From: an uncultured Flavobacteriales bacterium
Lineage (GTDB): Bacteria > Bacteroidota > Bacteroidia > Flavobacteriales_G > Salibacteraceae
Direction of reading: 5' to 3'
DNA length: 64,000 nt
Assembly: GCA_905479105.1 (NCBI GenBank)
Contig: CAJQLE010000003.1
Location: 62,001-126,000 of the forward strand
Positions 1-64,000 of this stretch are shown here, in pieces. The first letter of the stretch is position 1; each line of letters opens with the position of its first letter. The translations under genes were made by a program, and so were the position numbers. The notes below the pieces were generated by a model, which did not search any database, was not told the DNA's origin, and saw nothing but the letters and a program-made list of their open reading frames with translations.

Positions 1-899
1 AATTTTGATCCTACAAGTCCAGCTTCTTCCCCTGCAAACCAAATAAATATTGTATTGTACTTTGGGGGATGCTCTACGTAATAATCAGCAAGATCTAACA
101 GCATGGCACTTCCGCTAGCATTATCGCTGGCGCCTGCTATGTAAGTGTCTTTGCCCATTCTTCCCAAATGATCAAAGTGTGCGCTGAAAACTACCATTGA
201 ATCAACTTGCCCAGGAATAAATGCAACAACATTTTGTGATTGATAATCGCTTATCCACTCTTGGTCAATGGCGAGGTCTACCGTTTTTATTTTTTTGTCC
301 AACCCTTCTTTTGAAACATCAAGAATCGTTGTGTTGTAAGTTCGTCTGCTAACCCACCAAGTAAGCTTTTTGTCTTTTAAGAGAACATAACTTTTCGCAT
401 TCAAAGGGTTTTGGTTGATGCCTTTTGAAAATTCTTCAATTATGGCATTTTCCGAAGCCTCATCAATTACAACAAATCGGTTTTGTACTTTTTTCTTCGA
501 GGCCGTTTTTAATATTTTTTCTTGGTTCTTGACCATGTTTGGCTTCAGGTAGAGAACCTTGTATGAACCATTTATTTTCTGCGAACCAGGATTAACTTGA
601 TAATCAACTCCCGTTTGCAATAATTCGCCATTGAACTTGACGCTCATGTCGCCAGGAAAAGTGTTTACGCCAAGCGTAAAGGATTGAGCATAAGAATTAC
701 CAAAGGACTTGAGCCCTTTTTCTTTGCACTGCCGCTCAATAAATGATGCAGCCTTCACATCTCCTTGAAAAACATATCCTCTACCATGATAGCGAGGCGC
801 GCAAAGCGAATCAATCATTTCTTTCGCGTACGAAGAATCTTGTGCGTTTGAAATTCCAACTAAAAAAAGGGTGAACAGAAGTAGAGCAGAGCGCAACAT
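1..899 (-). CDS. M28-family zinc peptidase, C-terminus beyond window
   Basis: Secreted zinc aminopeptidase of the M28 family, cut by the left edge of the window. Translation from the ATG at 899 begins with a clear signal peptide (MLRSALLLFTLFLVGISNAQ), so the enzyme should act outside the cytoplasm. Around residue 240 lies FSAHFDHLGRMGKDTYIAG with the first metal-binding His, followed by AGASDNASGSAML carrying the bridging Asp, then WFAGEEAGLVGSK near residue 290 carrying the catalytic and metal-binding Glu pair. The remaining zinc ligands would lie off the window. The start codon overlaps the stop of the upstream acidic-protein gene by one base (TAATG), so the two are probably co-transcribed. 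The substrate cannot be told from sequence. Confidence 0.85.
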   Translation of the reverse strand, partial: MLRSALLLFTLFLVGISNAQDSSYAKEMIDSLCAPRYHGRGYVFQGDVKAASFIERQCKEKGLKSFGNSYAQSFTLGVNTFPGDMSVKFNGELLQTGVDYQVNPGSQKINGSYKVLYLKPNMVKNQEKILKTASKKKVQNRFVVIDEASENAIIEEFSKGINQNPLNAKSYVLLKDKKLTWWVSRRTYNTTILDVSKEGLDKKIKTVDLAIDQEWISDYQSQNVVAFIPGQVDSMVVFSAHFDHLGRMGKDTYIAGASDNASGSAMLLDLADYYVEHPPKYNTIFIWFAGEEAGLVGSK

Positions 900-1525
900 T
901 ATGAGAAACGTCTTGAAACCAGTGTTTTAAATGCAACAACGGTTTCGTCTTCTTCGTTCCAATGGTATTTTGAAGAAAGCTCTTCATCCATTAATCGTAT
1001 AGCATCACTAATTGACTCAAGATGATTTAACTCCTCTACAGCTTTTGAAAACGCATTCATATCGCCATTGAATAAGACATTGGCAAATAGAAACCGTTCG
1101 TTTATTCCAATGGCTTTTTTAATGTCGTTTAGAGGCTGAATACGCACTTTGTCTGCGAGGGATACAGATTCGGATTCAGGAATCTGTTTGACTATGGATT
1201 TGCCTTGTTCTTGAGAAAACTCTTCAATAGTTCGCATGATCGCTTCGTGCTGCTGTTCTTCGTTCACTTCTAAAGAGGATGATTTTTCTTCTTTCATCAT
1301 TTCTTGAGGCTCTTCTTCTGAGACTATTGGCTCTTCAGCTTCCTCAGGTTCTTCTTGAACAAGCGATGGCGATTCATCTTTAATAGCAGGATCTCCTTCT
1401 ATTGCGGCTTCTATAGTTGCTCTCATGGCTTCTAAGTCTTCCTTTAATAAGTGAAGCTCGTTTTCCTTTTCTGCAAGTTGTTTTCCGAGGAGTTCTATTT
1501 TTTCAATCAAGTCTTTCATATTCAT
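899..1525 (-). CDS. Conserved acidic Bacteroidota protein, function unknown
   Basis: A 208-residue protein with no signal peptide or membrane segment. Residues 1-45 form a predicted coiled coil (heptad-like MKDLIEKIELLGKQLAEKEN). Residues about 46-95 are very rich in Glu and look disordered. Residues about 125-208 form a conserved-looking domain with DIKKAIGINERFLFANVLFN and an ending rich in hydrophobic and basic residues (FKTLVSRRFS). I recall this C-terminal pattern (KAIGINDRFLF) from uncharacterised Bacteroidota proteins; no biochemical role is known to me. It probably acts as a cytoplasmic partner or scaffold, which is inference only. It is the first gene of a pair with the M28 peptidase (TAATG overlap). 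Confidence 0.75.
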   Translation of the reverse strand: MNMKDLIEKIELLGKQLAEKENELHLLKEDLEAMRATIEAAIEGDPAIKDESPSLVQEEPEEAEEPIVSEEEPQEMMKEEKSSSLEVNEEQQHEAIMRTIEEFSQEQGKSIVKQIPESESVSLADKVRIQPLNDIKKAIGINERFLFANVLFNGDMNAFSKAVEELNHLESISDAIRLMDEELSSKYHWNEEDETVVAFKTLVSRRFS

Positions 1526-1646
1526 GCCTTACAAACGCTGTTCAAAGATGGCAATTGTGCCTTCGATTTACTAATCTTTAAGAAATGATGGCAATCAAGT
1601 CATATTTTGCAAGCTATTCCATGATGAATATAGAAATTCGTATTTA

Positions 1647-2225
1647 ATGTTTTTAGAGTATACAGGTAATAAAAGGCATAAGTATGGCTGGATCGAAGTG
1701 GTCTGTGGCTCTATGTTTTCAGGAAAAACGGAAGAATTAATTCGAAGATTGAAGCGCGCCCAATTTGCTGGTCAGAAGATTGAAATCTTCAAACCGGATG
1801 TAGATGTGCGATATGATGATGAAGAAGTGATCTCCCATGATGAAAACGCAATAAGTTCAACGCCTGTCGAGTCTTCTGGAAATATTTTGATTTTGTCCAA
1901 TGCTGCTGAAGTTGTTGGAATAGATGAAGCTCAGTTTTTCGATGTTGAATTGGTTAATGTGTGCAATCAATTGGCGAACATGGGGAAAAGAGTAATTGTT
2001 GCTGGTCTAGATATGGATTACAAGGGCCGACCTTTCGGACCTATGCCAGGCTTGATGGCAATTGCCGAATATGTCACAAAGGTGCATGCGATCTGCGTAA
2101 ATTGCGGGTCCCTGGCGAATCATTCGTACAGAGTTACGGGAAGTGATAAACTCATAGAACTGGGAGAAACCAATGAATACAAGCCACTATGTCGTGCTTG
2201 TTTTAATTCAGGAACTATAAAATGA
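1647..2225 (+). CDS. tdk: Thymidine kinase (type II)
   Basis: Phosphorylates thymidine to dTMP with ATP in the salvage pathway. At 192 residues it has the usual length of a type II TK. The P-loop GSMFSGKT sits at residues 21-28. The DEAQFF motif begins at residue 93, its Glu being the usual catalytic base. A zinc-binding site of the CxxC...CxxC type is visible as CVNCGS and CRACF in the C-terminal third. The lasso-region Tyr is present (SYRVTG). The last codons overlap the next gene by four bases (ATGA), starting a four-gene overlapping operon whose other products build the cell envelope. Confidence 0.95.
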
Positions 2226-4684
2226 ACTATACAATAGAAAGCATTGCAGACTTTTGTGCGGGCAAGTCACAAATTGCTTTTCTTGGTTCAACGGTTTCGC
2301 GAATCAATATCGACCATAGATCTGCCAAACGCGATAATGCTTTATTCGCTGCGATAATAGGCTCACGTTTTGATGGACATGATTTTATTCCAGAGTTACT
2401 GGAATTAAAATACCATCATTTTTTAGTGACAGATGAAAGAGTAGCCAAACGCTATGAAGGGCGAGCTAATTTCATCATCGTAAAAGACATGATTCCTGCA
2501 CTGCAATTAATTGCTAAGGAGCACCGAGATAATTATTTATTACCCGTATTGGCCATTACTGGAAGTAATGGAAAGACAATCGTTAAAGAATGGCTTAACA
2601 GCTTGCTCGAAAGCGAGTTTAAAATTTGCAGAAGCCCTAAGAGCTATAATTCACAGATTGGTGTGCCGCTATCTGTTTTTGAATTAAGCAGTTATGACTC
2701 TCTAGCTATTTTTGAAGCGGGAATATCTCTGCCAACAGAAATGGAGAGGCTTGAGCAAATCTTAAAACCTACGATCGGGCTCATTACAAATATTGGTGAT
2801 GCGCATTCTGCTCATTTTGATTCTGATCAAGCTAAGTTTCTAGAAAAATGGAAGCTTTTTATGACGGCCAAAAAGGTGTTAGTATGCAAGGATCAAACAT
2901 GGACGAAATGGATACCTAAAGACGACATAGAAAAGTGCGTGTTTTGGTCGAAAGAAGATAAGAGCGCTGATATCTATTTCTCTTCTATCAAGCAGCAGTC
3001 TCACTCCACGTTATTCAAGGCAATTGCCGAAGGAAAGAATTACTCTTTTGAGATCCCGTTTACCGATCGCATTAGCATTGAGAATGCTGGTCATTGCTTT
3101 GCGATGTGCATTATCCTTGGCAAGATAAACTCAAGAGTCCTTTCAAAGTTCGAAGACCTGTCTCCTATTGCCATGAGAATGGAGGTTAAGCAAGGACTTG
3201 AAGATTCCTTAATCATTGATGATACCTACAATTCAGATCTTGGCTCTCTTCAGGCTTCAGTAGATCAACTGATGACCCATGCGGATAGAGATAAGTACGT
3301 TATACTTTCTGATTTGGAGCAAAATGCTGATAACCATGAGTCTTATGTGCAAATAGCGCATATGCTGCGAGAAGCCGAAGTGACGCATTTGATCGCTATT
3401 GGCTCGGAAATCGCTAAGAATAAGGATGCTTTTGAGCCAATTTTGGTGCGTCATTTTGACTCAGGAGATGAGTTTTGGGAGCAGCTTGATACAAAAACAC
3501 TCAGGCACAAGGCTATTTTGATAAAAGGCGCGCGCAAGTTCAAGTTGGAAAAGTTAGTAACCCGACTACAAGCAAAACAGAGGATAACCACGTTGGAAAT
3601 TGACTTAAGAAAGCTTAGACAAAACCTCACATACTTTAGAGGGAAGATCAAAGAGTCGACCAAAGTGATGGTTATGGTTAAGGCCTTTGCTTATGGAAGC
3701 GGAAGTTATGAAGTTGCGCACTTCTTTCAATCAAGAAAGATCGTAAACTACCTCGTGGTCGCTTATGCAGATGAGGGTGTTACATTAAGAAAAAAGGGAA
3801 TAAGCCTTCCGATAATGGTGATGAGTCCTAGTAAAACGGCCTATGAATCCATGATTCAACATAATCTGGAACCGGAGATTTATTCGCTGAATACACTGAA
3901 GGACTTCATTCGAGCGACAAAAACCATGCGTCATTTTTTTGATGAATACTCAATTCATTTGAAAATTGATTCGGGTATGCATCGACTGGGGTTTGAAGAA
4001 GATGAGCTTCGTGAGGCACTTCTCCTAATCAAAGAAATTGGATTTCTTCGAGTTGCCACAGTATTCACCCATTTATCAGCGACTGATGATGAGGCTCAAG
4101 ATGATTTTACAAGGCAACAGATTGATTTGTTTTTGAGCGTGAATCAGATAGTTGTTGATTCTTTGGGGTATCAGCCAGATAGGCATACACTGAATTCAAC
4201 AGGAGTATTAAGGTTCCCAGAATATCATTTTGAAATGGTACGACTTGGCATAGGCCTTTATGGCTTCAGTGACAGTGATGATAGTCGCTTTTTGCATGCG
4301 TTGGGCTCATTGAAGAGTTACATAGTTCAGATAAGAGAAGTGAGGGCGGGGGATTCTGTTGGTTATGCCAGAAAAGGAGTTGGTCAAGTAGATCGAAGAA
4401 TTGCTACCGTGGCTTTGGGTTATGCCGATGGGTTGGATAGAAGATTGAGCAATGGGAATTGGCAAATCGAATGGCAAGGGGTTAAGTGCCCAACGGTTGG
4501 CAATATCTGCATGGATATGACAATGATTGACGTGTCGCTCACAGAAGCAAAAGAAGGGGATGAGGTTGTCATTTTTTCTGGGAATTCTGACATACAGAAG
4601 ATGGCAGATAAGCTGGGCACCATTCCTTATGAAATCTTGACAAAAATTCCTGAGCGAGTTCGAAGGATATATTTACAAGAGTAA
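2222..4684 (+). CDS. murF-alr: Bifunctional MurF-alanine racemase fusion
   Basis: One 820-residue polypeptide with two peptidoglycan-precursor enzymes. Residues 1 to about 450 are MurF, which adds D-Ala-D-Ala to UDP-MurNAc-tripeptide; the ATP-binding GSNGKT is at 114-119, with the Mur-ligase central and C-terminal domains following. Residues about 455-820 are a PLP-dependent alanine racemase that makes D-Ala; the Schiff-base lysine is K487 in [10 protein letters not shown], and GYARKGV and TVGNICMDM match the Tyr-containing and PLP-phosphate regions. The GSNGKT is followed by IVK rather than the more common TTK, a small departure. MurF-Alr fusions are known in Bacteroidota. It overlaps tdk by 4 nt (ATGA) and the next glycosyltransferase by 1 nt (TAATG). 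Confidence 0.93.
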
Positions 4685-5439
4685 TGGACAAGATTTCTGT
4701 TGTTATAATCACCCTCAATGAAGAACGCAATATTGCTCGTTGTCTCAAGAGCGTGAGAATACTTGCCGATGAAGTGATAGTTGTTGATTCTCTATCTAAC
4801 GATGCTACAAAACAAATTGCCGAATCTCTTGGTGCCAAGGTTATTGAACAAGCATTTTTAGGCCATATTGAACAAAAGAATTTCGCAAAGAATCAAGCCA
4901 GCAATGATTGGATTTTGTCTTTAGATGCGGATGAATCACTGAGTATTGAGCTTCAAGAGTCAATTCTTGAAGCAAAGAAAAGCGGCTTGAAAGGCGGATA
5001 TTCAATGAATCGACTTACTAATTATTGCGGAAAATGGATCCGACATAGTGGATGGTATCCTGATATTAAGCTCCGTTTGTTTCAAAAGAATGATGGTGAG
5101 TGGACGGGTGTAAATCCACACGATCGATATGAGTTGAGTTCTGACTCAGTGATTACTCATCTTAAGGGTGACTTGGAGCATTTTTCCTTTTATTCGATGG
5201 ATGAACATCGCGAGCAGATTGAAAAGTTCTCTGATATTTCTTCTAAAGCGAAATTTGAAAAAGGAATACGCTCAAATTGGTTCAAAGTAATGTTGAAACC
5301 AGTTGCGAAATTTTTAAAGAGTTTCTTTATCAAACAGGGGTTTAGAGATGGATATTATGGTTGGATCATTGCTACTTATTCTGCGTATGCTACTTACTTG
5401 AAGTACTCTAAATTGCTACAAATTCAAAGATCAACATGA
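4684..5439 (+). CDS. Glycosyltransferase family 2 (WaaE/KdtX-like)
   Basis: A 251-residue GT-A-fold glycosyltransferase. It begins with ISVVIITLNEERNIARCL, followed by DEVIVVDSLSNDATKQIAES and a metal-binding SLDADES (DxD) segment. The spacing and the later FQKNDGEWTGVNPHDRYEL resemble LPS core beta-glucosyltransferases of the WaaE/KdtX type. The C-terminal part (FFIKQGFRDGYYGWIIATYSAY, 22 residues, mentioned as a hydrophobic stretch) suggests membrane association. Likely role: transfer of a sugar to the lipid A core or a similar glycolipid on the cytoplasmic face; donor and acceptor are unknown. It overlaps both neighbours by 1 and 4 bases, so it belongs to the tdk operon. Confidence 0.85.
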   Translation: MDKISVVIITLNEERNIARCLKSVRILADEVIVVDSLSNDATKQIAESLGAKVIEQAFLGHIEQKNFAKNQASNDWILSLDADESLSIELQESILEAKKSGLKGGYSMNRLTNYCGKWIRHSGWYPDIKLRLFQKNDGEWTGVNPHDRYELSSDSVITHLKGDLEHFSFYSMDEHREQIEKFSDISSKAKFEKGIRSNWFKVMLKPVAKFLKSFFIKQGFRDGYYGWIIATYSAYATYLKYSKLLQIQRST

Positions 5440-6542
5440 GGGTCCTGCACATTTCATCACCCAAGACTTGGAGAGGTGGAGAGCAGCAGCTCATCTATCT
5501 CGCTGAAGAGCTAAAGAAACTCGGAGTTGAGCAGGTAATCATGTGTCCGTTCAATTCACAAGTGCATAAATATTGCCTTAAGAATCACCTATCACACGTA
5601 ACTTATTTTAAAGGTTTTTCTGCCAACCCCATGGTCGCTTTTCGTGTTTCACATGTGTGTTCAAGAGAAAGAATCGATTTGATTCATGTTCATGATTCAC
5701 ACGCACACAATTTTGCTGTGTTGAGCGCTGTATTGACCAAAAATGAACGACCGATTGTCGTTTCAAGAAGGGTTGATTTTGCCATTCAAGGCAGCTCAAT
5801 GTCATTGTTTAAATACAATCATCCGAATATTCGAAAAGTCGTTTGTGTTTCAGGGGCAATTAGAGATGTTATGCTCGGTTTTATTGAGGATAAAAGCAAA
5901 CTTGAGGTCGTTCATTCTGGTATTGATTTGTCCCGTTTTGAAGGAGTTGTTTCTAACGGTAAATTGAGATCAGAATATCAGATTCCAGCGGATTATGCGA
6001 TCATCGGAAATGTTTCAGCCTTGGCGCCACATAAAGACTATCAAACTTTTGTTGATACGGCAAAGATTTTAGTTGCTAAAGGTCTTAAGGCGAAATTCAT
6101 TGCGATAGGAGAAGGGCCAAGCAGAAAAGAAATCGAAGAGTATATTGATCGGCAAGGGATGCAAGGGCATATTAGTTTGACAGGTTTTCGAAGAGACGTG
6201 CCAGCGTTATTAAAGGAATTAGACCTGTTCTTAATTACTTCTAAAACGGAAGGTCTAGGCACATCTATCCTGGATGCCTTGGCTTCTGAAGTACCCGTAG
6301 TTGCAACCAAAGCAGGTGGTATAGTAGAAGTAATTGAACACGAAGTCTGCGGACTACTTTGTGAGGTTCAAGAGCCGAATCAGCTAGCGGAATCTGTGAA
6401 TAGAATGCTTTCTGATGCGGCATTGAGGTCAACTTGTATTGCTGGGGGCATGAAAAAAGTAAAGAAGTTCAGTAAATCTGAAACGGCTAAAAAGTCGTTC
6501 GCTATCTACGAAGAGGTACTGTCATCTTCTGACAAAGCTTGA
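5436..6542 (+). CDS. Glycosyltransferase family 4
   Basis: A 368-residue GT-B-fold transferase. The N-terminal domain begins MRVLHISSPKTWRGGEQQL, where the GG loop contacts the acceptor or donor phosphate. The C-terminal domain has IGNVSALAPHKDYQTFV and the EX7E-type donor site TEGLGTSILDALASEVPVVA, typical of GT4 enzymes using nucleotide sugars. Together with the preceding GT2 (ATGA overlap) it probably extends an LPS core or other surface glycan. Its last 37 bases overlap, tail to tail, the O-antigen-ligase-like gene on the other strand, and no terminator hairpin is visible between them. The sugar specificity cannot be read from sequence. Confidence 0.88.
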   Translation: MRVLHISSPKTWRGGEQQLIYLAEELKKLGVEQVIMCPFNSQVHKYCLKNHLSHVTYFKGFSANPMVAFRVSHVCSRERIDLIHVHDSHAHNFAVLSAVLTKNERPIVVSRRVDFAIQGSSMSLFKYNHPNIRKVVCVSGAIRDVMLGFIEDKSKLEVVHSGIDLSRFEGVVSNGKLRSEYQIPADYAIIGNVSALAPHKDYQTFVDTAKILVAKGLKAKFIAIGEGPSRKEIEEYIDRQGMQGHISLTGFRRDVPALLKELDLFLITSKTEGLGTSILDALASEVPVVATKAGGIVEVIEHEVCGLLCEVQEPNQLAESVNRMLSDAALRSTCIAGGMKKVKKFSKSETAKKSFAIYEEVLSSSDKA

Positions 6543-8092
6543 ATCCCGAATAATAATAACACATTGAAAAATGCGTAGAGTGTAACACCCGTTTGTGTCT
6601 CTAAGGTGTCTTCATTAAGCATACTTGCGTAAATGACTATAGCAAAGCCGATGTATAAAAAGCTATTTGCGCTTTTCATAGTGATAAATGGGAGAATAAT
6701 CGATAAAAGAAAAATAGAAAGACCCAATACACCAAAAGTTACCCCAAACGCCAGAAATTGATTGTGGGCCCTTAATCTGTATTTTTTATTGACTTCTGTA
6801 TCACTTTGGTTATACATTTTCTCGTAGGAAGCATTGATGTCTCCTGTTCCGGTGCCAAATAGCCAGTTTTCTTTAAAAATATTGAAACCTGTTTTCCAAA
6901 AAAGAAAGCGCTGGGTTACAGAATGTCCTTGAACGCGTTTTTCATTCATCATCCTGTCAAACTCCCAAATGACCGTATAAACACGATTATCAATTGGGTT
7001 CCCGTAAAGAAAGCGAACGTTGGCTACTCCGTTTTCAATGGCCAGAATGTCTTGATCGGTTAAGGCATTAATTCCAACGGAGTCTTTAGTGAGGCCTTTG
7101 CTCGTTAAGTAACGGATTATTGTGGCATTAATGGGCTGTTGAGTGCGATCTAAACTATCCCAGAATGTTAGGTTACTCCGCTGATTCCACTCCTTTTCTA
7201 ATTCGTAATTGGCGATATTAATATTGATATAATGACCGTTTTCGAGCATTAAATTATTCGTGTCGTGATCGTAATGTGCCCCACCGGCTGTTTCGGTTTT
7301 TAATTCGGAGAAGTCGGGTTGCTCATTCGGGTAAAAAGCATCAACATGAAATGCAATGTAGGAGCCAATAATCAAAGGGGCAATCGTAATTACAGTTAAG
7401 GAAATGATACGAAAAACTGATATTTTAATGTATGACAAGGTGTAAATCAGCAACAGATAACTGCACAGCAGCCACGCCACTATTCCAGTCATGGATTGAA
7501 GAATAAAAACAAAAATGCTTAACCAAACAGCTAGGAGAATATAGCTGACTCTGGCGCTCTCATTGCTTTTTTCATTCCAAGCCAAGTTCAGAAGTATCAA
7601 ATAGGCGATACAAACCATTAAGGCGTATCGTATGTGACTTGTAAATAAAGAGATTGACCTGAAATCAAATGAAGGGTTGTCCTTCGTTTGGAAATACTCC
7701 CAAGTTGAGAGAAATGAAGTCAATAGCACGGTAGATGTAAAAACACCAAGTACTAAATGCAGTTCTTTTTTCGAGAGGGGTTTTGATAAAGGGATAATGA
7801 TTGGAAAAAGTAAAAGAGGGAGCTTAATTCTTATATCCTTCAATGCATGGCCGAAATCACTGGTCCAGATCAATGCAACTAAGTGCATTAGAAATACACT
7901 AATAAGCAACAGTATTATGGGGGAGGAAATTAGCGTGCGAAACTTTGCCTTCAGATTACCTTCTAGCAAAAAATTGACAGCTAGCGTAATTCCACCAATG
8001 CTTATGAAAGCTTTGGAGAGAGGTAACCCTATCGCGACAAGACATAAGCCAATAAGAAAGAGCCATCGATGATGGGTCTCGTTAAGGATCAT
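6506..8092 (-). CDS. O-antigen ligase / Wzy-like membrane protein
   Basis: A 528-residue integral membrane protein with about ten hydrophobic segments and one long soluble loop (about residues 245-400), the layout of the O-antigen ligase WaaL and polymerase Wzy group. The Wzy_C-like part contains WLFGTGTGDINASYEKMYN followed by RAHNQFLAFGVTFGVLGL, where the Arg and His in RAHNQFL match the conserved periplasmic motif of this family. It likely joins or polymerises undecaprenyl-linked glycans on the periplasmic side. Neighbouring GT2 and GT4 genes on the opposite strand fit a surface-glycan locus. Ligase and polymerase cannot be told apart here. Its stop lies inside the 3' end of the GT4 gene. 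Confidence 0.85.
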   Translation of the reverse strand: MILNETHHRWLFLIGLCLVAIGLPLSKAFISIGGITLAVNFLLEGNLKAKFRTLISSPIILLLISVFLMHLVALIWTSDFGHALKDIRIKLPLLLFPIIIPLSKPLSKKELHLVLGVFTSTVLLTSFLSTWEYFQTKDNPSFDFRSISLFTSHIRYALMVCIAYLILLNLAWNEKSNESARVSYILLAVWLSIFVFILQSMTGIVAWLLCSYLLLIYTLSYIKISVFRIISLTVITIAPLIIGSYIAFHVDAFYPNEQPDFSELKTETAGGAHYDHDTNNLMLENGHYININIANYELEKEWNQRSNLTFWDSLDRTQQPINATIIRYLTSKGLTKDSVGINALTDQDILAIENGVANVRFLYGNPIDNRVYTVIWEFDRMMNEKRVQGHSVTQRFLFWKTGFNIFKENWLFGTGTGDINASYEKMYNQSDTEVNKKYRLRAHNQFLAFGVTFGVLGLSIFLLSIILPFITMKSANSFLYIGFAIVIYASMLNEDTLETQTGVTLYAFFNVLLLFGIQALSEDDSTSS

Positions 8093-8116
8093 AGGTTTGT
8101 TTAAAAGTGGGTGAAT

Positions 8117-9796
8117 TTAACCCTTTTTCGTCAGGCAACCTTCACACGTGCCGTCAATAACGGAATCGTAGTAGCTTTTATTATTTAGCACCTCAAGAGC
8201 CTTGATTATTTCTGGATCGTGCGACATAAATGCTCTTATTCGGCCACGCGAGTAATAATATCTACTCGCTATCTCGTTTTCAAGAATAACTTCAATTTCT
8301 TCTCTGAATTTGAATAGATCTTCACGCTTATCTCTTTCTAGTTTTGCTGAGAGTGCTTTGAACTCCTCAGAAACATCTTCCATAAATTCATCTTCTTCGA
8401 TCATTTCTCGAAGTTCTTTCATCATTTCTGTACTTCCTGTTTTATATTGAAAGTCATGCGTTAGAGCAAATTCCACAAAGCTTTCAAACTCTGAATCTGA
8501 AAGCTGAAACTCCTCTGGCTGAGCTATGCTATCGTGATTGAAATAGTAGTTTGTAGCAAATTGAAAAACGATATTTTCATTTAGCAATGTAGCGAGCAAG
8601 GCACTATATTGTTCCACTTCCACTTCAATATCCGGAGTAATTCCTTCGCCATCTTTCACGACTCGCCCATTCGCAGTTGCATACGCTGTAATCAAAGAAT
8701 CCGGCACATTAACCGCCTTTCCTTTTGCGTCACGCTTTCCGTAATCAATTCGTTGAATACATCTTCCACTTGGGATGTAATATTTGGCAATGGTGATTTT
8801 CAGCATGGAATTGTAAGAGAGTTCCGTGGTAGTTTGAACCAATCCTTTACCGAAACTATTTTGTCCAATGAGAACTGCCCGATCTAAATCTTGAAGACTC
8901 CCTGAAACAATTTCAGAAGCAGAAGCAGAACCATCGTCAATAAGGACAACAAGCGGAATTTCAAGATCGAGAGGTGAGTTTAAGGCTTTGTGCAAACTAT
9001 AATGCTCCTTTAATTTCCCCTTTGTTTCTACAATTTTCTCACCCTTTGGAACGAAAAAGTTCACAATGTTGACCGACTCATTTAAAAGGCCTCCTCCATT
9101 ACCGCGCAAATCAAGGACAAGCTTTTTCATTCCTTTTTCACTTTTCAGTTCTTCGAATGCTTTTTTTACTTCTCTACTGGCGGTTTGAGTAAACCCTCTT
9201 AAACTAATGTAGCCGACTTCTTCATCAATCATCCCAAAGTAGGGGACATCGTCTAATTTAATCTTCTCTCGTGTGATAGAAGTCGTAATGGTTTCATCCG
9301 TTGATTTTCGGTAGATGGTAACTTCCACATTTGTTCCCGATTCACCTTTAAGCAATTCGCTTAGTTCACCAGAATTCTTCCCTTTGGCGTCAATGTCTCC
9401 TACCTTTAAGATTATATCTCCCGCAACAATTCCTCCTTTAGTCGCTGGTGAAGATTCATAGGGTTCGGTGATAATAATATCACCATCGCGGGTTCCGATT
9501 AATGCACCAATTCCACCATATTCATGTGTTGTCATGAATTTGTAGTCTTCTATGTCTGCTTCTGCGATGTAATTTGTATAAGGGTCTAGCGACCCAAGCA
9601 TGGCGTCAATTCCGGTTTTAATAAGCTTTCCAGGGTTAGTTTCTTCCACGTATTTAACGTTGATTTCTCGGTATACTGTGCTGAAAATATCCAAGTTTTT
9701 GGAAAGCTCAAAATAGCTTTCTACAAAGCCAAAACTGAGGAAGCTAGTTACCGCAACTGCAGCAATTATTATGGTCTTTCGAAAAGTAGAATTCAT
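8117..9796 (-). CDS. S41-family C-terminal processing peptidase
   Basis: A 559-residue tail-specific protease, exported or membrane-anchored by an N-terminal hydrophobic segment (TIIIAAVAVTSFLSFGFV). Order: S41 N-terminal helices, a PDZ domain (about 85-165; EYGGIGALIG, GGIVAGDIILKVGD), then the catalytic domain with DDGSASASEIVSG (Ser nucleophile) and SFGKGLVQ (general-base Lys). It probably trims or degrades envelope proteins from the C-terminus. I start it at the ATG at 9796 (MNSTFRK), because an upstream ATG at 9856 would run 50 bases into yidD; from 9796 the gap is 10 bases. The acidic C-terminal tail (about 130 residues after the catalytic core) is typical of Bacteroidota members. It ends with a CEGCL pair of Cys. 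Confidence 0.92.
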   Translation of the reverse strand: MNSTFRKTIIIAAVAVTSFLSFGFVESYFELSKNLDIFSTVYREINVKYVEETNPGKLIKTGIDAMLGSLDPYTNYIAEADIEDYKFMTTHEYGGIGALIGTRDGDIIITEPYESSPATKGGIVAGDIILKVGDIDAKGKNSGELSELLKGESGTNVEVTIYRKSTDETITTSITREKIKLDDVPYFGMIDEEVGYISLRGFTQTASREVKKAFEELKSEKGMKKLVLDLRGNGGGLLNESVNIVNFFVPKGEKIVETKGKLKEHYSLHKALNSPLDLEIPLVVLIDDGSASASEIVSGSLQDLDRAVLIGQNSFGKGLVQTTTELSYNSMLKITIAKYYIPSGRCIQRIDYGKRDAKGKAVNVPDSLITAYATANGRVVKDGEGITPDIEVEVEQYSALLATLLNENIVFQFATNYYFNHDSIAQPEEFQLSDSEFESFVEFALTHDFQYKTGSTEMMKELREMIEEDEFMEDVSEEFKALSAKLERDKREDLFKFREEIEVILENEIASRYYYSRGRIRAFMSHDPEIIKALEVLNNKSYYDSVIDGTCEGCLTKKG

Positions 9797-9806
9797 ATTA
9801 AAATAG

Positions 9807-10019
9807 TTAAGGAACAGGATCATAACCGCTACCGCCCCAAGGATGGCATGAACCAAATCGTTTGATAGTTAACCAACCACCTTTAAGGGCTCCATGTTTT
9901 TTCAATGCCTGAACTCCAAACTCAGAACAAGTAGGAGAATATCGACAATTTGCCGAAAAATATGGCGAAATCGCACCTTGATAAAAACGAATTAAAAGAA
10001 TGAAAAATTTACTCAGCAT
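9807..10019 (-). CDS. yidD: Membrane protein insertion efficiency factor YidD
   Basis: A 70-residue protein with the diagnostic YidD pattern: an amphipathic N-terminus ([13 protein letters not shown]), then [20 protein letters not shown] and [19 protein letters not shown]. YidD assists insertion of inner-membrane proteins by YidC. It overlaps the 3' end of rnpA by 11 bases, the classical arrangement. In many bacteria yidC follows directly; here an S41 protease gene follows and yidC is not in the window. Confidence 0.95.
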
Positions 10020-10404
10020 TCATTACCTGTTCGGTGATTTCATTCAAAAGTAACTTGATTTTGGGCTGAATGAGGTCAAAAGAAATGTTATCGTTTTTAA
10101 CCGTGATGAAATGAATCACAATTTGCTTGTTCTTTTGGAGAAGAGTGTTTTTAAGATCACCACTCTGTGTTCGGTAGGATTCTCTGATCCATCGCTTGAT
10201 TCTATTGCGATCATGTGCTTTCTTGAAGTGCTTTTTTGGAGCACTAAACCCTATTTGAGCGCGAACATCATGTTGCAAATCAGCATAAGACCAAATAGCC
10301 AAAACGGGGTATTGAAAAGCTCTATTTCCCGTTTTAAAAAGAACATCGAAAAGCTTTTGATGTGTTAGCTTCTCAGACTTAGGAAATACATAGTTGAGCT
10401 CCAT
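10009..10404 (-). CDS. rnpA: Ribonuclease P protein component
   Basis: The 131-residue protein subunit of RNase P, which helps the catalytic RNA bind precursor tRNA and remove the 5' leader. The family signature is present as [15 protein letters not shown] (the RNR box), preceded by the beta-strand region [16 protein letters not shown]. It overlaps yidD by 11 bases and lies 35 bases after hemD's start region (hemD is upstream and co-directional). rpmH, its partner in most bacteria, is not adjacent. Confidence 0.95.
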
Positions 10405-10439
10405 AATTGAAGGTCAAAGGTGCTCAAAAGAAATAGTAC

Positions 10440-11207
10440 TTACTTCAGTTGTGACTTCACATACGAATTAATCGCAGCGGTCATCGAAGAATATTCGGAT
10501 GTGGGAGCGGTGCAGTCAAGTCTTAAATTGTGATCAGCAACAGCCTTATGAGTAGTCGCTCCAAACGCTGCAATGCGAGTTTCTCCTTGAACAAAATCAG
10601 GAAAATTATGGAAAAGAGACTTGATTCCGCTCGGGCTAAAAAACACGAGCATATCATATTTAACGTCTTCTAAATCACTCAAGTCGCTGATTACAGTACG
10701 ATAAAAGATTGCACGAGTGAACTTCACTTCACTTTCTTCAAGTTGATTGGTAATATCCTCTTTTAGCTTATCCGCAGAAGGCAATAAGTAGCGTTCGTTG
10801 ATCTGCTTTTTAATAAGAGGCATTAAATCAGAGAATTTACGCTCACCAACAAAAATCTTTCTCTTTCTGTAGACTACATACTTCTGCAGATAAAAGGCAA
10901 TTGCTTCAGACATGCAGAAATACTTCATCGTTTCAGGAACGGTAACGCGGGATTCTGTAGCAAGTCTGAAAAAATGATCTACAGCATTTCTTGAAGTGAA
11001 AATGATTGCAGTGTGATCAAGGATTTGAATACGCTGCTTACGAAACTCCTGTGCAGTAAGACCTTCAACATGAATGAAAGGTCTAAAATCAATTTTCAAT
11101 TTGTTCTTTTTACCAAGATCGAAATAAGGTGACTTATCGCTTTCGGGCTTGGGTTGACTTACAAGAATTGTCTTAATTTTCTTCTTCGCTGTCGCTTCGC
11201 TGCTCAT
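10440..11207 (-). CDS. hemD: Uroporphyrinogen-III synthase
   Basis: A 255-residue member of the HemD family, which closes and inverts ring D of hydroxymethylbilane in haem, sirohaem and cobalamin synthesis. The family is poorly conserved. Visible signs are the two-lobed alternating pattern with IIFTSRNAVDHFF in the first lobe, FYRTVISDLSDL at the hinge and MLVFFSPSGIKSLFHNF plus AAFGATTHKAV in the second. The placement between a DUF4271 gene and rnpA is one I recall from Flavobacteriia. A lysine-rich N-terminal 20 residues precede the domain. Other haem genes are not nearby. Confidence 0.85.
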   Translation of the reverse strand: MSSEATAKKKIKTILVSQPKPESDKSPYFDLGKKNKLKIDFRPFIHVEGLTAQEFRKQRIQILDHTAIIFTSRNAVDHFFRLATESRVTVPETMKYFCMSEAIAFYLQKYVVYRKRKIFVGERKFSDLMPLIKKQINERYLLPSADKLKEDITNQLEESEVKFTRAIFYRTVISDLSDLEDVKYDMLVFFSPSGIKSLFHNFPDFVQGETRIAAFGATTHKAVADHNLRLDCTAPTSEYSSMTAAINSYVKSQLK

Positions 11208-11221
11208 ACTTCAATCGTGAT

Positions 11222-11893
11222 TTATCCTAGTCCGGCTCTCCAAACTACCATGACCACTAAAGTCGGTGGTAGAAATTCGAGCGCGCAAAGGTACAAAACA
11301 TTATATAAGAGAGGGATACGCGCTTCGGCAAGGAAAAGAGTGAATAGCCTGAATGAACGAATTAAATATAGCGCCACAATCATTATTAAACCTGCAATAA
11401 TTAAAGTGTTATCAATCATGTTTGGGCCAAACGTGTATAGAATGTTAAGAGCGAGAATTATAAGAGCGAGAATGAAGTTGTTAAGAAGCCAATGAAATGT
11501 GTGTGCCCGATGTATATAATTGAGCTTGAAAAGAACACTTAACCCGAAGTAAATAGTGCTCCTTAATGCGGTTACCGCAATGATTAGAACGCTTAACGAA
11601 AAGAACAGGGATAGGAATGACCAGTCAGAGAAATAATTGAAATGATGAAGGGTCTTTGCGAAGAAAAATGACAACACTGAAACCACAAGGATGACTAATG
11701 GTATGGCTATTTTATTAAAGGCTTTTTCTTCTCGTACCTGCTGACTAATAAGGGAGGAATTCGTGAACGCACGCAGAAAAAGACCCAATCTTACAAACTC
11801 ATTTTGGCGCATCAATCCTAATAATGCGAGAAACAATGTGAGCATTATAAATTCAATGGAATGATTTTGACTGACTTTATCTATCCAATTCAT
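11222..11893 (-). CDS. DUF4271 membrane protein
   Basis: A membrane protein of about 223 residues with six predicted transmembrane helices and short loops, matching the Bacteroidota-only DUF4271 family. The function is unknown; its usual place just before hemD (here 14 bases apart) suggests co-expression. I prefer the ATG at 11893 (MNWIDKVSQ) over one at 11923. A TAnnTTTG-like -10 element (TAGCTTTG) lies only about six bases before the 11893 ATG, so either the message is leaderless or the true promoter is elsewhere. Confidence 0.8.
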   Translation of the reverse strand: MNWIDKVSQNHSIEFIMLTLFLALLGLMRQNEFVRLGLFLRAFTNSSLISQQVREEKAFNKIAIPLVILVVSVLSFFFAKTLHHFNYFSDWSFLSLFFSLSVLIIAVTALRSTIYFGLSVLFKLNYIHRAHTFHWLLNNFILALIILALNILYTFGPNMIDNTLIIAGLIMIVALYLIRSFRLFTLFLAEARIPLLYNVLYLCALEFLPPTLVVMVVWRAGLG

Positions 11894-11972
11894 TGTTAGC
11901 AAAGCTAGTCTCAAAGTGAACAAATTGAGGCAAACATTCTTCTAACTTCGCACTATTAATTTTAATGCAGAC

Positions 11973-13157
11973 ATGGCAAATCGTGAAGACCGCTTTCAAG
12001 GTGTAGATTATTACAACATCGATGATTTATTGACAGAAGAGCATAAGCTTATTCGTGATACTGCCCGCGCTTGGGTAAAAAAAGAAGTAACGCCAATTAT
12101 CGAGGAGGCTTACGAAAAAGCTGAATTCCCAAGGCATTTGATTAAAGGACTAGCGGAAATTGGTGCTTTTGGACCATATATTCCTGAGGAATATGGCGGG
12201 GCTGGCTTGGATCAAATATCATATGGATTGATAATGCAGGAGCTTGAACGTGGAGACAGTGGATTACGTTCAACGGCATCTGTGCAGAGTTCATTGGTTA
12301 TGTATCCGATATATGCATATGGATCTGAAGAACAGAGGAAAAAATATTTACCAAAGTTGGCCGCTGGAGATATGATTGGCTGCTTTGGTTTGACTGAACC
12401 CGACCACGGGAGTAATCCTGGTGGAATGGTAACTAATTTTAAAGATGCCGGAGACCACGTTATTTTGAATGGGGCTAAAATGTGGATTTCAAATGCGCCT
12501 TTCGCTGACATAGCTGTTGTTTGGGCGAAAAATGAAGAAGGGCGAATACATGGATTGATCGTTGAACGCGGAATGGAAGGCTTTTCAACTCCTACTATGC
12601 ATGGCAAGTGGTCTTTGCGAGCTTCAGATACCGGAGAGCTTGTGTTTTCAAATGTGAAGGTGCCTAAGGCGAATATTTTACCAGGGAAATCGGGACTCGG
12701 AGCACCACTTGGCTGTTTGGATTCTGCGCGCTATGGTATTAGTTGGGGCGCTATAGGAGCGGCAATGGATTGTTATGATTCTGCGCTGAGATACGCTAAA
12801 GAAAGACAACAATTCGGTAAGCCAATCGCTGCCTTTCAATTGCAACAGAAGAAGCTCGCTGAAATGGTTACAGAGATTACCAAGGCGCAGCTATTGGTTT
12901 TTCGCCTTGGACAACTTAAAAATCAAGGAAAGGCTACCTCAGCTCAGATTTCAATGGCTAAAAGGAATAGTGTTGAAATTGCCATTGAAATTGCGAGAGA
13001 ATCACGACAAATATTTGGCGGAATGGGGATTACAAACGAATACCCAATCATGCGTCACATGATGAATTTAGAATCTGTGATTACCTATGAAGGGACACAT
13101 GATATCCACCTGCTAATAACGGGCTTAGACATTACTGGGGAAAGCGCTTTTTCTTAG
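11973..13157 (+). CDS. Glutaryl-CoA dehydrogenase-like acyl-CoA dehydrogenase
   Basis: A 394-residue FAD-dependent acyl-CoA dehydrogenase. CFGLTEPDHGSNPGGM is the FAD/substrate signature, and IFGGMGITNEYPIMRH is the C-terminal signature. The catalytic base is E373 in TYEGTHDIHLLITG. The pattern TYEGTHDIH, the Arg-rich GSLRSTASVQSSL-like segment (here SGLRSTASVQSSLVMYPIY) and overall length fit glutaryl-CoA dehydrogenase, which oxidises and decarboxylates glutaryl-CoA to crotonyl-CoA in lysine and tryptophan breakdown. An ordinary short-chain acyl-CoA dehydrogenase is the alternative. It stands alone on the plus strand, diverging from the DUF4271-hemD-rnpA operon with an 80-base gap. Confidence 0.88.
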   Translation: MANREDRFQGVDYYNIDDLLTEEHKLIRDTARAWVKKEVTPIIEEAYEKAEFPRHLIKGLAEIGAFGPYIPEEYGGAGLDQISYGLIMQELERGDSGLRSTASVQSSLVMYPIYAYGSEEQRKKYLPKLAAGDMIGCFGLTEPDHGSNPGGMVTNFKDAGDHVILNGAKMWISNAPFADIAVVWAKNEEGRIHGLIVERGMEGFSTPTMHGKWSLRASDTGELVFSNVKVPKANILPGKSGLGAPLGCLDSARYGISWGAIGAAMDCYDSALRYAKERQQFGKPIAAFQLQQKKLAEMVTEITKAQLLVFRLGQLKNQGKATSAQISMAKRNSVEIAIEIARESRQIFGGMGITNEYPIMRHMMNLESVITYEGTHDIHLLITGLDITGESAFS

Positions 13158-13198
13158 AGGTCCATAAGCGCTAGACTGCTGTGTTAACTTCTCATCTA

Positions 13199-13426
13199 TT
13201 AGTTGCAAGTACAACCGTATGATTCGTAATCAGCAATGGCACTGTTATAGTCGTCCTTGTTAGCAGCGTCATTTTCGCATATTTCTGCATCAATTGATTC
13301 AGTGCCATTTGAATTAATGAACGTCACTCCTTCATCGCAGCTTCCACAGGTAACGCATTTGTTGCATGAGGAGAGACCAAAACCGAAAAGAGCGATCAGC
13401 GCAAGAATGAATACATTATTTTTCAT
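13199..13426 (-). CDS. Small Cys-rich lipoprotein, function unknown
   Basis: A 75-residue predicted lipoprotein. The signal peptide ends in the lipobox LSSC, with mature Cys at about residue 20. The mature part carries six more cysteines in a tight pattern: CNKCVTCGSC near the start, one in EICEND and a final GCTCN. That many Cys in 55 residues suggests disulfide bonds in the periplasm or on the surface, or a metal site; which is not known. I do not recognise a family. It is monocistronic and convergent with the acyl-CoA dehydrogenase gene, 41 bases away. Confidence 0.6.
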   Translation of the reverse strand: MKNNVFILALIALFGFGLSSCNKCVTCGSCDEGVTFINSNGTESIDAEICENDAANKDDYNSAIADYESYGCTCN

Positions 13427-13491
13427 GTCTGTTGAGTTTTTTCAAAGTTAACTTTAAGGTTAAGCTTGTTTTTTAGGCTATAAAAGCAATT

Positions 13492-14466
13492 TTATTTCTC
13501 TCGGTCAATTGTGAACTGAACGAGTTGAATTAATGAATTTCGTGCATCTGTTTCTGGCAGTGATTTTATTTCATCAATGGCATTTGACGCATAATTTCTC
13601 ATTTTTTCGTCTGAGTATTCAATGCCTCCAGATTGCAGTACATAGTTGATCACATGATCAACTTCCTTTTTATTTTTACTATTTCTCTTGACTATTCGTA
13701 GGATTCTTCTTTTGTCGCTGCTAGAAGCATTATTGAGGGCATAGATAAGAGGTAAAGTGCTCTTTTTTTCCTTGATATCGATGCCTGTTGGTTTGCCGAT
13801 TTTTCCTCCTAGACCATAGTCAAAAAGATCGTCTTTGATTTGAAAAGCAATGCCAATCTTTTCTCCAATATTTCGCATTTTTTCTATCATTTCATCATCA
13901 GCTCCCGCTGATGATGCGCCACATGCACAGCAGCTTGCAATTAATGTGGCTGTTTTTTGTCGAATTATTTCAAAGTAAATATCTTCCTTCAGGTTTACTC
14001 CGCGACTTTCTTCGATTTGAAGTAATTCCCCTTCACTCATTCCTTCTACAGCCGCAGAAACGATCTCTAATTGTTTAAATTCTTTGTTTTTAATCGCTAA
14101 AAGTAAGCCGCGAGATAAGAGATAGTCTCCCACTAAGACAGCAATTTTATTTTTCCAAAGGGCATTTATAGAGAAAAAACCTCTTCGTTCGAAGGAGTCA
14201 TCAACAACATCATCATGAACAAGGGTTGCTGTATGCAAGAGCTCAATAAGGGCGGCTCCTCTGTGTGTACTTTCAGTAATTCCTCCAAGAGCTTGAGCAG
14301 AAAGAAAGACAAACATGGGCCTAATTTGCTTGCCCTTTCGTTTTACAATGTAATGCGTGATTTTGTCGAGCAATGGCACAGAGCTCTTCATTGACTGTCG
14401 AAACTTGTCTTCGAAAGAATCCATTTCTTTGGCGATTGGCGCCTTTATGCTGTCTAATGATATCAC
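13492..14466 (-). CDS. Polyprenyl diphosphate synthase
   Basis: A trans-prenyltransferase of 324 residues that condenses isopentenyl diphosphate onto an allylic diphosphate to make the long chain for quinones. The first Asp-rich motif is HDDVVDDSFERRG, the second IAFQIKDDLFDYG, and GKQIRPMFVFLSAQALGG is the IPP-binding region. Family membership is firm; chain length (octaprenyl/heptaprenyl) cannot be fixed by eye. The start is a GTG at 14466 preceded by AAGGAG, one of the better ribosome binding sites in the window. A TAAGTTTG -10-like element lies at 14490-14497 on the minus strand. Confidence 0.9.
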   Translation of the reverse strand: MISLDSIKAPIAKEMDSFEDKFRQSMKSSVPLLDKITHYIVKRKGKQIRPMFVFLSAQALGGITESTHRGAALIELLHTATLVHDDVVDDSFERRGFFSINALWKNKIAVLVGDYLLSRGLLLAIKNKEFKQLEIVSAAVEGMSEGELLQIEESRGVNLKEDIYFEIIRQKTATLIASCCACGASSAGADDEMIEKMRNIGEKIGIAFQIKDDLFDYGLGGKIGKPTGIDIKEKKSTLPLIYALNNASSSDKRRILRIVKRNSKNKKEVDHVINYVLQSGGIEYSDEKMRNYASNAIDEIKSLPETDARNSLIQLVQFTIDREK

Positions 14467-14511
14467 TGCGCTCCTTGCAAATTGATGGTCAAACTTACAC
14501 TAATTCTATGC

Positions 14512-16002
14512 CTACTTTGCCTCATGAAGTTGATTAAGATCTAATTTCCCATACCGGTAGAATTTTCCATCTGCGGCAAGCAGGAATGTGATGTTTCCAA
14601 ATTGCGGTGCACCTAATGCTGGAACGAATACAAAATCTGATTGTCTGCCCTCACCTAAGGTTCCACTTGTTGCATTGTCAGAGCCATTAATTCTCGCATA
14701 TTTCATTATGGATCTATTCGTATTACTCATCACAAAATCATTAGAAGTATTGACATTTTTGAAGTGATCATTATAGAACATAAAAATGTCTTTATTGTGC
14801 TGCACTAGTGCTTGCTTTGTGAAAATACTTGGGGAGTCATAATCAATTTGCCTCTTGTTTACAGAAACGGTTTTTTCGTTATTGAATACATTTTCGAATG
14901 CAACAGCGTTGAAATGGAATTGATCAGTACAAGTCATTATTCCCGTATGTGGATCTGCCGTGCAAATGCGGCTTTTATATCGTTTTTCCATTGCAACCCA
15001 TGTTTCAGTTTCGGTTTGAATTGTCGTAACTAAAAAGAGATCCTTTATGTTTTTGATACCGCCTTCGTCCTCTCCAAATTGGGCTATTATTTGATTGTTA
15101 AATGTCGCTGCCAAACGGGTTTTTACCTCTTTTCCATCCTTGGAAAGTTGAACAAAAGTGTATCCCGTTGATTTGTCTTCCACTAGGGGGTCAGTGCTAT
15201 ACAAACAGCTGATCATAGCATTTTCTTGAGAGGTGGTTACAATCAAGTCAAGAATGAAAAATTCATTGGAGGTAAGGTCAAACTCTGTCAGAGTTTTCGA
15301 CTCGGGATGATAGCTATAAACAAGGTATTTCTTGCGAAACGGACTGTTCAGTTTGATGCCTGTTTCAGTTGCGAAATATACAATACCAGAGTTGTCGATG
15401 GCAGCACCAAGTAATTCTACGTCATCACTATCAAACTTACTAGGAAGTGCTATGTTTTCGCTGCTATTTTCTCCAGAAACGATTAAATTGAATTGAGCTG
15501 TGGACTGTTTTTCGTATGATTTTTGTTGACACAATAATATTTGTTGTCCATCTTTTGATGTGCTAAAAAACAAAGGTCGAGTCTTATTCAAAGAGAACTT
15601 TTTATTAGGACTAACTACTCTTTCAAAGACTCTATCTGCTCGCGTACTTTTTAGTTGGTATACCACTAATTTGTACTCAGTTTTTTCATCTTTTATTTGA
15701 CTTTCAAGGGTGAATAGCCGATCATTTATCACATGATACTGTTCTAGAGTTTGGTCTTGATCAGTGCGGATAAAGAGAGGGAACTCTTGAGCTGGATCCG
15801 TGAAAGAGCGCATTATGATGGCCTCGCCATATTTTGATATCAGGGCAGGTATGGTATCTTCTACCAATATGAAGTCGACTATGTCTTCAGATTTTGGAAT
15901 TTCAAGAGCTGAACTCCATTTTATACTATTGTTTTGAGCAAGGCCGCTAGAATTGAAAAGTACTAGGGTAAAAAGAAGCAGTATTTTATGGATTAACTTC
16001 AA
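14512..16002 (-). CDS. Secreted protein of unknown function, probable TTG start
   Basis: About 496 residues with an N-terminal signal peptide and then a beta-rich sequence with no cysteine-rich or catalytic motif I recognise; several stretches look like propeller-type strands (FILDLIVTTSQENAMIS, FVFVPALGAPQFGNITFLL). The frame opens at an ATG at 16044, but that would overlap rlmN by 59 bases and put 14 odd residues before the signal. A TTG at 16002 gives MKLIHKILLLFTLVLFNSS, a textbook signal peptide ending in GLAQ, with only a 17-base overlap with rlmN. I therefore prefer the TTG. There is no T9SS sorting domain at the C-terminus. Its gene lies in the minus-strand run with rlmN and ispD. Confidence 0.7.
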   Translation of the reverse strand: MKLIHKILLLFTLVLFNSSGLAQNNSIKWSSALEIPKSEDIVDFILVEDTIPALISKYGEAIIMRSFTDPAQEFPLFIRTDQDQTLEQYHVINDRLFTLESQIKDEKTEYKLVVYQLKSTRADRVFERVVSPNKKFSLNKTRPLFFSTSKDGQQILLCQQKSYEKQSTAQFNLIVSGENSSENIALPSKFDSDDVELLGAAIDNSGIVYFATETGIKLNSPFRKKYLVYSYHPESKTLTEFDLTSNEFFILDLIVTTSQENAMISCLYSTDPLVEDKSTGYTFVQLSKDGKEVKTRLAATFNNQIIAQFGEDEGGIKNIKDLFLVTTIQTETETWVAMEKRYKSRICTADPHTGIMTCTDQFHFNAVAFENVFNNEKTVSVNKRQIDYDSPSIFTKQALVQHNKDIFMFYNDHFKNVNTSNDFVMSNTNRSIMKYARINGSDNATSGTLGEGRQSDFVFVPALGAPQFGNITFLLAADGKFYRYGKLDLNQLHEAK

Positions 16003-17050
16003 CGGCAGCTTGATTCTTATTGGCCAATTGACCGCAAGCAGCATCGATGTCTTTGCCTCTACTGCGTCTAATATTTACGGTCACTTTATTTTGTTCAAGA
16101 TATGCCGCAAAGGCATCTACTTTATCTTCATCGGCTTGCTCAAACTCACCATCATCTATTGGGTTGTATTCGATGATGTTGACTCTTCCAGGAACTTTTT
16201 TATGAAATTTAACCAACTCTTCGGCATCGATTAGTGTGTCATTAAAATGCTTAAAAATGATGTATTCAAAGGTGACTCTATTCTTAGTTTGACTATGAAA
16301 GTAATCTAATGCTTCAGCGAGACTTTCCAGAGTGTTCTGGTCATTAATCGGCATTATTTCGCTTCGTTTTTTGTCGTTAGCAGCATGCAATGAAAGCGCC
16401 AACCTAAACTTGACTTTATCATCGGCTAATTTCACGATCATTTTTGAGATGCCGGCCGTTGAAACAGTTATGCGTTTTGGAGACATTCCTAAGCCAATGT
16501 CATTGGTAATTCGGTCAATGGAAGTGACCACATTCTTATAATTAAGTAGAGGCTCTCCCATGCCCATATAAACGATGTTTGAAAGCGGTTTTTGGTAATA
16601 TTTTTCGGCTATTTCTTTGACAGCTACCACTTGATCAAAAATTTCATCAGGCTCCAAGTTCCTCATTCTTTTCAGCTTACCTGTCGCACAAAACTTGCAT
16701 GATAGACTGCAACCAACCTGTGATGAGATACAAGCCGTCATGCGGTCTTTAACGGGAATTAATACGCCTTCTACAATTTTGCCATCATGAAGTTTAAAAG
16801 CAAGCTTGACAGTGCCATCGTTACTGAGCTGCTCATCAGCAATAGAAAGTTCATTTATGATAAAATGCTCTTCTAAAATTGGCCGCATTTCTATTGGCAA
16901 ATTTGTCATTTCATCGAATGATTTGACTTGTTTTTGCCAGAGCCATTGCTCGACTTGTGTCGCACGAAATTTAGGTTGATTGTGGTCAGCAAAAAACGCA
17001 ATGATTTCATCGGTACTTAAAGACCGTATGTTTCTTTTCTTAGGAAGCAT
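15986..17050 (-). CDS. rlmN: Dual-specificity RNA methyltransferase RlmN
   Basis: A radical-SAM enzyme of 354 residues that methylates C2 of A2503 in 23S rRNA and of A37 in some tRNAs. The 4Fe-4S ligands are C114, C118 and C121 in CSLSCKFCATG. The two methyl-transfer cysteines are expected at about C339 (DAACGQL), which is present, and the acceptor-side Cys in the same region; GEPLLNY is the SAM-binding motif. The length is typical for the family. It is followed by the secreted orphan and preceded, 17 bases away, by ispD on the same strand. Confidence 0.95.
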   Translation of the reverse strand: MLPKKRNIRSLSTDEIIAFFADHNQPKFRATQVEQWLWQKQVKSFDEMTNLPIEMRPILEEHFIINELSIADEQLSNDGTVKLAFKLHDGKIVEGVLIPVKDRMTACISSQVGCSLSCKFCATGKLKRMRNLEPDEIFDQVVAVKEIAEKYYQKPLSNIVYMGMGEPLLNYKNVVTSIDRITNDIGLGMSPKRITVSTAGISKMIVKLADDKVKFRLALSLHAANDKKRSEIMPINDQNTLESLAEALDYFHSQTKNRVTFEYIIFKHFNDTLIDAEELVKFHKKVPGRVNIIEYNPIDDGEFEQADEDKVDAFAAYLEQNKVTVNIRRSRGKDIDAACGQLANKNQAAVEVNP

Positions 17051-17067
17051 TAGGGCAAAGGTAAGCC

Positions 17068-17742
17068 TCAGTTCTTAGTCATTCCCAAGATAGCCTCAGC
17101 GATTTTTAAATCAGCTGGTGTAGTTATCTTGAGGTTAGTAGACTCACCTTCCACTAGATGGATAGAGTGGCCAGATCCTTCAAAAACGGTGGCGTCATCG
17201 GTAAATGTTTCGTCAAAAGATTTGTCGTAACAAGGTTTAAGCAACGATAAGTCGAAACATTGAGGCGTTTGAACTTCCATGATTCCTTCTCGACTCATTG
17301 CTTTACTGTCATTTCCGCTAACCTTTCTTAAGCTTTGGGTGACTGGAAGAACGGGTAATGCTGAGCCATTTTTATCTACTGCCGCTAGGCATTTTTGAAT
17401 AAGTTCAACTGAAATTAACGGGCGAACACCATCATGAATAGCTACGAGTCCCTCGTCAGGGCAGTTATTCAGGCCATTCTGAACAGATTGATATCGCGTA
17501 ATTCCGCCTTCTACAATGGTATGTTCTATATCGAAATCCAACTGTCTACACAGGCCTTTCCAAAATTGTATTTGATCTTTTGGAAGCACAAGAATGATCT
17601 GAAGACTTTCATCGGCAAGCGCAAACCTTTCCATAGTGTGCATGAGAACAGGCACGTCAAGAAGCAACATAAATTGTTTGGGCAGCTCGCTTTGCATGCG
17701 AGCACCTTTGCCACCGGCAACAATGAGTGCGCAGCGATTCAT
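17068..17742 (-). CDS. ispD: 2-C-methyl-D-erythritol 4-phosphate cytidylyltransferase
   Basis: Third step of the MEP isoprenoid pathway: CTP plus MEP gives CDP-ME. At 224 residues the length is normal. The N-terminal CTP loop is VAGGKGARMQSELPKQF, and the AIHDGVRPL segment and the late FTDDATVFEGSG match conserved substrate-binding parts. Neighbouring queA starts 11 bases upstream, rlmN lies downstream. The polyprenyl synthase at 13492 and the carotenoid genes further on draw on the product of this pathway. Confidence 0.94.
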   Translation of the reverse strand: MNRCALIVAGGKGARMQSELPKQFMLLLDVPVLMHTMERFALADESLQIILVLPKDQIQFWKGLCRQLDFDIEHTIVEGGITRYQSVQNGLNNCPDEGLVAIHDGVRPLISVELIQKCLAAVDKNGSALPVLPVTQSLRKVSGNDSKAMSREGIMEVQTPQCFDLSLLKPCYDKSFDETFTDDATVFEGSGHSIHLVEGESTNLKITTPADLKIAEAILGMTKN

Positions 17743-17752
17743 TTATGTGAGA

Positions 17753-18805
17753 CTATGTTAAAATGAGCATAGCATCGCCATAGCTATAGAAGCGATATTT
17801 CTCCTTGATGGCTTGAGAATAAGCTTCCATGATTAAATCATAGCCTCCAAATGCTGAAATCATCATCAGAAGGGTTGATTCTGGAACATGGAAATTAGTA
17901 ATCATGCTATCAGCTACACTAAAATCATAAGGAGGAAAAATGAATTTGTTCGTCCAACCACTATATGGCTTCAACATATTGTCTGTTGAGAAGGACGTTT
18001 CCATGGATCTCATCGAGGTAGTTCCAACGGCACAGATTCTTTTCTTTCTCTTCTTTGCGCTGTTCACAATATCACAACATTCTTGTGGTATTTCAACTTG
18101 CTCTGAATCCATCTTATGCTTTGTCAGGTCTTCTACTTCTACAGTTCTAAAAGTTCCTAAACCGACATGAAGTGTGAGTTTAGCAAAATCGATTCCTTTA
18201 AGCTCTAACCTCTTCAACACCTCTCTACTGAAGTGAAGTCCAGCAGTAGGCGCAGCAACCGCACCTTCAGCCTCTGCATAAATAGTTTGATATCGAGCTT
18301 CATCTTCTGGCTCTACTTCTCTATGAATATATTTTGGAAGAGGAGTGTTTCCTAAGCCCAAAAGAGTTTCTCTAAACTCTTCATAACTACCGTCAAACAA
18401 GAAACGCAGCGTTCTACCTCTTGATGTAGTGTTGTCTATTACCTCAGCAACCAATGAATCATCCTCACCAAAGTAAAGCTTGTTTCCAATTCTGATTTTT
18501 CTGGCAGGATCTACCAATACATCCCAAAGTCGACTTTCTCTATTCAATTCTCTCAGAAGGAAAACTTCAATCTTCGCCCCTGTTTTCTCTTTGTTACCGT
18601 AAAGTCTTGCAGGAAAAACTTTAGTGTTATTCAACACCATAACATCTCCCTCATCAAAGTAGTTAACCACATCTTTGAAAACCTTGTGTTCGATAGTTCC
18701 GTTCTTAACATCAACGACCATTAATCTGGCCTCATCTCTATGTTCTGATGGATATTCTGCTACTAGTTCCTTTGGAAGATCGAATTTAAACTGTGAAAGC
18801 TTCAT
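17753..18805 (-). CDS. queA: S-adenosylmethionine:tRNA ribosyltransferase-isomerase
   Basis: Penultimate step of queuosine synthesis: transfers the ribosyl part of SAM to preQ1 at position 34 of tRNA to give epoxyqueuosine. The protein is 350 residues, as usual. Family hallmarks are [19 protein letters not shown] near the N-terminus, [29 protein letters not shown] and [12 protein letters not shown], and [19 protein letters not shown] near the end. A queuosine-precursor transporter (YhhQ) is encoded at 59973 in the same window. The start at 18805 is the first ATG and gives the typical [11 protein letters not shown] beginning. Confidence 0.95.
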
Positions 18806-18827
18806 AAACGTTTTAGTTTGAGTATAT

Positions 18828-18847
18828 CAACCCTTAAAAAAGGGTTG
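18828..18847. other. Perfect 8-bp hairpin between truB and queA
   Basis: CAACCCTT at 18828-18835 pairs with AAGGGTTG at 18840-18847 around an AAAA loop. It sits in the 78-base gap between truB (upstream on the minus strand) and queA. Neither side has the long T-run of a standard terminator, so it may slow or stabilise the transcript rather than end it. Confidence 0.4.
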
Positions 18848-18883
18848 CAAACATAACATTAAAAAGCACTTTTCCGAATGCTA

Positions 18884-19591
18884 TTATTGCGATTCTATAT
18901 CGGCAGTTTCTATTGCTTCTATGGCGCTTTCAATGGAATGGGCATTTTCTATTTTGAAATTACCTATTTGTGTCCTTCTTAAGGACGTTAAATGCGCACC
19001 TGAGTTGAGGGCTTTTCCAAAATCATAAGCCAAGCTTCTCACATAAGTTCCTTTACTACAATCAAGTATGAAGTTAATGTCCGGGAAGCTTGAAGGGTCA
19101 ATGTCAAACTTTTGGATACTAATTGCTGCTGGCTTCAAGTTCACCTCCTTTCCTTTTCGGGCGAGATGATATGCTTTTTGTCCATTCACTTTTTTTGCTG
19201 AAAACGCTGGTGGCATTTGTTCAATTTCGCCAACGAATTGTTGAGCTACTTTTATTAAAGCTTCAGAATCGCGTGGAGGAAGCTCAAAGGTTTGATCTAT
19301 TTCTGTTTCTAAATCATATGACGGTGTAGTGCCGCCAAGTTTAATTGTTCCAGTATATTGTTTTGACAAGCCTATGAGGTCATTAATCAGCTTCGTATGG
19401 CTTCCAACACAAATGATAACCAAACCAGTAGCAAGTGGGTCTAAAGTTCCAGCATGACCGACTTTGATTTTTTTTCTTCCAGTAACTCTTTTTGCCGTGT
19501 ATCGGAGTTTGTTCACGACATCGAAGGAGGTCCACTCGATAGGCTTATCTACTAAAAGAGTTAATCCGAATGGTTTTTTTTCTGCTGTCAA
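18884..19591 (-). CDS. truB: tRNA pseudouridine(55) synthase
   Basis: Makes pseudouridine 55 in the T-loop of tRNAs. The catalytic Asp is D51 in GHAGTLDPLATGLV. GTIKLGGTTPSYDLETE, QMPPAFSAKKVNGQKAYHLAR and CSKGTYVRSLAYDFG are all conserved TruB segments. Length (235) fits the shorter TruB form without the C-terminal PUA domain, as is common in Bacteroidota. It follows uppP by 38 bases in the ftsX-DUF3098-uppP-truB run. Confidence 0.95.
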   Translation of the reverse strand: MTAEKKPFGLTLLVDKPIEWTSFDVVNKLRYTAKRVTGRKKIKVGHAGTLDPLATGLVIICVGSHTKLINDLIGLSKQYTGTIKLGGTTPSYDLETEIDQTFELPPRDSEALIKVAQQFVGEIEQMPPAFSAKKVNGQKAYHLARKGKEVNLKPAAISIQKFDIDPSSFPDINFILDCSKGTYVRSLAYDFGKALNSGAHLTSLRRTQIGNFKIENAHSIESAIEAIETADIESQ

Positions 19592-19629
19592 GAATTGATG
19601 AAATTTAGTGGCTGAGCTGTGTCTGACTT

Positions 19630-20418
19630 CTACAAACTTATTAATATGGCAATGGTGCCAACAATTAAGCAGTAAAAGCTGAAGTATTTAAGTTGGCTTT
19701 TCTTCACCAGTGATATCATCCATTGACAAGCGATTAGGCCTGAAATGAATGCAGCCAGAGCTCCCAATACAAGAGGTAGTATCTCCATTTGTGATTTAGC
19801 AATTCCACCTTCCAATAAGTCTTTGGCCATTTTCCCAAGAATAAGAGGCACAACCATGAGGAATGAAAATCTTGCGGCTCGTTCTCGATCTATACCCAAA
19901 AGCACCGAAGTTGAAATGGTGGCGCCACTTCTGCTTATACCTGGCAAAATAGCAATGGCTTGAGAAATTCCAATAAGCAATGCGCTGCTATAGGTTACCT
20001 TTTTGTTGGTGTTTTTTGCCCGATCAGCAAGGAAGAGAAGCAACCCTGTAAGAATAAGCATTGCGCCAACGAGTAAGATTTGTCTCGAAAAAAGAGCTTC
20101 AATCTGATCATTGAAAATAACTCCAATGACCGCAGCAGGGATCATAGAAAGAATAATTTTTACTGAAAACTCAGCCTGTTCATTCCATTTGAATTGTAAA
20201 AGGCCAGTAAATATTTCAGCAATTTCTTTTCTGAAAATAACGATGGTACTTAAAGCCGTTGCGAAGTGCAGAACAACTGTAAATAGTAAGCTTTCTTCTG
20301 GTAAACTTTGATCTCCAAGGACGGCCTTCGCCAATTCAAGGTGACCACTGCTGCTAACGGGCAGGAACTCAGTTAACCCTTGAATAATTCCAAGGATAAT
20401 AGCTTCAATCGCACTCAA
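19630..20418 (-). CDS. uppP: Undecaprenyl-diphosphatase (BacA family)
   Basis: An integral membrane enzyme that dephosphorylates undecaprenyl diphosphate to recycle the lipid carrier for peptidoglycan and O-antigen. The 262-residue sequence has about eight helices, the N-terminal GLTEFLPVSSSGHLEL and the second catalytic motif PGISRSGATI. Both are intact. The ATG at 20418 lies 6 bases after the end of the DUF3098 gene, consistent with one transcript. Confidence 0.95.
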   Translation of the reverse strand: MSAIEAIILGIIQGLTEFLPVSSSGHLELAKAVLGDQSLPEESLLFTVVLHFATALSTIVIFRKEIAEIFTGLLQFKWNEQAEFSVKIILSMIPAAVIGVIFNDQIEALFSRQILLVGAMLILTGLLLFLADRAKNTNKKVTYSSALLIGISQAIAILPGISRSGATISTSVLLGIDRERAARFSFLMVVPLILGKMAKDLLEGGIAKSQMEILPLVLGALAAFISGLIACQWMISLVKKSQLKYFSFYCLIVGTIAILISL

Positions 20419-20423
20419 TTAAA

Positions 20424-20660
20424 TTACTTTTTAATGATTCCCCACATAACGATGCCATACCCTGCGAGAATCGCAATAGGTGCAACGTACATTCTTCGAG
20501 CACTAAACACATCAGGATTAAAGGAAGAAGCATCTTCAGCTCCACCGCCACTCATCAAAAAGAATCCGATGATTACAGTAAGAACTCCGATTGCTATTAG
20601 GATGAAATTTTGCTTTCCTAGTGGAAATTCGTGGTGGTCATTTTGTTGGCTCATGATCAA
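20424..20660 (-). CDS. DUF3098 small membrane protein
   Basis: 78 residues with two predicted transmembrane helices (FILIAIGVLTVIIGFFLM and IAILAGYGIVMWGII) joined by a polar loop containing FNPDVFSARRM. This matches DUF3098, a family known to me only from Bacteroidota and almost always lodged between ftsX and uppP, as here. The start overlaps ftsX by four bases (ATGA). The function is unknown; the context suggests a role in division or envelope-precursor recycling, which is inference. Confidence 0.85.
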   Translation of the reverse strand: MIMSQQNDHHEFPLGKQNFILIAIGVLTVIIGFFLMSGGGAEDASSFNPDVFSARRMYVAPIAILAGYGIVMWGIIKK

Positions 20661-21535
20661 TACAATTTGTCGCTTCGAGTTCTAATAAATTTTCTCACTG
20701 CAAGACTAGTGGAAACCCACGAAATTACAATTCCCAAGATCATAACAATTACAAATAGATATGCTAAAATTTCTATATCCTGAATTTGAATCAAGTCTGG
20801 AAGGTATTGTTGAGAGTAATACATCACTCCCATAATCAACAGAATAGCAATCAGAGCACTGTAAATTCCATGAACGACACCTTTTTGGACAAAGGGTTTG
20901 CGAATAAAGGGTTGCGTTGCTCCAACCAACTGCATACTCTTAATAAGGAAGCGTTTACTGTAAATGGAAAGCCTTATGCTATTGTTGATTAATGCAATTG
21001 CAACGACTAATAACAGCAAGGAAAAGGCAAGCATAAGCACTCCAACTCGCTGTATGTTCTCTTGAACCATTTTCACAAGTGACTCCTCATAAGAGATTTC
21101 TTTGACTTTTGAGCTTTTAATTAATTGAGATTTGATGTTGGCTAGACTATCAGGATGCGCATATTCAGCTTTCATCTTTACCTCGATACTGGCAAGAAGG
21201 GGGTTATAATCTAAATACTGCATAAAGTCTTCTCCTAAATCCGTTTTGAGTAAGTCAACGGCATCATCCTTGGAGATATATACTGTTGAAAGGGAATAGG
21301 GTGAAATATCTATCGCTTTCTGAAGGCGTTCAACATCTACTTCTTTGATGTCGTCTTCTAGGTAAATGGTAAATCCTATATTTTCTTTTACTTGAACACT
21401 AAGTTTTTGGGCGTAGAGCATCACAAGGCCTAGCATTCCTAAAGTGAAAAGTACTAGAGAAACACTAAGGATCACAGAAATGTATGACCCTCTTAGTCTG
21501 CGTTTTTGAAAACTTTCTTCTGCTTGCTTCGCCAT
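20657..21535 (-). CDS. ftsX: Cell-division permease-like protein FtsX
   Basis: 292 residues with the FtsX layout: a basic N-terminal tail, one helix (ISVILSVSLVLFTLGMLGLV), a periplasmic domain of about 130 residues, then three helices forming the MacB_FtsX-type permease domain. FtsX with FtsE regulates peptidoglycan hydrolases at the septum. ftsE is not beside it, which is common in Bacteroidota. It is the first gene of the ftsX-DUF3098-uppP-truB run. Confidence 0.92.
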   Translation of the reverse strand: MAKQAEESFQKRRLRGSYISVILSVSLVLFTLGMLGLVMLYAQKLSVQVKENIGFTIYLEDDIKEVDVERLQKAIDISPYSLSTVYISKDDAVDLLKTDLGEDFMQYLDYNPLLASIEVKMKAEYAHPDSLANIKSQLIKSSKVKEISYEESLVKMVQENIQRVGVLMLAFSLLLLVVAIALINNSIRLSIYSKRFLIKSMQLVGATQPFIRKPFVQKGVVHGIYSALIAILLIMGVMYYSQQYLPDLIQIQDIEILAYLFVIVMILGIVISWVSTSLAVRKFIRTRSDKLY

Positions 21536-21621
21536 TATTAAAGCGAATCTAGATAAAACGGATGCATCGCCATTATGACTTGCGGAAAGTAACTAACAAC
21601 CAAGCGTAAGTTATTTGTGGT

Positions 21622-23472
21622 TTATTGAATGAAGTCACCGCGAAGACTTCTAAACCTTTTTCGAGCCTCAACTACGAAAAGACTGCTTGAATATTCAGTG
21701 AGTATAGTTTCGTAAATACCCATTGCCTTTTCTTTATCGTTCAGAGCCGTTTCATATAGCCTACCGGCCTCAATCAGAGCATTGTCTGCAAGAATATCAC
21801 TAGGATATTTTTCATAAACAGCCATGTAATTTTTTATCGCCAAAGGATAGTCACCTCTGTCATTGGCAATAGCGGCTTTTTGAAATAGAATATTATCTGA
21901 AAGTTCATGACCCGGGAAGTTTGATTCTATCAACCCCAACATGTAAAGGGCACTGTCATATTTATGTTGAGCAAGCATCAGTTCTGACTTTGAAAATATA
22001 CTCAGCGCCTCAGTAGTAGTGTCAAGACCAGTATTATCAGATATAAAAACTGATAATTCTAAAGCATCATTTGAAATCAGCTTTGAAGTGGAACCTTTGA
22101 GCGCGTCTAATTGGGCTTCGGACCATCCAAAATCACCACTATAATAGAAAACCTTTGCGTTCTTCAATTTAGCCTCAAACCCAATTTCATCATATTTAAA
22201 CTTCTTTTCTACTTGACCATAAAGAAGTGAAGCATCCCAAATAAAGCCCGTTAGCACGTAAATGTCAGCCAGTTCAATTTTCGTGAACGCTAATTGACGG
22301 TCGTCTAACCCTGGAATTGATAATCCGTTTTGCAATAACTCAATAGCTTCTTGGGTGGCTGCATTGTTGTATTTACTTTGATAAAAGGCCTTTATGTGCG
22401 CAAAATCAACAATCAATTGAGAAGTGGAAGGTCGTCTACCAAACTCTTCTAAGGCTTTCTGATATTCAAGTATTAATTGATTAATAGAGGATTCGGAGTA
22501 CGCTGAGTTAATTACTTTGAGCTTCATTGCCTCCAACATTGCTATGTAGGATTCAGTATAATAATAATTGTTTGGACCTTTGGATTTTAAGTAGTTATAT
22601 CCATCAATAGCAACATCATATTTGTAATTATTGACAGCGATCTTTGCTAATGACACCACACGCTGTCCATCTTCTTTATTTCGCTTGTCCAATGCTTTCA
22701 CTTGGATCATAGCCGCTTCGTATTTGTTTTGCTGCATTAACGCCCAAATCAACATTTGAGAGTAAATGTCTGATTCAGGATTTTTCTGAATGCGGAGCAT
22801 TAATTGTTCCTTAAGAATAGCGTTGTATTTACTTTCCTCATCAAACCCTATGACTCTATTCAGTGTGTTTTGAACGCTTTGGATATATCCAGTACTTATT
22901 TCCAACACATCTAGATACTCAGTAATCATACCTTCAATATTCCCTTGTTGACCTAGAATTTGAGCTATTTGAAAATTGAAAGGATAGGCCTTGCCGACTT
23001 GCTTTCTTCCTTTATAATAAACTTCTAAAGCAAGTTGGTTTTCATCAATTTCAGAAAAAGCCTTGCCCAGTTCTAGAATCTGGCTCACAGAAGCCTTATC
23101 GAGGCTTTTGATGATCTTCGAGTATTCTTTTTCGGCCTTGGATTCGTCTCCCGACTTATTGTAAATGGTTCCTACATCTACCTTATATCGCATGGTAGAT
23201 GGGTGTTTTTTGACTTGGTTTTCAGCTAATTTTTCTGCTGATTTATAGTCTTCAAGGGCAAGAAAGCACTTTAGGAGATAATTGTAATTGTCGTCTGAAG
23301 GGTTGTTTTCATAAAGGCGATCATAGTAGATGACAGCCTTATCAAACGAACCTTCACGATAATAATAAGCAGCGAGCTGATCATCAGTGGTGCCTTGTGC
23401 ATTAATATCACCGAAGGAAGCTGCGATAAGCAGTATAAGGAGCAGGTTATTTAGATACCGGCTCAGAACCAT
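21622..23472 (-). CDS. Tetratricopeptide-repeat protein, secreted
   Basis: A 616-residue protein with a signal peptide (NNLLLILLIAASFGDINAQ) and at least ten TPR-like helical pairs, for example YYREGSFDKAVIYYDRLYE and YPLAIKNYMAVYEKYPSD. Mature protein should lie in the periplasm or on the surface. TPR arrays mediate protein-protein contact, so a scaffold or envelope-assembly role is likely but unproven. It overlaps the upstream lipoprotein gene by 26 bases and so is probably translated from the same message; the serS-lipoprotein-TPR order is a candidate conserved set. No T9SS sorting domain is seen. Confidence 0.85.
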   Translation of the reverse strand: MVLSRYLNNLLLILLIAASFGDINAQGTTDDQLAAYYYREGSFDKAVIYYDRLYENNPSDDNYNYLLKCFLALEDYKSAEKLAENQVKKHPSTMRYKVDVGTIYNKSGDESKAEKEYSKIIKSLDKASVSQILELGKAFSEIDENQLALEVYYKGRKQVGKAYPFNFQIAQILGQQGNIEGMITEYLDVLEISTGYIQSVQNTLNRVIGFDEESKYNAILKEQLMLRIQKNPESDIYSQMLIWALMQQNKYEAAMIQVKALDKRNKEDGQRVVSLAKIAVNNYKYDVAIDGYNYLKSKGPNNYYYTESYIAMLEAMKLKVINSAYSESSINQLILEYQKALEEFGRRPSTSQLIVDFAHIKAFYQSKYNNAATQEAIELLQNGLSIPGLDDRQLAFTKIELADIYVLTGFIWDASLLYGQVEKKFKYDEIGFEAKLKNAKVFYYSGDFGWSEAQLDALKGSTSKLISNDALELSVFISDNTGLDTTTEALSIFSKSELMLAQHKYDSALYMLGLIESNFPGHELSDNILFQKAAIANDRGDYPLAIKNYMAVYEKYPSDILADNALIEAGRLYETALNDKEKAMGIYETILTEYSSSLFVVEARKRFRSLRGDFIQ

Positions 23473-24019
23473 AGATGACTGTTTTTATTGAGTCGATAAT
23501 GCCTTTAGCAAGGGGCTTAAACTTTGTAAATCTTGTGTCACTCATTTCGTACTTGCTTTTAAGCTCATCAGTGGCATCCACGAGTTTTGCAATTGATTGA
23601 GATTCAGTATTGAAATAGCCGCTGAATTCTTCTTCGCTGTAAAAACTATTTTTTACGTCATTGCGCAAAGTTTCTAGTTGCTTCTTGCTGAAGCGCAGCT
23701 CTTTACTTACTTCATTATACCTCGATTTTGCCTGGCCTAGAAACTTACCTGTGCGAAAAAAATCGCCAATTGCTATGCCTTCTACCCTTGCCAAGGTGTC
23801 AGTAATATTATCACCAAGCCACTGGTTTGTCTGATTGATATCAGCAATTCTATTTTCTATGAGAACAGAATCAAGTTCGGCAATCGTCTCTTCCACATAA
23901 TTTAAATGAATGCCTAAACTGTCTATTCTTTCTAGGCGTTCCTTTTTGGTAGCGCTATTACAAGAAGTAATTGACACGGTCAAAAATGCGATGTAAAGAA
24001 TTGCAGCTACAGTTTTCAT
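23447..24019 (-). CDS. Coiled-coil lipoprotein, function unknown
   Basis: 190 residues. The signal peptide ends in the lipobox ITSC, so the mature N-terminal Cys is about residue 20. The mature part is mostly helical with heptad-like repeats (ERIDSLGIHLNYVEETIAEL; SKKQLETLRNDVKNSF), suggesting a coiled coil. No known family was recognised. It overlaps serS by one base (TAATG) and the TPR gene by 26 bases. A lipoprotein-TPR pair behind a house-keeping tRNA synthetase suggests an envelope scaffold, as inference. Confidence 0.75.
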   Translation of the reverse strand: MKTVAAILYIAFLTVSITSCNSATKKERLERIDSLGIHLNYVEETIAELDSVLIENRIADINQTNQWLGDNITDTLARVEGIAIGDFFRTGKFLGQAKSRYNEVSKELRFSKKQLETLRNDVKNSFYSEEEFSGYFNTESQSIAKLVDATDELKSKYEMSDTRFTKFKPLAKGIIDSIKTVIYGSEPVSK

Positions 24020-25287
24020 TATGAGATGGTTTCGAATTTAGTGTAAGGTACAAGAACGGCAGGAATGTTGATTTTTTCGCCATCGAAATTATTCTCTAAC
24101 AACGCAGCAACAATTCTGGGGAGAGCAAGAGCACTGCCATTAAGAGTATGCGCCATTTCTTTTTTCCCGTCTTTTCGTTTAACGCGGAGTTTCATCCTAT
24201 TGGCTTGGTAGGTTTCAAAGTTTGAAACAGAACTTACCTCTAACCACCTGCCTTGTCCAGCAGAATAAACTTCTAAGTCATATGTTAATGCCGATGTGAA
24301 ACCCATGTCCCCGCCACAAAGACGCAAAACGCGGTAAGGAAGCCCCAGTTTCCTCAATAGACCTTCAACATGAGCAACCATGTTTTCTAAGGTTTGATAT
24401 GACCTTTCTGGAGTTTCTAATTGCACAATTTCAACTTTATCAAACTGATGCAATCGATTTAAACCTCTTACATCTTTGCCATAAGATCCGGCCTCTCTTC
24501 TAAAGCAAGGCGTGTATCCTACGTTTTTAATTGGAAGATCGGCTTCATCAACAATCATATCGCGATACATATTGGTGATTGGAACTTCAGCCGTTGGGAT
24601 TAAAAACAGGTTATCTTCATTCGCATAGTACATCTGGCCGTCTTTGTCAGGCAATTGTCCTGTTCCGAATCCTGAAGCTTCATTAATAAGAAGTGGCGGA
24701 ATTACCTCAGTATATCCAGCAGAATCAGCTTCATCGATGAAAAATTGAATTAACGCTCGCTGAAGTTTCGCCCCTCTGCCTGTATATATGGGGAATCCTG
24801 CGCCTGTTATTTTAACGCCAGTCTCAAAGTCGATCAACTTATACTTCGAAGTTAAATCCCAGTGCGGTGTGTGGTGTGGTGCGTCAGATGCGTCACCCCA
24901 AGTTCGAATTGTTTCATTGTCTTCGCTGCTTTTTCCAGCCGGAACGGAAGAATGAGGTGCGTTAGGAATAGATGAAAGAATGGTGTTTAATTTCGATTCT
25001 GTTTCTTTCAGAACACCATCCAATTCTTGGGTTACGACTTTAAGGTCTGAAGTTTTGCTTTTTGCTGCTTGGGCTTCTTCTTGTTTTCCTTGCTTGAATA
25101 GCATTCCGATTTCTGAAGCAAGCTTTTTACTCTCATTAAGGTTTTGATCCAATACCTGTTGAGTGCTTCTGCGCTTTTCATCCAACGCAATTACCTCATC
25201 AATCAATGCTTCAGCATCAATATTTCTTTTTTTAAGAGAAGCGATTATCTCGTCTCTATTTGATCTTATGTTTACTAATTGTAGCAT
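24019..25287 (-). CDS. serS: Seryl-tRNA synthetase
   Basis: Class II synthetase charging tRNA-Ser. The first 100 residues form the tRNA-binding coiled-coil arm (NRDEIIASLKKRNIDAEAL and the following Lys/Glu-rich helices). Motif 2 is seen in CFRREAGSYGKDVRGLNRLHQF, and motif 3 in NGSALALPRIVAALLEN. I use the ATG at 25287 (MLQLVNIRSNRDE), the usual start sequence of this family, rather than the ATG at 25329 which would run into the rpmA terminator. The length is then 422 residues, as expected. Confidence 0.95.
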   Translation of the reverse strand: MLQLVNIRSNRDEIIASLKKRNIDAEALIDEVIALDEKRRSTQQVLDQNLNESKKLASEIGMLFKQGKQEEAQAAKSKTSDLKVVTQELDGVLKETESKLNTILSSIPNAPHSSVPAGKSSEDNETIRTWGDASDAPHHTPHWDLTSKYKLIDFETGVKITGAGFPIYTGRGAKLQRALIQFFIDEADSAGYTEVIPPLLINEASGFGTGQLPDKDGQMYYANEDNLFLIPTAEVPITNMYRDMIVDEADLPIKNVGYTPCFRREAGSYGKDVRGLNRLHQFDKVEIVQLETPERSYQTLENMVAHVEGLLRKLGLPYRVLRLCGGDMGFTSALTYDLEVYSAGQGRWLEVSSVSNFETYQANRMKLRVKRKDGKKEMAHTLNGSALALPRIVAALLENNFDGEKINIPAVLVPYTKFETIS

Positions 25288-25329
25288 GTTTTGAATGCAA
25301 GAAAAATTATTTACGAAACGAATCAACAC

Positions 25330-25363
25330 AAAAAATCCCGATCTGCCGCAGGCAAAATCGGGA
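25330..25363 (-). terminator. Rho-independent terminator after rpmA
   Basis: On the minus strand, TCCCGAT (25363-25357) pairs with ATCGGGA (25342-25336), with an inner TGCC/GGCA pair and a GCA-type loop, followed by six T (25335-25330). It ends the rplU-rpmA transcript 24 bases after the rpmA stop and separates it from serS, whose start lies beyond it. Confidence 0.8.
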
Positions 25364-25386
25364 CTTTAATATGATTTAATGCGGCT

Positions 25387-25650
25387 TTAGCTTTCTGTGT
25401 TCGGAACAACCGACACAAAAGATTTATCACCAACTCTTTTTCTGAATTCGACAAGACCATCAGTAAGAGCAAAAAGAGTATGATCTTTTCCAATTCCTAC
25501 GTTTTCGCCTGGGTGGTGTTTAGTTCCACGCTGACGCACGATGATGTTACCTGCAATCGCTTTTTGACCACCGAAGATTTTCACTCCGAGTCGTTTACTT
25601 TCTGATTCGCGACCGTTTTTAGAACTACCTACACCTTTTTTATGTGCCAT
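25387..25650 (-). CDS. rpmA: 50S ribosomal protein L27
   Basis: 87 residues beginning [20 protein letters not shown], the canonical L27 N-terminus (no long cleaved leader of the Firmicutes type). [37 protein letters not shown] are conserved. L27 reaches into the peptidyl-transferase centre. It is 20 bases downstream of rplU, as in most bacteria, and ends in a strong terminator hairpin at 25330-25363. Confidence 0.97.
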
Positions 25651-25670
25651 GATTTAAGTTTTTCTAAAGC

Positions 25671-26156
25671 TTATGCTTCGCTTTTGGTTTCTTTTTTAGT
25701 TTCTGCCTTTGGAGCCGCCTTCTTAGCCGGTGCCTTTTTAGCTGGTGCTTTTTTGACAGGAGCTTTCTTAGCAACTGGCGTTTCAGCAACAGCCTCAGCT
25801 ATTGGAGCCGCTTCCTTCTTAGGAGCTGCAGCTTTCTTTGCTCCAGACGCAACGATGTCGTTGATTTGGATCTCTGTCAAATACTGACGGTGTCCATTTT
25901 TCTTTCTGTAACCTTTTCGTCTCTTCTTTTTGAAGACGATTACTTTGTCACCTTTTAGGTGCTCTAGAACGGTTGCACTTACTTGTGCACCTTCGATAGC
26001 TGGGGCGCCAATGTTTACTTTTCCTTTGTCATCAATCAAAAGAACACGATCGAAGTTTACCTTCTTTCCTTCTTCTGTATCTAACCTGTGAACGTAAACC
26101 TTTTGGTCTTTTTCAACTTTAAATTGCTGCCCTGCTATATCTACAATTGCGTACAT
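25671..26156 (-). CDS. rplU: 50S ribosomal protein L21 with Lys/Ala-rich tail
   Basis: Residues 1 to about 103 are ordinary L21 (MYAIVDIAGQQFKVEKDQKV; KKKRRKGYRKKNGHRQYLTE). Residues about 104-161 are an added tail rich in Lys, Ala and Pro with a repeated KKAPAKKAPA unit, like histone-H1-type tails. Standard L21 ends near residue 103. Such tails occur on L21 of several Bacteroidota, so it is probably real rather than a mis-read; the role (rRNA contact or ribosome assembly) is inference. Transcribed with rpmA. Confidence 0.95.
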   Translation of the reverse strand: MYAIVDIAGQQFKVEKDQKVYVHRLDTEEGKKVNFDRVLLIDDKGKVNIGAPAIEGAQVSATVLEHLKGDKVIVFKKKRRKGYRKKNGHRQYLTEIQINDIVASGAKKAAAPKKEAAPIAEAVAETPVAKKAPVKKAPAKKAPAKKAAPKAETKKETKSEA

Positions 26157-26185
26157 AGCTATAATTTTACTTTAATAAAGGGGCG

Positions 26186-26215
26186 CAAAAGTAATCCTTT
26201 TCGAGTTATCAACAA
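26186..26215 (-). promoter_or_regulatory. Bacteroidota-type promoter for rplU-rpmA
   Basis: On the minus strand, TACTTTTG (26193-26186) matches the -7 element TAnnTTTG, with TTG at 26215-26213 as the -33 element, 19 bases away. The 5' leader to the rplU ATG at 26156 would be about 20-25 bases. The spacing fits the consensus described for Flavobacterium and Bacteroides. Confidence 0.6.
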
Positions 26216-26239
26216 ACTAGATTGTGAATAAATCAATAA

Positions 26240-26482
26240 ATGATTAAAAGCTTGAAAACCATAGGCCTAATTGCCTTCATTCTTATAGGGTTGACTGGAG
26301 TTCTTTTGAGAATGAAAAATTGGCCTTTTTCAGAACTCCTGTTGATGATTGGTTTCTTGGGCTTTCCTATTCTTTATGGATATGTCACATGGCCAGTTGA
26401 TCGCAAAATACCAGATGTCACATGGTTTGGTACTATTGGGGCAATGGTGTTATTCGCCCTGATGATATTGAATAAATTCTGA
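26240..26482 (+). CDS. Small two- to three-helix membrane protein
   Basis: 80 residues with hydrophobic helices IGLIAFILIGLTGVLLRM, LLLMIGFLGFPILYGYV and FGTIGAMVLFALMI. The segment LLRMKNWPFSELLLMIGF resembles the N-terminal K-HWPG-type region of GldL, the T9SS motor membrane subunit, but the rest of GldL (long cytoplasmic tail) is missing. This is only a resemblance. It may be one of the many unassigned Bacteroidota small membrane proteins. It is convergent with the next minus-strand gene, 5 bases apart. Confidence 0.6.
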   Translation: MIKSLKTIGLIAFILIGLTGVLLRMKNWPFSELLLMIGFLGFPILYGYVTWPVDRKIPDVTWFGTIGAMVLFALMILNKF

Positions 26483-26487
26483 CTTTC

Positions 26488-26787
26488 TTAAGCGTAATAG
26501 AGGATAATGGGAATAAGGAAGCTGACCATCAATAAGGCTAGTCCTATTGCATTTTCTTTGAGGGTAGCGCGCAGAATAGATATGATTAAAGCAAAGAGAC
26601 CCGCAAAAAAGGCTATGAAGAAACAACTGAAAATAGTGACTTGAATGATGAAATACTCTTTGTAGACGGCTTCGCTCATGGCTTCATTTAATTCCTGAGT
26701 TGGCGCCTCAGGAATGATAATGAGGCAAAAGGTTTCTATTAGAAGTAAAATGAGAGCGAGAACTGCTATTGGGCGGAGAATTTTCAT
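26488..26787 (-). CDS. Small membrane protein, function unknown
   Basis: 99 residues with three predicted helices (IAVLALILLLIETFCLIII; TIFSCFFIAFFAGLFALIIS; IGLALLMVSFLIPIILYYA). The loop between helix 1 and 2 carries the only long polar stretch. I do not recognise a family. It lies 18 bases before the EamA-transporter stop in the same direction, so the two may be co-transcribed. Confidence 0.6.
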   Translation of the reverse strand: MKILRPIAVLALILLLIETFCLIIIPEAPTQELNEAMSEAVYKEYFIIQVTIFSCFFIAFFAGLFALIISILRATLKENAIGLALLMVSFLIPIILYYA

Positions 26788-26805
26788 CCTGCAAAGAAAG
26801 CTTAC

Positions 26806-27723
26806 CTATCTGAAAATTCGGTTGAAAAATCGACCAGGAGCAGATGAATTTATCAAGAATATTCCTACCAAAATGATTGCCATGTAAGCCACTTGTTCCA
26901 AAGAGATTTGTTCACCATCAAATACTCCCCAAGTTAAAGCTACCACAGGGATCAAGTATGTGACAGAGCTCGCGAAGACAGCGGTTGTTTCTTTAATCAA
27001 GCGGTTGAAAATAATTACTGCTATTGCTGTACCTACAATTCCTAAAATTGAAAGATAAAATACGCCCCACAGCGCATCGGGTTTGGTTGAAGCGGTGGTT
27101 ATGAAATCTGTTGTAGAAAACAAATAAATGGCTACCGGAGGACCTATCAGCAAAAACGAGAGGGAAGTAATCTGAGCTGGTTTGATATCATGCAAGTAAT
27201 ATTTAATAATGTTTACCGCTATTCCATAACAAGCAGATGCAATCACTACAAGTGATGCGTATTTAGCATAGGTTCCGAATTCCGTTAAACTGCCAAAACC
27301 TATAAGCCCTAAAGCCCCAATTAGTGCGGCAATCACTCCAAGGATCTGAAAACGCAAAAAAGCCACTCTAAAGAAGATTATTCCAATGGCGAGTGTAAAA
27401 AGTGAGGTTAATGAATTGAGTATTCCACTTAATGAACTTGGTATTTCAGTTTGCGCAATGGCAAATAAAAATGCAGGAATTCCATTTCCAAACAGCCCTG
27501 CGATTAACAATGGACGCCAATTTTTGCTGAGAACGCTCAAGTTTGGCAACGAAAACGGCAAGAGAACCAATGTTGCAACGGAAATACGATAGGCCGCCAC
27601 TTCTTGTGGCGAGAAATATTCTAACCCCTTTTTCATGAGAATAAACGAACTTCCCCACGTAATGGCCAAAAGAGCCAAGGTTATCCATTGCACAACCTTA
27701 TTACCGTAATTGATGTTTACCAT
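26806..27723 (-). CDS. EamA-family drug/metabolite transporter
   Basis: An exporter of about 305 residues with ten predicted helices in two five-helix EamA repeats (ITWGSSFILMKKGL at the first repeat; LAPVV-type ending VALTWGVFDGEQ in the second). DMT proteins export metabolites, amino acids or drugs; the substrate here is unknown. I start at the ATG at 27723 (MVNINYGNKVVQW), because the ATG at 27768 leads into a stretch of basic residues and lies within the shared promoter region with the divergent adenosyltransferase gene. Confidence 0.85.
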   Translation of the reverse strand: MVNINYGNKVVQWITLALLAITWGSSFILMKKGLEYFSPQEVAAYRISVATLVLLPFSLPNLSVLSKNWRPLLIAGLFGNGIPAFLFAIAQTEIPSSLSGILNSLTSLFTLAIGIIFFRVAFLRFQILGVIAALIGALGLIGFGSLTEFGTYAKYASLVVIASACYGIAVNIIKYYLHDIKPAQITSLSFLLIGPPVAIYLFSTTDFITTASTKPDALWGVFYLSILGIVGTAIAVIIFNRLIKETTAVFASSVTYLIPVVALTWGVFDGEQISLEQVAYMAIILVGIFLINSSAPGRFFNRIFR

Positions 27724-27787
27724 TGAGTTTTTAAAAGCGGGCAAATGTAATCTTTGCAAAACCCGCATTAATTCATATTGTTGATAG

Positions 27788-28336
27788 ATGAAGATTTACA
27801 CGAAAAAAGGAGATGACGGAAGTACAGGTATTTTAGGAGGAACAAGACTGCCTAAACACCACTTGCGCATAGAGTCATACGGTACTATAGACGAATTGAA
27901 CTCATTCATAGGTTCTTTGCGTGACGGTTTGACTAACGAAACTCTGAAGCAAGAATTGATCAAAATCCAAGAAGAGCTTTTCACGATTGGATCACAATTG
28001 GCTGCCGACCCAGTGAAAAACAAAATGGTGCTACCTATGATTTCATCGGATGATATCGTTTATTTAGAAAAGCGGATGGATCAAATGGACTCGAATTTGC
28101 CAGAAATGCGGTTTTTTGTGCTACCGGGAGGTCATCCATCAGTTTCTGCAGCGCATATCTGTCGTTGCATATGCCGCAGAGCAGAGCGTCATTGCGTTGC
28201 GCTCAAAGAGCATGAAATGGTTAATGAACTGATTTTACAATACTTAAATCGATTATCTGACTACTTTTTTACCCTTTCAAGACAACTTACGATGGAATTG
28301 GGGGCAGAAGAGATTCCTTGGAAACCGAGAGGATAG
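27788..28336 (+). CDS. Cob(I)yrinic acid a,c-diamide adenosyltransferase (PduO-type)
   Basis: 182 residues of the PduO/ATR family that makes adenosylcobalamin. N-terminal MKIYTKKGDDGSTGILGGTR is the ATP-binding start; YGTIDELNSFIGSLRD, FFVLPGGHPSVSAAHICRCICRRAERH (27 residues, named by position 111-137) and YLNRLSDYFFTLSRQL are the other conserved blocks. Trimeric cytoplasmic enzyme. No cobalamin riboswitch is possible in the short (64-base) gap to the divergent transporter gene, so expression is not obviously B12-controlled. Confidence 0.93.
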   Translation: MKIYTKKGDDGSTGILGGTRLPKHHLRIESYGTIDELNSFIGSLRDGLTNETLKQELIKIQEELFTIGSQLAADPVKNKMVLPMISSDDIVYLEKRMDQMDSNLPEMRFFVLPGGHPSVSAAHICRCICRRAERHCVALKEHEMVNELILQYLNRLSDYFFTLSRQLTMELGAEEIPWKPRG

Positions 28337-28382
28337 ACCTAAACATATGTTTATCAGCATTATAAGCGTTTGAAAAAAGAAC

Positions 28383-28412
28383 TTGCACAGATTCGTCAAA
28401 ATGATATTTTTG
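28383..28412 (+). promoter_or_regulatory. Bacteroidota-type promoter before DUF2795 gene
   Basis: TTG at 28383-28385 and TATTTTTG at 28405-28412 are separated by 19 bases, an exact fit to TTG-N17-23-TAnnTTTG. Transcription would start near 28419, leaving a leader of about 25 bases that includes AGAGG six bases before the ATG at 28444. Confidence 0.6.
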
Positions 28413-28443
28413 CGCCAATTAAGGACCTTATAAAGAGGAAAAA

Positions 28444-28665
28444 ATGTATTGGACATTAGAATTAGCGTCATATTTAGAAGATGCCCCATGGCCAGCCAGC
28501 AAAGACGAGCTGATTGACTTTGCCATGAGAACAGGTGCTCCACTAGAAGTAGTAGAGAATTTACAGGCATTGGAAGACGAAGGAGATAACTACGAGACCA
28601 TCGAAGATATTTGGCCGGATTACCCAACAAAGGATGATTTCTTCTTCAATGAAGATGAGTATTAG
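28444..28665 (+). CDS. DUF2795-like small acidic protein
   Basis: 73 residues, strongly acidic, beginning MYWTLELASYLEDAPWPASK and ending WPDYPTKDDFFFNEDEY. I recall this sequence as highly conserved across Bacteroidota as a DUF2795 protein; its function is unknown. It has a good promoter (28383-28412), a Shine-Dalgarno AGAGG and its own terminator (28691-28722), so it is a strongly expressed stand-alone gene rather than chance reading frame. Confidence 0.85.
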   Translation: MYWTLELASYLEDAPWPASKDELIDFAMRTGAPLEVVENLQALEDEGDNYETIEDIWPDYPTKDDFFFNEDEY

Positions 28666-28690
28666 CGCTTATTAAGCGCCAAAAAAACGG

Positions 28691-28722
28691 AAGCTTTCCA
28701 TCTATGATGGAAGGCTTTTTTT
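28691..28722 (+). terminator. Rho-independent terminator after DUF2795 gene
   Basis: AAGCTTTCCATC (28691-28702) pairs with GATGGAAGGCTT (28706-28717) with one G-T pair and a three-base loop, followed by a run of T to 28722. It isolates the small acidic gene from secA. Confidence 0.8.
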
Positions 28723-28857
28723 ATGTTAAATATTCGCCTTCTTAAGCCCCTTCATTCTGATTAACTTTGACGCCCTTTGAAAAATTCAAATGGCATTTTG
28801 GCAGAGTTTTGATTTTGGCAAGACCATTGACTAAAGGGATATAATTAATAATAGAAC

Positions 28858-31800
28858 ATGTTAGACCTTGTAAATAAGACACTCAATAAGCTTTTTGGCA
28901 ATAAGAGTGATAAGGATATAAAAGAGTTGACGCCAAATGTGGAGTTGATCAATGGATATTTCGCGAAGTATGGTCCACTCTCAAATGATGAATTGAGAGG
29001 TAAAACGGCTTCTTTTAAAGACAGAATTAATCAAGCGACAAAAGAGCTCCAAGATCAAATTTCGTCTCTGAAAGAAGGACTTAATGATGATTCCAAGGAG
29101 ATCTTCGAAAAAGAAGAGATCTATGAGCAAATAGACAAACTTGAAAAGTCTATGACGAGCCAAATTGAAGAGGTTCTTACTGAAATTCTTCCTGAAGCGT
29201 TTGCTGTGGTTAAAGAAACTGCTCGCAGATTTAAAGAGAACCAAGAGCTTGAAGTAAGCGCAACAGAATTTGATCGAGAATTAGCAAATTCCAAAGGGCA
29301 TATTCGCATCGAAGGTGAAAAGGCAATTTGGAAGAATTCGTGGGACGCAGCGGGAAGTGAAATCACTTGGGATATGCTGCACTATGATGTACAGTTAATC
29401 GGTGGTATGGTTTTACACGGAGGTAAGATTGCTGAAATGGCCACTGGTGAGGGTAAAACCTTGGTAGCAACACTTCCAGTTTACCTAAATGCACTCTCAG
29501 GTCGCGGAGTTCACTTGGTTACGGTAAATGACTATTTGGCTAGACGTGACTCTGAGTGGATGGGCCCTCTTTTTGAATTTCACGGCCTATCTGTAGATTG
29601 TATTGATAAGCATAGACCTAACAGTGCGGAAAGACGAAAGGCTTATCAGAGCGATATTATTTACGGTACAAATAATGAGTTTGGCTTCGATTATTTAAGA
29701 GACAATATGTCAAGTCGCACACAAGACTTAGTGCAGCGAATTCATAATTATGCTATTGTAGATGAGGTTGACTCGGTATTGATTGATGACGCTCGAACTC
29801 CTTTGATTATTTCTGGTCCAACTCCTAAAGGAGATCAACAACAATTCATTGAATTGAAGCCTCGTGTTGAAAGACTAGTTGGAGTGCAGCGGAAAATGAT
29901 CAATGAGCTTCTTGCAGAGGCTAAAAAATTGTTGGCATCCAACTCAGAGAATACACCGGATAAAAAACAGCTTGATGCAAATCTCAAAAAGGGTGGTGAA
30001 CTGCTTTTGCGCTGTTATAGAGCCTTACCAAAGAACAAAGCGCTTATTAAGTTTTTAAGCGAGTCTGGAATGAGGGCAGTTCTTCAGAAGACGGAGAATT
30101 ATTACATGCAAGATCAGAGTAAAGAGATGCACATCATTGATGATGAGCTATTTTTTGTGATTGATGAAAAGCAAAACAGCGTTGAGCTCAGCGAGAAAGG
30201 AATTGATCTTATTACAGATCAAGGAGATGATCCGTCATTCTTTATTATGCCTGATATTAGCTCGTCTCTTTCTGATTTGGATCTGCGCATTCCTGATAAA
30301 GAAGCACGAGCGATAGAGAAAGACAGATTGATTACCGACTATGCCGAAAAGGCGGAGCGAATTCATGCAGTAAACCAACTCTTAAAGGCTTATGCGTTAT
30401 TTGAGATTGATGTTGAGTATGTTGTAATGGACGGCAAAGTCAAGATTGTTGACGAACAGACCGGTCGAGTTATGGATGGCAGACGCTATTCTGACGGCCT
30501 TCACCAAGCAATCGAAACGAAAGAGAATGTAAAAGTTGAAGCGGCTACACAGACCTATGCTACTGTTACTCTTCAGAATTATTTCAGGATGTACAGTAAA
30601 TTGTCAGGTATGACAGGTACTGCTGAAACTGAAGCGGGGGAATTCTGGGAGATTTATAAGTTGGATGTGGTTGTTATTCCTACTAACAGACCAATTCAAA
30701 GAAAAGACCAAGAAGACCTAGTGTTCAAGACGGCTCGTGAGAAGTATAACGCTGTAATTGATGAAGTTGAAAAGCAACGAAATGAAGGAAAGCCAATATT
30801 GGTTGGTACTACCTCAGTAGAGATTTCAGAATTGTTGAGTCGAATGCTTAAAATGCGAAAGATCCCTCACCAAGTATTGAATGCTAAGCTTCATCAGAAG
30901 GAAGCTGATGTCGTGGCTGAAGCAGGTAGGGCTGGTACTGTAACGATTGCTACGAATATGGCCGGTCGTGGAACGGATATCAAGCTAAGAGAAGGAGTTA
31001 AGGAAGCTGGTGGACTGGCTATTATTGGTACTGAAAGACATGAGTCTAGACGTGTTGACCGTCAATTAAGAGGTAGATCTGGTCGACAAGGAGATCCAGG
31101 AGCTTCACAGTTCTTTGTTTCTTTAGAGGACAACCTGATGCGATTGTTCGGTTCTGAGCGAATTGCCAAACTCATGGACAGAATGGGCCTTGAGGAAGGC
31201 GAAGTTATTCAGCATAGTATGGTGAGTAAGAGTATCGAGAGAGCTCAGAAAAAAGTAGAAGAGAACAATTTTGGTGTTCGTAAAAACTTACTGGAATACG
31301 ATGATGTCATGAATTCTCAACGAGAAGTGATTTACAAGAAGAGAAGGTATGCATTATACGGTGAGCGAATGGGTGTGGAGACAGCAAATGCCATCAACGA
31401 TACATGTGCTGCAATAGTCGCTGAGTTCCAAGATTCAAGAGATTTTGAGGGCTTTGAAATGGAGCTCTTCACAACGCTGACGATACAAAGTCCAGTCTCA
31501 ATGGATGAGTTCTTAGAGCGTTCATCAGAAGAATTGACAGATTTGGTTTTTTCAAAGGCTTTGGAGCACTATGTAAAGAAAACTACTCTTATTTCACAAA
31601 TGGCTTTACCGGTTATTCAGCGTGTACATAGCACGCAAGGTGAGCAGTATAAGAATATTGAAATTCCATTAACTGATGGCAAGAAGGCACTGCCTCTTGT
31701 CGTGAACATGGAGGATGCTTTAGCTAAAGAAGGAAGAAATATTAGATTGGAACTTGAGAAAGCAACTACTCTCGCTATGATAGATCTTCACTGGAAGGAG

Positions 31801-32271
31801 CACCTCAGAGAGATGGACGACTTGAGACAATCAGTTCAGAATGCCCGATATGAGCAAAAAGACCCATTGTTGATTTACAAGTTTGAGTCTTTCGGGTTGT
31901 TTGAAAAACTGATGGAAAAGATTAATAGAGATATAGTAAGCTTCTTGTTCAGAGCAAATCTGCCGAGTCAGCAGGCTAATGAGGCACATGCAACTCCAGG
32001 AAGACAAGCAGATCCATCACTTGAGAAGGTTTCTGCTACAAGAAATGATTCCACGTTAAATCCTAATCAAGCTTCAAATGTTTCGACCAATGGGGGTCAA
32101 AGATCAGAAGCAAAAAAAGAACCTGTTAAGGTTGTAAAGAAGCCTGGCAGAAATGATAAGGTTGAAGTGCGCGATTTAAAAACAGGAGAAACACAGGTAG
32201 TCAAGTTCAAAGCTGCTGAGCAAAAAGTTGATCAGGGTTTTTGGGAGATACTAAGTGTGATTGAAGATTAA
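28858..32271 (+). CDS. secA: Preprotein translocase ATPase SecA
   Basis: The motor of Sec-dependent export, 1137 residues (E. coli 901). Walker A is [11 protein letters not shown] (about 194-204), the DEAD-type Walker [12 protein letters not shown], and the helicase C-part includes [13 protein letters not shown] and [14 protein letters not shown]. Extra length lies mainly in an insert (about residues 325-480) and the C-terminal tail. The tail ends with [20 protein letters not shown] and [10 protein letters not shown] and lacks the Cys-rich zinc motif of proteobacterial SecA; I recall flavobacterial SecA proteins also lacking it. secA stands alone, with its own hairpin terminator after it. A TAACTTTG -7-like element at 28762-28769 lacks a clear TTG partner. 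Confidence 0.95.
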
Positions 32272-32289
32272 ATATGATCAAAGAATAGG

Positions 32290-32319
32290 AAAGGCGGGCT
32301 GCGAGGTTCGCCTTTTTTT
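32290..32319 (+). terminator. Rho-independent terminator after secA
   Basis: AAAGGCG (32290-32296) pairs with CGCCTTT (32309-32315) around a 12-base loop, followed by T to 32319. It ends secA just before the convergent GT39 gene. Confidence 0.7.
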
Positions 32320-32324
32320 GTGCC

Positions 32325-33932
32325 CTAGTTTTCAATGGTATAAAAGACAAACCCTCCTTTTTCGGAAAGACGCAATGCATTGGGATATTTCGCCTTAAAC
32401 TTCTCTTCCTTATTCACTTTACATGAAATCATGATTGGCTTATCAGAAAGTGTCAATTTTTGATCTTGCATATTATGAGTGTTTTCGGGCTGGATGCGAC
32501 CATAGAAATAGTGAGCGTAGCTCTTGTATCCGTATGTTTTGAGGTAAACAGCCTTTCCTTGCTGACGTTCGAAAAACTCAATTGCTGATCGCTGACTGAT
32601 AGATTCAATCATAGGAACAACCAAGCGCATCGTTGAGAACAGCACAATCGCAGTGCCAATAAGCAGGATAGAAAGTCCTTTTCGAAGATTCGTGCGGAGT
32701 TCCATAAAGCAATAGCCTACCAAAATCAGATATAGCAATCCAACAATCCATTCCCAACCAGCTACATCAACTGGAACGGAAAGATTCCCCTGTGCAAATT
32801 CATCTTGAATCATCGAGGACCATCGTGCTTTTGTCATTAGCGCAATAGGAACGGCACCTATGGCTATTGCTAGAATACTGCCTTGAATAAGCAACCAAAT
32901 GTTTTGCCAATTGGGAAGTCGGTTGCGGTCTTTAATGAGTCTATACACAACCAGAGCGGCTAAATAAGAGAGAGGTATGTAGGCCATTGAACTGTAGTGC
33001 ACAATCTTGGTCGTAACAAGGGTGAATAAAATCATAACAACCCAGAACAGGTATTTCATCCATCGTGAAAGGTGGAATGAATCTCCGTTGAACCTTCTGC
33101 TGAACACTGGCAAGGCTAAAACGGACAAAGGGAAACAGCCTAATAAAACCACCAAGAAGTGATAGAAAAAGGGTTGTTTATGCCCTGCTACTGGATGCAA
33201 AAAAAGGTCCAATTGATAATTAAAGAACTCTACTAAAAACCAAGGACCATTGGTTAAGGTTTCATAGCCAAACCACAATGAGCTTACAATGGCCGTTGAA
33301 GAGGCAAAAAGAAGTATTGCGGAAAGCTTTGCAGGCTTTTTGAAGCGGTTAAAAACCCACCAAACCAAGAATGTCAAAAGCAGTAATAAAAAGCCCACTG
33401 GGCCTTTTGTAAGTATTGCCAATCCACTAAAAACTCCCGCAAGCGCAGCATTCTGATGTTGCTTGTTTTGACCGTGTTCAATGGTTAAATAGAGAAAATA
33501 AATAGATAGAAAGATGAATAGATTGAACCAAGGATCAATGATTCCTGATTTAAAGTATAAGTGCGGAAGAAAGCTACCCAAGTAAAGTAAACTCCAAATT
33601 ATTCCGAACGAAGTGCCATGCCATTTTTTACCTATTGCATACATTACCTGAATAGCGATTATTCCAGCTACTGCATTGGGGAAACGAGCTGCATATTCGT
33701 TGATTCCGAATAGCTTCATTGAAAGCACTTGCATCCAAAAGAAAAGCGGAGGTTTTTCCCAGAACGGCTCAAAATTGATCTGTACTTGAAACCAGTTTTG
33801 AGTGATGAGCATTTCTCTAGCACTTTCAGCAAAGTTGATTTCGTCCCAATCAAATAAATGCACTGAACCCAGAAAAGGAAGGAAGAGAATCATACTCAAT
33901 ACGAGAAGCCCTATTTCATTTTTCCATCTCAT
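32325..33932 (-). CDS. GT39-like polyprenyl-phosphate glycosyltransferase
   Basis: A 535-residue multi-spanning protein with a periplasmic catalytic Asp-Glu near the N-terminus (FDWDEINFAESAREML), the mark of GT39 PMT/ArnT-type enzymes that take sugars from polyprenyl phosphate on the outer face of the inner membrane. About 11 helices follow; the last 100 residues are soluble and probably periplasmic. The preceding GT2 and PAP2 genes overlap by four bases each. Acceptor could be lipid A, protein or another glycan; this is not visible in the sequence. Confidence 0.85.
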   Translation of the reverse strand: MRWKNEIGLLVLSMILFLPFLGSVHLFDWDEINFAESAREMLITQNWFQVQINFEPFWEKPPLFFWMQVLSMKLFGINEYAARFPNAVAGIIAIQVMYAIGKKWHGTSFGIIWSLLYLGSFLPHLYFKSGIIDPWFNLFIFLSIYFLYLTIEHGQNKQHQNAALAGVFSGLAILTKGPVGFLLLLLTFLVWWVFNRFKKPAKLSAILLFASSTAIVSSLWFGYETLTNGPWFLVEFFNYQLDLFLHPVAGHKQPFFYHFLVVLLGCFPLSVLALPVFSRRFNGDSFHLSRWMKYLFWVVMILFTLVTTKIVHYSSMAYIPLSYLAALVVYRLIKDRNRLPNWQNIWLLIQGSILAIAIGAVPIALMTKARWSSMIQDEFAQGNLSVPVDVAGWEWIVGLLYLILVGYCFMELRTNLRKGLSILLIGTAIVLFSTMRLVVPMIESISQRSAIEFFERQQGKAVYLKTYGYKSYAHYFYGRIQPENTHNMQDQKLTLSDKPIMISCKVNKEEKFKAKYPNALRLSEKGGFVFYTIEN

Positions 33933-34576
33933 TTTATAGTGTCAAAAAGCTCTACAAATCCCTTTTCTCCCCAAGACATATCTATGAGGAGTACAGAAGC
34001 TAAAAAGGTGAATGATGCACCGATTATGCCTCCAACGTAAATATCCTCAAAGAAATGCTGACTGATATACACCCGACTAAAGGCTACTAGAAGTCCCACA
34101 GAAAAGAGCATAACTTGGAGGATAGGCTTGCGGGCAATGAGCGCAAGAAAAAAGAAGGTGCTAAAAGCCGCAGTTGAATGACCGGAAGGAAATGAAAAAT
34201 TGGAGTGAAGGTTTACGCCATCAATAAAATGCAAATCTGCCATTTGCTCAAAAACTTTTGATGGACGCAGTTGGTCATCAAAGACCTGCCGCTTCAAAAA
34301 TTGAGTGATAATTGATGAGCTTAGTAATCCGAGTAATCCGATAACACCAAAACGAATTCTATAAATGAATCCTAGAGCAACGATAATTGCTGCAAAAATA
34401 CCATCACCTAGATGCGTTCCATACTTGAAAAACACATCAAAGTATGGGTGATTAAAATTGTTGAGGTAAAGATGCAACGGTTCTTTATCAGTAAATGAAA
34501 TAACGATAGCACCGAAAATTATCCAACCTATAAGCAGGGCAATGAAAACTTGAGTTCGGGCTAGTGTGCTTCTCAT
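33929..34576 (-). CDS. PAP2-family lipid phosphatase
   Basis: A 215-residue membrane phosphatase with all three PAP2 motifs: KRQVFDDQLRP, PSGHSTAAF and SRVYISQHFFEDIYVGG. It should remove a phosphate from a lipid such as undecaprenyl diphosphate or a polyprenyl phosphate, or from lipid A. Being sandwiched (4-base overlaps on both sides) between a DPM1-like GT2 and a GT39, it probably recycles the polyprenyl carrier of that pathway or edits its lipid acceptor. This is inference. Confidence 0.9.
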   Translation of the reverse strand: MRSTLARTQVFIALLIGWIIFGAIVISFTDKEPLHLYLNNFNHPYFDVFFKYGTHLGDGIFAAIIVALGFIYRIRFGVIGLLGLLSSSIITQFLKRQVFDDQLRPSKVFEQMADLHFIDGVNLHSNFSFPSGHSTAAFSTFFFLALIARKPILQVMLFSVGLLVAFSRVYISQHFFEDIYVGGIIGASFTFLASVLLIDMSWGEKGFVELFDTIK

Positions 34577-35322
34577 TTCTTTACCCGAAATATCTTATTG
34601 CTACCAAGGCCTTTTTTACTTGCCCAATATTGGACAGAAGTTTTTAAAACACCAAGTCCGTATGTTGTGCTTCGAGAGAAGTTGATTGAAGATGCTTCCT
34701 CGAAATACTTGGTAGGACAGGTAACCTCTGCGATATCAAATCCCGCATGAAATATTTGACAAATCATTTGATTATCAAATACAAAGTCATCAGAATTGGC
34801 TTCGAAGTCAATGGTCTCAAGGATTGATTTTGAAAATGCGCGGTAACCTGTATGGTATTCACTTAATTTCTGGCCGATAAGGATGTTTTGAGTAAGAGTG
34901 AGAAAGCGATTTGCAACGTACTTATACATTGGCATCCCTCCTCTTAACGCCCCTTTTCCTAATATACGGCTTGCTAAAACGCTGTCGTACAGTCCGCTGG
35001 CGATCATATCAGCCATTGCAGGAATTAGCAGAGGAGTGTATTGATAATCAGGATGAACCATGATGGTGATATCAGCATCTAGCTCTAAAGCTTTTCTGTA
35101 GCAAGACTTTTGATTGCCTCCATATCCCGTATTTTTTTCGTGGGTAATCACATGCTTAATCCCGATTTCTTTGGCTAGTTCGGATGTTCGATCTGAACTT
35201 TTATCATCAACCAAAACAACATCGTCAACGATATCGAATGGAATTTCATCATAGGTGGTTTTCAACGTGAGTTCAGCATTATATGCCGGCATCACCACTA
35301 CTACTTTTTTGCCTTTGATCAT
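34573..35322 (-). CDS. Dolichol-phosphate-mannose synthase-like GT2
   Basis: About 249 residues of GT2. N-terminal KVVVVMPAYNAELTLKTTYD and DDVVLVDDKSSDRTSELAKE, with VHPDYQYTP holding the DxD-like site, fit polyprenyl-phosphate sugar transferases of the DPM1/ArnC kind. No C-terminal membrane helices are seen, so it is the short soluble form. I start it at the ATG at 35322 (MIKGKKVVVVMPAYNA): the ATG at 35376 lies inside a terminator hairpin. It is the first gene of the module. Confidence 0.88.
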   Translation of the reverse strand: MIKGKKVVVVMPAYNAELTLKTTYDEIPFDIVDDVVLVDDKSSDRTSELAKEIGIKHVITHEKNTGYGGNQKSCYRKALELDADITIMVHPDYQYTPLLIPAMADMIASGLYDSVLASRILGKGALRGGMPMYKYVANRFLTLTQNILIGQKLSEYHTGYRAFSKSILETIDFEANSDDFVFDNQMICQIFHAGFDIAEVTCPTKYFEEASSINFSRSTTYGLGVLKTSVQYWASKKGLGSNKIFRVKK

Positions 35323-35364
35323 GGGGGCGAATTTAGGGAACTCCGTTATTTTATGGACAGCAAT

Positions 35365-35392
35365 AAAAAAGCCCAAATGAATGGGCTCTTTT
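35365..35392 (-). terminator. Rho-independent terminator after the T9SS gene
   Basis: On the minus strand, AGCCCA (35387-35382) pairs with TGGGCT (35375-35370) with a TTCATT-type loop, followed by T to 35365. It sits between the stop of the disrupted T9SS gene (35415) and the GT2 start (35322). Confidence 0.7.
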
Positions 35393-35414
35393 CAATATGT
35401 AATTATGCAGAGTT

Positions 35415-37451
35415 TTATTCAAGAATAAATCGCTGAGTCTGTGTTTTCCCATCGATCTCGAACGTAATAAAGTAAACTCCAGCACTATAATTATTAAGGT
35501 CTAGCTCTGCTTGAGCACGTCCATTTGTGAGGTTAACTCGATCATTGAGTATTGGGCGTCCCTCTATGCTGAATACGGTATAGTTAATTTGACGAGAGCC
35601 AACCACATCAACTACAACATTTAAGAAGCCTTGTGTTGGGTTAGGGTAAAGTACAATCTAACCATTTAAAGCATGTTCATCAACACCCAAGCAATCATCT
35701 TCGTAAACTTCTGTCTGTGCCTCTGAAGAACATCCATCTGCGCTGGTGACCTCTGCTGAATAGGTTCCAGTCGCAGTGACATTGATAATCTGCGTTGTTT
35801 ATCCTGTTGACCAGTTAAAAGTCGATCCAGAGTTTTGAGCGTCAAGTGAAACTTCACCACCAGCGCAAAGTGCATAGGCACTGTCGAATAAAATTGTAGG
35901 GTCAGGATTAGTGAAATCAACACTTCCGTTTGCTTCAGCTACACAGCCATTGTTATCTGTAACGGTAATGAAATATAAACCTGTATCTAATGCATTAATT
36001 TGACTGGTTGTTTCGCTAGTTGACCAAGAAAATAAAAAGGGAGAGGTTCCACCTGTGCTCAGGGCTTCAATCTCGCCATCACCGGAATCATGGCAGGTAG
36101 CGTCTGTTATTGTTAGAGCGACAAGTAACTCATTTGGACTATAAATGGTGTCAGTATAGATATCGTTACATCCATTTTGGTCGGTGACCCTAGCAGAGTA
36201 GACGCCCGCGCCAACTCAAGAAATTAAAGTGTCTGTTGATGAATTTGACTAAAGAAAGTCTAGCTGCCCTAATCCTCCCTCTGCGGTTAACACAATTTCT
36301 CCTGTTTCATCTCCAAAGCATAGCACAGAATCAACAATGCTTACTAGAGATATTATCACAACCTCTGGGGCTACAATTGTATCAATTGCAACCAATTCAC
36401 AACCATTGTCATCTGTAATCGTGACTTGATGAGGACCGGCATCTAAGCTGTCGGCTATAGCTCTCTTATCGTTATTAGACCAAGAATAGGTGTACGAGCC
36501 AAAGCCTCCACTGGGCACCACCTCGATAGAACCTGTGGCTTGACCAGCGCACGCTGGAATAGCTAGAATACTTGTACTCGCGGCAAGGGCAGTTGGTTCG
36601 TTTATAGTTGTTGAGGATTGACCTATACAACCATAAATATCCGAGACGGTTACCGAATAATTACCCGTATCTGTAGTGTCGATCATAGCTCCGGTCATGC
36701 CGTTTGACCATGAATACGTGAAAGGAGCTGTTCCTGCTGAGGACGATGCTGTAATTGTTCCTGTAGAATCGCCAAAACATAAAACATCTTGAACAGATGT
36801 AAAAGACACTATTGGGTTTGAGACGATATTGACCACTAGAGAACCGCAAGGAGACAATGAATTATTGTAATAGTTGGCGGCATAGTAAGTGGTTGTTGAA
36901 GTAATTGGAACAACAATGCTGGCGCCAGAATCTATGGGTGTTGATCCACAGGACCCGGTATACCAATAAGTTTGATCTCCAAAGGGATTTGAGACAGTCA
37001 AGGTAACAGGGCCAAATCCATCGCAAATAAATGTATCATTGGCTGAGATTATAGGAGTGGGGATGGCTTCTTCCGTCACATATGATATGCGGCAACCTGG
37101 AGGTGCTGTGCTGCAGGCATCATTAGAGAAAATGTGCATTCTCACAGTTTGAGGAGCGAGAAGCCCAATTAGTGCAGAGGAAGTGCCAGAATCAATTACT
37201 GTATTTGAAAGAGTTGAAATAGTCAAAAAATCTGTTGCTACGCTCGTTTCAAACCTCCAAATCCCAGCGGGAAGGCTTACTGTTGCATAATCTCCAGGAA
37301 AATTGCAGCTTAAAATTGTCTGTTATCCAACAAAACCACCGCTTGCGCTTAGGTTTCCTGCTGCAACTGTTGCAATGCATTGTGCGTTCATATTAATCCC
37401 CTGAAAAAGGAAAATAATAGACACGAAAAAAGCAGTTAAAAATCGTTTCAT
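35415..37451 (-). pseudogene. T9SS SprB-repeat surface protein with five in-frame stops
   Basis: One reading frame of 678 codons runs from the ATG at 37451 to the TAA at 35417-35415, broken by five internal stop codons and no frameshift: TAA 37325-37323, TAG 36251-36249, TGA 36218-36216, TAA 35801-35799, TAG 35660-35658. The parts in between read as a coherent secreted protein: signal peptide (MKRFLTAFFVSIIFLF...NAQ), a C-rich N-terminal domain, four SprB-like repeats (FTYSWSNGMTG...YSVTVSDIYGC; SYTYSWSNNDK...HQVTITDDNGC; SPFLFSWSTSE...YFITVTDNNGC), an Ig/PKD-like unit, and an intact type-A T9SS C-terminal sorting domain (IVLYPNPTQGFLNV; NYSAGVYFITFEIDG). Each stop sits where a sense codon is expected; the TAG at 36251 replaces the repeat Trp (FL-W-SN). 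As read here, no full-length protein can be made without stop-codon read-through. A hairpin terminator follows. Confirm by long reads. Confidence 0.85.
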
Positions 37452-37618
37452 ATTATCAGTAGTTTACTCGTTCAAATGAAGGGGTGACTTATACGTTTGT
37501 TCGTGCCTAAGGTTTCGTTCGGAGTTTGCTTTATTTCAACTGAGCTGTTTTGATTAAAGAAAATAGGGTCAATTGGGCAAATAATCTAACTCTTAACTAC
37601 TGGTTTATTCTTATGCTT
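37452..37618. other. Intergenic gap without recognised feature
   Basis: The 167 bases between the T9SS gene start and the yifB stop hold no gene, tRNA or hairpin that I can see. They contain no clear TTG-N19-TAnnTTTG promoter for the T9SS gene. Confidence 0.3.
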
Positions 37619-39157
37619 TCAGCCAGCCCAGCTTTCTCGATCTAAACTTCGAAATTGAATGGCTTCCGCCAAATGTTCAGGCTTGATTTTTTCAGAAGCC
37701 CCAAGATCAGCAATGGTTCTTGAAACCTTTAAAATTCGGTCGTAAGCTCTAGCCGAGAGTCCCAGTCGCTCCATAGCTCGTTTTAAAAGCGCCTGGCCGG
37801 CAGTATCAATTTCACAATAGGTCGCAATCATTTTCTTTGTCATTTGAGCATTGCTATAAACACCTTCGAACTCTTTGAATCGCTCCGTCTGAATATTGCG
37901 GGCGCTCATAACACGCTCACGCACAATTTCACTTAACTCAGCCGGGCGTTTATCTGACAATTCATCAAAGTTGACAGGTGTCACTTCGATATGGATGTCG
38001 ATTCTGTCAAGCAGCGGACCGCTAATCTTATTCAAATATTTCTGCACCACTCCTGGCGCACAAACGCAATCTTTTTCGGGGTGATTGTAATATCCACAAG
38101 GACAAGGATTCATCGAAGCGACCAACATGAATGAAGTAGGGTAATCAACGGAAAATCGCGCGCGTGAAATTGTCACTTTTCGCTCCTCCATAGGTTGTCG
38201 CATTACTTCTAATACGGAGCGCTTGAATTCTGGTAATTCATCTAAGAATAATACGCCATTGTGAGCCAATGAAATTTCGCCTGGTTGAGGAAAGCCTCCG
38301 CCTCCAACCAGCGCTACATCACTGATAGTGTGATGTGGGGATCGATACGGACGGACAGTGATGAGCCCGTTTGAGTCGCTTGTTTTCCCTGCCACAGAGT
38401 GGATTTTTGTTGTTTCTAATGCTTCTTGCAAAGTCATTGGAGGCAGAATCGTTGGAAGCCTTTTTGCTAGCATGGTTTTCCCAGCTCCTGGCGGACCAAT
38501 CAGAATAACATTGTGTCCACCTGACGCAGCTATTTCAAGAGAGCGTTTGATGTTTTCTTGGCCTTTTACGTCACTAAAGTCAACTTCAAAATCATTGAGT
38601 CGATTGTAGAATTCTTCTCTGGTATCTAAGAATGTGGGAATGATTTTTTTCTTCCCTTCGAAATGATCGATTACATCTTTAATATGGGTTACCCCAAGAA
38701 CTTCAAAATCATTTACTATAGCAGCTTCCAGTGCATTTTTTTCAGGAAGAATAAAGCCTTTGAAGCCTTCTTTTCTTACTTGAATAGCGATAGGAAGCAC
38801 TCCTTTGATAGGTCTTAACTCTCCATCAAGGGCCAGCTCTCCCATAATGATGTATTCGCTTATATCATCTGAACTGATTTGTTCAGAAGCAGCCAAAATT
38901 CCCATGGCGATCGTGAGGTCATAAGAAGAGCCTTCTTTGCGAATATCCGCAGGCGCCATGTTAATCGTAATCTTCTTTCCTGGAATTTTGTATCCTGTAT
39001 TATTCAAAGCAGCATCAATCCGATGTTGACTTTCTTTTACAGCACTATCAGGAAGCCCAACCAAAGAAAAATTGATTCCCTTGTCGATATTTACTTCAAC
39101 AGTAATGGTGGTGGCATCAACACCGTGAACAGCACTTCCGTAGGTTTTTACAAGCAT
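37619..39157 (-). CDS. YifB/ComM-family Mg-chelatase-like AAA ATPase
   Basis: A 512-residue cytoplasmic protein with an N-terminal Lon-like domain (ATTITVEVNIDKGINFSLVGLPDSA region), a central Mg-chelatase-type AAA+ module with Walker A (GPPGAGKTMLAKRL) and Walker B (LFLDELPEFKRSVLEVMRQP), and a C-terminal Mg_chelatase_C part with zinc-like cysteines (CPCGYYNHPEKDCVC). ComM in Gram-negative bacteria drives branch migration during natural transformation; the general role outside that is less clear. The sequence is normal in length and complete. The start is the usual MLVKTYGSAVHGVDA. Confidence 0.92.
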   Translation of the reverse strand: MLVKTYGSAVHGVDATTITVEVNIDKGINFSLVGLPDSAVKESQHRIDAALNNTGYKIPGKKITINMAPADIRKEGSSYDLTIAMGILAASEQISSDDISEYIIMGELALDGELRPIKGVLPIAIQVRKEGFKGFILPEKNALEAAIVNDFEVLGVTHIKDVIDHFEGKKKIIPTFLDTREEFYNRLNDFEVDFSDVKGQENIKRSLEIAASGGHNVILIGPPGAGKTMLAKRLPTILPPMTLQEALETTKIHSVAGKTSDSNGLITVRPYRSPHHTISDVALVGGGGFPQPGEISLAHNGVLFLDELPEFKRSVLEVMRQPMEERKVTISRARFSVDYPTSFMLVASMNPCPCGYYNHPEKDCVCAPGVVQKYLNKISGPLLDRIDIHIEVTPVNFDELSDKRPAELSEIVRERVMSARNIQTERFKEFEGVYSNAQMTKKMIATYCEIDTAGQALLKRAMERLGLSARAYDRILKVSRTIADLGASEKIKPEHLAEAIQFRSLDRESWAG

Positions 39158-39211
39158 AAATCCGTTTATGCATGCAAAGTACTAAAGCTCAGCCCAATAT
39201 TGCAAATAGTA

Positions 39212-41716
39212 TTATTTCGAAAAGGCAGCTTTTCCAGCTTCTAACCAATGAATATACTTCTCTATATCTGGGTCATAAGCAGCTGTGCCGTTCAATGCAT
39301 CAAGATTCTCATGACCTACGACAACATACTGTGGCTGAGAGTTTGATTTGAAATGCTTGATTTGAAAATCTGCCCATTTGTTTCCTATTGTCTTTACTTT
39401 TTTACCGGTTTCATCAGATACGTACTGCTCTTCTTTTGGAAGGGCTGTTTTTTCATCGACATACAAGGAAATAAGCACAAAGTCATTAGAAAGCATTTCT
39501 AAAACACGCGGATCGCTCCAAACGGTTTCTTCCATTTTTCTGCAATTAACACATGCCCATCCTGTAAAGTCTAATAGAACAGGTTTGTTCACTTGTTTGG
39601 CGTATGCCAATCCCATCTCATAGTCGTGGAAGCAGTTTAAATTATGCGGACAGTGACCTGGGTCAGCGCCATCTGGTATGTTTCCATTTGTGGCATTAAT
39701 GTGAGATACATTTCCACCACCTCCACCAAATCCATTCGGAGCTTCGCTGTAAAACATGGGTGGTGGAAAACCACTGATCAATTTTAAGGGAGCACCCCAA
39801 AGGCCAGGAATGAGATAAATTGTAAACATGAGGAAGGTCGTTGCCAATAATGATCTAGGCACAGAAAGGCGATCTAAAGGTGAGTCATGAGGCATGGTAA
39901 TAAAACCCAAAAGGTAGAGGGTGATCATGGCTGAAACAGCAATCCAAATGGCAATGAAAACCTCTCTTTGAAGAAGGCCTGCTTGAACTACTAAGTCAGC
40001 ATTTGACAAGAATTTAAATGCTAATCCAATTTCTAAAAAGCCAAGAACAACTTTCACTGAGTTTAACCAGCCTCCTGATTTTGGCAAAGAATTTAACCAT
40101 CCAGGGAAAGCAGCGAATAAACCAAATGGTAACGCTAATGCGAGTGAGAAACCTCCCATTCCGACCAATGGACCCGCTACTCCACCATTAACGGCAGCTT
40201 CAACTAATAATGTTCCTATGATGGGACCCGTGCAGCTGAATGAAACAAGAGCCAATGTAAATGCCATGAAGAATATTCCGATCAAACCACCTTTATCCGA
40301 TTGCTGATCAACCTTATTTACGAAGGAAGAGGGCAAGGTGATTTCGAAGGCGCCTAAGAAAGAAATAGCGAAGATGATTAGTAAAAAGAAAAAGGAAAGG
40401 TTAAACCAAACATTGGTTGATAGCGCATTCAACGCATCAGCACCGAAGATAACGGTGACTGCAAATCCAAGCAATGTATATATGCCAATGATGAAAAGCC
40501 CATAAATAATTGCGTTGCTAATTCCTTTGGCTTTCGTTTTAGATTGCTTCGTAAAGAAGCTCACCGTCATCGGAATCATTGGGAAAACACAAGGTGTTAG
40601 TAATGCAGCAAATCCACCTAAGAAACTTAGAAAGAATATTCCCCAAAGGCTTGATCCGCCATCTGATTCAGTTGATTTTTCTTCATCAATAATATTTCCT
40701 TCAAGGTTTTCTGGAACTGCTTGTTCCCCAGCAAGTGTAGCTGTTGCTGCATCTACTTCAAATTCTATGGATTCTGGTGGTAAGCATTTTTCTTCATCAC
40801 AGGTCATGAAATAAACTTCTCCAACAATATTCTCAGATCCATTGATCTTGAAGTCCTGTTCCAAAACTAGCTCATGGCTGAAATAATTCAGGTCCATCAT
40901 GAAATTGGGATCATAGACCTGAATCAGGTCACCGATTTCTCTCAACTCGCCTACTTTTTCAAAGGAACCGGAAATGAAATTTAATTCGGTAGCTGCCGGG
41001 CCGTCATCACTGGGCAAATCTTTTGAATAGACATGCCAGTGCTCTTCAATAGTTGCAGTCGCAACTATTGTGAAAACTTCCTCATCTTTCTTTTTAAGCG
41101 AAATGGTCCAATCAACGGGGTCCAATATTTCAGAATTTCTCTCAGCGCTGTTGTCAAAAACGTCATTTTGGTCGGTTGCGGTAGGTTCTAATTCTGATGT
41201 TGGTATTTTAGTTTCTGCAGGAGATTTAGCAATAGGCGTTGCAGCAGTGTTCGGCTTAAGAGCAGCTTCTATTTCAAAATTGAAATCAATGTATTCTGGT
41301 GGAAGACACTTGGTATCATCACAAGTCATATAGGTCAACTCACCTTTGACGGTGGCCATTGGTGCCGTTAACTTTACTTTTTGACTGATCGTGACTTTGG
41401 TCTCAAACCAAGAAAGCTCCATTTCAAAATTTGGATCGTATTCTTTATGTGGTTTAGGTTCTTTGATTTTCCCAACTAACTCTGCTCCATTGATATCGCC
41501 AAAGACAATCTCAGTGGGAATGGGGCCCATATCGCTTTCTAATTGGGTAGCGTAGACATGCCATCCTTGTTCAATGTTCGCAGTGAATTTTAATATGGCA
41601 TGCTCATCACCTTCAAGGGAATAGTCAAATGACCACTTTACCGGATTGTATACTTGCCCAATACTCGAAAGCGCTGAGAGTAAAATAACGAGGAATGTTA
41701 AGAACCTGAGCTTCAT
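39212..41716 (-). CDS. DsbD-like thiol-disulfide interchange protein
   Basis: A membrane electron-transfer protein of about 834 residues that passes electrons from cytoplasmic thioredoxin to periplasmic disulfide partners. Order: signal peptide, two tandem DsbD-alpha domains (TCDDTKCLPPE, then TCDEEKCLPPE), a membrane core of about eight helices with CVFPMIPMTV and FSCTGPIIG, and a C-terminal thioredoxin domain with CVNC (GWACVNCRKMEETVW). E. coli DsbD has one alpha domain; here two. I start at the ATG at 41716 (MKLRFLTFLVILL); the ATG at 41779 would add 21 residues before the signal. A TATTTTTG -7-like element at 41738-41745 (minus) supports the shorter start. Confidence 0.9.
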   Translation of the reverse strand: MKLRFLTFLVILLSALSSIGQVYNPVKWSFDYSLEGDEHAILKFTANIEQGWHVYATQLESDMGPIPTEIVFGDINGAELVGKIKEPKPHKEYDPNFEMELSWFETKVTISQKVKLTAPMATVKGELTYMTCDDTKCLPPEYIDFNFEIEAALKPNTAATPIAKSPAETKIPTSELEPTATDQNDVFDNSAERNSEILDPVDWTISLKKKDEEVFTIVATATIEEHWHVYSKDLPSDDGPAATELNFISGSFEKVGELREIGDLIQVYDPNFMMDLNYFSHELVLEQDFKINGSENIVGEVYFMTCDEEKCLPPESIEFEVDAATATLAGEQAVPENLEGNIIDEEKSTESDGGSSLWGIFFLSFLGGFAALLTPCVFPMIPMTVSFFTKQSKTKAKGISNAIIYGLFIIGIYTLLGFAVTVIFGADALNALSTNVWFNLSFFFLLIIFAISFLGAFEITLPSSFVNKVDQQSDKGGLIGIFFMAFTLALVSFSCTGPIIGTLLVEAAVNGGVAGPLVGMGGFSLALALPFGLFAAFPGWLNSLPKSGGWLNSVKVVLGFLEIGLAFKFLSNADLVVQAGLLQREVFIAIWIAVSAMITLYLLGFITMPHDSPLDRLSVPRSLLATTFLMFTIYLIPGLWGAPLKLISGFPPPMFYSEAPNGFGGGGGNVSHINATNGNIPDGADPGHCPHNLNCFHDYEMGLAYAKQVNKPVLLDFTGWACVNCRKMEETVWSDPRVLEMLSNDFVLISLYVDEKTALPKEEQYVSDETGKKVKTIGNKWADFQIKHFKSNSQPQYVVVGHENLDALNGTAAYDPDIEKYIHWLEAGKAAFSK

Positions 41717-41822
41717 TTGCTTGAAATTATAAGAACACAAAAATAAGTAAATGCCACAGCGCGCTGAAGAAAGCCGCATTCATGTTTGGATTCTTAACAT
41801 TTCAATTACTGCTAAAACTGGT

Positions 41823-41863
41823 TTAAAAGAAGAAGGTGCTTTGGATAACACCAAAACACCTTC
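41823..41863 (-). terminator. Hairpin terminator after the RND operon
   Basis: On the minus strand, GAAGGTG (41863-41857) and TTTGG pair, with one mismatch, with CCAAA and CACCTTC (41838-41832), loop ATAACA-like, then a T-rich stretch to 41823. It lies about 30 bases after the RND permease stop. Confidence 0.6.
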
Positions 41864-41894
41864 AACCAACCTACTACCTATGAAAATCTTTTAT

Positions 41895-44800
41895 CTAGAT
41901 GTGCAATTCTTTATCGCCAGCCAACTTATAGGCTAAACGGGTTTTTAAGTAATACATTATCGGAACAACAACCAAGGTTAAGAACGTAGCGAATGTTAAT
42001 CCGAATATGATAGTCCAGCTCATTGGTCCCCAGAATACAACATTGTCTCCACCAACATAAACGTTGGCTCCAGTTCCATTAAGTAAACCAATAAAATCGA
42101 TGTTCAAACCAATGGCAAGTGGAACTAATCCTAATACCGTTGTGATTGCCGTTAATAATACTGGTCGTAGACGTTTTTTACCGCCTTCGATCATGCAGTC
42201 TATGAGCACAGGAATGGGAAGCTTAGAGTTTTCAGGTAGATCCATTTCACTCATTCTACGGTCGATGATCAACTTGGTGTAATCAATCAATACGATGGCA
42301 TTATTTACCACAATCCCTGCTAGAGAAATGATGCCGATCATGGTCATGATGATCACGAAGTCCATCTGAAATATAACTAGTCCAAGGAACACCCCTATCA
42401 AACTCAATACAACCGAACCAACAATTATGAATGGCGTCAAGGCTGAGTTAAATTGAGCAACTAAGATTAGAAAAATCAAGAATACAGCGACCAATAGAGC
42501 AGTACTTAAAAAGGCCATCTCCTTTTCTTGGTCTTCTTGCTGTCCTGTGAACTTAACGCCCACTCCCTCTGGAGTATCATAAAGGTCTAACGCCTCTTTT
42601 ATTTGTGCGACAACTTCGTTCGGATTATCACTTTCCAATACATTGGATGAAATTGTAATCAATCGAGTTTGACCTTTACGCTTTACAGCGCTAAATGTGG
42701 TAGAATTGCTAGCGGTGGCAACGGCAGATATTGGCACTTGTTGAATTTGACCATTCGACTGATCGCGGAATGTTATCTGCTGATTCATCAAGGCATCCTT
42801 GTCATATCGATACTTGTCTTGCAGGCGAATCATGATTGGATATTCGTCTTCTCCTTCTTTGAATGAGCTTACTTCCATTCCAAAAAGAGAATTTCTCAAA
42901 GTAGATCCGATTTGCCCCGTTGAAACGTTTAGTCTTCGCGCTTTCGAACGATTGATTTCCAATGGCATTTCTGGTTTCCCCATTTGCACATCCAGCTTCA
43001 ACTCTTCGATACCCGGGATGTTTTGCGAATTCACAAATTCCTTGATGTTTTCGGCTTCAGCCAAAAGGAGATCGTAGTCGTCTCCGCTAACCTCGATGTT
43101 AATAGCCTTTTTTTGCGGTGGTCCACCCGGATCTTTATCTACTGTAATTTGAACACCTGGTGCATCTCCTACCAATTCGCGTATTTCATCCATTACTTGA
43201 TTAGTGCTCACACCACGTCTGTATTGGAATTGAACGAAAGACACCGTTATTCGTGCTTTGTGAGGAGTTGCTGCCATAGAAGGCCCTTCATTCGGATCAG
43301 AAGTGCCAGCCCCAACTTGTGCAATTATTGATTCGATTAGAAAATTGTTCCGATAAGAGATGCCGTTTTCTTCTGTGACAACTTCATACTGAGATGCATA
43401 GTCGATTAACTTTTCTTCTAATTCTTTGGTTGTTTTATTTATAACTTCTATATCAGTTCCGATGGGTCCTTCTAAGAAAACGTTCACGTAGTTAGGCATG
43501 TTTGCTGGAAAGAAAACCACTTTCGGCATAAACAGCCATAACAAGATGCCTGAAAAAACCAAAAGGCCGATTGATCCAAAAAACAATCCTAATGGTCGTT
43601 TACCTTTAAAGGTCACAGCCAACGTTTTTTCATAGACTCGCTCCAAATACGGAAGCACTACTCTTTGGAATTTATTCGTGGCAGGCGTCAATAGGAACTT
43701 GGTTATAATAACCATTGCGCCTAAGAAAATAAGAAGGTTGCCCAACCAAGTTATTCCGAACGAAACAAGAAAGCCTAGAAGCATAGTGATTGATCCAATT
43801 GTGATGGCTCTTTTGGCTGCCATCTCAGGTTCTTCTACCCGCATGTAAAGCATGGTTAAAACAGGATTGATCACCAAAGCCACAAAGAGAGAAGAGCCCA
43901 ATACGATAATCAATGTAAAAGGAAGGTAGAACATAAACTCGCCCATCAACCCTGGCCAAATCATCAATGGTAAGAAGGCCGCAAGTGTTGTTGCAGTCGA
44001 GGCAATAATTGGCCACGCCACTTCTCCCACTCCATATTTTGCAGCATCATAAGCACTTGATCCTTCGCTCATCAATCGATAAACGTTTTCTACCACTACA
44101 ATACCATTATCAACCAACATTCCTAGGGCTAAAACTAATGCGAAAAGCACCATCATGTTCAGCGTTACGCCAGTCAAGCTGAGGATGAAAAACGAAATGA
44201 ACATGGAAAGCGGAATAGCCACTCCAACAAACAATGCATTCCTTAATCCTAAGAAAAATAAAAGGACAAGAATGACGAGTAGCATTCCGAAAATGATCGA
44301 GTTTTCAAGTTCGCTCACTTGAGTTCGAGTTTGCTTTGACTGATCCCCTGTTACACTTATGTCTAAGTTTTCTGGAAAGTCATTCTCCTTAGCCGCGGCT
44401 AATATTTTAGCAATATTGTCGGAAGCTTCGATCAAGTTTTCACCAGCACGTTTCTTCACATCAACCATCACCACCGGCTTCTCGTATTCACGAGCATAAC
44501 TTTCAGCTTCTTTTTCTTCAAAAACCACCTCAGCAATGTCTCTTAAATAGACGATGTCTTGATTTTCTTGCTTTACGATGACATTACCCAGATCTGCAGC
44601 ATTCTCTATTTCACCAATCACACGAACAGATCTTCTAATGTCGCCCTCTAAAATATTACCAGCACTTATCGTGAGGTTTTCATTGTTGATAGCACCAGCG
44701 ATGTCATTGAAACTTAATTTGTTGGCTTGAAGCTTAAATAAGTCAACATTTACCTTCATTTCTTTATCCTGAACGCCTCTAATGTCAACTTCAGTGATCT

Positions 44801-45350
44801 CGCTAAGCTTTTCAATTCTGTCTTCAAGAATCTCGGCATAATCGTTCAATTGATCAATGCTGAAGTCTCCAGATAAGTTGATGTTCATAATAGGAGTGAG
44901 TTCGGAAAGATTCATTTCGAAGACGTTCGGATCTGCCGGTAAATCTTGTGGGAAATCTTGATCTCCTTTTGCAATATCAACCTTGTCTTTCACTTTTCTC
45001 AAAGCTTGTTCTGGGGTAATACTGAAATCGAATTCAACCATAATAGTTGAATAACCTTCTACAGAAGTAGAGGTGATTCGGTCAATTCCTGATATCGAGC
45101 CTACTTCTTTTTCAAGCGGACGGGTAACCAGTTTTTCAATATCCACAGGAGAGTTACCCGGGTAAGGCGTTCCTATATAAATAGTAGGGATTACAATCTC
45201 TGGAAAAGCTTCTCGAGGCATGCTTATGTAGCTGCCCAATCCTGCAATTACCATTATAATCAACACTACCATCACCGTAATTCGGTTGTTGATACTTGCG
45301 GTTGTCAGCCCAAATTGCCGCAGAAATTTATTTTTATTCGTTTGTTCCAT
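41895..45350 (-). CDS. RND efflux permease (HAE1/AcrB-like)
   Basis: A 1151-residue inner-membrane proton-driven exporter. Family marks: TVMVVLIIMVIAGLGSYISM-like first helix with the PREAFPEIV motif, GMLVDNGIVVVENVYRL with the proton-relay Asp, and the mirrored second half (GIVVNNAIVLIDYTKL). An extra stretch around residues 500-560 (MLLGFLVSFGITWLGN, LIFLGAMVIITKFLL) adds what looks like two helices between the sixth helix and the following cytoplasmic part. Substrates (drugs, bile salts, dyes or heavy metals) cannot be told; an HAE-1 drug pump is most likely. It is the last gene of the TetR-TolC-MFP-RND operon. Confidence 0.93.
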   Translation of the reverse strand: MEQTNKNKFLRQFGLTTASINNRITVMVVLIIMVIAGLGSYISMPREAFPEIVIPTIYIGTPYPGNSPVDIEKLVTRPLEKEVGSISGIDRITSTSVEGYSTIMVEFDFSITPEQALRKVKDKVDIAKGDQDFPQDLPADPNVFEMNLSELTPIMNINLSGDFSIDQLNDYAEILEDRIEKLSEITEVDIRGVQDKEMKVNVDLFKLQANKLSFNDIAGAINNENLTISAGNILEGDIRRSVRVIGEIENAADLGNVIVKQENQDIVYLRDIAEVVFEEKEAESYAREYEKPVVMVDVKKRAGENLIEASDNIAKILAAAKENDFPENLDISVTGDQSKQTRTQVSELENSIIFGMLLVILVLLFFLGLRNALFVGVAIPLSMFISFFILSLTGVTLNMMVLFALVLALGMLVDNGIVVVENVYRLMSEGSSAYDAAKYGVGEVAWPIIASTATTLAAFLPLMIWPGLMGEFMFYLPFTLIIVLGSSLFVALVINPVLTMLYMRVEEPEMAAKRAITIGSITMLLGFLVSFGITWLGNLLIFLGAMVIITKFLLTPATNKFQRVVLPYLERVYEKTLAVTFKGKRPLGLFFGSIGLLVFSGILLWLFMPKVVFFPANMPNYVNVFLEGPIGTDIEVINKTTKELEEKLIDYASQYEVVTEENGISYRNNFLIESIIAQVGAGTSDPNEGPSMAATPHKARITVSFVQFQYRRGVSTNQVMDEIRELVGDAPGVQITVDKDPGGPPQKKAINIEVSGDDYDLLLAEAENIKEFVNSQNIPGIEELKLDVQMGKPEMPLEINRSKARRLNVSTGQIGSTLRNSLFGMEVSSFKEGEDEYPIMIRLQDKYRYDKDALMNQQITFRDQSNGQIQQVPISAVATASNSTTFSAVKRKGQTRLITISSNVLESDNPNEVVAQIKEALDLYDTPEGVGVKFTGQQEDQEKEMAFLSTALLVAVFLIFLILVAQFNSALTPFIIVGSVVLSLIGVFLGLVIFQMDFVIIMTMIGIISLAGIVVNNAIVLIDYTKLIIDRRMSEMDLPENSKLPIPVLIDCMIEGGKKRLRPVLLTAITTVLGLVPLAIGLNIDFIGLLNGTGANVYVGGDNVVFWGPMSWTIIFGLTFATFLTLVVVPIMYYLKTRLAYKLAGDKELHI

Positions 45351-45374
45351 TATAGTCTTTTTAAAATCTGCTGA

Positions 45375-46511
45375 TTAGGCTTCTGTTTTTACTACATCGC
45401 CATCTTTGATTGATCTAGCTCCTTGGCTTACAAGCGTTTCTGAGCCTGTCAATCCTTTTAAAACTTCGCTGTTATTATCATACGTCATGCCTGACTCGAT
45501 CATAGTTTTAACAACTGTTTTTTGCCCACCGTTTTCTTTTATCACGTACACAAACTCTTCTCCTGTTGGAGTGATCTGAATGAGTGAAGTAGGAATGACA
45601 ACTGCGCTGTCTCTTTTGTAGTCGCGCACCTCTAATTCACCAAGCATATTTGGCTTCAACATTTTATCAGAATTGTCGAGTAATAATTTGATTTTGAATG
45701 ATCGGTTGTTTGGGTTAATAAAGCTTCCTATTCTGTGGATTTTAGATTCAACCTTCGTGTCTGCAGATGGAAAATGGATCATCACCTTATCGCCTTCTTT
45801 TATTTGACCTATATAGCGCTCTGTAATGTCGGCCTTCACATACATTATTTCCGTGTTTATTAATCGAAAAGCTGGCATAGCGGGGTTTGCCATTTCGCCA
45901 ATCTTTGGGTTAATTTCATCTACTATTCCAGCAAAAGGAGCTGTAATGTTGTACAGTGCCTTTTGGGCTTGTAGCGTTTCTAAGTTCTGCTGAAGAGATT
46001 CATAGTTGTTCTTGCTTTGTAGGAATTGAATCTCAGAACCGATGTTTTGTTTCCAAAGAGCTTCTTGCTTTTCAAAAAGGGTTTTGGTAAGCTCAAGTCT
46101 TGATTTTAACTCATCGATTTGGTTGCCAATAATCTTGCTATCAATGGTCATTAGCACTTGGCCTTTGGTCACTTGATCGCCTTCTTTTACGTTTATGGAA
46201 GTGATTTTTCCAGCAGCTTCCGCAAAAATTTGAGCGTTTTGGTCTGTCTCGACCACACCTTGTACATTGAAGAAATGCTCGAAAGGTGCAGTTGTTAATG
46301 CTAACACAGTCACATTAGTGACGCGTTCATTAATGTTTGTGTCTACATCGTTTATCTCTAGTTCAAGTGCTTTGAGTTCATCCGAAATATTGGTTCGAGC
46401 TATTTTCAAAGAATCTCTTCTAGATTGTAATTTCCCTAAATCTGTTGTGGCTTCTTGAGCGCATGAGGCGAGAAAAAGGGCAACAATGGCAGTGTAAATA
46501 AAAAGTTTCAT
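45375..46511 (-). CDS. RND periplasmic adaptor (membrane-fusion) protein
   Basis: 378 residues with lipobox (LFLASC), so probably a lipoprotein. Coiled-coil hairpin (about residues 30-60 and 130-170), biotinyl-lipoyl-like parts (EAAGKITSINVKEGDQVTKG; ITAPFAGIVDEINPKIGE) and beta-barrel domain follow the AcrA pattern. It links the permease to the TolC channel. It ends 24 bases before the permease start. Confidence 0.92.
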   Translation of the reverse strand: MKLFIYTAIVALFLASCAQEATTDLGKLQSRRDSLKIARTNISDELKALELEINDVDTNINERVTNVTVLALTTAPFEHFFNVQGVVETDQNAQIFAEAAGKITSINVKEGDQVTKGQVLMTIDSKIIGNQIDELKSRLELTKTLFEKQEALWKQNIGSEIQFLQSKNNYESLQQNLETLQAQKALYNITAPFAGIVDEINPKIGEMANPAMPAFRLINTEIMYVKADITERYIGQIKEGDKVMIHFPSADTKVESKIHRIGSFINPNNRSFKIKLLLDNSDKMLKPNMLGELEVRDYKRDSAVVIPTSLIQITPTGEEFVYVIKENGGQKTVVKTMIESGMTYDNNSEVLKGLTGSETLVSQGARSIKDGDVVKTEA

Positions 46512-46542
46512 GGTTATATATTGTAATTGTTGGCGAATGGAA

Positions 46543-47889
46543 TTAATTATTCCCTAGTGCTTTGTCTAGGTTTAGTTTTGCTTGGAAAAGGTTCTGAGCT
46601 GTGTTTATGTAGGTGGAAAGTGTTTGCAAGTATTGTGACTCAGATTGAGCGTAGTCTAAACTTGATACAACACCCTCCTTGTACTTTGTGTTTGTCGTTT
46701 TCTTTATGCTTTCTGCTAATTCAAGATTTTCTTTTGCTACCGACATGTTTTGAAGCGCGCTGGCATAATCACCTTGAGCAGTTTCAGCTTGCATATTCAA
46801 GTTTTGTTCAATTTGACGTTTTTGACTTTGAGTTTTCTCAAGCTCAAGTTTGGCTTGTTTGGTTTTGTAAAAACGCATTCCAGAGCTAAAAATTGGGACA
46901 TTCAATTGGAGTCCTGCAATAGTTGTCGGGTAAAATGTATTGGAAAATAATTCAGAAAAGTCTTGGCTAAAACCATTTTGGCTATGATTGAAGAATGCCG
47001 CTAACTGAGGATAATTCTTAGTTTTTTCGGCTGAAAGCGAAAGCTCAGATAGCTCGATACCTTGGTTGACCGTTCTATAATCAATATGGTTTTCGATGGA
47101 GAAAGATTGATCTAAAATGGCCATTCCTTCTACTGTTCCTAAGAGTTCTTCAAATGTTTGGCTCAGCGTGATTTCCTGATCAGCAGCAAGACCGATTTGA
47201 AATTTAAGCGCATTCATTACTGATGCTCTTTGTCTTCCGATCATGTCGATCTGATATTGTAAGTTGGATTGTGCTAAGCGCACTTGATCAGCGTCTTGTT
47301 TTTCAGCAAAACCCACTTCATATAAGGCTTTAGTCTCAGCAGAGCTTTGATCAACAGTGAGTTTATTCGCTTTTAATGATTCAAGCGTCTTATCTAAAGA
47401 CAATAGGGCAAAATACGTTTGAGCAATTTGATTTCTGACTGATATTTCAGTGCTTTCTTTGTTTAGTTGAGAATAATTCAGGTATGCCTTTGATGCTTTT
47501 AAGCCTACAAAATAGCTTCCATCAAAAAGCAATTGAGAAGCCGTGATTCCGGCTGTTGCTGAAAATGGAAGACCGAACTGCAAAGGCACTAGAATATCCG
47601 CTGGAGCTGTTGGATCGAATGTACTCGCTGGTGCCACTTGGGTAGGGACATCAATGTAGTAGTTCATTCCCGCTTCTCCGCTCAATTGCGGTAAACCTAT
47701 CGCTGTTGTCTCTCTGACTTTAGCCTCAGAAATCTGAATGTCGAAACCCGCCTGTTTGAGCTGTTCGTTATTTTTTATGGCATAAGCTTGCGCCTCTGCA
47801 AGCGTAAATGTTTGCACTGAAGCACTCTGCGCTTGAATACTGGATATACCAATACACAAAGCGATAGCCGTTATAAGTAGTGATCGCAT
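46543..47889 (-). CDS. TolC-family outer-membrane efflux channel
   Basis: 448 residues with a signal peptide (LLITAIALCIGISSIQAQ) and the duplicated OEP helical pattern (TLAEAQAYAIKNNEQLKQAG in the first half; KLELEKTQSQKRQIEQNLNM and AQSESQYLQTLSTYINTAQN in the second). It forms the trimeric exit duct of the pump encoded by the next two genes. The start is 3 bases after the TetR stop, so it is in the same operon. Confidence 0.92.
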   Translation of the reverse strand: MRSLLITAIALCIGISSIQAQSASVQTFTLAEAQAYAIKNNEQLKQAGFDIQISEAKVRETTAIGLPQLSGEAGMNYYIDVPTQVAPASTFDPTAPADILVPLQFGLPFSATAGITASQLLFDGSYFVGLKASKAYLNYSQLNKESTEISVRNQIAQTYFALLSLDKTLESLKANKLTVDQSSAETKALYEVGFAEKQDADQVRLAQSNLQYQIDMIGRQRASVMNALKFQIGLAADQEITLSQTFEELLGTVEGMAILDQSFSIENHIDYRTVNQGIELSELSLSAEKTKNYPQLAAFFNHSQNGFSQDFSELFSNTFYPTTIAGLQLNVPIFSSGMRFYKTKQAKLELEKTQSQKRQIEQNLNMQAETAQGDYASALQNMSVAKENLELAESIKKTTNTKYKEGVVSSLDYAQSESQYLQTLSTYINTAQNLFQAKLNLDKALGNN

Positions 47890-47892
47890 GAA

Positions 47893-48513
47893 TTATAATT
47901 GGATGTTTTCTTGTTTGATTTTTTCTTTCAAATAGGCGAGGCCTTTATCGCTAGCGACACCTCTAATGTGATAGCGCATCATTTCAAAATGAATAGTCTT
48001 GAAGTCGTATTTATCAGCTGGAAAGACCTCACTATCACTGCACATGTCCATCTTGTTGGCGTATAAACGAGAAACAATAAATGAGTCTAGATTGCTTCTA
48101 TACAATCCTTGATTAATTCCTCTTTCAAGATTTTCCTTAATACAGTCGGCAATGAAAGTCGTTCTGAAATCTTCGTAAATCTTCCACGCCTCTGGGTGAT
48201 ATTTCTGCATATCATAATTGATTGATGGATGCATCTGACCAAATTTTTGCGCAACATCCTTGCTCAGCGCAAACAGCATATCAATCGAATTATCGTGAAT
48301 CTCGCAAAGATGATTGGAAAAGTCTTTTTCATGCTGTACGATTTGTTGCATCACTTTCACAACAAGATCATTTTTATCTGAAACGTACAAGTAAAGAGTC
48401 TTCTTAGAAACTCCTAATTGTCGAGCAATATCATCCATTGTCATGCTCTTGATACCAAGGCGCATGAACAGATGAGCTGTTTTTCCTAAAATTTCAATTC
48501 CTTTTTCGTCCAT
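47893..48513 (-). CDS. TetR/AcrR-family transcriptional regulator
   Basis: 206 residues; the N-terminal helix-turn-helix is KSMTMDDIARQLGVSKKTLY (residues about 22-41), then a C-terminal ligand-binding helical domain. As the first gene of the TetR-TolC-MFP-RND operon it is likely the local repressor and autoregulator. Ligand unknown. The start ATG is preceded by a good AAAGGAGAAA ribosome site, and a perfect 11-bp inverted repeat sits about 45 bases upstream. Confidence 0.92.
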   Translation of the reverse strand: MDEKGIEILGKTAHLFMRLGIKSMTMDDIARQLGVSKKTLYLYVSDKNDLVVKVMQQIVQHEKDFSNHLCEIHDNSIDMLFALSKDVAQKFGQMHPSINYDMQKYHPEAWKIYEDFRTTFIADCIKENLERGINQGLYRSNLDSFIVSRLYANKMDMCSDSEVFPADKYDFKTIHFEMMRYHIRGVASDKGLAYLKEKIKQENIQL

Positions 48514-48555
48514 TCGAGTTTCTCCTTTGAGAATGCGAATGTAGAGACATTAATA

Positions 48556-48593
48556 ACACAGGAAACAAAAAATGACAAAAACGTTTCCTGTGT
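48556..48593. promoter_or_regulatory. Perfect 11-bp inverted repeat, candidate TetR operator
   Basis: ACACAGGAAAC (48556-48566) and GTTTCCTGTGT (48583-48593) are exact reverse complements, 16 bases apart, in the promoter region upstream of the TetR-led efflux operon. No T-run follows on either side, so a terminator is unlikely. TetR dimers often bind such dyads. Confidence 0.6.
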
Positions 48594-48623
48594 GTTGAGT
48601 GGTTGTTTTTTGGGATGAACGAA

Positions 48624-49010
48624 TTAGTCTTCTATATTCATTTCATCCTCATGCTCTTGAATAGCCTCTTTTAGAACATCTCTGTTGTAAAACCAAGCTG
48701 CCCGTTGAAAATATCGGTCAGCGGCATAGGCAATTGGGAATGCACCAAGTGCAATAAAAGAACCTGCAAAATAGGGTGCAGGATTCATCGTAATTATACT
48801 TCCTATTGTGCCCAGAACGGGACCTCCAATTGCTAGAAATAAAGCGCCAAACAATTTCTTTCTATACTTCCTGTATGAATCAATGGCCATATCACTTCCC
48901 CTTAACTCTCTTCTTAGGCGATGATTGAACATGCCGTAAGGATAAAGCTTGCCATTTATTTCATAATTATGGCCTGCAATAATTATACTCTCGTAGTCAT
49001 AAGCATCCAT
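48624..49010 (-). CDS. Two-helix membrane protein, function unknown
   Basis: 128 residues. Short polar N-terminus, then two hydrophobic segments (KLFGALFLAIGGPVLGTIGS and YFAGSFIALGAFPIAYAA) and an acidic C-terminal tail (EDEMNIED). Both ends lie probably in the cytoplasm. Not recognised. The upstream 31-codon frame (49017-49112) ends 6 bases before it, so the two may share a message. It is followed by the operator region of the TetR operon. Confidence 0.6.
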   Translation of the reverse strand: MDAYDYESIIIAGHNYEINGKLYPYGMFNHRLRRELRGSDMAIDSYRKYRKKLFGALFLAIGGPVLGTIGSIITMNPAPYFAGSFIALGAFPIAYAADRYFQRAAWFYNRDVLKEAIQEHEDEMNIED

Positions 49011-49016
49011 AATTTC

Positions 49017-49112
49017 TTAAGAAAGTGAAGGTGTTTCTTCTTGGGCATTTAAATCATTTGAAAAACTAAAAAATGCAATTGCAGTTAATAAGCTCAAAAT
49101 TACTTTGGTCAT
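49017..49112 (-). CDS. Possible 31-residue secreted micro-protein
   Basis: Reading on the minus strand from the ATG at 49112 gives a 31-residue frame that starts MTKVILSLLTAIAFFSF and goes on to LNAQEETPSLS, i.e. a good signal peptide with a mature part of 7-8 residues. It has no clear ribosome site. It could be a leader peptide, a degraded gene remnant or chance. It sits directly before the two-helix protein gene. Confidence 0.35.
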   Translation of the reverse strand: MTKVILSLLTAIAFFSFSNDLNAQEETPSLS

Positions 49113-49186
49113 TGGCTGAAATTTTTTGTCTAAAAATGATTGGTTTCCTCAATTTCAGCTTACAAGGTTTCACTTATTTTTGAAAA

Positions 49187-49684
49187 ATGAAAACTGCTCA
49201 CATCAAACAAATTTTATTCGGATTATTTACCGTTGGCATTTTACTCACTTCTTATTCCTGTAAGCGAAAAGGTTGTAAGAAGAATCTTGAATGCATATCA
49301 AATTATGACTCAAAGGCAGAGAAGGAAGGCGATTGTAACGGGTGCACTGTTTTTGGAGCTTATAATTATTGTCCAGAAGCAGACGTCAATAGTAATCAGT
49401 GTGTGTTTGTTCGTGAGTTTTATACCGAGTTTTCGAATGATGGCTGGGTTGATGTTTGGGTGGCAGACTCAACAGATAACAGTTCCCCTGATCTTCTAAG
49501 GTATGAAGGGAAAATATCCGCGTTTCCAGTAAATATTCCAGAATGCGAAAGCTCTGATAGTACACTTTCTGTTATTAGAAGACCAGGTGAATACTATTAT
49601 GAAATTGAAACCCAAACCGGAATCCTTGAATGGGGTTGGGTTATTTTCCGAGAAGAAGGCTGCAGACTTTTGGACGTTTACTAG
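49187..49684 (+). CDS. Cys-containing lipoprotein, function unknown
   Basis: 165 residues. Signal peptide with lipobox TSYSC, so the mature protein begins at about Cys25. Pairs of Cys (CKRKGCKKNLEC; DCNGC; NYCPEAD; NQCVF) suggest disulfides, and the second half has tryptophan-rich beta strands (DGWVDVWVADS; ILEWGWVIF). I do not recognise a family. It is alone on the plus strand before asnS (91 bases). A TATTTTTG -7-like motif lies only four bases before the ATG. Confidence 0.65.
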   Translation: MKTAHIKQILFGLFTVGILLTSYSCKRKGCKKNLECISNYDSKAEKEGDCNGCTVFGAYNYCPEADVNSNQCVFVREFYTEFSNDGWVDVWVADSTDNSSPDLLRYEGKISAFPVNIPECESSDSTLSVIRRPGEYYYEIETQTGILEWGWVIFREEGCRLLDVY

Positions 49685-49775
49685 CATTTTGTAGCTCTCA
49701 GAAATCTCTTCATTTGATTGGTCTCCAATTCATTGCTACTTCTTTCCTTTGCAACTCAATATTGAATTGCACATC

Positions 49776-51197
49776 ATGAATATTAAGGAGATCATCGATA
49801 AAGAGCCAATTGGTCAAGAAATCGAAATCAAAGGCTGGGTTCGAACATTTAGAAGCAACAGATTTATTGCTCTTAACGATGGTTCTACTGTAAAGAATCT
49901 TCAAGTAGTGGTTGACTTTGAGAATGAGTCAGAAGACACACTCAAGCGCATCACTACTGGTGCTTGTTTGAAAATTGAAGGCGTTGTAGTTGAGTCTCAA
50001 GGCAACGGGCAGACCATAGAGTTGAACAGCAAAATGATTGAGATTTTGGGTGACTCTGACCCTGAAGAGTATCCTCTTCAACCCAAGAAACATTCGATGG
50101 AATTTTTGAGAGAAATTGCTCACTTACGTCCGCGCACCCAAACTTTTGGAGCCATTTTTAGACTGCGTCATGCGCTTCAATTTGCCGTTCACAAGTACTT
50201 TAATGATAATGGCTTTTTCATGGTTCACACTCCAATTGTGACCGGTTCTGATGCCGAGGGCGCGGGAGAAATGTTTCGTGTGAGTATGCTTGATCCAGCT
50301 AACCCTCCTAAAAATGAGGATGGAAGCATTAACTGGAAGGAAGACTTTTTTGGAAAAGAGACAAATCTTACTGTTTCAGGTCAGTTAGAAGCAGAGTTAT
50401 TCGCCCTAGGTCTAGGAAAGGTATACACGTTTGGCCCAACATTTAGAGCCGAGAATTCCAACACCACACGTCATTTAGCAGAATTTTGGATGATCGAACC
50501 TGAGGTGGCCTTCAATGATTTATTCGATAATATGGACTTGGCAGAAGACTGTCTTAAGTATGTCATTCGTTATGTAATCGAACAATGCGGAGATGATTTA
50601 AACTTTTTACATGAAAGACAACTCCAAGAGGAGAAAGGGCTTCCTGAAGATAAGCGGTCAATGCCTTTATTGGAGAAGTTGAAGTTCGTCTCTGAGAACG
50701 AATTTGTGCGTTGCAGTTATACAGAGGCAATTGATATTCTACGAAATAGCAAGCCCAATAAGAAGAAAAAATTTCAGTACATCATTGAAGAATGGGGCGC
50801 TGATTTGCAAAGTGAGCATGAGCGTTATCTTGTTGAGAAGCATTTTGGTAAACCAGTGATTCTCTATGATTACCCAGCATCCATAAAGGCATTTTACATG
50901 CGTCTAAATGAAGATGGTAAAACGGTCCGAGCGATGGATATTTTATTCCCTGGCATTGGTGAAATTGTAGGCGGCTCGCAAAGAGAGGAACGATATGATA
51001 TACTCAAGCAGAAAGTTGCAGATTTTGGAATTGAAGAAGAATCCTTGTGGTGGTATTTAGAAACGAGAAAATTTGGAACGTGTGTTCACAGTGGGTTTGG
51101 CCTCGGTTTTGAACGATTGATCAACTTTGTAACGGGCATGACGAACATTCGTGACGTAATTCCTTTCCCGCGAACACCAAAAAATGCCGAATTTTAA
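49776..51197 (+). CDS. asnS: Asparaginyl-tRNA synthetase
   Basis: Class II synthetase charging tRNA-Asn. The N-terminal OB-fold ([20 protein letters not shown]) binds the anticodon; motif 2 is in [20 protein letters not shown] and motif 3 in [20 protein letters not shown]. Asn/Asp discrimination residues fit AsnRS. Length is 473 residues from the ATG at 49776 ([11 protein letters not shown]); an ATG 27 bases upstream is less likely. Confidence 0.95.
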
Positions 51198-51242
51198 AGC
51201 TGTAAATTAATCCTATCGCTCTCTTGAGCCAAGAATAGAACA

Positions 51243-52697
51243 ATGGCGTTAAAGCAATCATTACAGCAGAAAATGCTTCAGAAACTGAGTCCTCAGCAGA
51301 TTCAGTTGATGAAAATGTTGCAGCTTCCGACCATTGCTCTGGAAGAGCGAATAAAGGAAGAAATGGAAGTAAATCCCGCACTTGAAGAGGGCAAGGACGA
51401 AATTAGTGACGATGACTATCAAGAAGACGATTACGGAGAGGAAGTAAGCGAATCAGAGAAGGAGTTTGACTTCAGCGACTATATGGATGATGATGATACG
51501 CCTGATTATAAATACCAGGCAAGTAATTATTCATCGGATGACGAGGAAAAAAGTGTGCCGATTGGCACTACATCTACCTTTCACGATAGACTGTTATCAC
51601 AGTTGAATCTTTCAAGATTAACGGAGCAAGAAGCCATTATATGTGAGCATTTAGTCGGTAGCTTAGATGATAGCGGTTATTTGAGAAGGGAGTTGTCTTC
51701 CATCGTTGATGATATGGCCTTTACTCAGAATATCATGGTCACCGAAGAGCAATTGGAAGAATTACTTGTAAAGCACATTCAAGATTTGGATCCGGCAGGA
51801 ATTGGAGCACGCGATTTACGCGAGTGTCTTTTGATTCAATTGAAGAGAAAAGAGCATGCAGTGACTATTCGTACGGCTATTGAGGTTTTGGAGAAACACT
51901 ATACTGAGTTTATCAAAAAGCATTACGATAAAATCACCCATCGACTTGAAATAAGTGATGAAGATTTAAAGGATGCTATTGAAGAAATTACACATCTTAA
52001 TCCGAAGCCGGGTAACTCGTTAAACGAATCATCGAGGCCTATTGAGCAAGTTATTCCAGATTTTACAGTGATCAATGAAGGAGAGAAATTGCTGGTTTTA
52101 CTCAATGGGAGAAACGCGCCTGAGTTGCGTCTTTCTAAGAAGTATTCAGAAATGTTGGATGATTTTGCGCGCATAAAGGGGAAGCCTAATAAAGCACAGC
52201 GGGATGCCATGACGTTTGTGAAACAAAAGCTCGATAGCGCAAGATGGTTTGTTGACGCCATCAAACAAAGGCAGAATACGCTTATCATGACTATGGAAGC
52301 CATTGTAGATTATCAACGTGCGTTTTTTGAAACTGGAGATGAAACGAAAATGAGGCCAATGATTTTGAAAGATATTGCCGAAAGAGTGAGCATGGACATC
52401 AGCACAATCAGTCGGGTTTCGAATAGTAAATATGTACAGACATCATATGGTACAGTGCCACTCAAGTATTTTTTCTCGGAGTCTCTCACCAATGATGAAG
52501 GGGAGGAAGTGAGTACCCGGGAAGTAAAAAAAATATTGCGAGACTTGATTGATTTAGAGGATAAACAAAAGCCTTGGACAGATGAGCATTTAGTCAAGGA
52601 GCTCAAGGATAAAGGTTATAATATTGCAAGAAGAACTGTTGCCAAATACCGCGAGCAATTAGATATTCCCGTGGCGCGGTTAAGAAAAGAACTATGA
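51243..52697 (+). CDS. rpoN: RNA polymerase sigma-54 factor
   Basis: 484 residues. Region I is Gln/Leu-rich (LKQSLQQKMLQKLSPQQIQLM), followed by a strongly acidic region II (residues about 40-85), a core-binding region, the helix-turn-helix, and the RpoN box ARRTVAKYREQL near the C-terminus. Sigma-54 requires AAA+ activators; none is in the window. Ends in a 4-base overlap (ATGA) with the next gene. Confidence 0.95.
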   Translation: MALKQSLQQKMLQKLSPQQIQLMKMLQLPTIALEERIKEEMEVNPALEEGKDEISDDDYQEDDYGEEVSESEKEFDFSDYMDDDDTPDYKYQASNYSSDDEEKSVPIGTTSTFHDRLLSQLNLSRLTEQEAIICEHLVGSLDDSGYLRRELSSIVDDMAFTQNIMVTEEQLEELLVKHIQDLDPAGIGARDLRECLLIQLKRKEHAVTIRTAIEVLEKHYTEFIKKHYDKITHRLEISDEDLKDAIEEITHLNPKPGNSLNESSRPIEQVIPDFTVINEGEKLLVLLNGRNAPELRLSKKYSEMLDDFARIKGKPNKAQRDAMTFVKQKLDSARWFVDAIKQRQNTLIMTMEAIVDYQRAFFETGDETKMRPMILKDIAERVSMDISTISRVSNSKYVQTSYGTVPLKYFFSESLTNDEGEEVSTREVKKILRDLIDLEDKQKPWTDEHLVKELKDKGYNIARRTVAKYREQLDIPVARLRKEL

Positions 52698-53308
52698 GAA
52701 AGGTCGCTCAAATTACTTCATATGTGTTTCATCCGGTTTTTCTTCCTACCGCTGGGTTGTTGATTGTTTTTAGTCTGAACACCTACATTTCTCAGACAAT
52801 GACCACTTCTGCTCAATTGTTCATCTTAGCTGGGGTATTCATTAACACGGTTCTTTTGCCCTTGCTTTTCACCCTCTTTCTTAGATGGCGAAACTTGGTT
52901 GATTCGATGGAACTTCATTCAAGAAAAGATCGATTAGTACCCTTTGCCTTTTCAATGGTTCTTTATTTCATCAACTATTATTTGATGAAGGGAATCCCTC
53001 TACCAGAGCTGTTTTATAGTATATTTTTAGGCAGTAGCTTAGCCGTAACAATGGGTTTTATTCTGACCTTTTACACCAAAATCAGTATTCATATGATAGG
53101 AATGGGAGGGTTAACAGCAGGAATTTATGCAGTCGCTCAAGTATACGACCTTCCTATTGTTGGGTTTGTAATGCTTGGATTGGTTGCAAGTGGATTGGTA
53201 GGAAGCGCAAGGTATATTCTAGAGTCTCATGATTTGAGACAAATCTATTTTGGATGGATCACTGGTTTTCTGACCGTCTATATCCCTATTATAAATGGTT
53301 GGGGCTAG
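52694..53308 (+). CDS. Conserved multi-spanning membrane protein
   Basis: 204 residues with six predicted helices, beginning VAQITSYVFHPVFLPTAGLL. The His-Pro near the start and the GSARYILESHDLRQIYFGW loop are fixed features of an uncharacterised family I recall in Bacteroidota, commonly placed next to rpoN. No PAP2 catalytic motif is complete. Its stop abuts that of the next, convergent gene directly (both within CTAGCTA). Confidence 0.7.
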   Translation: MRKVAQITSYVFHPVFLPTAGLLIVFSLNTYISQTMTTSAQLFILAGVFINTVLLPLLFTLFLRWRNLVDSMELHSRKDRLVPFAFSMVLYFINYYLMKGIPLPELFYSIFLGSSLAVTMGFILTFYTKISIHMIGMGGLTAGIYAVAQVYDLPIVGFVMLGLVASGLVGSARYILESHDLRQIYFGWITGFLTVYIPIINGWG

Positions 53309-53710
53309 CTAAGAGCCAACTTTCTCAACTTCTAAAAACTGAATCCCCCATTCCAACGGATGAATGTCATTTCTTGTGAAGATGATCATTTGCATATTCA
53401 TGTAGAAATGAGCGAAAGTGAATTCGTCTAATTGCAAACTATATTGTGGGCCAATTGCCCCCATCTGCTTGTCAATATGCAAGGTCATTTTTTCTTTTAA
53501 GAGCTCATGAACTTCAGTACTAGAAGATTCAACTGTTAATGTTTCTCCAGCTAAATCAATAGTAATAACGGTAGGCTCGGCTGTGCTCGTTTCAATTTTT
53601 TCACCCTTTAAGTTAACGTTGAGCTTTGAAGTTTTGAAAACATGAATATTGTCCTGTGCATTTAGCGTTAGGACAAACAGTGTTAAGACTAAAGTGATAA
53701 TACCTTTCAT
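53309..53710 (-). CDS. Small secreted protein, function unknown
   Basis: 133 residues with a signal peptide (MKGIITLVLTLFVLTLNAQ) and a mature part of mainly beta strands (TVITIDLAGETLTVESSS). No lipobox, no sorting domain, no known motif. Possibly a periplasmic protein. Convergent with the preceding gene without any gap. Confidence 0.6.
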   Translation of the reverse strand: MKGIITLVLTLFVLTLNAQDNIHVFKTSKLNVNLKGEKIETSTAEPTVITIDLAGETLTVESSSTEVHELLKEKMTLHIDKQMGAIGPQYSLQLDEFTFAHFYMNMQMIIFTRNDIHPLEWGIQFLEVEKVGS

Positions 53711-53766
53711 GAGCGTAGATTCTTACTTGATTCAAAAGTAACGATCTTATGAGTGATTGCGCTAAT

Positions 53767-54477
53767 TTAGTCTAAGTCAGACGTGAGGTTTTTCCTTTTG
53801 GCGCTCTCATAAATGATTGTTACAAGAAGCAAATATCCAAGTAAATATATCAAGTCTTCTGCTGGTATTGTGCCTAACCTAAGACCCATATTTTGCATGT
53901 CATTGTACCAAACAATGGGTTCTTCTGTGAACATTCCGGTGAGCCATCCATTCATAATTATAAAAGGTATTAGACTCACAAAAAAGCCGAGATAAAATCT
54001 TCCCATCCAAGGAAATTTGAAGAAAAAGAATTGAAGTGATAGCAAGATGGCAGCAAAATAAAAGTTGACCGTAGTGTAAAGCTTTGGCGAAAAATATGTC
54101 CCTAAAAACAACGTGCAAAGAAGCAAGAAGAAGGTAATAGACTGATGGTACTTTCCAAGTAGATCTTTCTTGACAAAATGGTTCAGTACTTCATAAATGA
54201 ACAGACATGCAAAAGGAACGGTCAGGAAGAAATTGAACTCTTCGATCGGCAAACGGCCAATGTAGATACCTAGTAAGTAGCGTTCATTGAAACCCCAAAC
54301 TTCCAAGGCAGTAAATAGCTCATCCCAAGCCAAGAAAACACCTCCAGCAATTGCTGTTGCAGTGAATATCGCCCTCCAATTACTTAAAAAACGAATTCTA
54401 GGTTCATAGCTTTGAGCGAGAGGATAAGCTATGGTGAGCAGATTGATGAGGATATAGTGATACTGGTCTGGAATCAT
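53767..54477 (-). CDS. crtY: CrtYcd-type lycopene cyclase
   Basis: 236 residues, seven helices, of the heterodimeric-type lycopene cyclase family with both subunits fused (CrtYcd). The catalytic acidic P-x-E(E/D) motifs are IGRLPIEEFNFF in the first half and GTIPAEDLIYLL in the second. It should form beta-rings on lycopene, one or both ends. It overlaps crtZ by four bases. It is the last gene of the carotenoid cluster. Confidence 0.88.
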   Translation of the reverse strand: MIPDQYHYILINLLTIAYPLAQSYEPRIRFLSNWRAIFTATAIAGGVFLAWDELFTALEVWGFNERYLLGIYIGRLPIEEFNFFLTVPFACLFIYEVLNHFVKKDLLGKYHQSITFFLLLCTLFLGTYFSPKLYTTVNFYFAAILLSLQFFFFKFPWMGRFYLGFFVSLIPFIIMNGWLTGMFTEEPIVWYNDMQNMGLRLGTIPAEDLIYLLGYLLLVTIIYESAKRKNLTSDLD

Positions 54478-54929
54478 TTGCTACGCATTGCTTCTCGAAA
54501 GTACTTGATCGGGACGATCAACATTCCAAAACATTCTCCATGCTCTTTCCCCAAGTGTTTGTGGTGAACTTTATGGGCTTTTCTTATAGCTCTGAAGTAT
54601 AAATTATCGGTTCTTTTAAACCATGATAGACGCTGATGAATAAACACTTCGTGTACCAAGAAATAGGCAATGCCATACAATGCAATGCCTGAGCCAATTG
54701 ACACTCTGATGTCATTTTCTGCCATCATGCCAAACATGATTAACAACCAACTAGGGATAGCATAGATTAGAAAATAGACATCATTTTTTTCAAAAACTCC
54801 TTTCGTAGGTTGATGATGGTCTTTGTGAAAATACCACCCAAGTCCATGCATTAAATACTTGTGAGTAGCCCACGCCATGAACTCCATCACGAAAAATGTC
54901 AAAAACAATATGAGGATGTGTAAGATCAC
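54474..54929 (-). CDS. crtZ: Beta-carotene 3-hydroxylase
   Basis: A 151-residue diiron membrane hydroxylase with the four His motifs HKYLMH, HKDHH, HEVFIHQR and HKVHH, the canonical CrtZ set. Adds 3-hydroxyls to beta-rings. Start overlaps the preceding gene by four bases. Confidence 0.93.
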   Translation of the reverse strand: MILHILILFLTFFVMEFMAWATHKYLMHGLGWYFHKDHHQPTKGVFEKNDVYFLIYAIPSWLLIMFGMMAENDIRVSIGSGIALYGIAYFLVHEVFIHQRLSWFKRTDNLYFRAIRKAHKVHHKHLGKEHGECFGMLIVPIKYFREAMRSK

Positions 54930-55549
54930 AATTGAATCAAATTTAATACTCCAAAAAAGAGAATTTCGATCCCATAAACAGCTATGGCCATTTGAGTGTT
55001 CAATTTCATTTTATTCAATTGCCAAATGAACGACAAAGCAAATGCTATCACAAACCATGCTGCATAATTTGAAAAGGGTGGAACACCGCTTGTCCAAGTC
55101 CAAAAATCATAGGTGATAGCTACAGGCTCAATTATGTAGTCCAGAATAACCATAAAGGCAGCAGAAAATAGAGCTTTTGTAATCGCAGTTTGTCCAAATT
55201 TTTGCGCTATAGCGTTCGTTGCGTAGAGTAGGATAAGCCAGTTTACCCCTATCATTAAGGGCGTTTCAAAAAGTTTGTATCCTAGCGCTTCTCCGTAGAC
55301 GTAATTCCCAAAAGGGAAACCTGTGTTTACACCTATTAGTTCTACAATATAACCAGCCAAATAAGTGAATATGAATACCCAAGAGAAATGACCTTTAGGA
55401 TGATTTATTGCTATTAAAAGTGCTGTTAGCAGTAAGTTGAGAGGCGTCAACATTAGAAATTCTTGTGCATCGCCAAAGACTACACCTCCAATTCCAACAA
55501 GGTGAAAAATGATCAGAACAGCAATCGATATATTTACCTTACTAAACAA
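54926..55549 (-). CDS. cruF: CruF-like carotenoid 1,2-hydratase
   Basis: 207 residues with about seven helices. ELIGVNTGFPFGNYVYGEALG, LMIGVNWLILLYATNAIA and MVILDYIIEPVAITYDFW with WTSGVPPFSNYAAWFV match the carotenoid-biosynthesis DUF422 family (CruF/bisanhydrobacterioruberin hydratase). Such enzymes add water across the 1,2-double bond of acyclic (psi) ends. In an operon with crtYcd and crtZ this suggests a carotenoid with one ring and one hydroxylated open end, as in saproxanthin or myxol. The symbol rests on family similarity by eye. Confidence 0.75.
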   Translation of the reverse strand: MFSKVNISIAVLIIFHLVGIGGVVFGDAQEFLMLTPLNLLLTALLIAINHPKGHFSWVFIFTYLAGYIVELIGVNTGFPFGNYVYGEALGYKLFETPLMIGVNWLILLYATNAIAQKFGQTAITKALFSAAFMVILDYIIEPVAITYDFWTWTSGVPPFSNYAAWFVIAFALSFIWQLNKMKLNTQMAIAVYGIEILFFGVLNLIQL

Positions 55550-55552
55550 AAT

Positions 55553-57007
55553 TTAAATCATTTCAGATGTGATTTTCCCTGATAGCAATGCAAGTGGAAT
55601 TCCTCCACCTGGATGGACACTGCCTCCGCAAAAGAACAAATTGTCTATGGATGAAGAGAAGTTTGGATGCCTTAAAAAGGCAGCAAATTGACTGTTAGAT
55701 GCATTACCATATAAAGCGCCTTGGTGGCTTAGAGTATCTTCCTCTATTCCTTGAGGTGTCCAAATTTTTTCTTCTTCTATCAAGGGCTCAATGTCAGTGT
55801 TGAGTATACGATTGAGTTTTTTAATCACAGCTTTCTTTACTCGTTGGGATATTTCATTCCAATCTTGATTCTTATGATTGGGCGCATTGACCATTACAAA
55901 CCAGTTTTCACAGCCGTCAGGAGCATCTCCTTTTTCAAGTTTATTGGAGATATTGATATAGACTGTAGGGTCGTCAATTATGTCACCTTCATTAAAAATG
56001 CTGTCAAACTCAGCTTTGTATCGCTCACTAAACAGGATGTTATGCAAACCTAGGTTCTTGAACTCTTTTTTGATGCCCCAATAAAAAACAAGAGCAGAAC
56101 TGGATCTTTCTTGATTCAGAATTTTCTCTGGAGCTTTAGATTTCAAGAGCAGTTTTCGATAAGTATAAAACACGTCCATATTGCTTACAACCTTTTCTGC
56201 CAGTATTTCCTGTCCGTTGACGGATACACCAATTGCCTTTTTATTTTGAAGAATTATTTGATCAACACGACTATTGAAGTGAAATTGCACACCCAATTCT
56301 TCAGCTAGACGATGCAATGATTTCGGAATTTGCTCCATACCTCCTTTTGGAAAGAAAGTACCAAAACCATGCTCTAGCCATGGAATGACATTTAATATCC
56401 CCGGTGCTTTATGTGGATGTGAACCATTGTATGTAGCAAATCGATCAAAGAGCTGGACCAAATGTGGTTCACCAAGTCTGATCATATTAGCGTGATGCAT
56501 TGACTTGAAAAGATCATATTGCCTAATCTTTAAAAGAGCAGTAAGTGTTTCTTTTGAAAGCCAGGTATTGGATTTATGCAAAGATTTTTCAAGGAAAATT
56601 GAAGCAGAGTGATCGTAAATATTTTTAATATGATCAAAATAATCCATCAATTCACTTGCAGGATAATTGAGCACTCGAGCAGCTTCATTTGCAAAATTCT
56701 GAGGGTCACTTTTGGCAGATAGTACTGTTTTATCTTCCCAAAAGTATGTGCAGGCCTCATCTACTTTTTCGAAATTGAAATAGTGTTCTGTGACTTTACC
56801 TGACTGCTCAAATAGCTCTTCAACATATTGAGGCATAGTAAATAGGGAAGGACCTCCATCAAATCGATACTTACCTAAAGAGAAAGCATGCAATTTCCCT
56901 CCAGGATACTCATTGGCCTCATAAACGTCTACTTCATATCCTTTGAGACGTAATCTAATGCTTGCTGACAATCCTGCGATGCCGGAACCTATAATGGCAA
57001 TTTTCAT
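55553..57007 (-). CDS. crtI: Phytoene desaturase-family oxidoreductase
   Basis: About 484 residues. N-terminal dinucleotide fold IIGSGIAGLSASIRLRLKGY with VYEANEYPGGK and the C-terminal FAD motif FFCGGSVHPGGGIPLALLSG are typical of CrtI. It should desaturate phytoene toward lycopene, or act as a CrtD-type 3,4-desaturase; the partner genes make either possible. I use the ATG at 57007 (MKIAIIGSG) since the upstream ATG at 57037 overlaps a TATGTTTG -7-like element (57031-57038, minus). First gene of the cluster. Confidence 0.85.
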   Translation of the reverse strand: MKIAIIGSGIAGLSASIRLRLKGYEVDVYEANEYPGGKLHAFSLGKYRFDGGPSLFTMPQYVEELFEQSGKVTEHYFNFEKVDEACTYFWEDKTVLSAKSDPQNFANEAARVLNYPASELMDYFDHIKNIYDHSASIFLEKSLHKSNTWLSKETLTALLKIRQYDLFKSMHHANMIRLGEPHLVQLFDRFATYNGSHPHKAPGILNVIPWLEHGFGTFFPKGGMEQIPKSLHRLAEELGVQFHFNSRVDQIILQNKKAIGVSVNGQEILAEKVVSNMDVFYTYRKLLLKSKAPEKILNQERSSSALVFYWGIKKEFKNLGLHNILFSERYKAEFDSIFNEGDIIDDPTVYINISNKLEKGDAPDGCENWFVMVNAPNHKNQDWNEISQRVKKAVIKKLNRILNTDIEPLIEEEKIWTPQGIEEDTLSHQGALYGNASNSQFAAFLRHPNFSSSIDNLFFCGGSVHPGGGIPLALLSGKITSEMI

Positions 57008-57064
57008 GGGGTTGTTTTCGATAGAGGGTTCAAACATACTCAGCTATATGATTGTTTCGCCTTT

Positions 57065-57622
57065 ATGAAATTCGGATTTTTAGGAAAGTCTTTGTTAGTC
57101 GTGTTTATTGGGTTGATTGCATTGGCCATCATTTCCAATCCAGCTCAAAAACAGCTTAAAATAAAGCAGCTTGATTTCAAGGTTTTGGAATCTGATGAAT
57201 TGTATTTTAAAAACTTGAGGCAGTATTATTACGAAAAGAAAACAAGAGAGGATGCTGGCTTTAACCTGTTGAAGTTAAAGGAGTCAAACGCAAACCAGGA
57301 AATTAGGAAGTCATATTTTACGATTGTAACTGACTGGCGAAATGACGCTGCTTACATTATGCTTTCAGTGGACTCGTCCTTGATTATACCTCATCGATTA
57401 ACAATATCAAGCCCACTTGATACATTCATTATTTCTGAGATGAATATGGAAAGTCATCAACACGTGGCTTCGAAAGTATATACAGCCTTAGAAGACGAAA
57501 AAGTCTCTTTTTTTCTCATTTCAGCTCAAAATAAGGAGATGGAGATTTGGGTAGATAATGAAGAGAAAAATCTCTTAAAAAGGATTTTAAAAGACTATTT
57601 CAAATTAGTGGGAGCTTTGTAG
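57065..57622 (+). CDS. Protein of unknown function with N-terminal anchor
   Basis: 185 residues with a hydrophobic segment near the start (SLLVVFIGLIALAIISN) that may be a signal anchor. The rest has no recognised motif; strands such as LDTFIISEMNMESHQ and a C-terminal basic helix are visible. It diverges from the carotenoid cluster, 57 bases away, and its 3' end overlaps the end of the kinase pseudogene on the other strand. Confidence 0.55.
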   Translation: MKFGFLGKSLLVVFIGLIALAIISNPAQKQLKIKQLDFKVLESDELYFKNLRQYYYEKKTREDAGFNLLKLKESNANQEIRKSYFTIVTDWRNDAAYIMLSVDSSLIIPHRLTISSPLDTFIISEMNMESHQHVASKVYTALEDEKVSFFLISAQNKEMEIWVDNEEKNLLKRILKDYFKLVGAL

Positions 57623-59536
57623 TTTCAAAGGAATACGAACGGTAAAAGTTGACCCTTCTTTTTCTATGCTTTCAGCATTGATTGTGCCTCCAATGCCATT
57701 AACCTATTTAATTACCATACGGAGGCCTAAATCTGCACCATACTCATTATTTGCACCTAAGATTGACCCGTCACCTTTGATCAATATTTTCTAAAGTTTT
57801 TCTAAAGCAATATCTATTCCAAAATCATGAACTTTGGTAATTGCGAAGTCTTTGTCTTGCATGTACTCTATATCGATTTCAGAATCGTGATGAGAGTATT
57901 TTATTGCATTAGAAATAAGGTTTCTTAGGATAAGTGACGAGGCCATACGGTCTGTTTCTACGCTTATGCTTGAATGTGCTTTTACGTTGATTTTAATGTT
58001 TTTAAGCTTTGCCAAAGGCTTAGATATGCTTATCACTTCTTCCACTACATCTGACCACTTAAATGGTATGCGTGACGGTATATAACCATTGCGTTGTGAT
58101 ATTGCCCAGCCAACGAATGAGTCAAACATTAAAGCTAAGTCGGCACTTTGCCGATAAAGATCTTTTGATAATATGGCGAATTCTGCGGCATTGATGTCCT
58201 TCGATTGAAGCAGTTCTAATGTAAGCTTCACATTATTTAGAGGACCTCTAAAGTCATGACTAATCATTGAAATAATGCGCTGATTCACCTCGAGAGAGTC
58301 TTCTAAAGAAGACACAAGTTGTTTGAGTTCGAGCCAGTAAATGAATATAATGACAGATAGAATTAATAATATAATAAGACCCACGCCAATGAAGAGAACG
58401 CGCATATTGCTTTGCTCTAATTGCAAAGACTTGACTCTTGATTGATACTCAAGATTGTATATTTCATTTTGCTTCTGTTCTCGAAAGAATGCAACTTCCA
58501 GTTGCAGAGCGTGCATAGAATCTTCCTTGTCTCTAAATTGAAGTTTCAATTCAGCGAAACGCTTGAAATAATCAAAGGTCTTTTTAGGGTCAGAATCTTG
58601 ATAGATTTGAAATAACCCATCTAAGGCTATCATCTCTTCATAACGATCAAAAGCATCAACTGCAATTTTCAACCCGGTGACCAACCTAATGTGTTGTAAT
58701 AATCATCGATCAAATGATCTTGCTTGCTATCCCTGAATTCTTTAATCCGCAGTAAATATTTTTTTGCTTTTCGATGATCATTCAATTGATCATAAACGTC
58801 AGCCATTGACATATACAGTTGGGAAATGGCTTCTTCATCATTTCTGCCTAGATATCTGTTTTCTGCTTCAAGATAGTACTTTATAGCCTGAGGCCACCGC
58901 TCAAAAAAGGACTCTGATGCACCTAGTCGATCGAAGTAGGCCTAAGAAAGAAGGGTGCTTAACGAGGAGTTGTTCAATCCTTGATTTGATTTCTTTGTTC
59001 TTGGATGTGTCTCCCTCGCACTCCCGCATTTCCATTTCTTGAAGTAGCCCCAACATCAGGAGAGAGTCGTTGTTTGCATTTTGGCATAATTCAACAAATT
59101 CAGCTGAACGATTTACTCCTGTGCCACATAAACTGTAATAGCGATAGAAATGGAAGGCTTGTAAATAAGCTTTTTGAGTGATTCTAAAAGCAGGTTGTTC
59201 GCTAGAAATAATGCTAAAGGCACTATCATAGTGAATTGCTGCAGCATTTTCGTTAGCCGTCACTTGGTCAATTACCGCCTCCGTTAAAAGCCAGCTTATT
59301 TCAATTTCTGCTGAGCTGTTTTTCTTTGCTCTAGACTCTGTTAAGCAGATTTTAGCGCTGTCTACCATTGCATATTTAGCAAATGCTTTGCATTGGGCTC
59401 ATTTGAACATTCGGATTTTAGGATTTTTATCGGCTTGAATTCTCAATGAATCCAACTCAGGGGTTTGACCGTAGGTCACTGAGTAAATAACAATGAATAA
59501 AAGTGATTTGAAGAATTGTAATGGTTTTAACTTATA
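57605..59536 (-). pseudogene. Disrupted TPR-sensor histidine kinase
   Basis: A gene of about 640 codons reading signal/anchor, TPR helices (for example IKYYLEAENRYLGRNDEEAI), one membrane helix (FIGVGLIILLILSVIIFIYW), HisKA with the H-box MISHDFRGPLNNVKL, and the HATPase (RNLISNAIKYSHHD; GADLGLRMVIK). Lesions: TGA at 59401-59399; a one-base insertion near 58941; a one-base deletion near 58685 that restores the frame; TAG at 57793-57791; TAG at 57706-57704. The start position carries TAT, not ATG. The kinase C-terminus (residues after DFGIDI) is cut off by the TAGs. A partner response regulator is not in the window. This looks like a true decaying gene. Confidence 0.85.
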
Positions 59537-59677
59537 GTGCCGTCTTTCTTATGCCTGCTGCTCAAACATCAATAATTTTAATTAGATCGAGGATATTTAT
59601 GGATGAGGCTAGGCAAGGATGAGTAGTATGTTGCTTTGATAATTGAACATATGTGTCTTAAGCGATGTTTTAAAGTC

Positions 59678-59950
59678 ATGCAATTGACTGATTTGGAATT
59701 TGACCGTGTAATCGAAATGGCCTGGGAAGATCGAACTCCTTTTGAGGCGATTCATTTCCAATTTGGCCTTACTGAGCAGGAGGTTATTGAGGTGATGCGC
59801 ACTCATCTAAAACATTCAAGTTTTAAGCTTTGGCGCAAACGTGTCAGTGGTCGGAAAACAAAACATGCATCTCTTCGATCGTTTAATGAAGGCAGACACA
59901 AAAGCTCACGACAGAAAACCATTTCGAACAATAAAATATCGAAGCGATAA
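59678..59950 (+). CDS. DUF2805 / TIGR03643 family protein
   Basis: 90 residues. LTDLEFDRVIEMAWEDRTPF and FGLTEQEVIEVMRTHLKHS followed by FKLWRKRVSGRKTKH are the family pattern; the function is unknown, but the sequence looks like a small helix-turn-helix nucleic-acid binder. The ATG at 59678 (MQLTDLEF) is chosen over one at 59636. The basic tail continues to 59950. The YhhQ gene starts 22 bases later. Confidence 0.8.
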   Translation: MQLTDLEFDRVIEMAWEDRTPFEAIHFQFGLTEQEVIEVMRTHLKHSSFKLWRKRVSGRKTKHASLRSFNEGRHKSSRQKTISNNKISKR

Positions 59951-59972
59951 GAAATTTGCTTCATTTGCTTTT

Positions 59973-60650
59973 ATGAATCGAGCCACACGTCAAAAGGCTG
60001 ATGCCCTCTATTTATTTTTAGCAACCATATTCATTACAGCATTGATCGTCTGTAATTTGATTGCTAATAAGTTCATTACAATCGATTTAGGCTTTAAGAT
60101 ATTTACTATTTCAGCGGGTGTATTGCCTTATCCGATCACTTTTCTTATCACGGATGTGCTATCAGAAATATATGGTAGAAGTAAGACGAATAAGGTTGTT
60201 TTAATGGGGTTTGCCGCGCTCATTTTCACGTTATTCATATTATGGCTCGGCAGTCAGTTCCCATCGATAGAGGCATCTCCATTGTCCGATGAATTATATC
60301 AAATGGCTTACGGCAACTCCTGGAGGGTTATCATGTCTTCTATGTTTGCCTATATTATAGCCCAGTTGGTGGATGTTCGCTTATTTCATTTTTGGAAAAA
60401 GCTCACTGGAGGTAAACACCTTTGGTTGAGAAATAATGCCTCCACGATTGTCTCGCAATTGGTAGATACAACACTCGTAGTGATGGTGCTTTTTGTTGGA
60501 GAATTGGAATGGGCAACAATTGGGGGTTTTATTCGAGACGGCTGGATGTTCAAGGCATTAGTAGCTCTTGCGGACACGCCATTCCTTTATGCTGCAACGT
60601 GGATAATTAGGAAAAGGTTGAAGCTGAAATTTGCTCAAGAAGCAGCTTAA
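59973..60650 (+). CDS. yhhQ: Queuosine-precursor transporter YhhQ
   Basis: A 225-residue membrane protein of the YhhQ/DUF165 family, six helices, which imports queuosine precursors such as preQ0 or preQ1. IVCNLIANKFITIDLG, ITFLITDVLSEIYGRSKTNK and NASTIVSQLVDTTLVVMVLF are diagnostic. The ATG at 59973 is preferred to an earlier one at 59841 that overlaps the DUF2805 gene by 110 bases. queA at 17753 shows the cell completes this pathway. Its TAA overlaps the next gene's TAA in a shared TTAA. Confidence 0.88.
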   Translation: MNRATRQKADALYLFLATIFITALIVCNLIANKFITIDLGFKIFTISAGVLPYPITFLITDVLSEIYGRSKTNKVVLMGFAALIFTLFILWLGSQFPSIEASPLSDELYQMAYGNSWRVIMSSMFAYIIAQLVDVRLFHFWKKLTGGKHLWLRNNASTIVSQLVDTTLVVMVLFVGELEWATIGGFIRDGWMFKALVALADTPFLYAATWIIRKRLKLKFAQEAA

Positions 60651-63295
60651 GGCTTAGCTACCTTGCATCCTTGTTGAGAAGTCACTTCTTTTATCAGGAA
60701 AACACCTCTTCCCTCGAAGTTCAACAGGTATTCTGCATCATTAATCAACTCCTTTCGAAAGGCTAATTTTCTTCCGTTTATATCATATAAGGCGAATTCA
60801 AGCTGCTCTCCTTTTTCGATAAGAAAATTGTCATTAATAGTCAAATGCACTTTTTGACCTTCTAGTCTGCAAGTTAAATCAGTGATGGATTTTGAAGGTT
60901 GATTGAGGCTTGTCAACTGAACGTTAGGTACAGTAATATCAATAGTTCTGTCACACATTGTGAAGTCTTCAATTACGACTTGATATGTTCCTGTTATTAA
61001 AGAATCAGCAACAGGTCCTCGCTGACTGAGGCTATCGTTCCATGCAATTAAGTATGGAGGAATACCTCCAAAAACATCAAGAGAAATCATCCCTTTTCCT
61101 GCTGAATTAGTATCAGGAACGACATCAATATATGCCAATATTTGATCTGGTTCATTGACATTGAAAGAAGTATCCTTAGAGCAGTTGTAACTATCGCTTA
61201 TCGTTAAGCCATAATTACCAGTCGGGACGTTAATTGTGGAAGAAGTCTCTTGGGTAGACCATAAGTATTGATACGGTGCTGATCCGCCTGTGGGAAAGAC
61301 CGATATCATGCCGCTGCTATCATCATAGCAAAGCGCATCTTCATAAGAGCCATTGAAATTAATAGGAGTGAAGTTGGTTGGACCATATATTATAACAGAA
61401 TCGGTCACTGCGCATTCACCTTGATCAGTGATGGTTACATAGTATACACCAGGATTGAGATGGCCAAGACTATCAGATGAAGATTGATTAGACCATTGAT
61501 ATGAGTAAAGAGCGTTTGAGTCAGCGGGAATTAGATGGATTGAACCATCAGTAAAACAACTTGCTATTTCTGATTCTATAGTGTAAGCAGGGTATTCTCT
61601 TTCAATTATCGAGATTGGAGAAGAAGCTGCGGAAACTCCAAATTGATTTGTCACTGTAACGAGGTAAGTTCCAGCGGACGATATATAAATGCTATCAGTT
61701 GATTCTCCTGATGACCAAGTTACATTGGGATAATCACCATTGATTGTAAGAAGAATTGAATCATCGGAGCATGAGGTTAAATGTGTAGAGTCAAACGTAG
61801 GCACCATTATTACTGGTAAAGGTTTATGCACGCCACACTCACTGATAATAATGGTTTGATTGGGATCAATATTGTAAATTGATGTTAGTCCACCTAAAGG
61901 CCACTTAACTTTGATTGAATCGATTATTGATGAACCAAGGACGGGAATATTGATGTTCGTTGAGTTTTGCCCTAAAAAGCTTTGTGAACCATGAGTTGAA
62001 TATAAGTTGGATGAGCCTCCAGAATAAGCATAAACCTTAGCTCCAATTGCATCTCTATTTGACATACAACCTTCAAGTTTAACAGTCAGCAAGTCTGATA
62101 CCTGAGGTGTTTTGTTTTCCCAGATCATAGATTTTATATTCCATGAGTTATGCACTGCAATGTCAGTTACGCGATCATTGTTTAAATCGCCTATGGCATT
62201 TGAGAATGACATAAGGGAGTCACCCGGAAAAGTGAAGCTGGTGAATGGGCCACCTCCACCATTTAAATGAATTGCACTTGGGTTTGTATTATTTGTTGGG
62301 GCGTATTCTGCGGAAACATATAGGTCTTGATCACCATCTGATTCCATGTCAAAGAAATTATTTCCCCAGCCAAGTCCTCCTGCAAAGTCAAGGCCCATTG
62401 CCGTGCCCACTTCTGTGAATGTTCCATCATTATTATTGCGAAGTAGCTTACTATCAACAACTCTATCAGTAATATGAATGTCTAGGTCCAAGTCGCCATC
62501 AAAATCTCCAACCGCTAGCCCCATAGCATCTAATTCCTGATAAGCCCCAGATGCTATACTTACATCAGAAAAGGTTGAGTCACCATTATTTTTGTATAGT
62601 GTATTTCCATCGTGTAAATCATTACCAACGTACATGTCCACATAACCATCATTGTTATAATCAAGAACGACTGCATGAAAGCTTCGTTTAAACCCATTTG
62701 CTGTGCCTGAAATCGCTGTGACATTCTGAAAAACCCCATTCTGGTCTTGAAAGAACATTCTGTTTTGATGATTAGTGCTATAGGCACATAAATAAAAGTC
62801 AAGCAGACCATCATTATTAAAATCCCCGAAAACGCCTCCTCTCAGAATAATGCCAGTGATACCAGAAAGACCTACTGATGCTGTTACATCACTGAATGTA
62901 CCAATCGAGGTTTGATTAAAAACTTGAACTCCACTCCATTCAGATATGGAGAATAAGTCTTTATCGCCATCATTGTCATAATCTATCCAAACTGAGTAAT
63001 ACTGAGCACTGTAAGCAGTATTTATCACGAAGGACTCAGTAAAGGTTCCAAAATGATTTTCATAAAAATGAACTTTATCACCGACCCAAGTTGTTAATGT
63101 GATATCGTCCCAACCATCTTCATTAAAGTCTGTGAAAGATACGCCACCGGTATAGAAAGGGAAAACGCTATAACTGGCGAAGTTTGCCTTTTGCAATGGA
63201 ACTTTCGAGAAAACGGGCTGACTGAACAACTTCAAGCAGTTAAGCATCATCGAAGCCAGAATCAAGATGAAAAAAAAATTTATCCGGTTGATCAT
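60647..63295 (-). CDS. FG-GAP/UnbV surface protein with SprB repeats and T9SS sorting domain
   Basis: 882 residues. Signal peptide, then seven VCBS/FG-GAP calcium-type loops (DFNEDGWDD, DYDNDGDKD, DFNNDGLLD, DYNNDGYVD, DFDGDLDLD, DMESDGDQD, DLNNDRVTD) forming a beta-propeller; an ASPIC/UnbV domain (GCMSNRDAIGAKVYAY to NIDPNQTIII); several SprB-like repeat units (YQYLWSTQETSSTINV; LVTVTNQF); and a divergent T9SS type-A C-terminal domain (LEFALYDINGRKL...GVFLIKEVTSQQG). The protein is likely exported through T9SS and presented on the surface. Its segment 61060-61320 is near-identical to 63741-64000 in the neighbouring gene. Function unknown; adhesion or binding is likely. Confidence 0.85.
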   Translation of the reverse strand: MINRINFFFILILASMMLNCLKLFSQPVFSKVPLQKANFASYSVFPFYTGGVSFTDFNEDGWDDITLTTWVGDKVHFYENHFGTFTESFVINTAYSAQYYSVWIDYDNDGDKDLFSISEWSGVQVFNQTSIGTFSDVTASVGLSGITGIILRGGVFGDFNNDGLLDFYLCAYSTNHQNRMFFQDQNGVFQNVTAISGTANGFKRSFHAVVLDYNNDGYVDMYVGNDLHDGNTLYKNNGDSTFSDVSIASGAYQELDAMGLAVGDFDGDLDLDIHITDRVVDSKLLRNNNDGTFTEVGTAMGLDFAGGLGWGNNFFDMESDGDQDLYVSAEYAPTNNTNPSAIHLNGGGGPFTSFTFPGDSLMSFSNAIGDLNNDRVTDIAVHNSWNIKSMIWENKTPQVSDLLTVKLEGCMSNRDAIGAKVYAYSGGSSNLYSTHGSQSFLGQNSTNINIPVLGSSIIDSIKVKWPLGGLTSIYNIDPNQTIIISECGVHKPLPVIMVPTFDSTHLTSCSDDSILLTINGDYPNVTWSSGESTDSIYISSAGTYLVTVTNQFGVSAASSPISIIEREYPAYTIESEIASCFTDGSIHLIPADSNALYSYQWSNQSSSDSLGHLNPGVYYVTITDQGECAVTDSVIIYGPTNFTPINFNGSYEDALCYDDSSGMISVFPTGGSAPYQYLWSTQETSSTINVPTGNYGLTISDSYNCSKDTSFNVNEPDQILAYIDVVPDTNSAGKGMISLDVFGGIPPYLIAWNDSLSQRGPVADSLITGTYQVVIEDFTMCDRTIDITVPNVQLTSLNQPSKSITDLTCRLEGQKVHLTINDNFLIEKGEQLEFALYDINGRKLAFRKELINDAEYLLNFEGRGVFLIKEVTSQQGCKVAKP
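61060..61320 (-). repeat. Module duplicated in the neighbouring gene (copy 1)
   Basis: About 260 bases inside the 60647-63295 gene that match the segment 63741-64000 with only scattered differences (about 80-85% by eye). It encodes a SprB-like unit and the following PDTNSAGKG block. The pair is offset by 2680 bases. Confidence 0.7.
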
Positions 63296-63335
63296 TGATT
63301 TAACTATTTGTCTTCGAATAAAAAACCTGGAAGCT

Positions 63336-64000
63336 TCACGATCGAATTATTTTGCATGATTGCCCATCATTTGTACTGATAATAATGATACCAGTTTGCT
63401 CGGTGAATATATTAGCATTACCTGAATTATCAAAGATTACGTTGTGTTGAATAGATTGACCGAGTATATTTTGGATAATCAAATTCTTTTTGGATAAAAT
63501 GTCAGAGCATTCGATCGAACTCACTAAAATGGAGTTTGCTTGATTGGTGCAAATCAAGTCGCATTCGTTTGACCTAATAATTTGATCACCATTAATATTG
63601 GAGTTTGGAACGGTCAATTCAATTTCTCGAAGGCAGAGACGCGAATCGTTGATTTGTGCAATGTATTCTCCCGCAAATAGATTAATTGCAGAATCACCGG
63701 TTTGATTTTGCAGATCATTCCAGACTATCGAATACGGAGAAGTGCCTCCGAAAACATCAAGAGAAATCGCCCCTTTTCCGGCTGAATTAGTGTCAGGAGT
63801 GACGTAGACATAGGCAAGGATTTGAGCAGGTTCATTGACAGAGAAAGAAGTATCCTTGGAGCAGTTGTAACTATCACTTATCGTTAACCTATAATTACCA
63901 GCGGGGACGTTAATTGAGGAAGAAGTCTCTTCAGTAGACCATAAAAAATCATAGGGGTCAGAACCACCGGAGGGTAAAACAGATAAAATACCACTGCTAT
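63336..64000 (-). CDS. SprB-repeat surface protein, N-terminus beyond window
   Basis: The C-terminal part of a second surface protein, open through the right edge; at least 220 residues. It reads through SprB-like repeats (LWSTEETSSSINVPAG; NYRLTISDSYNCSKDTSF), then the block EPAQILAYVYVTPDTNSAG, another unit (ISLDVFGGTSPYSIVW), and a C-terminal sorting-like region ending GIIIISTNDGQSCKIIRS. It is a tandem paralogue of the 60647-63295 protein, 40 bases upstream on the same strand. The first ATG lies beyond the window; the TTG at 63617 is internal. Confidence 0.8.
   Translation of the reverse strand, partial: SSGILSVLPSGGSDPYDFLWSTEETSSSINVPAGNYRLTISDSYNCSKDTSFSVNEPAQILAYVYVTPDTNSAGKGAISLDVFGGTSPYSIVWNDLQNQTGDSAINLFAGEYIAQINDSRLCLREIELTVPNSNINGDQIIRSNECDLICTNQANSILVSSIECSDILSKKNLIIQNILGQSIQHNVIFDNSGNANIFTEQTGIIIISTNDGQSCKIIRS
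63741..64000 (-). repeat. Module duplicated in the neighbouring gene (copy 2)
   Basis: Counterpart of 61060-61320, on the same strand and in the same frame, cut by the window edge. See copy 1 for the comparison. Confidence 0.7.

Follow-up and report, generated by a model that had tools for sequence, protein, structure and literature searches.

A T9SS surface-protein gene with five in-frame stop codons and no frameshift in a Salibacteraceae genome, read as a unitary pseudogene

A 64,000-nucleotide stretch of DNA from an uncultured Flavobacteriales bacterium (the window) carries, on its minus strand, a 678-codon frame interrupted by five stop codons. We conclude, with a probability of about 0.93, that this is a unitary pseudogene: a gene for a T9SS-exported surface protein, with no close paralogue, that was inactivated by point mutations. 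It is best read as an ordinary decaying gene and an ordinary gene loss. The frame is intact in orthologues at the same chromosomal place, and the closest relative compared has a copy broken in another way. The genome bearing the window is called G000 below, and its relatives are numbered likewise.

A former coding frame with five stops

The features of the locus are as follows, in the direction of transcription:
37619-39157, minus strand: upstream neighbour, which we take to be a comM/YifB-type ATPase gene; open frame of 512 codons
35418-37451, minus strand: pseudogene of a T9SS-exported SprB-repeat surface protein; 678-codon frame with five internal stops
37380-37451, minus strand: signal-peptide-like N terminus of 24 codons, judged by eye
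37323-37325, minus strand: in-frame TAA, codon 43; all 5 orthologues aligned here have a sense codon
36249-36251, minus strand: in-frame TAG, codon 401; both orthologues aligned here have a Trp codon
36216-36218, minus strand: in-frame TGA, codon 412; all 5 orthologues aligned here have a sense codon
35799-35801, minus strand: in-frame TAA, codon 551; all 6 homologues aligned here, including the broken G011 copy, have a sense codon
35658-35660, minus strand: in-frame TAG, codon 598; all 6 homologues aligned here, including the broken G011 copy, have a sense codon
35418-35657, minus strand: intact frame of the Por_Secre_tail (T9SS sorting domain), 80 codons, 3' of the last stop
34573-35322, minus strand: downstream neighbour, presumably a glycosyltransferase-like gene; open frame, 98% identical in G011

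Translation of 35415-37451 on the minus strand gives 678 codons and a terminal stop, and the internal stops are exactly those listed by an earlier reading of the sequence alone (TAA at 37325, TAG at 36251, TGA at 36218, TAA at 35801 and TAG at 35660). The remaining five frames of this interval hold 34 to 49 stops each, and 2000 shuffles of its bases gave a mean of 38.7 stops with a minimum of 22. The presence of only five stops in one frame thus identifies a former coding frame. When the stops are written as X, Pfam finds SprB in four stretches (120 bits) and Ig_7 (47.6 bits). Por_Secre_tail scores 61.1 bits against a cut-off of 27 and covers profile positions 1-74 of 75, so that the sorting tail is recognized in the dead gene, which concerns the sequence and not any protein made from it. 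The description of a frame running over 678 codons from a signal peptide to an intact sorting domain therefore stands, with the first part judged by eye and the tail by Pfam. The same is true for the absence of a frameshift, as the orthologues from G007 and G009 align end to end in a single frame, each with gaps of 1, 1, 3, and 1 codons. Each stop had also been said to lie one base from an expected sense codon; judged by the homologue codons, this holds for codons 43, 401, and 551, but not for 412 and 598.

The domains of the dead gene still resemble those of its living relatives in the genome. G000 has 98 Por_Secre_tail matches, 93 of them over the curated cut-off, which in a 2.79 Mb genome is a high T9SS cargo load for its size. 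The dead gene's tail comes 28th among the 98, and among 137 SprB matches its best repeat comes 4th, which indicates little erosion. A whole-genome DNA search of G000 found no second place similar to the dead gene, and its paralogues in the same genome are, among the matches listed, 37-40% identical in protein. Since there is no close paralogue at the DNA level, this is not a recent duplicate decaying beside its parent, nor is it a visible donor cassette. A silent cassette, kept for gene conversion into expressed SprB-repeat paralogues, would not need to be translated, and the SprB repeats it could feed are abundant in G000. However, the DNA search shows no trace of recent exchange and the paralogues are distant in protein, making this reading extremely improbable.

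Two other loci came up among genes of this kind. From its frame lengths, L061 was taken for a possible second broken SprB gene, but it consists of three adjacent genes with their own starts. At G000:C2:160392-161500, two adjacent related T9SS-tailed genes have one in-frame stop each (TAG at 161496 and TGA at 160580), with the frame kept.

The locus across the genus

Among the 60 genomes searched (G000 included), two full-length stop-free matches from the same genus were found, in G007 and G009. Both are 690-codon open frames with 46% identity to the dead gene over 667 aligned positions. The orthologues from G006, G010, and G012 are longer (817-844 codons) and also have no internal stops; at their 33-35% identity, single columns of the alignment may be misplaced. 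In all five genomes the orthologue sits between comM and the glycosyltransferase gene, the latter being found at an identity of at least 83% in 11 of the 13 genus genomes searched (G000 included), with weak matches only in G003 and G008. At the five stop positions, all 24 of the aligned homologue codons are sense, and among these homologues there is no stop common to G000 and another copy. By eye, the upstream regions of G000, G007, and G009 had no clear conserved promoter element.

In the closest relative compared, G011, the downstream glycosyltransferase gene is preserved, while comM has been deleted along with the first half of the surface-protein gene (deletion junction at G011:C23:68112-68205). 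What is left is a 223-codon remnant with one TGA, at a position where G000 has a sense codon. In the other four species read beside the glycosyltransferase gene (G001, G002, G004, and G005), no match to the dead gene was found there. In G002, comM directly adjoins the glycosyltransferase gene, and in G004 the two are separated by an unrelated gene with a T9SS-type tail, recognized by eye. Other sequence separates them in G005, and G001 lacks comM in the stretch read, with a short other gene before the glycosyltransferase gene. A contig search gave distant relatives only (4 loci). The point-mutation pseudogene proposed from the sequence alone is thus supported by open syntenic orthologues and by a differently broken copy in a sister species.

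These comparisons also bear on programmed read-through or recoding, through which the full-length modular protein would still be made. The frame is kept through all five stops, and the domains 3' of the first stop score like those of other G000 members, as this explanation would have it. However, no homologue has a stop at any of the five positions (0 of 24 alignment cells), three different stop codons would need to be decoded, and all three terminate other G000 genes (86 TAA, 29 TAG, and 23 TGA among ORFs of at least 200 aa in 240 kb). G000 also has both an RF1-like and an RF2-like gene, one with an SPF motif and the other, 363 aa long, with PNT as read by eye; the RF1 and RF2 labels rest on these motifs. 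Among the 35 tRNAs found in G000 none has a stop-reading anticodon, with 150 of 212 candidates scored in the first look and no separate search for selenocysteine tRNA. Read-through had already been ranked last among three explanations, with the orthologue codons named as a check; the check counts against it and, with the three stop codons, the two release factors and the tRNA result, we reject it as having next to no probability.

How long ago the unitary pseudogene was inactivated is a different matter. A codon model with separate omegas puts about 5 to 15 neutral changes per codon on the G000 and G011 branches. The model is saturated and the relatives are too distant, which means that the inactivation cannot be dated. 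Forcing omega = 1 on the whole G000 branch is 3.6 log-likelihood units worse, in a model saturated at all distances, and no rise in dN/dS betrays the decay. In a relative-rate comparison over 285 conserved columns, 32 changes were counted in the dead gene versus 23 in an intact orthologue (p = 0.28). The codon-model cost and the conserved-site counts point to a gene under constraint over most of the branch, which is not evidence of function now. The suggestion that the pseudogene is young remains plausible, given domain scores within the genome's range and no significant excess of conserved-site changes, although it cannot be turned into a date.

Missing frameshifts and the local lesion spectrum

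Under simple mutation models, a gene with five stops should have taken about 97 to 165 neutral point changes. At 0.05 to 0.1 frameshifts per substitution, the probability that five of five lesions are nonsense is about 0.02 to 0.002. In PMC2916853, 346 of 378 Salmonella pseudogenes have one lesion, and 131 of these 346 are premature stops; with this share, the five-of-five probability is 0.008. Lesions of the genus itself were surveyed for a local ratio. In 240 kb of G000, searched with 342 proteins from three relatives (258 with hits), 12 rows were flagged: three in the dead gene, four in the kinase pseudogene, one in the sigma factor gene, and four that were dropped as lying upstream of the start or being of antisense type. 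The lesions counted are five nonsense in the dead gene, three nonsense and two frame changes in the kinase, and one nonsense in the sigma factor. For G011, 127 kb were searched with 413 proteins, of which 228 had hits, and all lesions are nonsense: one in the surface-gene remnant, two in the kinase, which has no frame change, and one in each of two adjacent genes. The 21 rows flagged in G011 had raised the suspicion of wide stop-codon recoding, which was rejected once stop positions left eight rows in four genes; the 13 dropped rows are stops before the likely true start, stops within the last codons, or antisense-type ORFs, with 83668 and 116348 uninspected.

The spectrum differs in G009, where frame changes affect four genes and a single nonsense lesion was counted. 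Here 13 rows were flagged, with six frame-change rows in the four genes, one in the sigma factor, and six dropped (one terminal, three antisense-type judged by query, and two kinase rows uninspected). The frame-changed genes, L121-L124 in 205 kb of G009:C4, have no stops, opposite to G000 and G011; the frame changes may be real, or indel errors of assembly. In G007, eight rows were flagged; two genes were counted, the first with a frame change and the second with an internal TGA, and six rows were dropped (three of these without a further look). When G000 and G011 are combined without the G000 dead gene (nine nonsense, two frameshift), the five-of-five probability rises to 0.37, and it is 0.43 with the two one-stop T9SS-tailed genes of C2 added. 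G000 alone (four nonsense, two frameshift) gives 0.13, with a posterior predictive value of 0.19, and the four genomes pooled (11 nonsense, seven frameshift) give 0.085. With genus lesion ratios the missing frameshifts thus have a probability of about 0.09 to 0.43 and, as the pattern was picked because it is unusual, they are mildly unusual at most. The argument that decay normally also brings indels, whose absence would then call for a special explanation, is only weakly supported: most lesions in the remaining broken genes of G000 and G011 are nonsense too, though this is not so in G009. The pseudogene would gain in importance only if such nonsense-heavy, frameshift-poor decay held generally in the G000 and G011 lineage. 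One way to read the nonsense excess in several G000 and G011 genes is as tolerated stops rather than a low indel rate, the dead gene's frame still being selected because frameshifts are kept out by low-level read-through, by a role of the DNA itself, or by fragments translated from internal starts. We consider this very improbable.

The same survey bears on a possible artefact of assembly or consensus, in which base errors or strain mixture made the stops and the gene is intact in cells. Base errors yield stops without frameshifts, the G000 assembly is in seven contigs, and according to PMC11017572 many of the putative pseudogenes found in bacterial assemblies have technical causes, a reason for caution here. 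However, five of the nine accepted internal stops in 240 kb of G000 lie in the dead gene; under uniform placement this has a probability of about 1e-8 over all ORF bases and 9e-8 over the 136 kb covered by homology, both being upper-end statements of the clustering since the gene was picked for its stops. Five stops in a single gene of 2 kb are not explained by scattered base errors. The frames of neighbouring genes are open, and the same locus in G011 is broken another way. Because the accepted stops cluster in few genes, the consensus or sequencing-error explanation is unlikely, and the lesions are probably real.

Among the other broken genes, the sensor-kinase-like pseudogene (window 57608-59503) had been cited as a decaying gene with indels, and it does have two frame changes besides an in-frame TGA at 59401 and TAGs at 57793 and 57706. 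The orthologue in G011 is likewise broken, with two TAGs at different positions, and the G009 copy has a possible in-frame stop. Outside the window, G000:C3:148335-148766, which we take to be an ECF-type sigma factor gene, has one in-frame TAG (C3:148487). Its G009 homologue has a TAG elsewhere, and the G010 and G001 homologues have lost the match in their C-terminal part. The G011 version has, in place of its middle, a stretch similar to what is presumably a gliding-motility C-terminal motif (IPNTFTPNNDG). A programmed stop was considered and rejected, the TAGs of G000, G009, and G010 being at different places. Apparently, one regulator has suffered repeated, independent damage across the genus. 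At G011:C23:17803-19797, the two genes downstream of the altered sigma factor carry one in-frame TAA each, and so the whole small G011 cluster looks damaged.

The probable gene loss compared with known systems

A course for this loss can be proposed. From the original start, translation would stop at codon 43, 18 residues past the likely signal-peptide cleavage site, itself placed by eye. The repeats and the sorting tail would not be made from this start, and no such exported product is expected. The loss was probably tolerated, because about 100 T9SS-tailed proteins are encoded in the genome and the content of the slot next to the glycosyltransferase gene varies from species to species in the genus. 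The five stops would then be neutral nonsense mutations, with the inactivating one either among them or preceding them all. Depending on the species of the genus, the gene in this slot is open, dead, replaced, or deleted, which adds one more example of the fast birth and death of T9SS surface-protein genes. Among the papers listed for T9SS, SprB, pseudogenes, and premature stop codons, titles and abstract openings mention no such case.

In its architecture, the dead gene is like T9SS SprB-repeat surface proteins, with a signal-peptide-like start, Ig_7, four SprB repeats, and a C-terminal sorting domain. The G007 and G009 orthologues share this architecture, although their Ig_7 scores of 23.3 and 26.1 bits are below the Pfam cut-off of 27.3. 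Unlike such proteins, it is untranslatable past codon 42 from its own start. It is in turn comparable to the Salmonella nonsense pseudogenes, as described in PMC2916853, in that it keeps a conserved place and has premature stops while its orthologues are intact elsewhere. The Salmonella pseudogenes, however, mostly have one lesion, whereas the dead gene has five stops and no frameshift.
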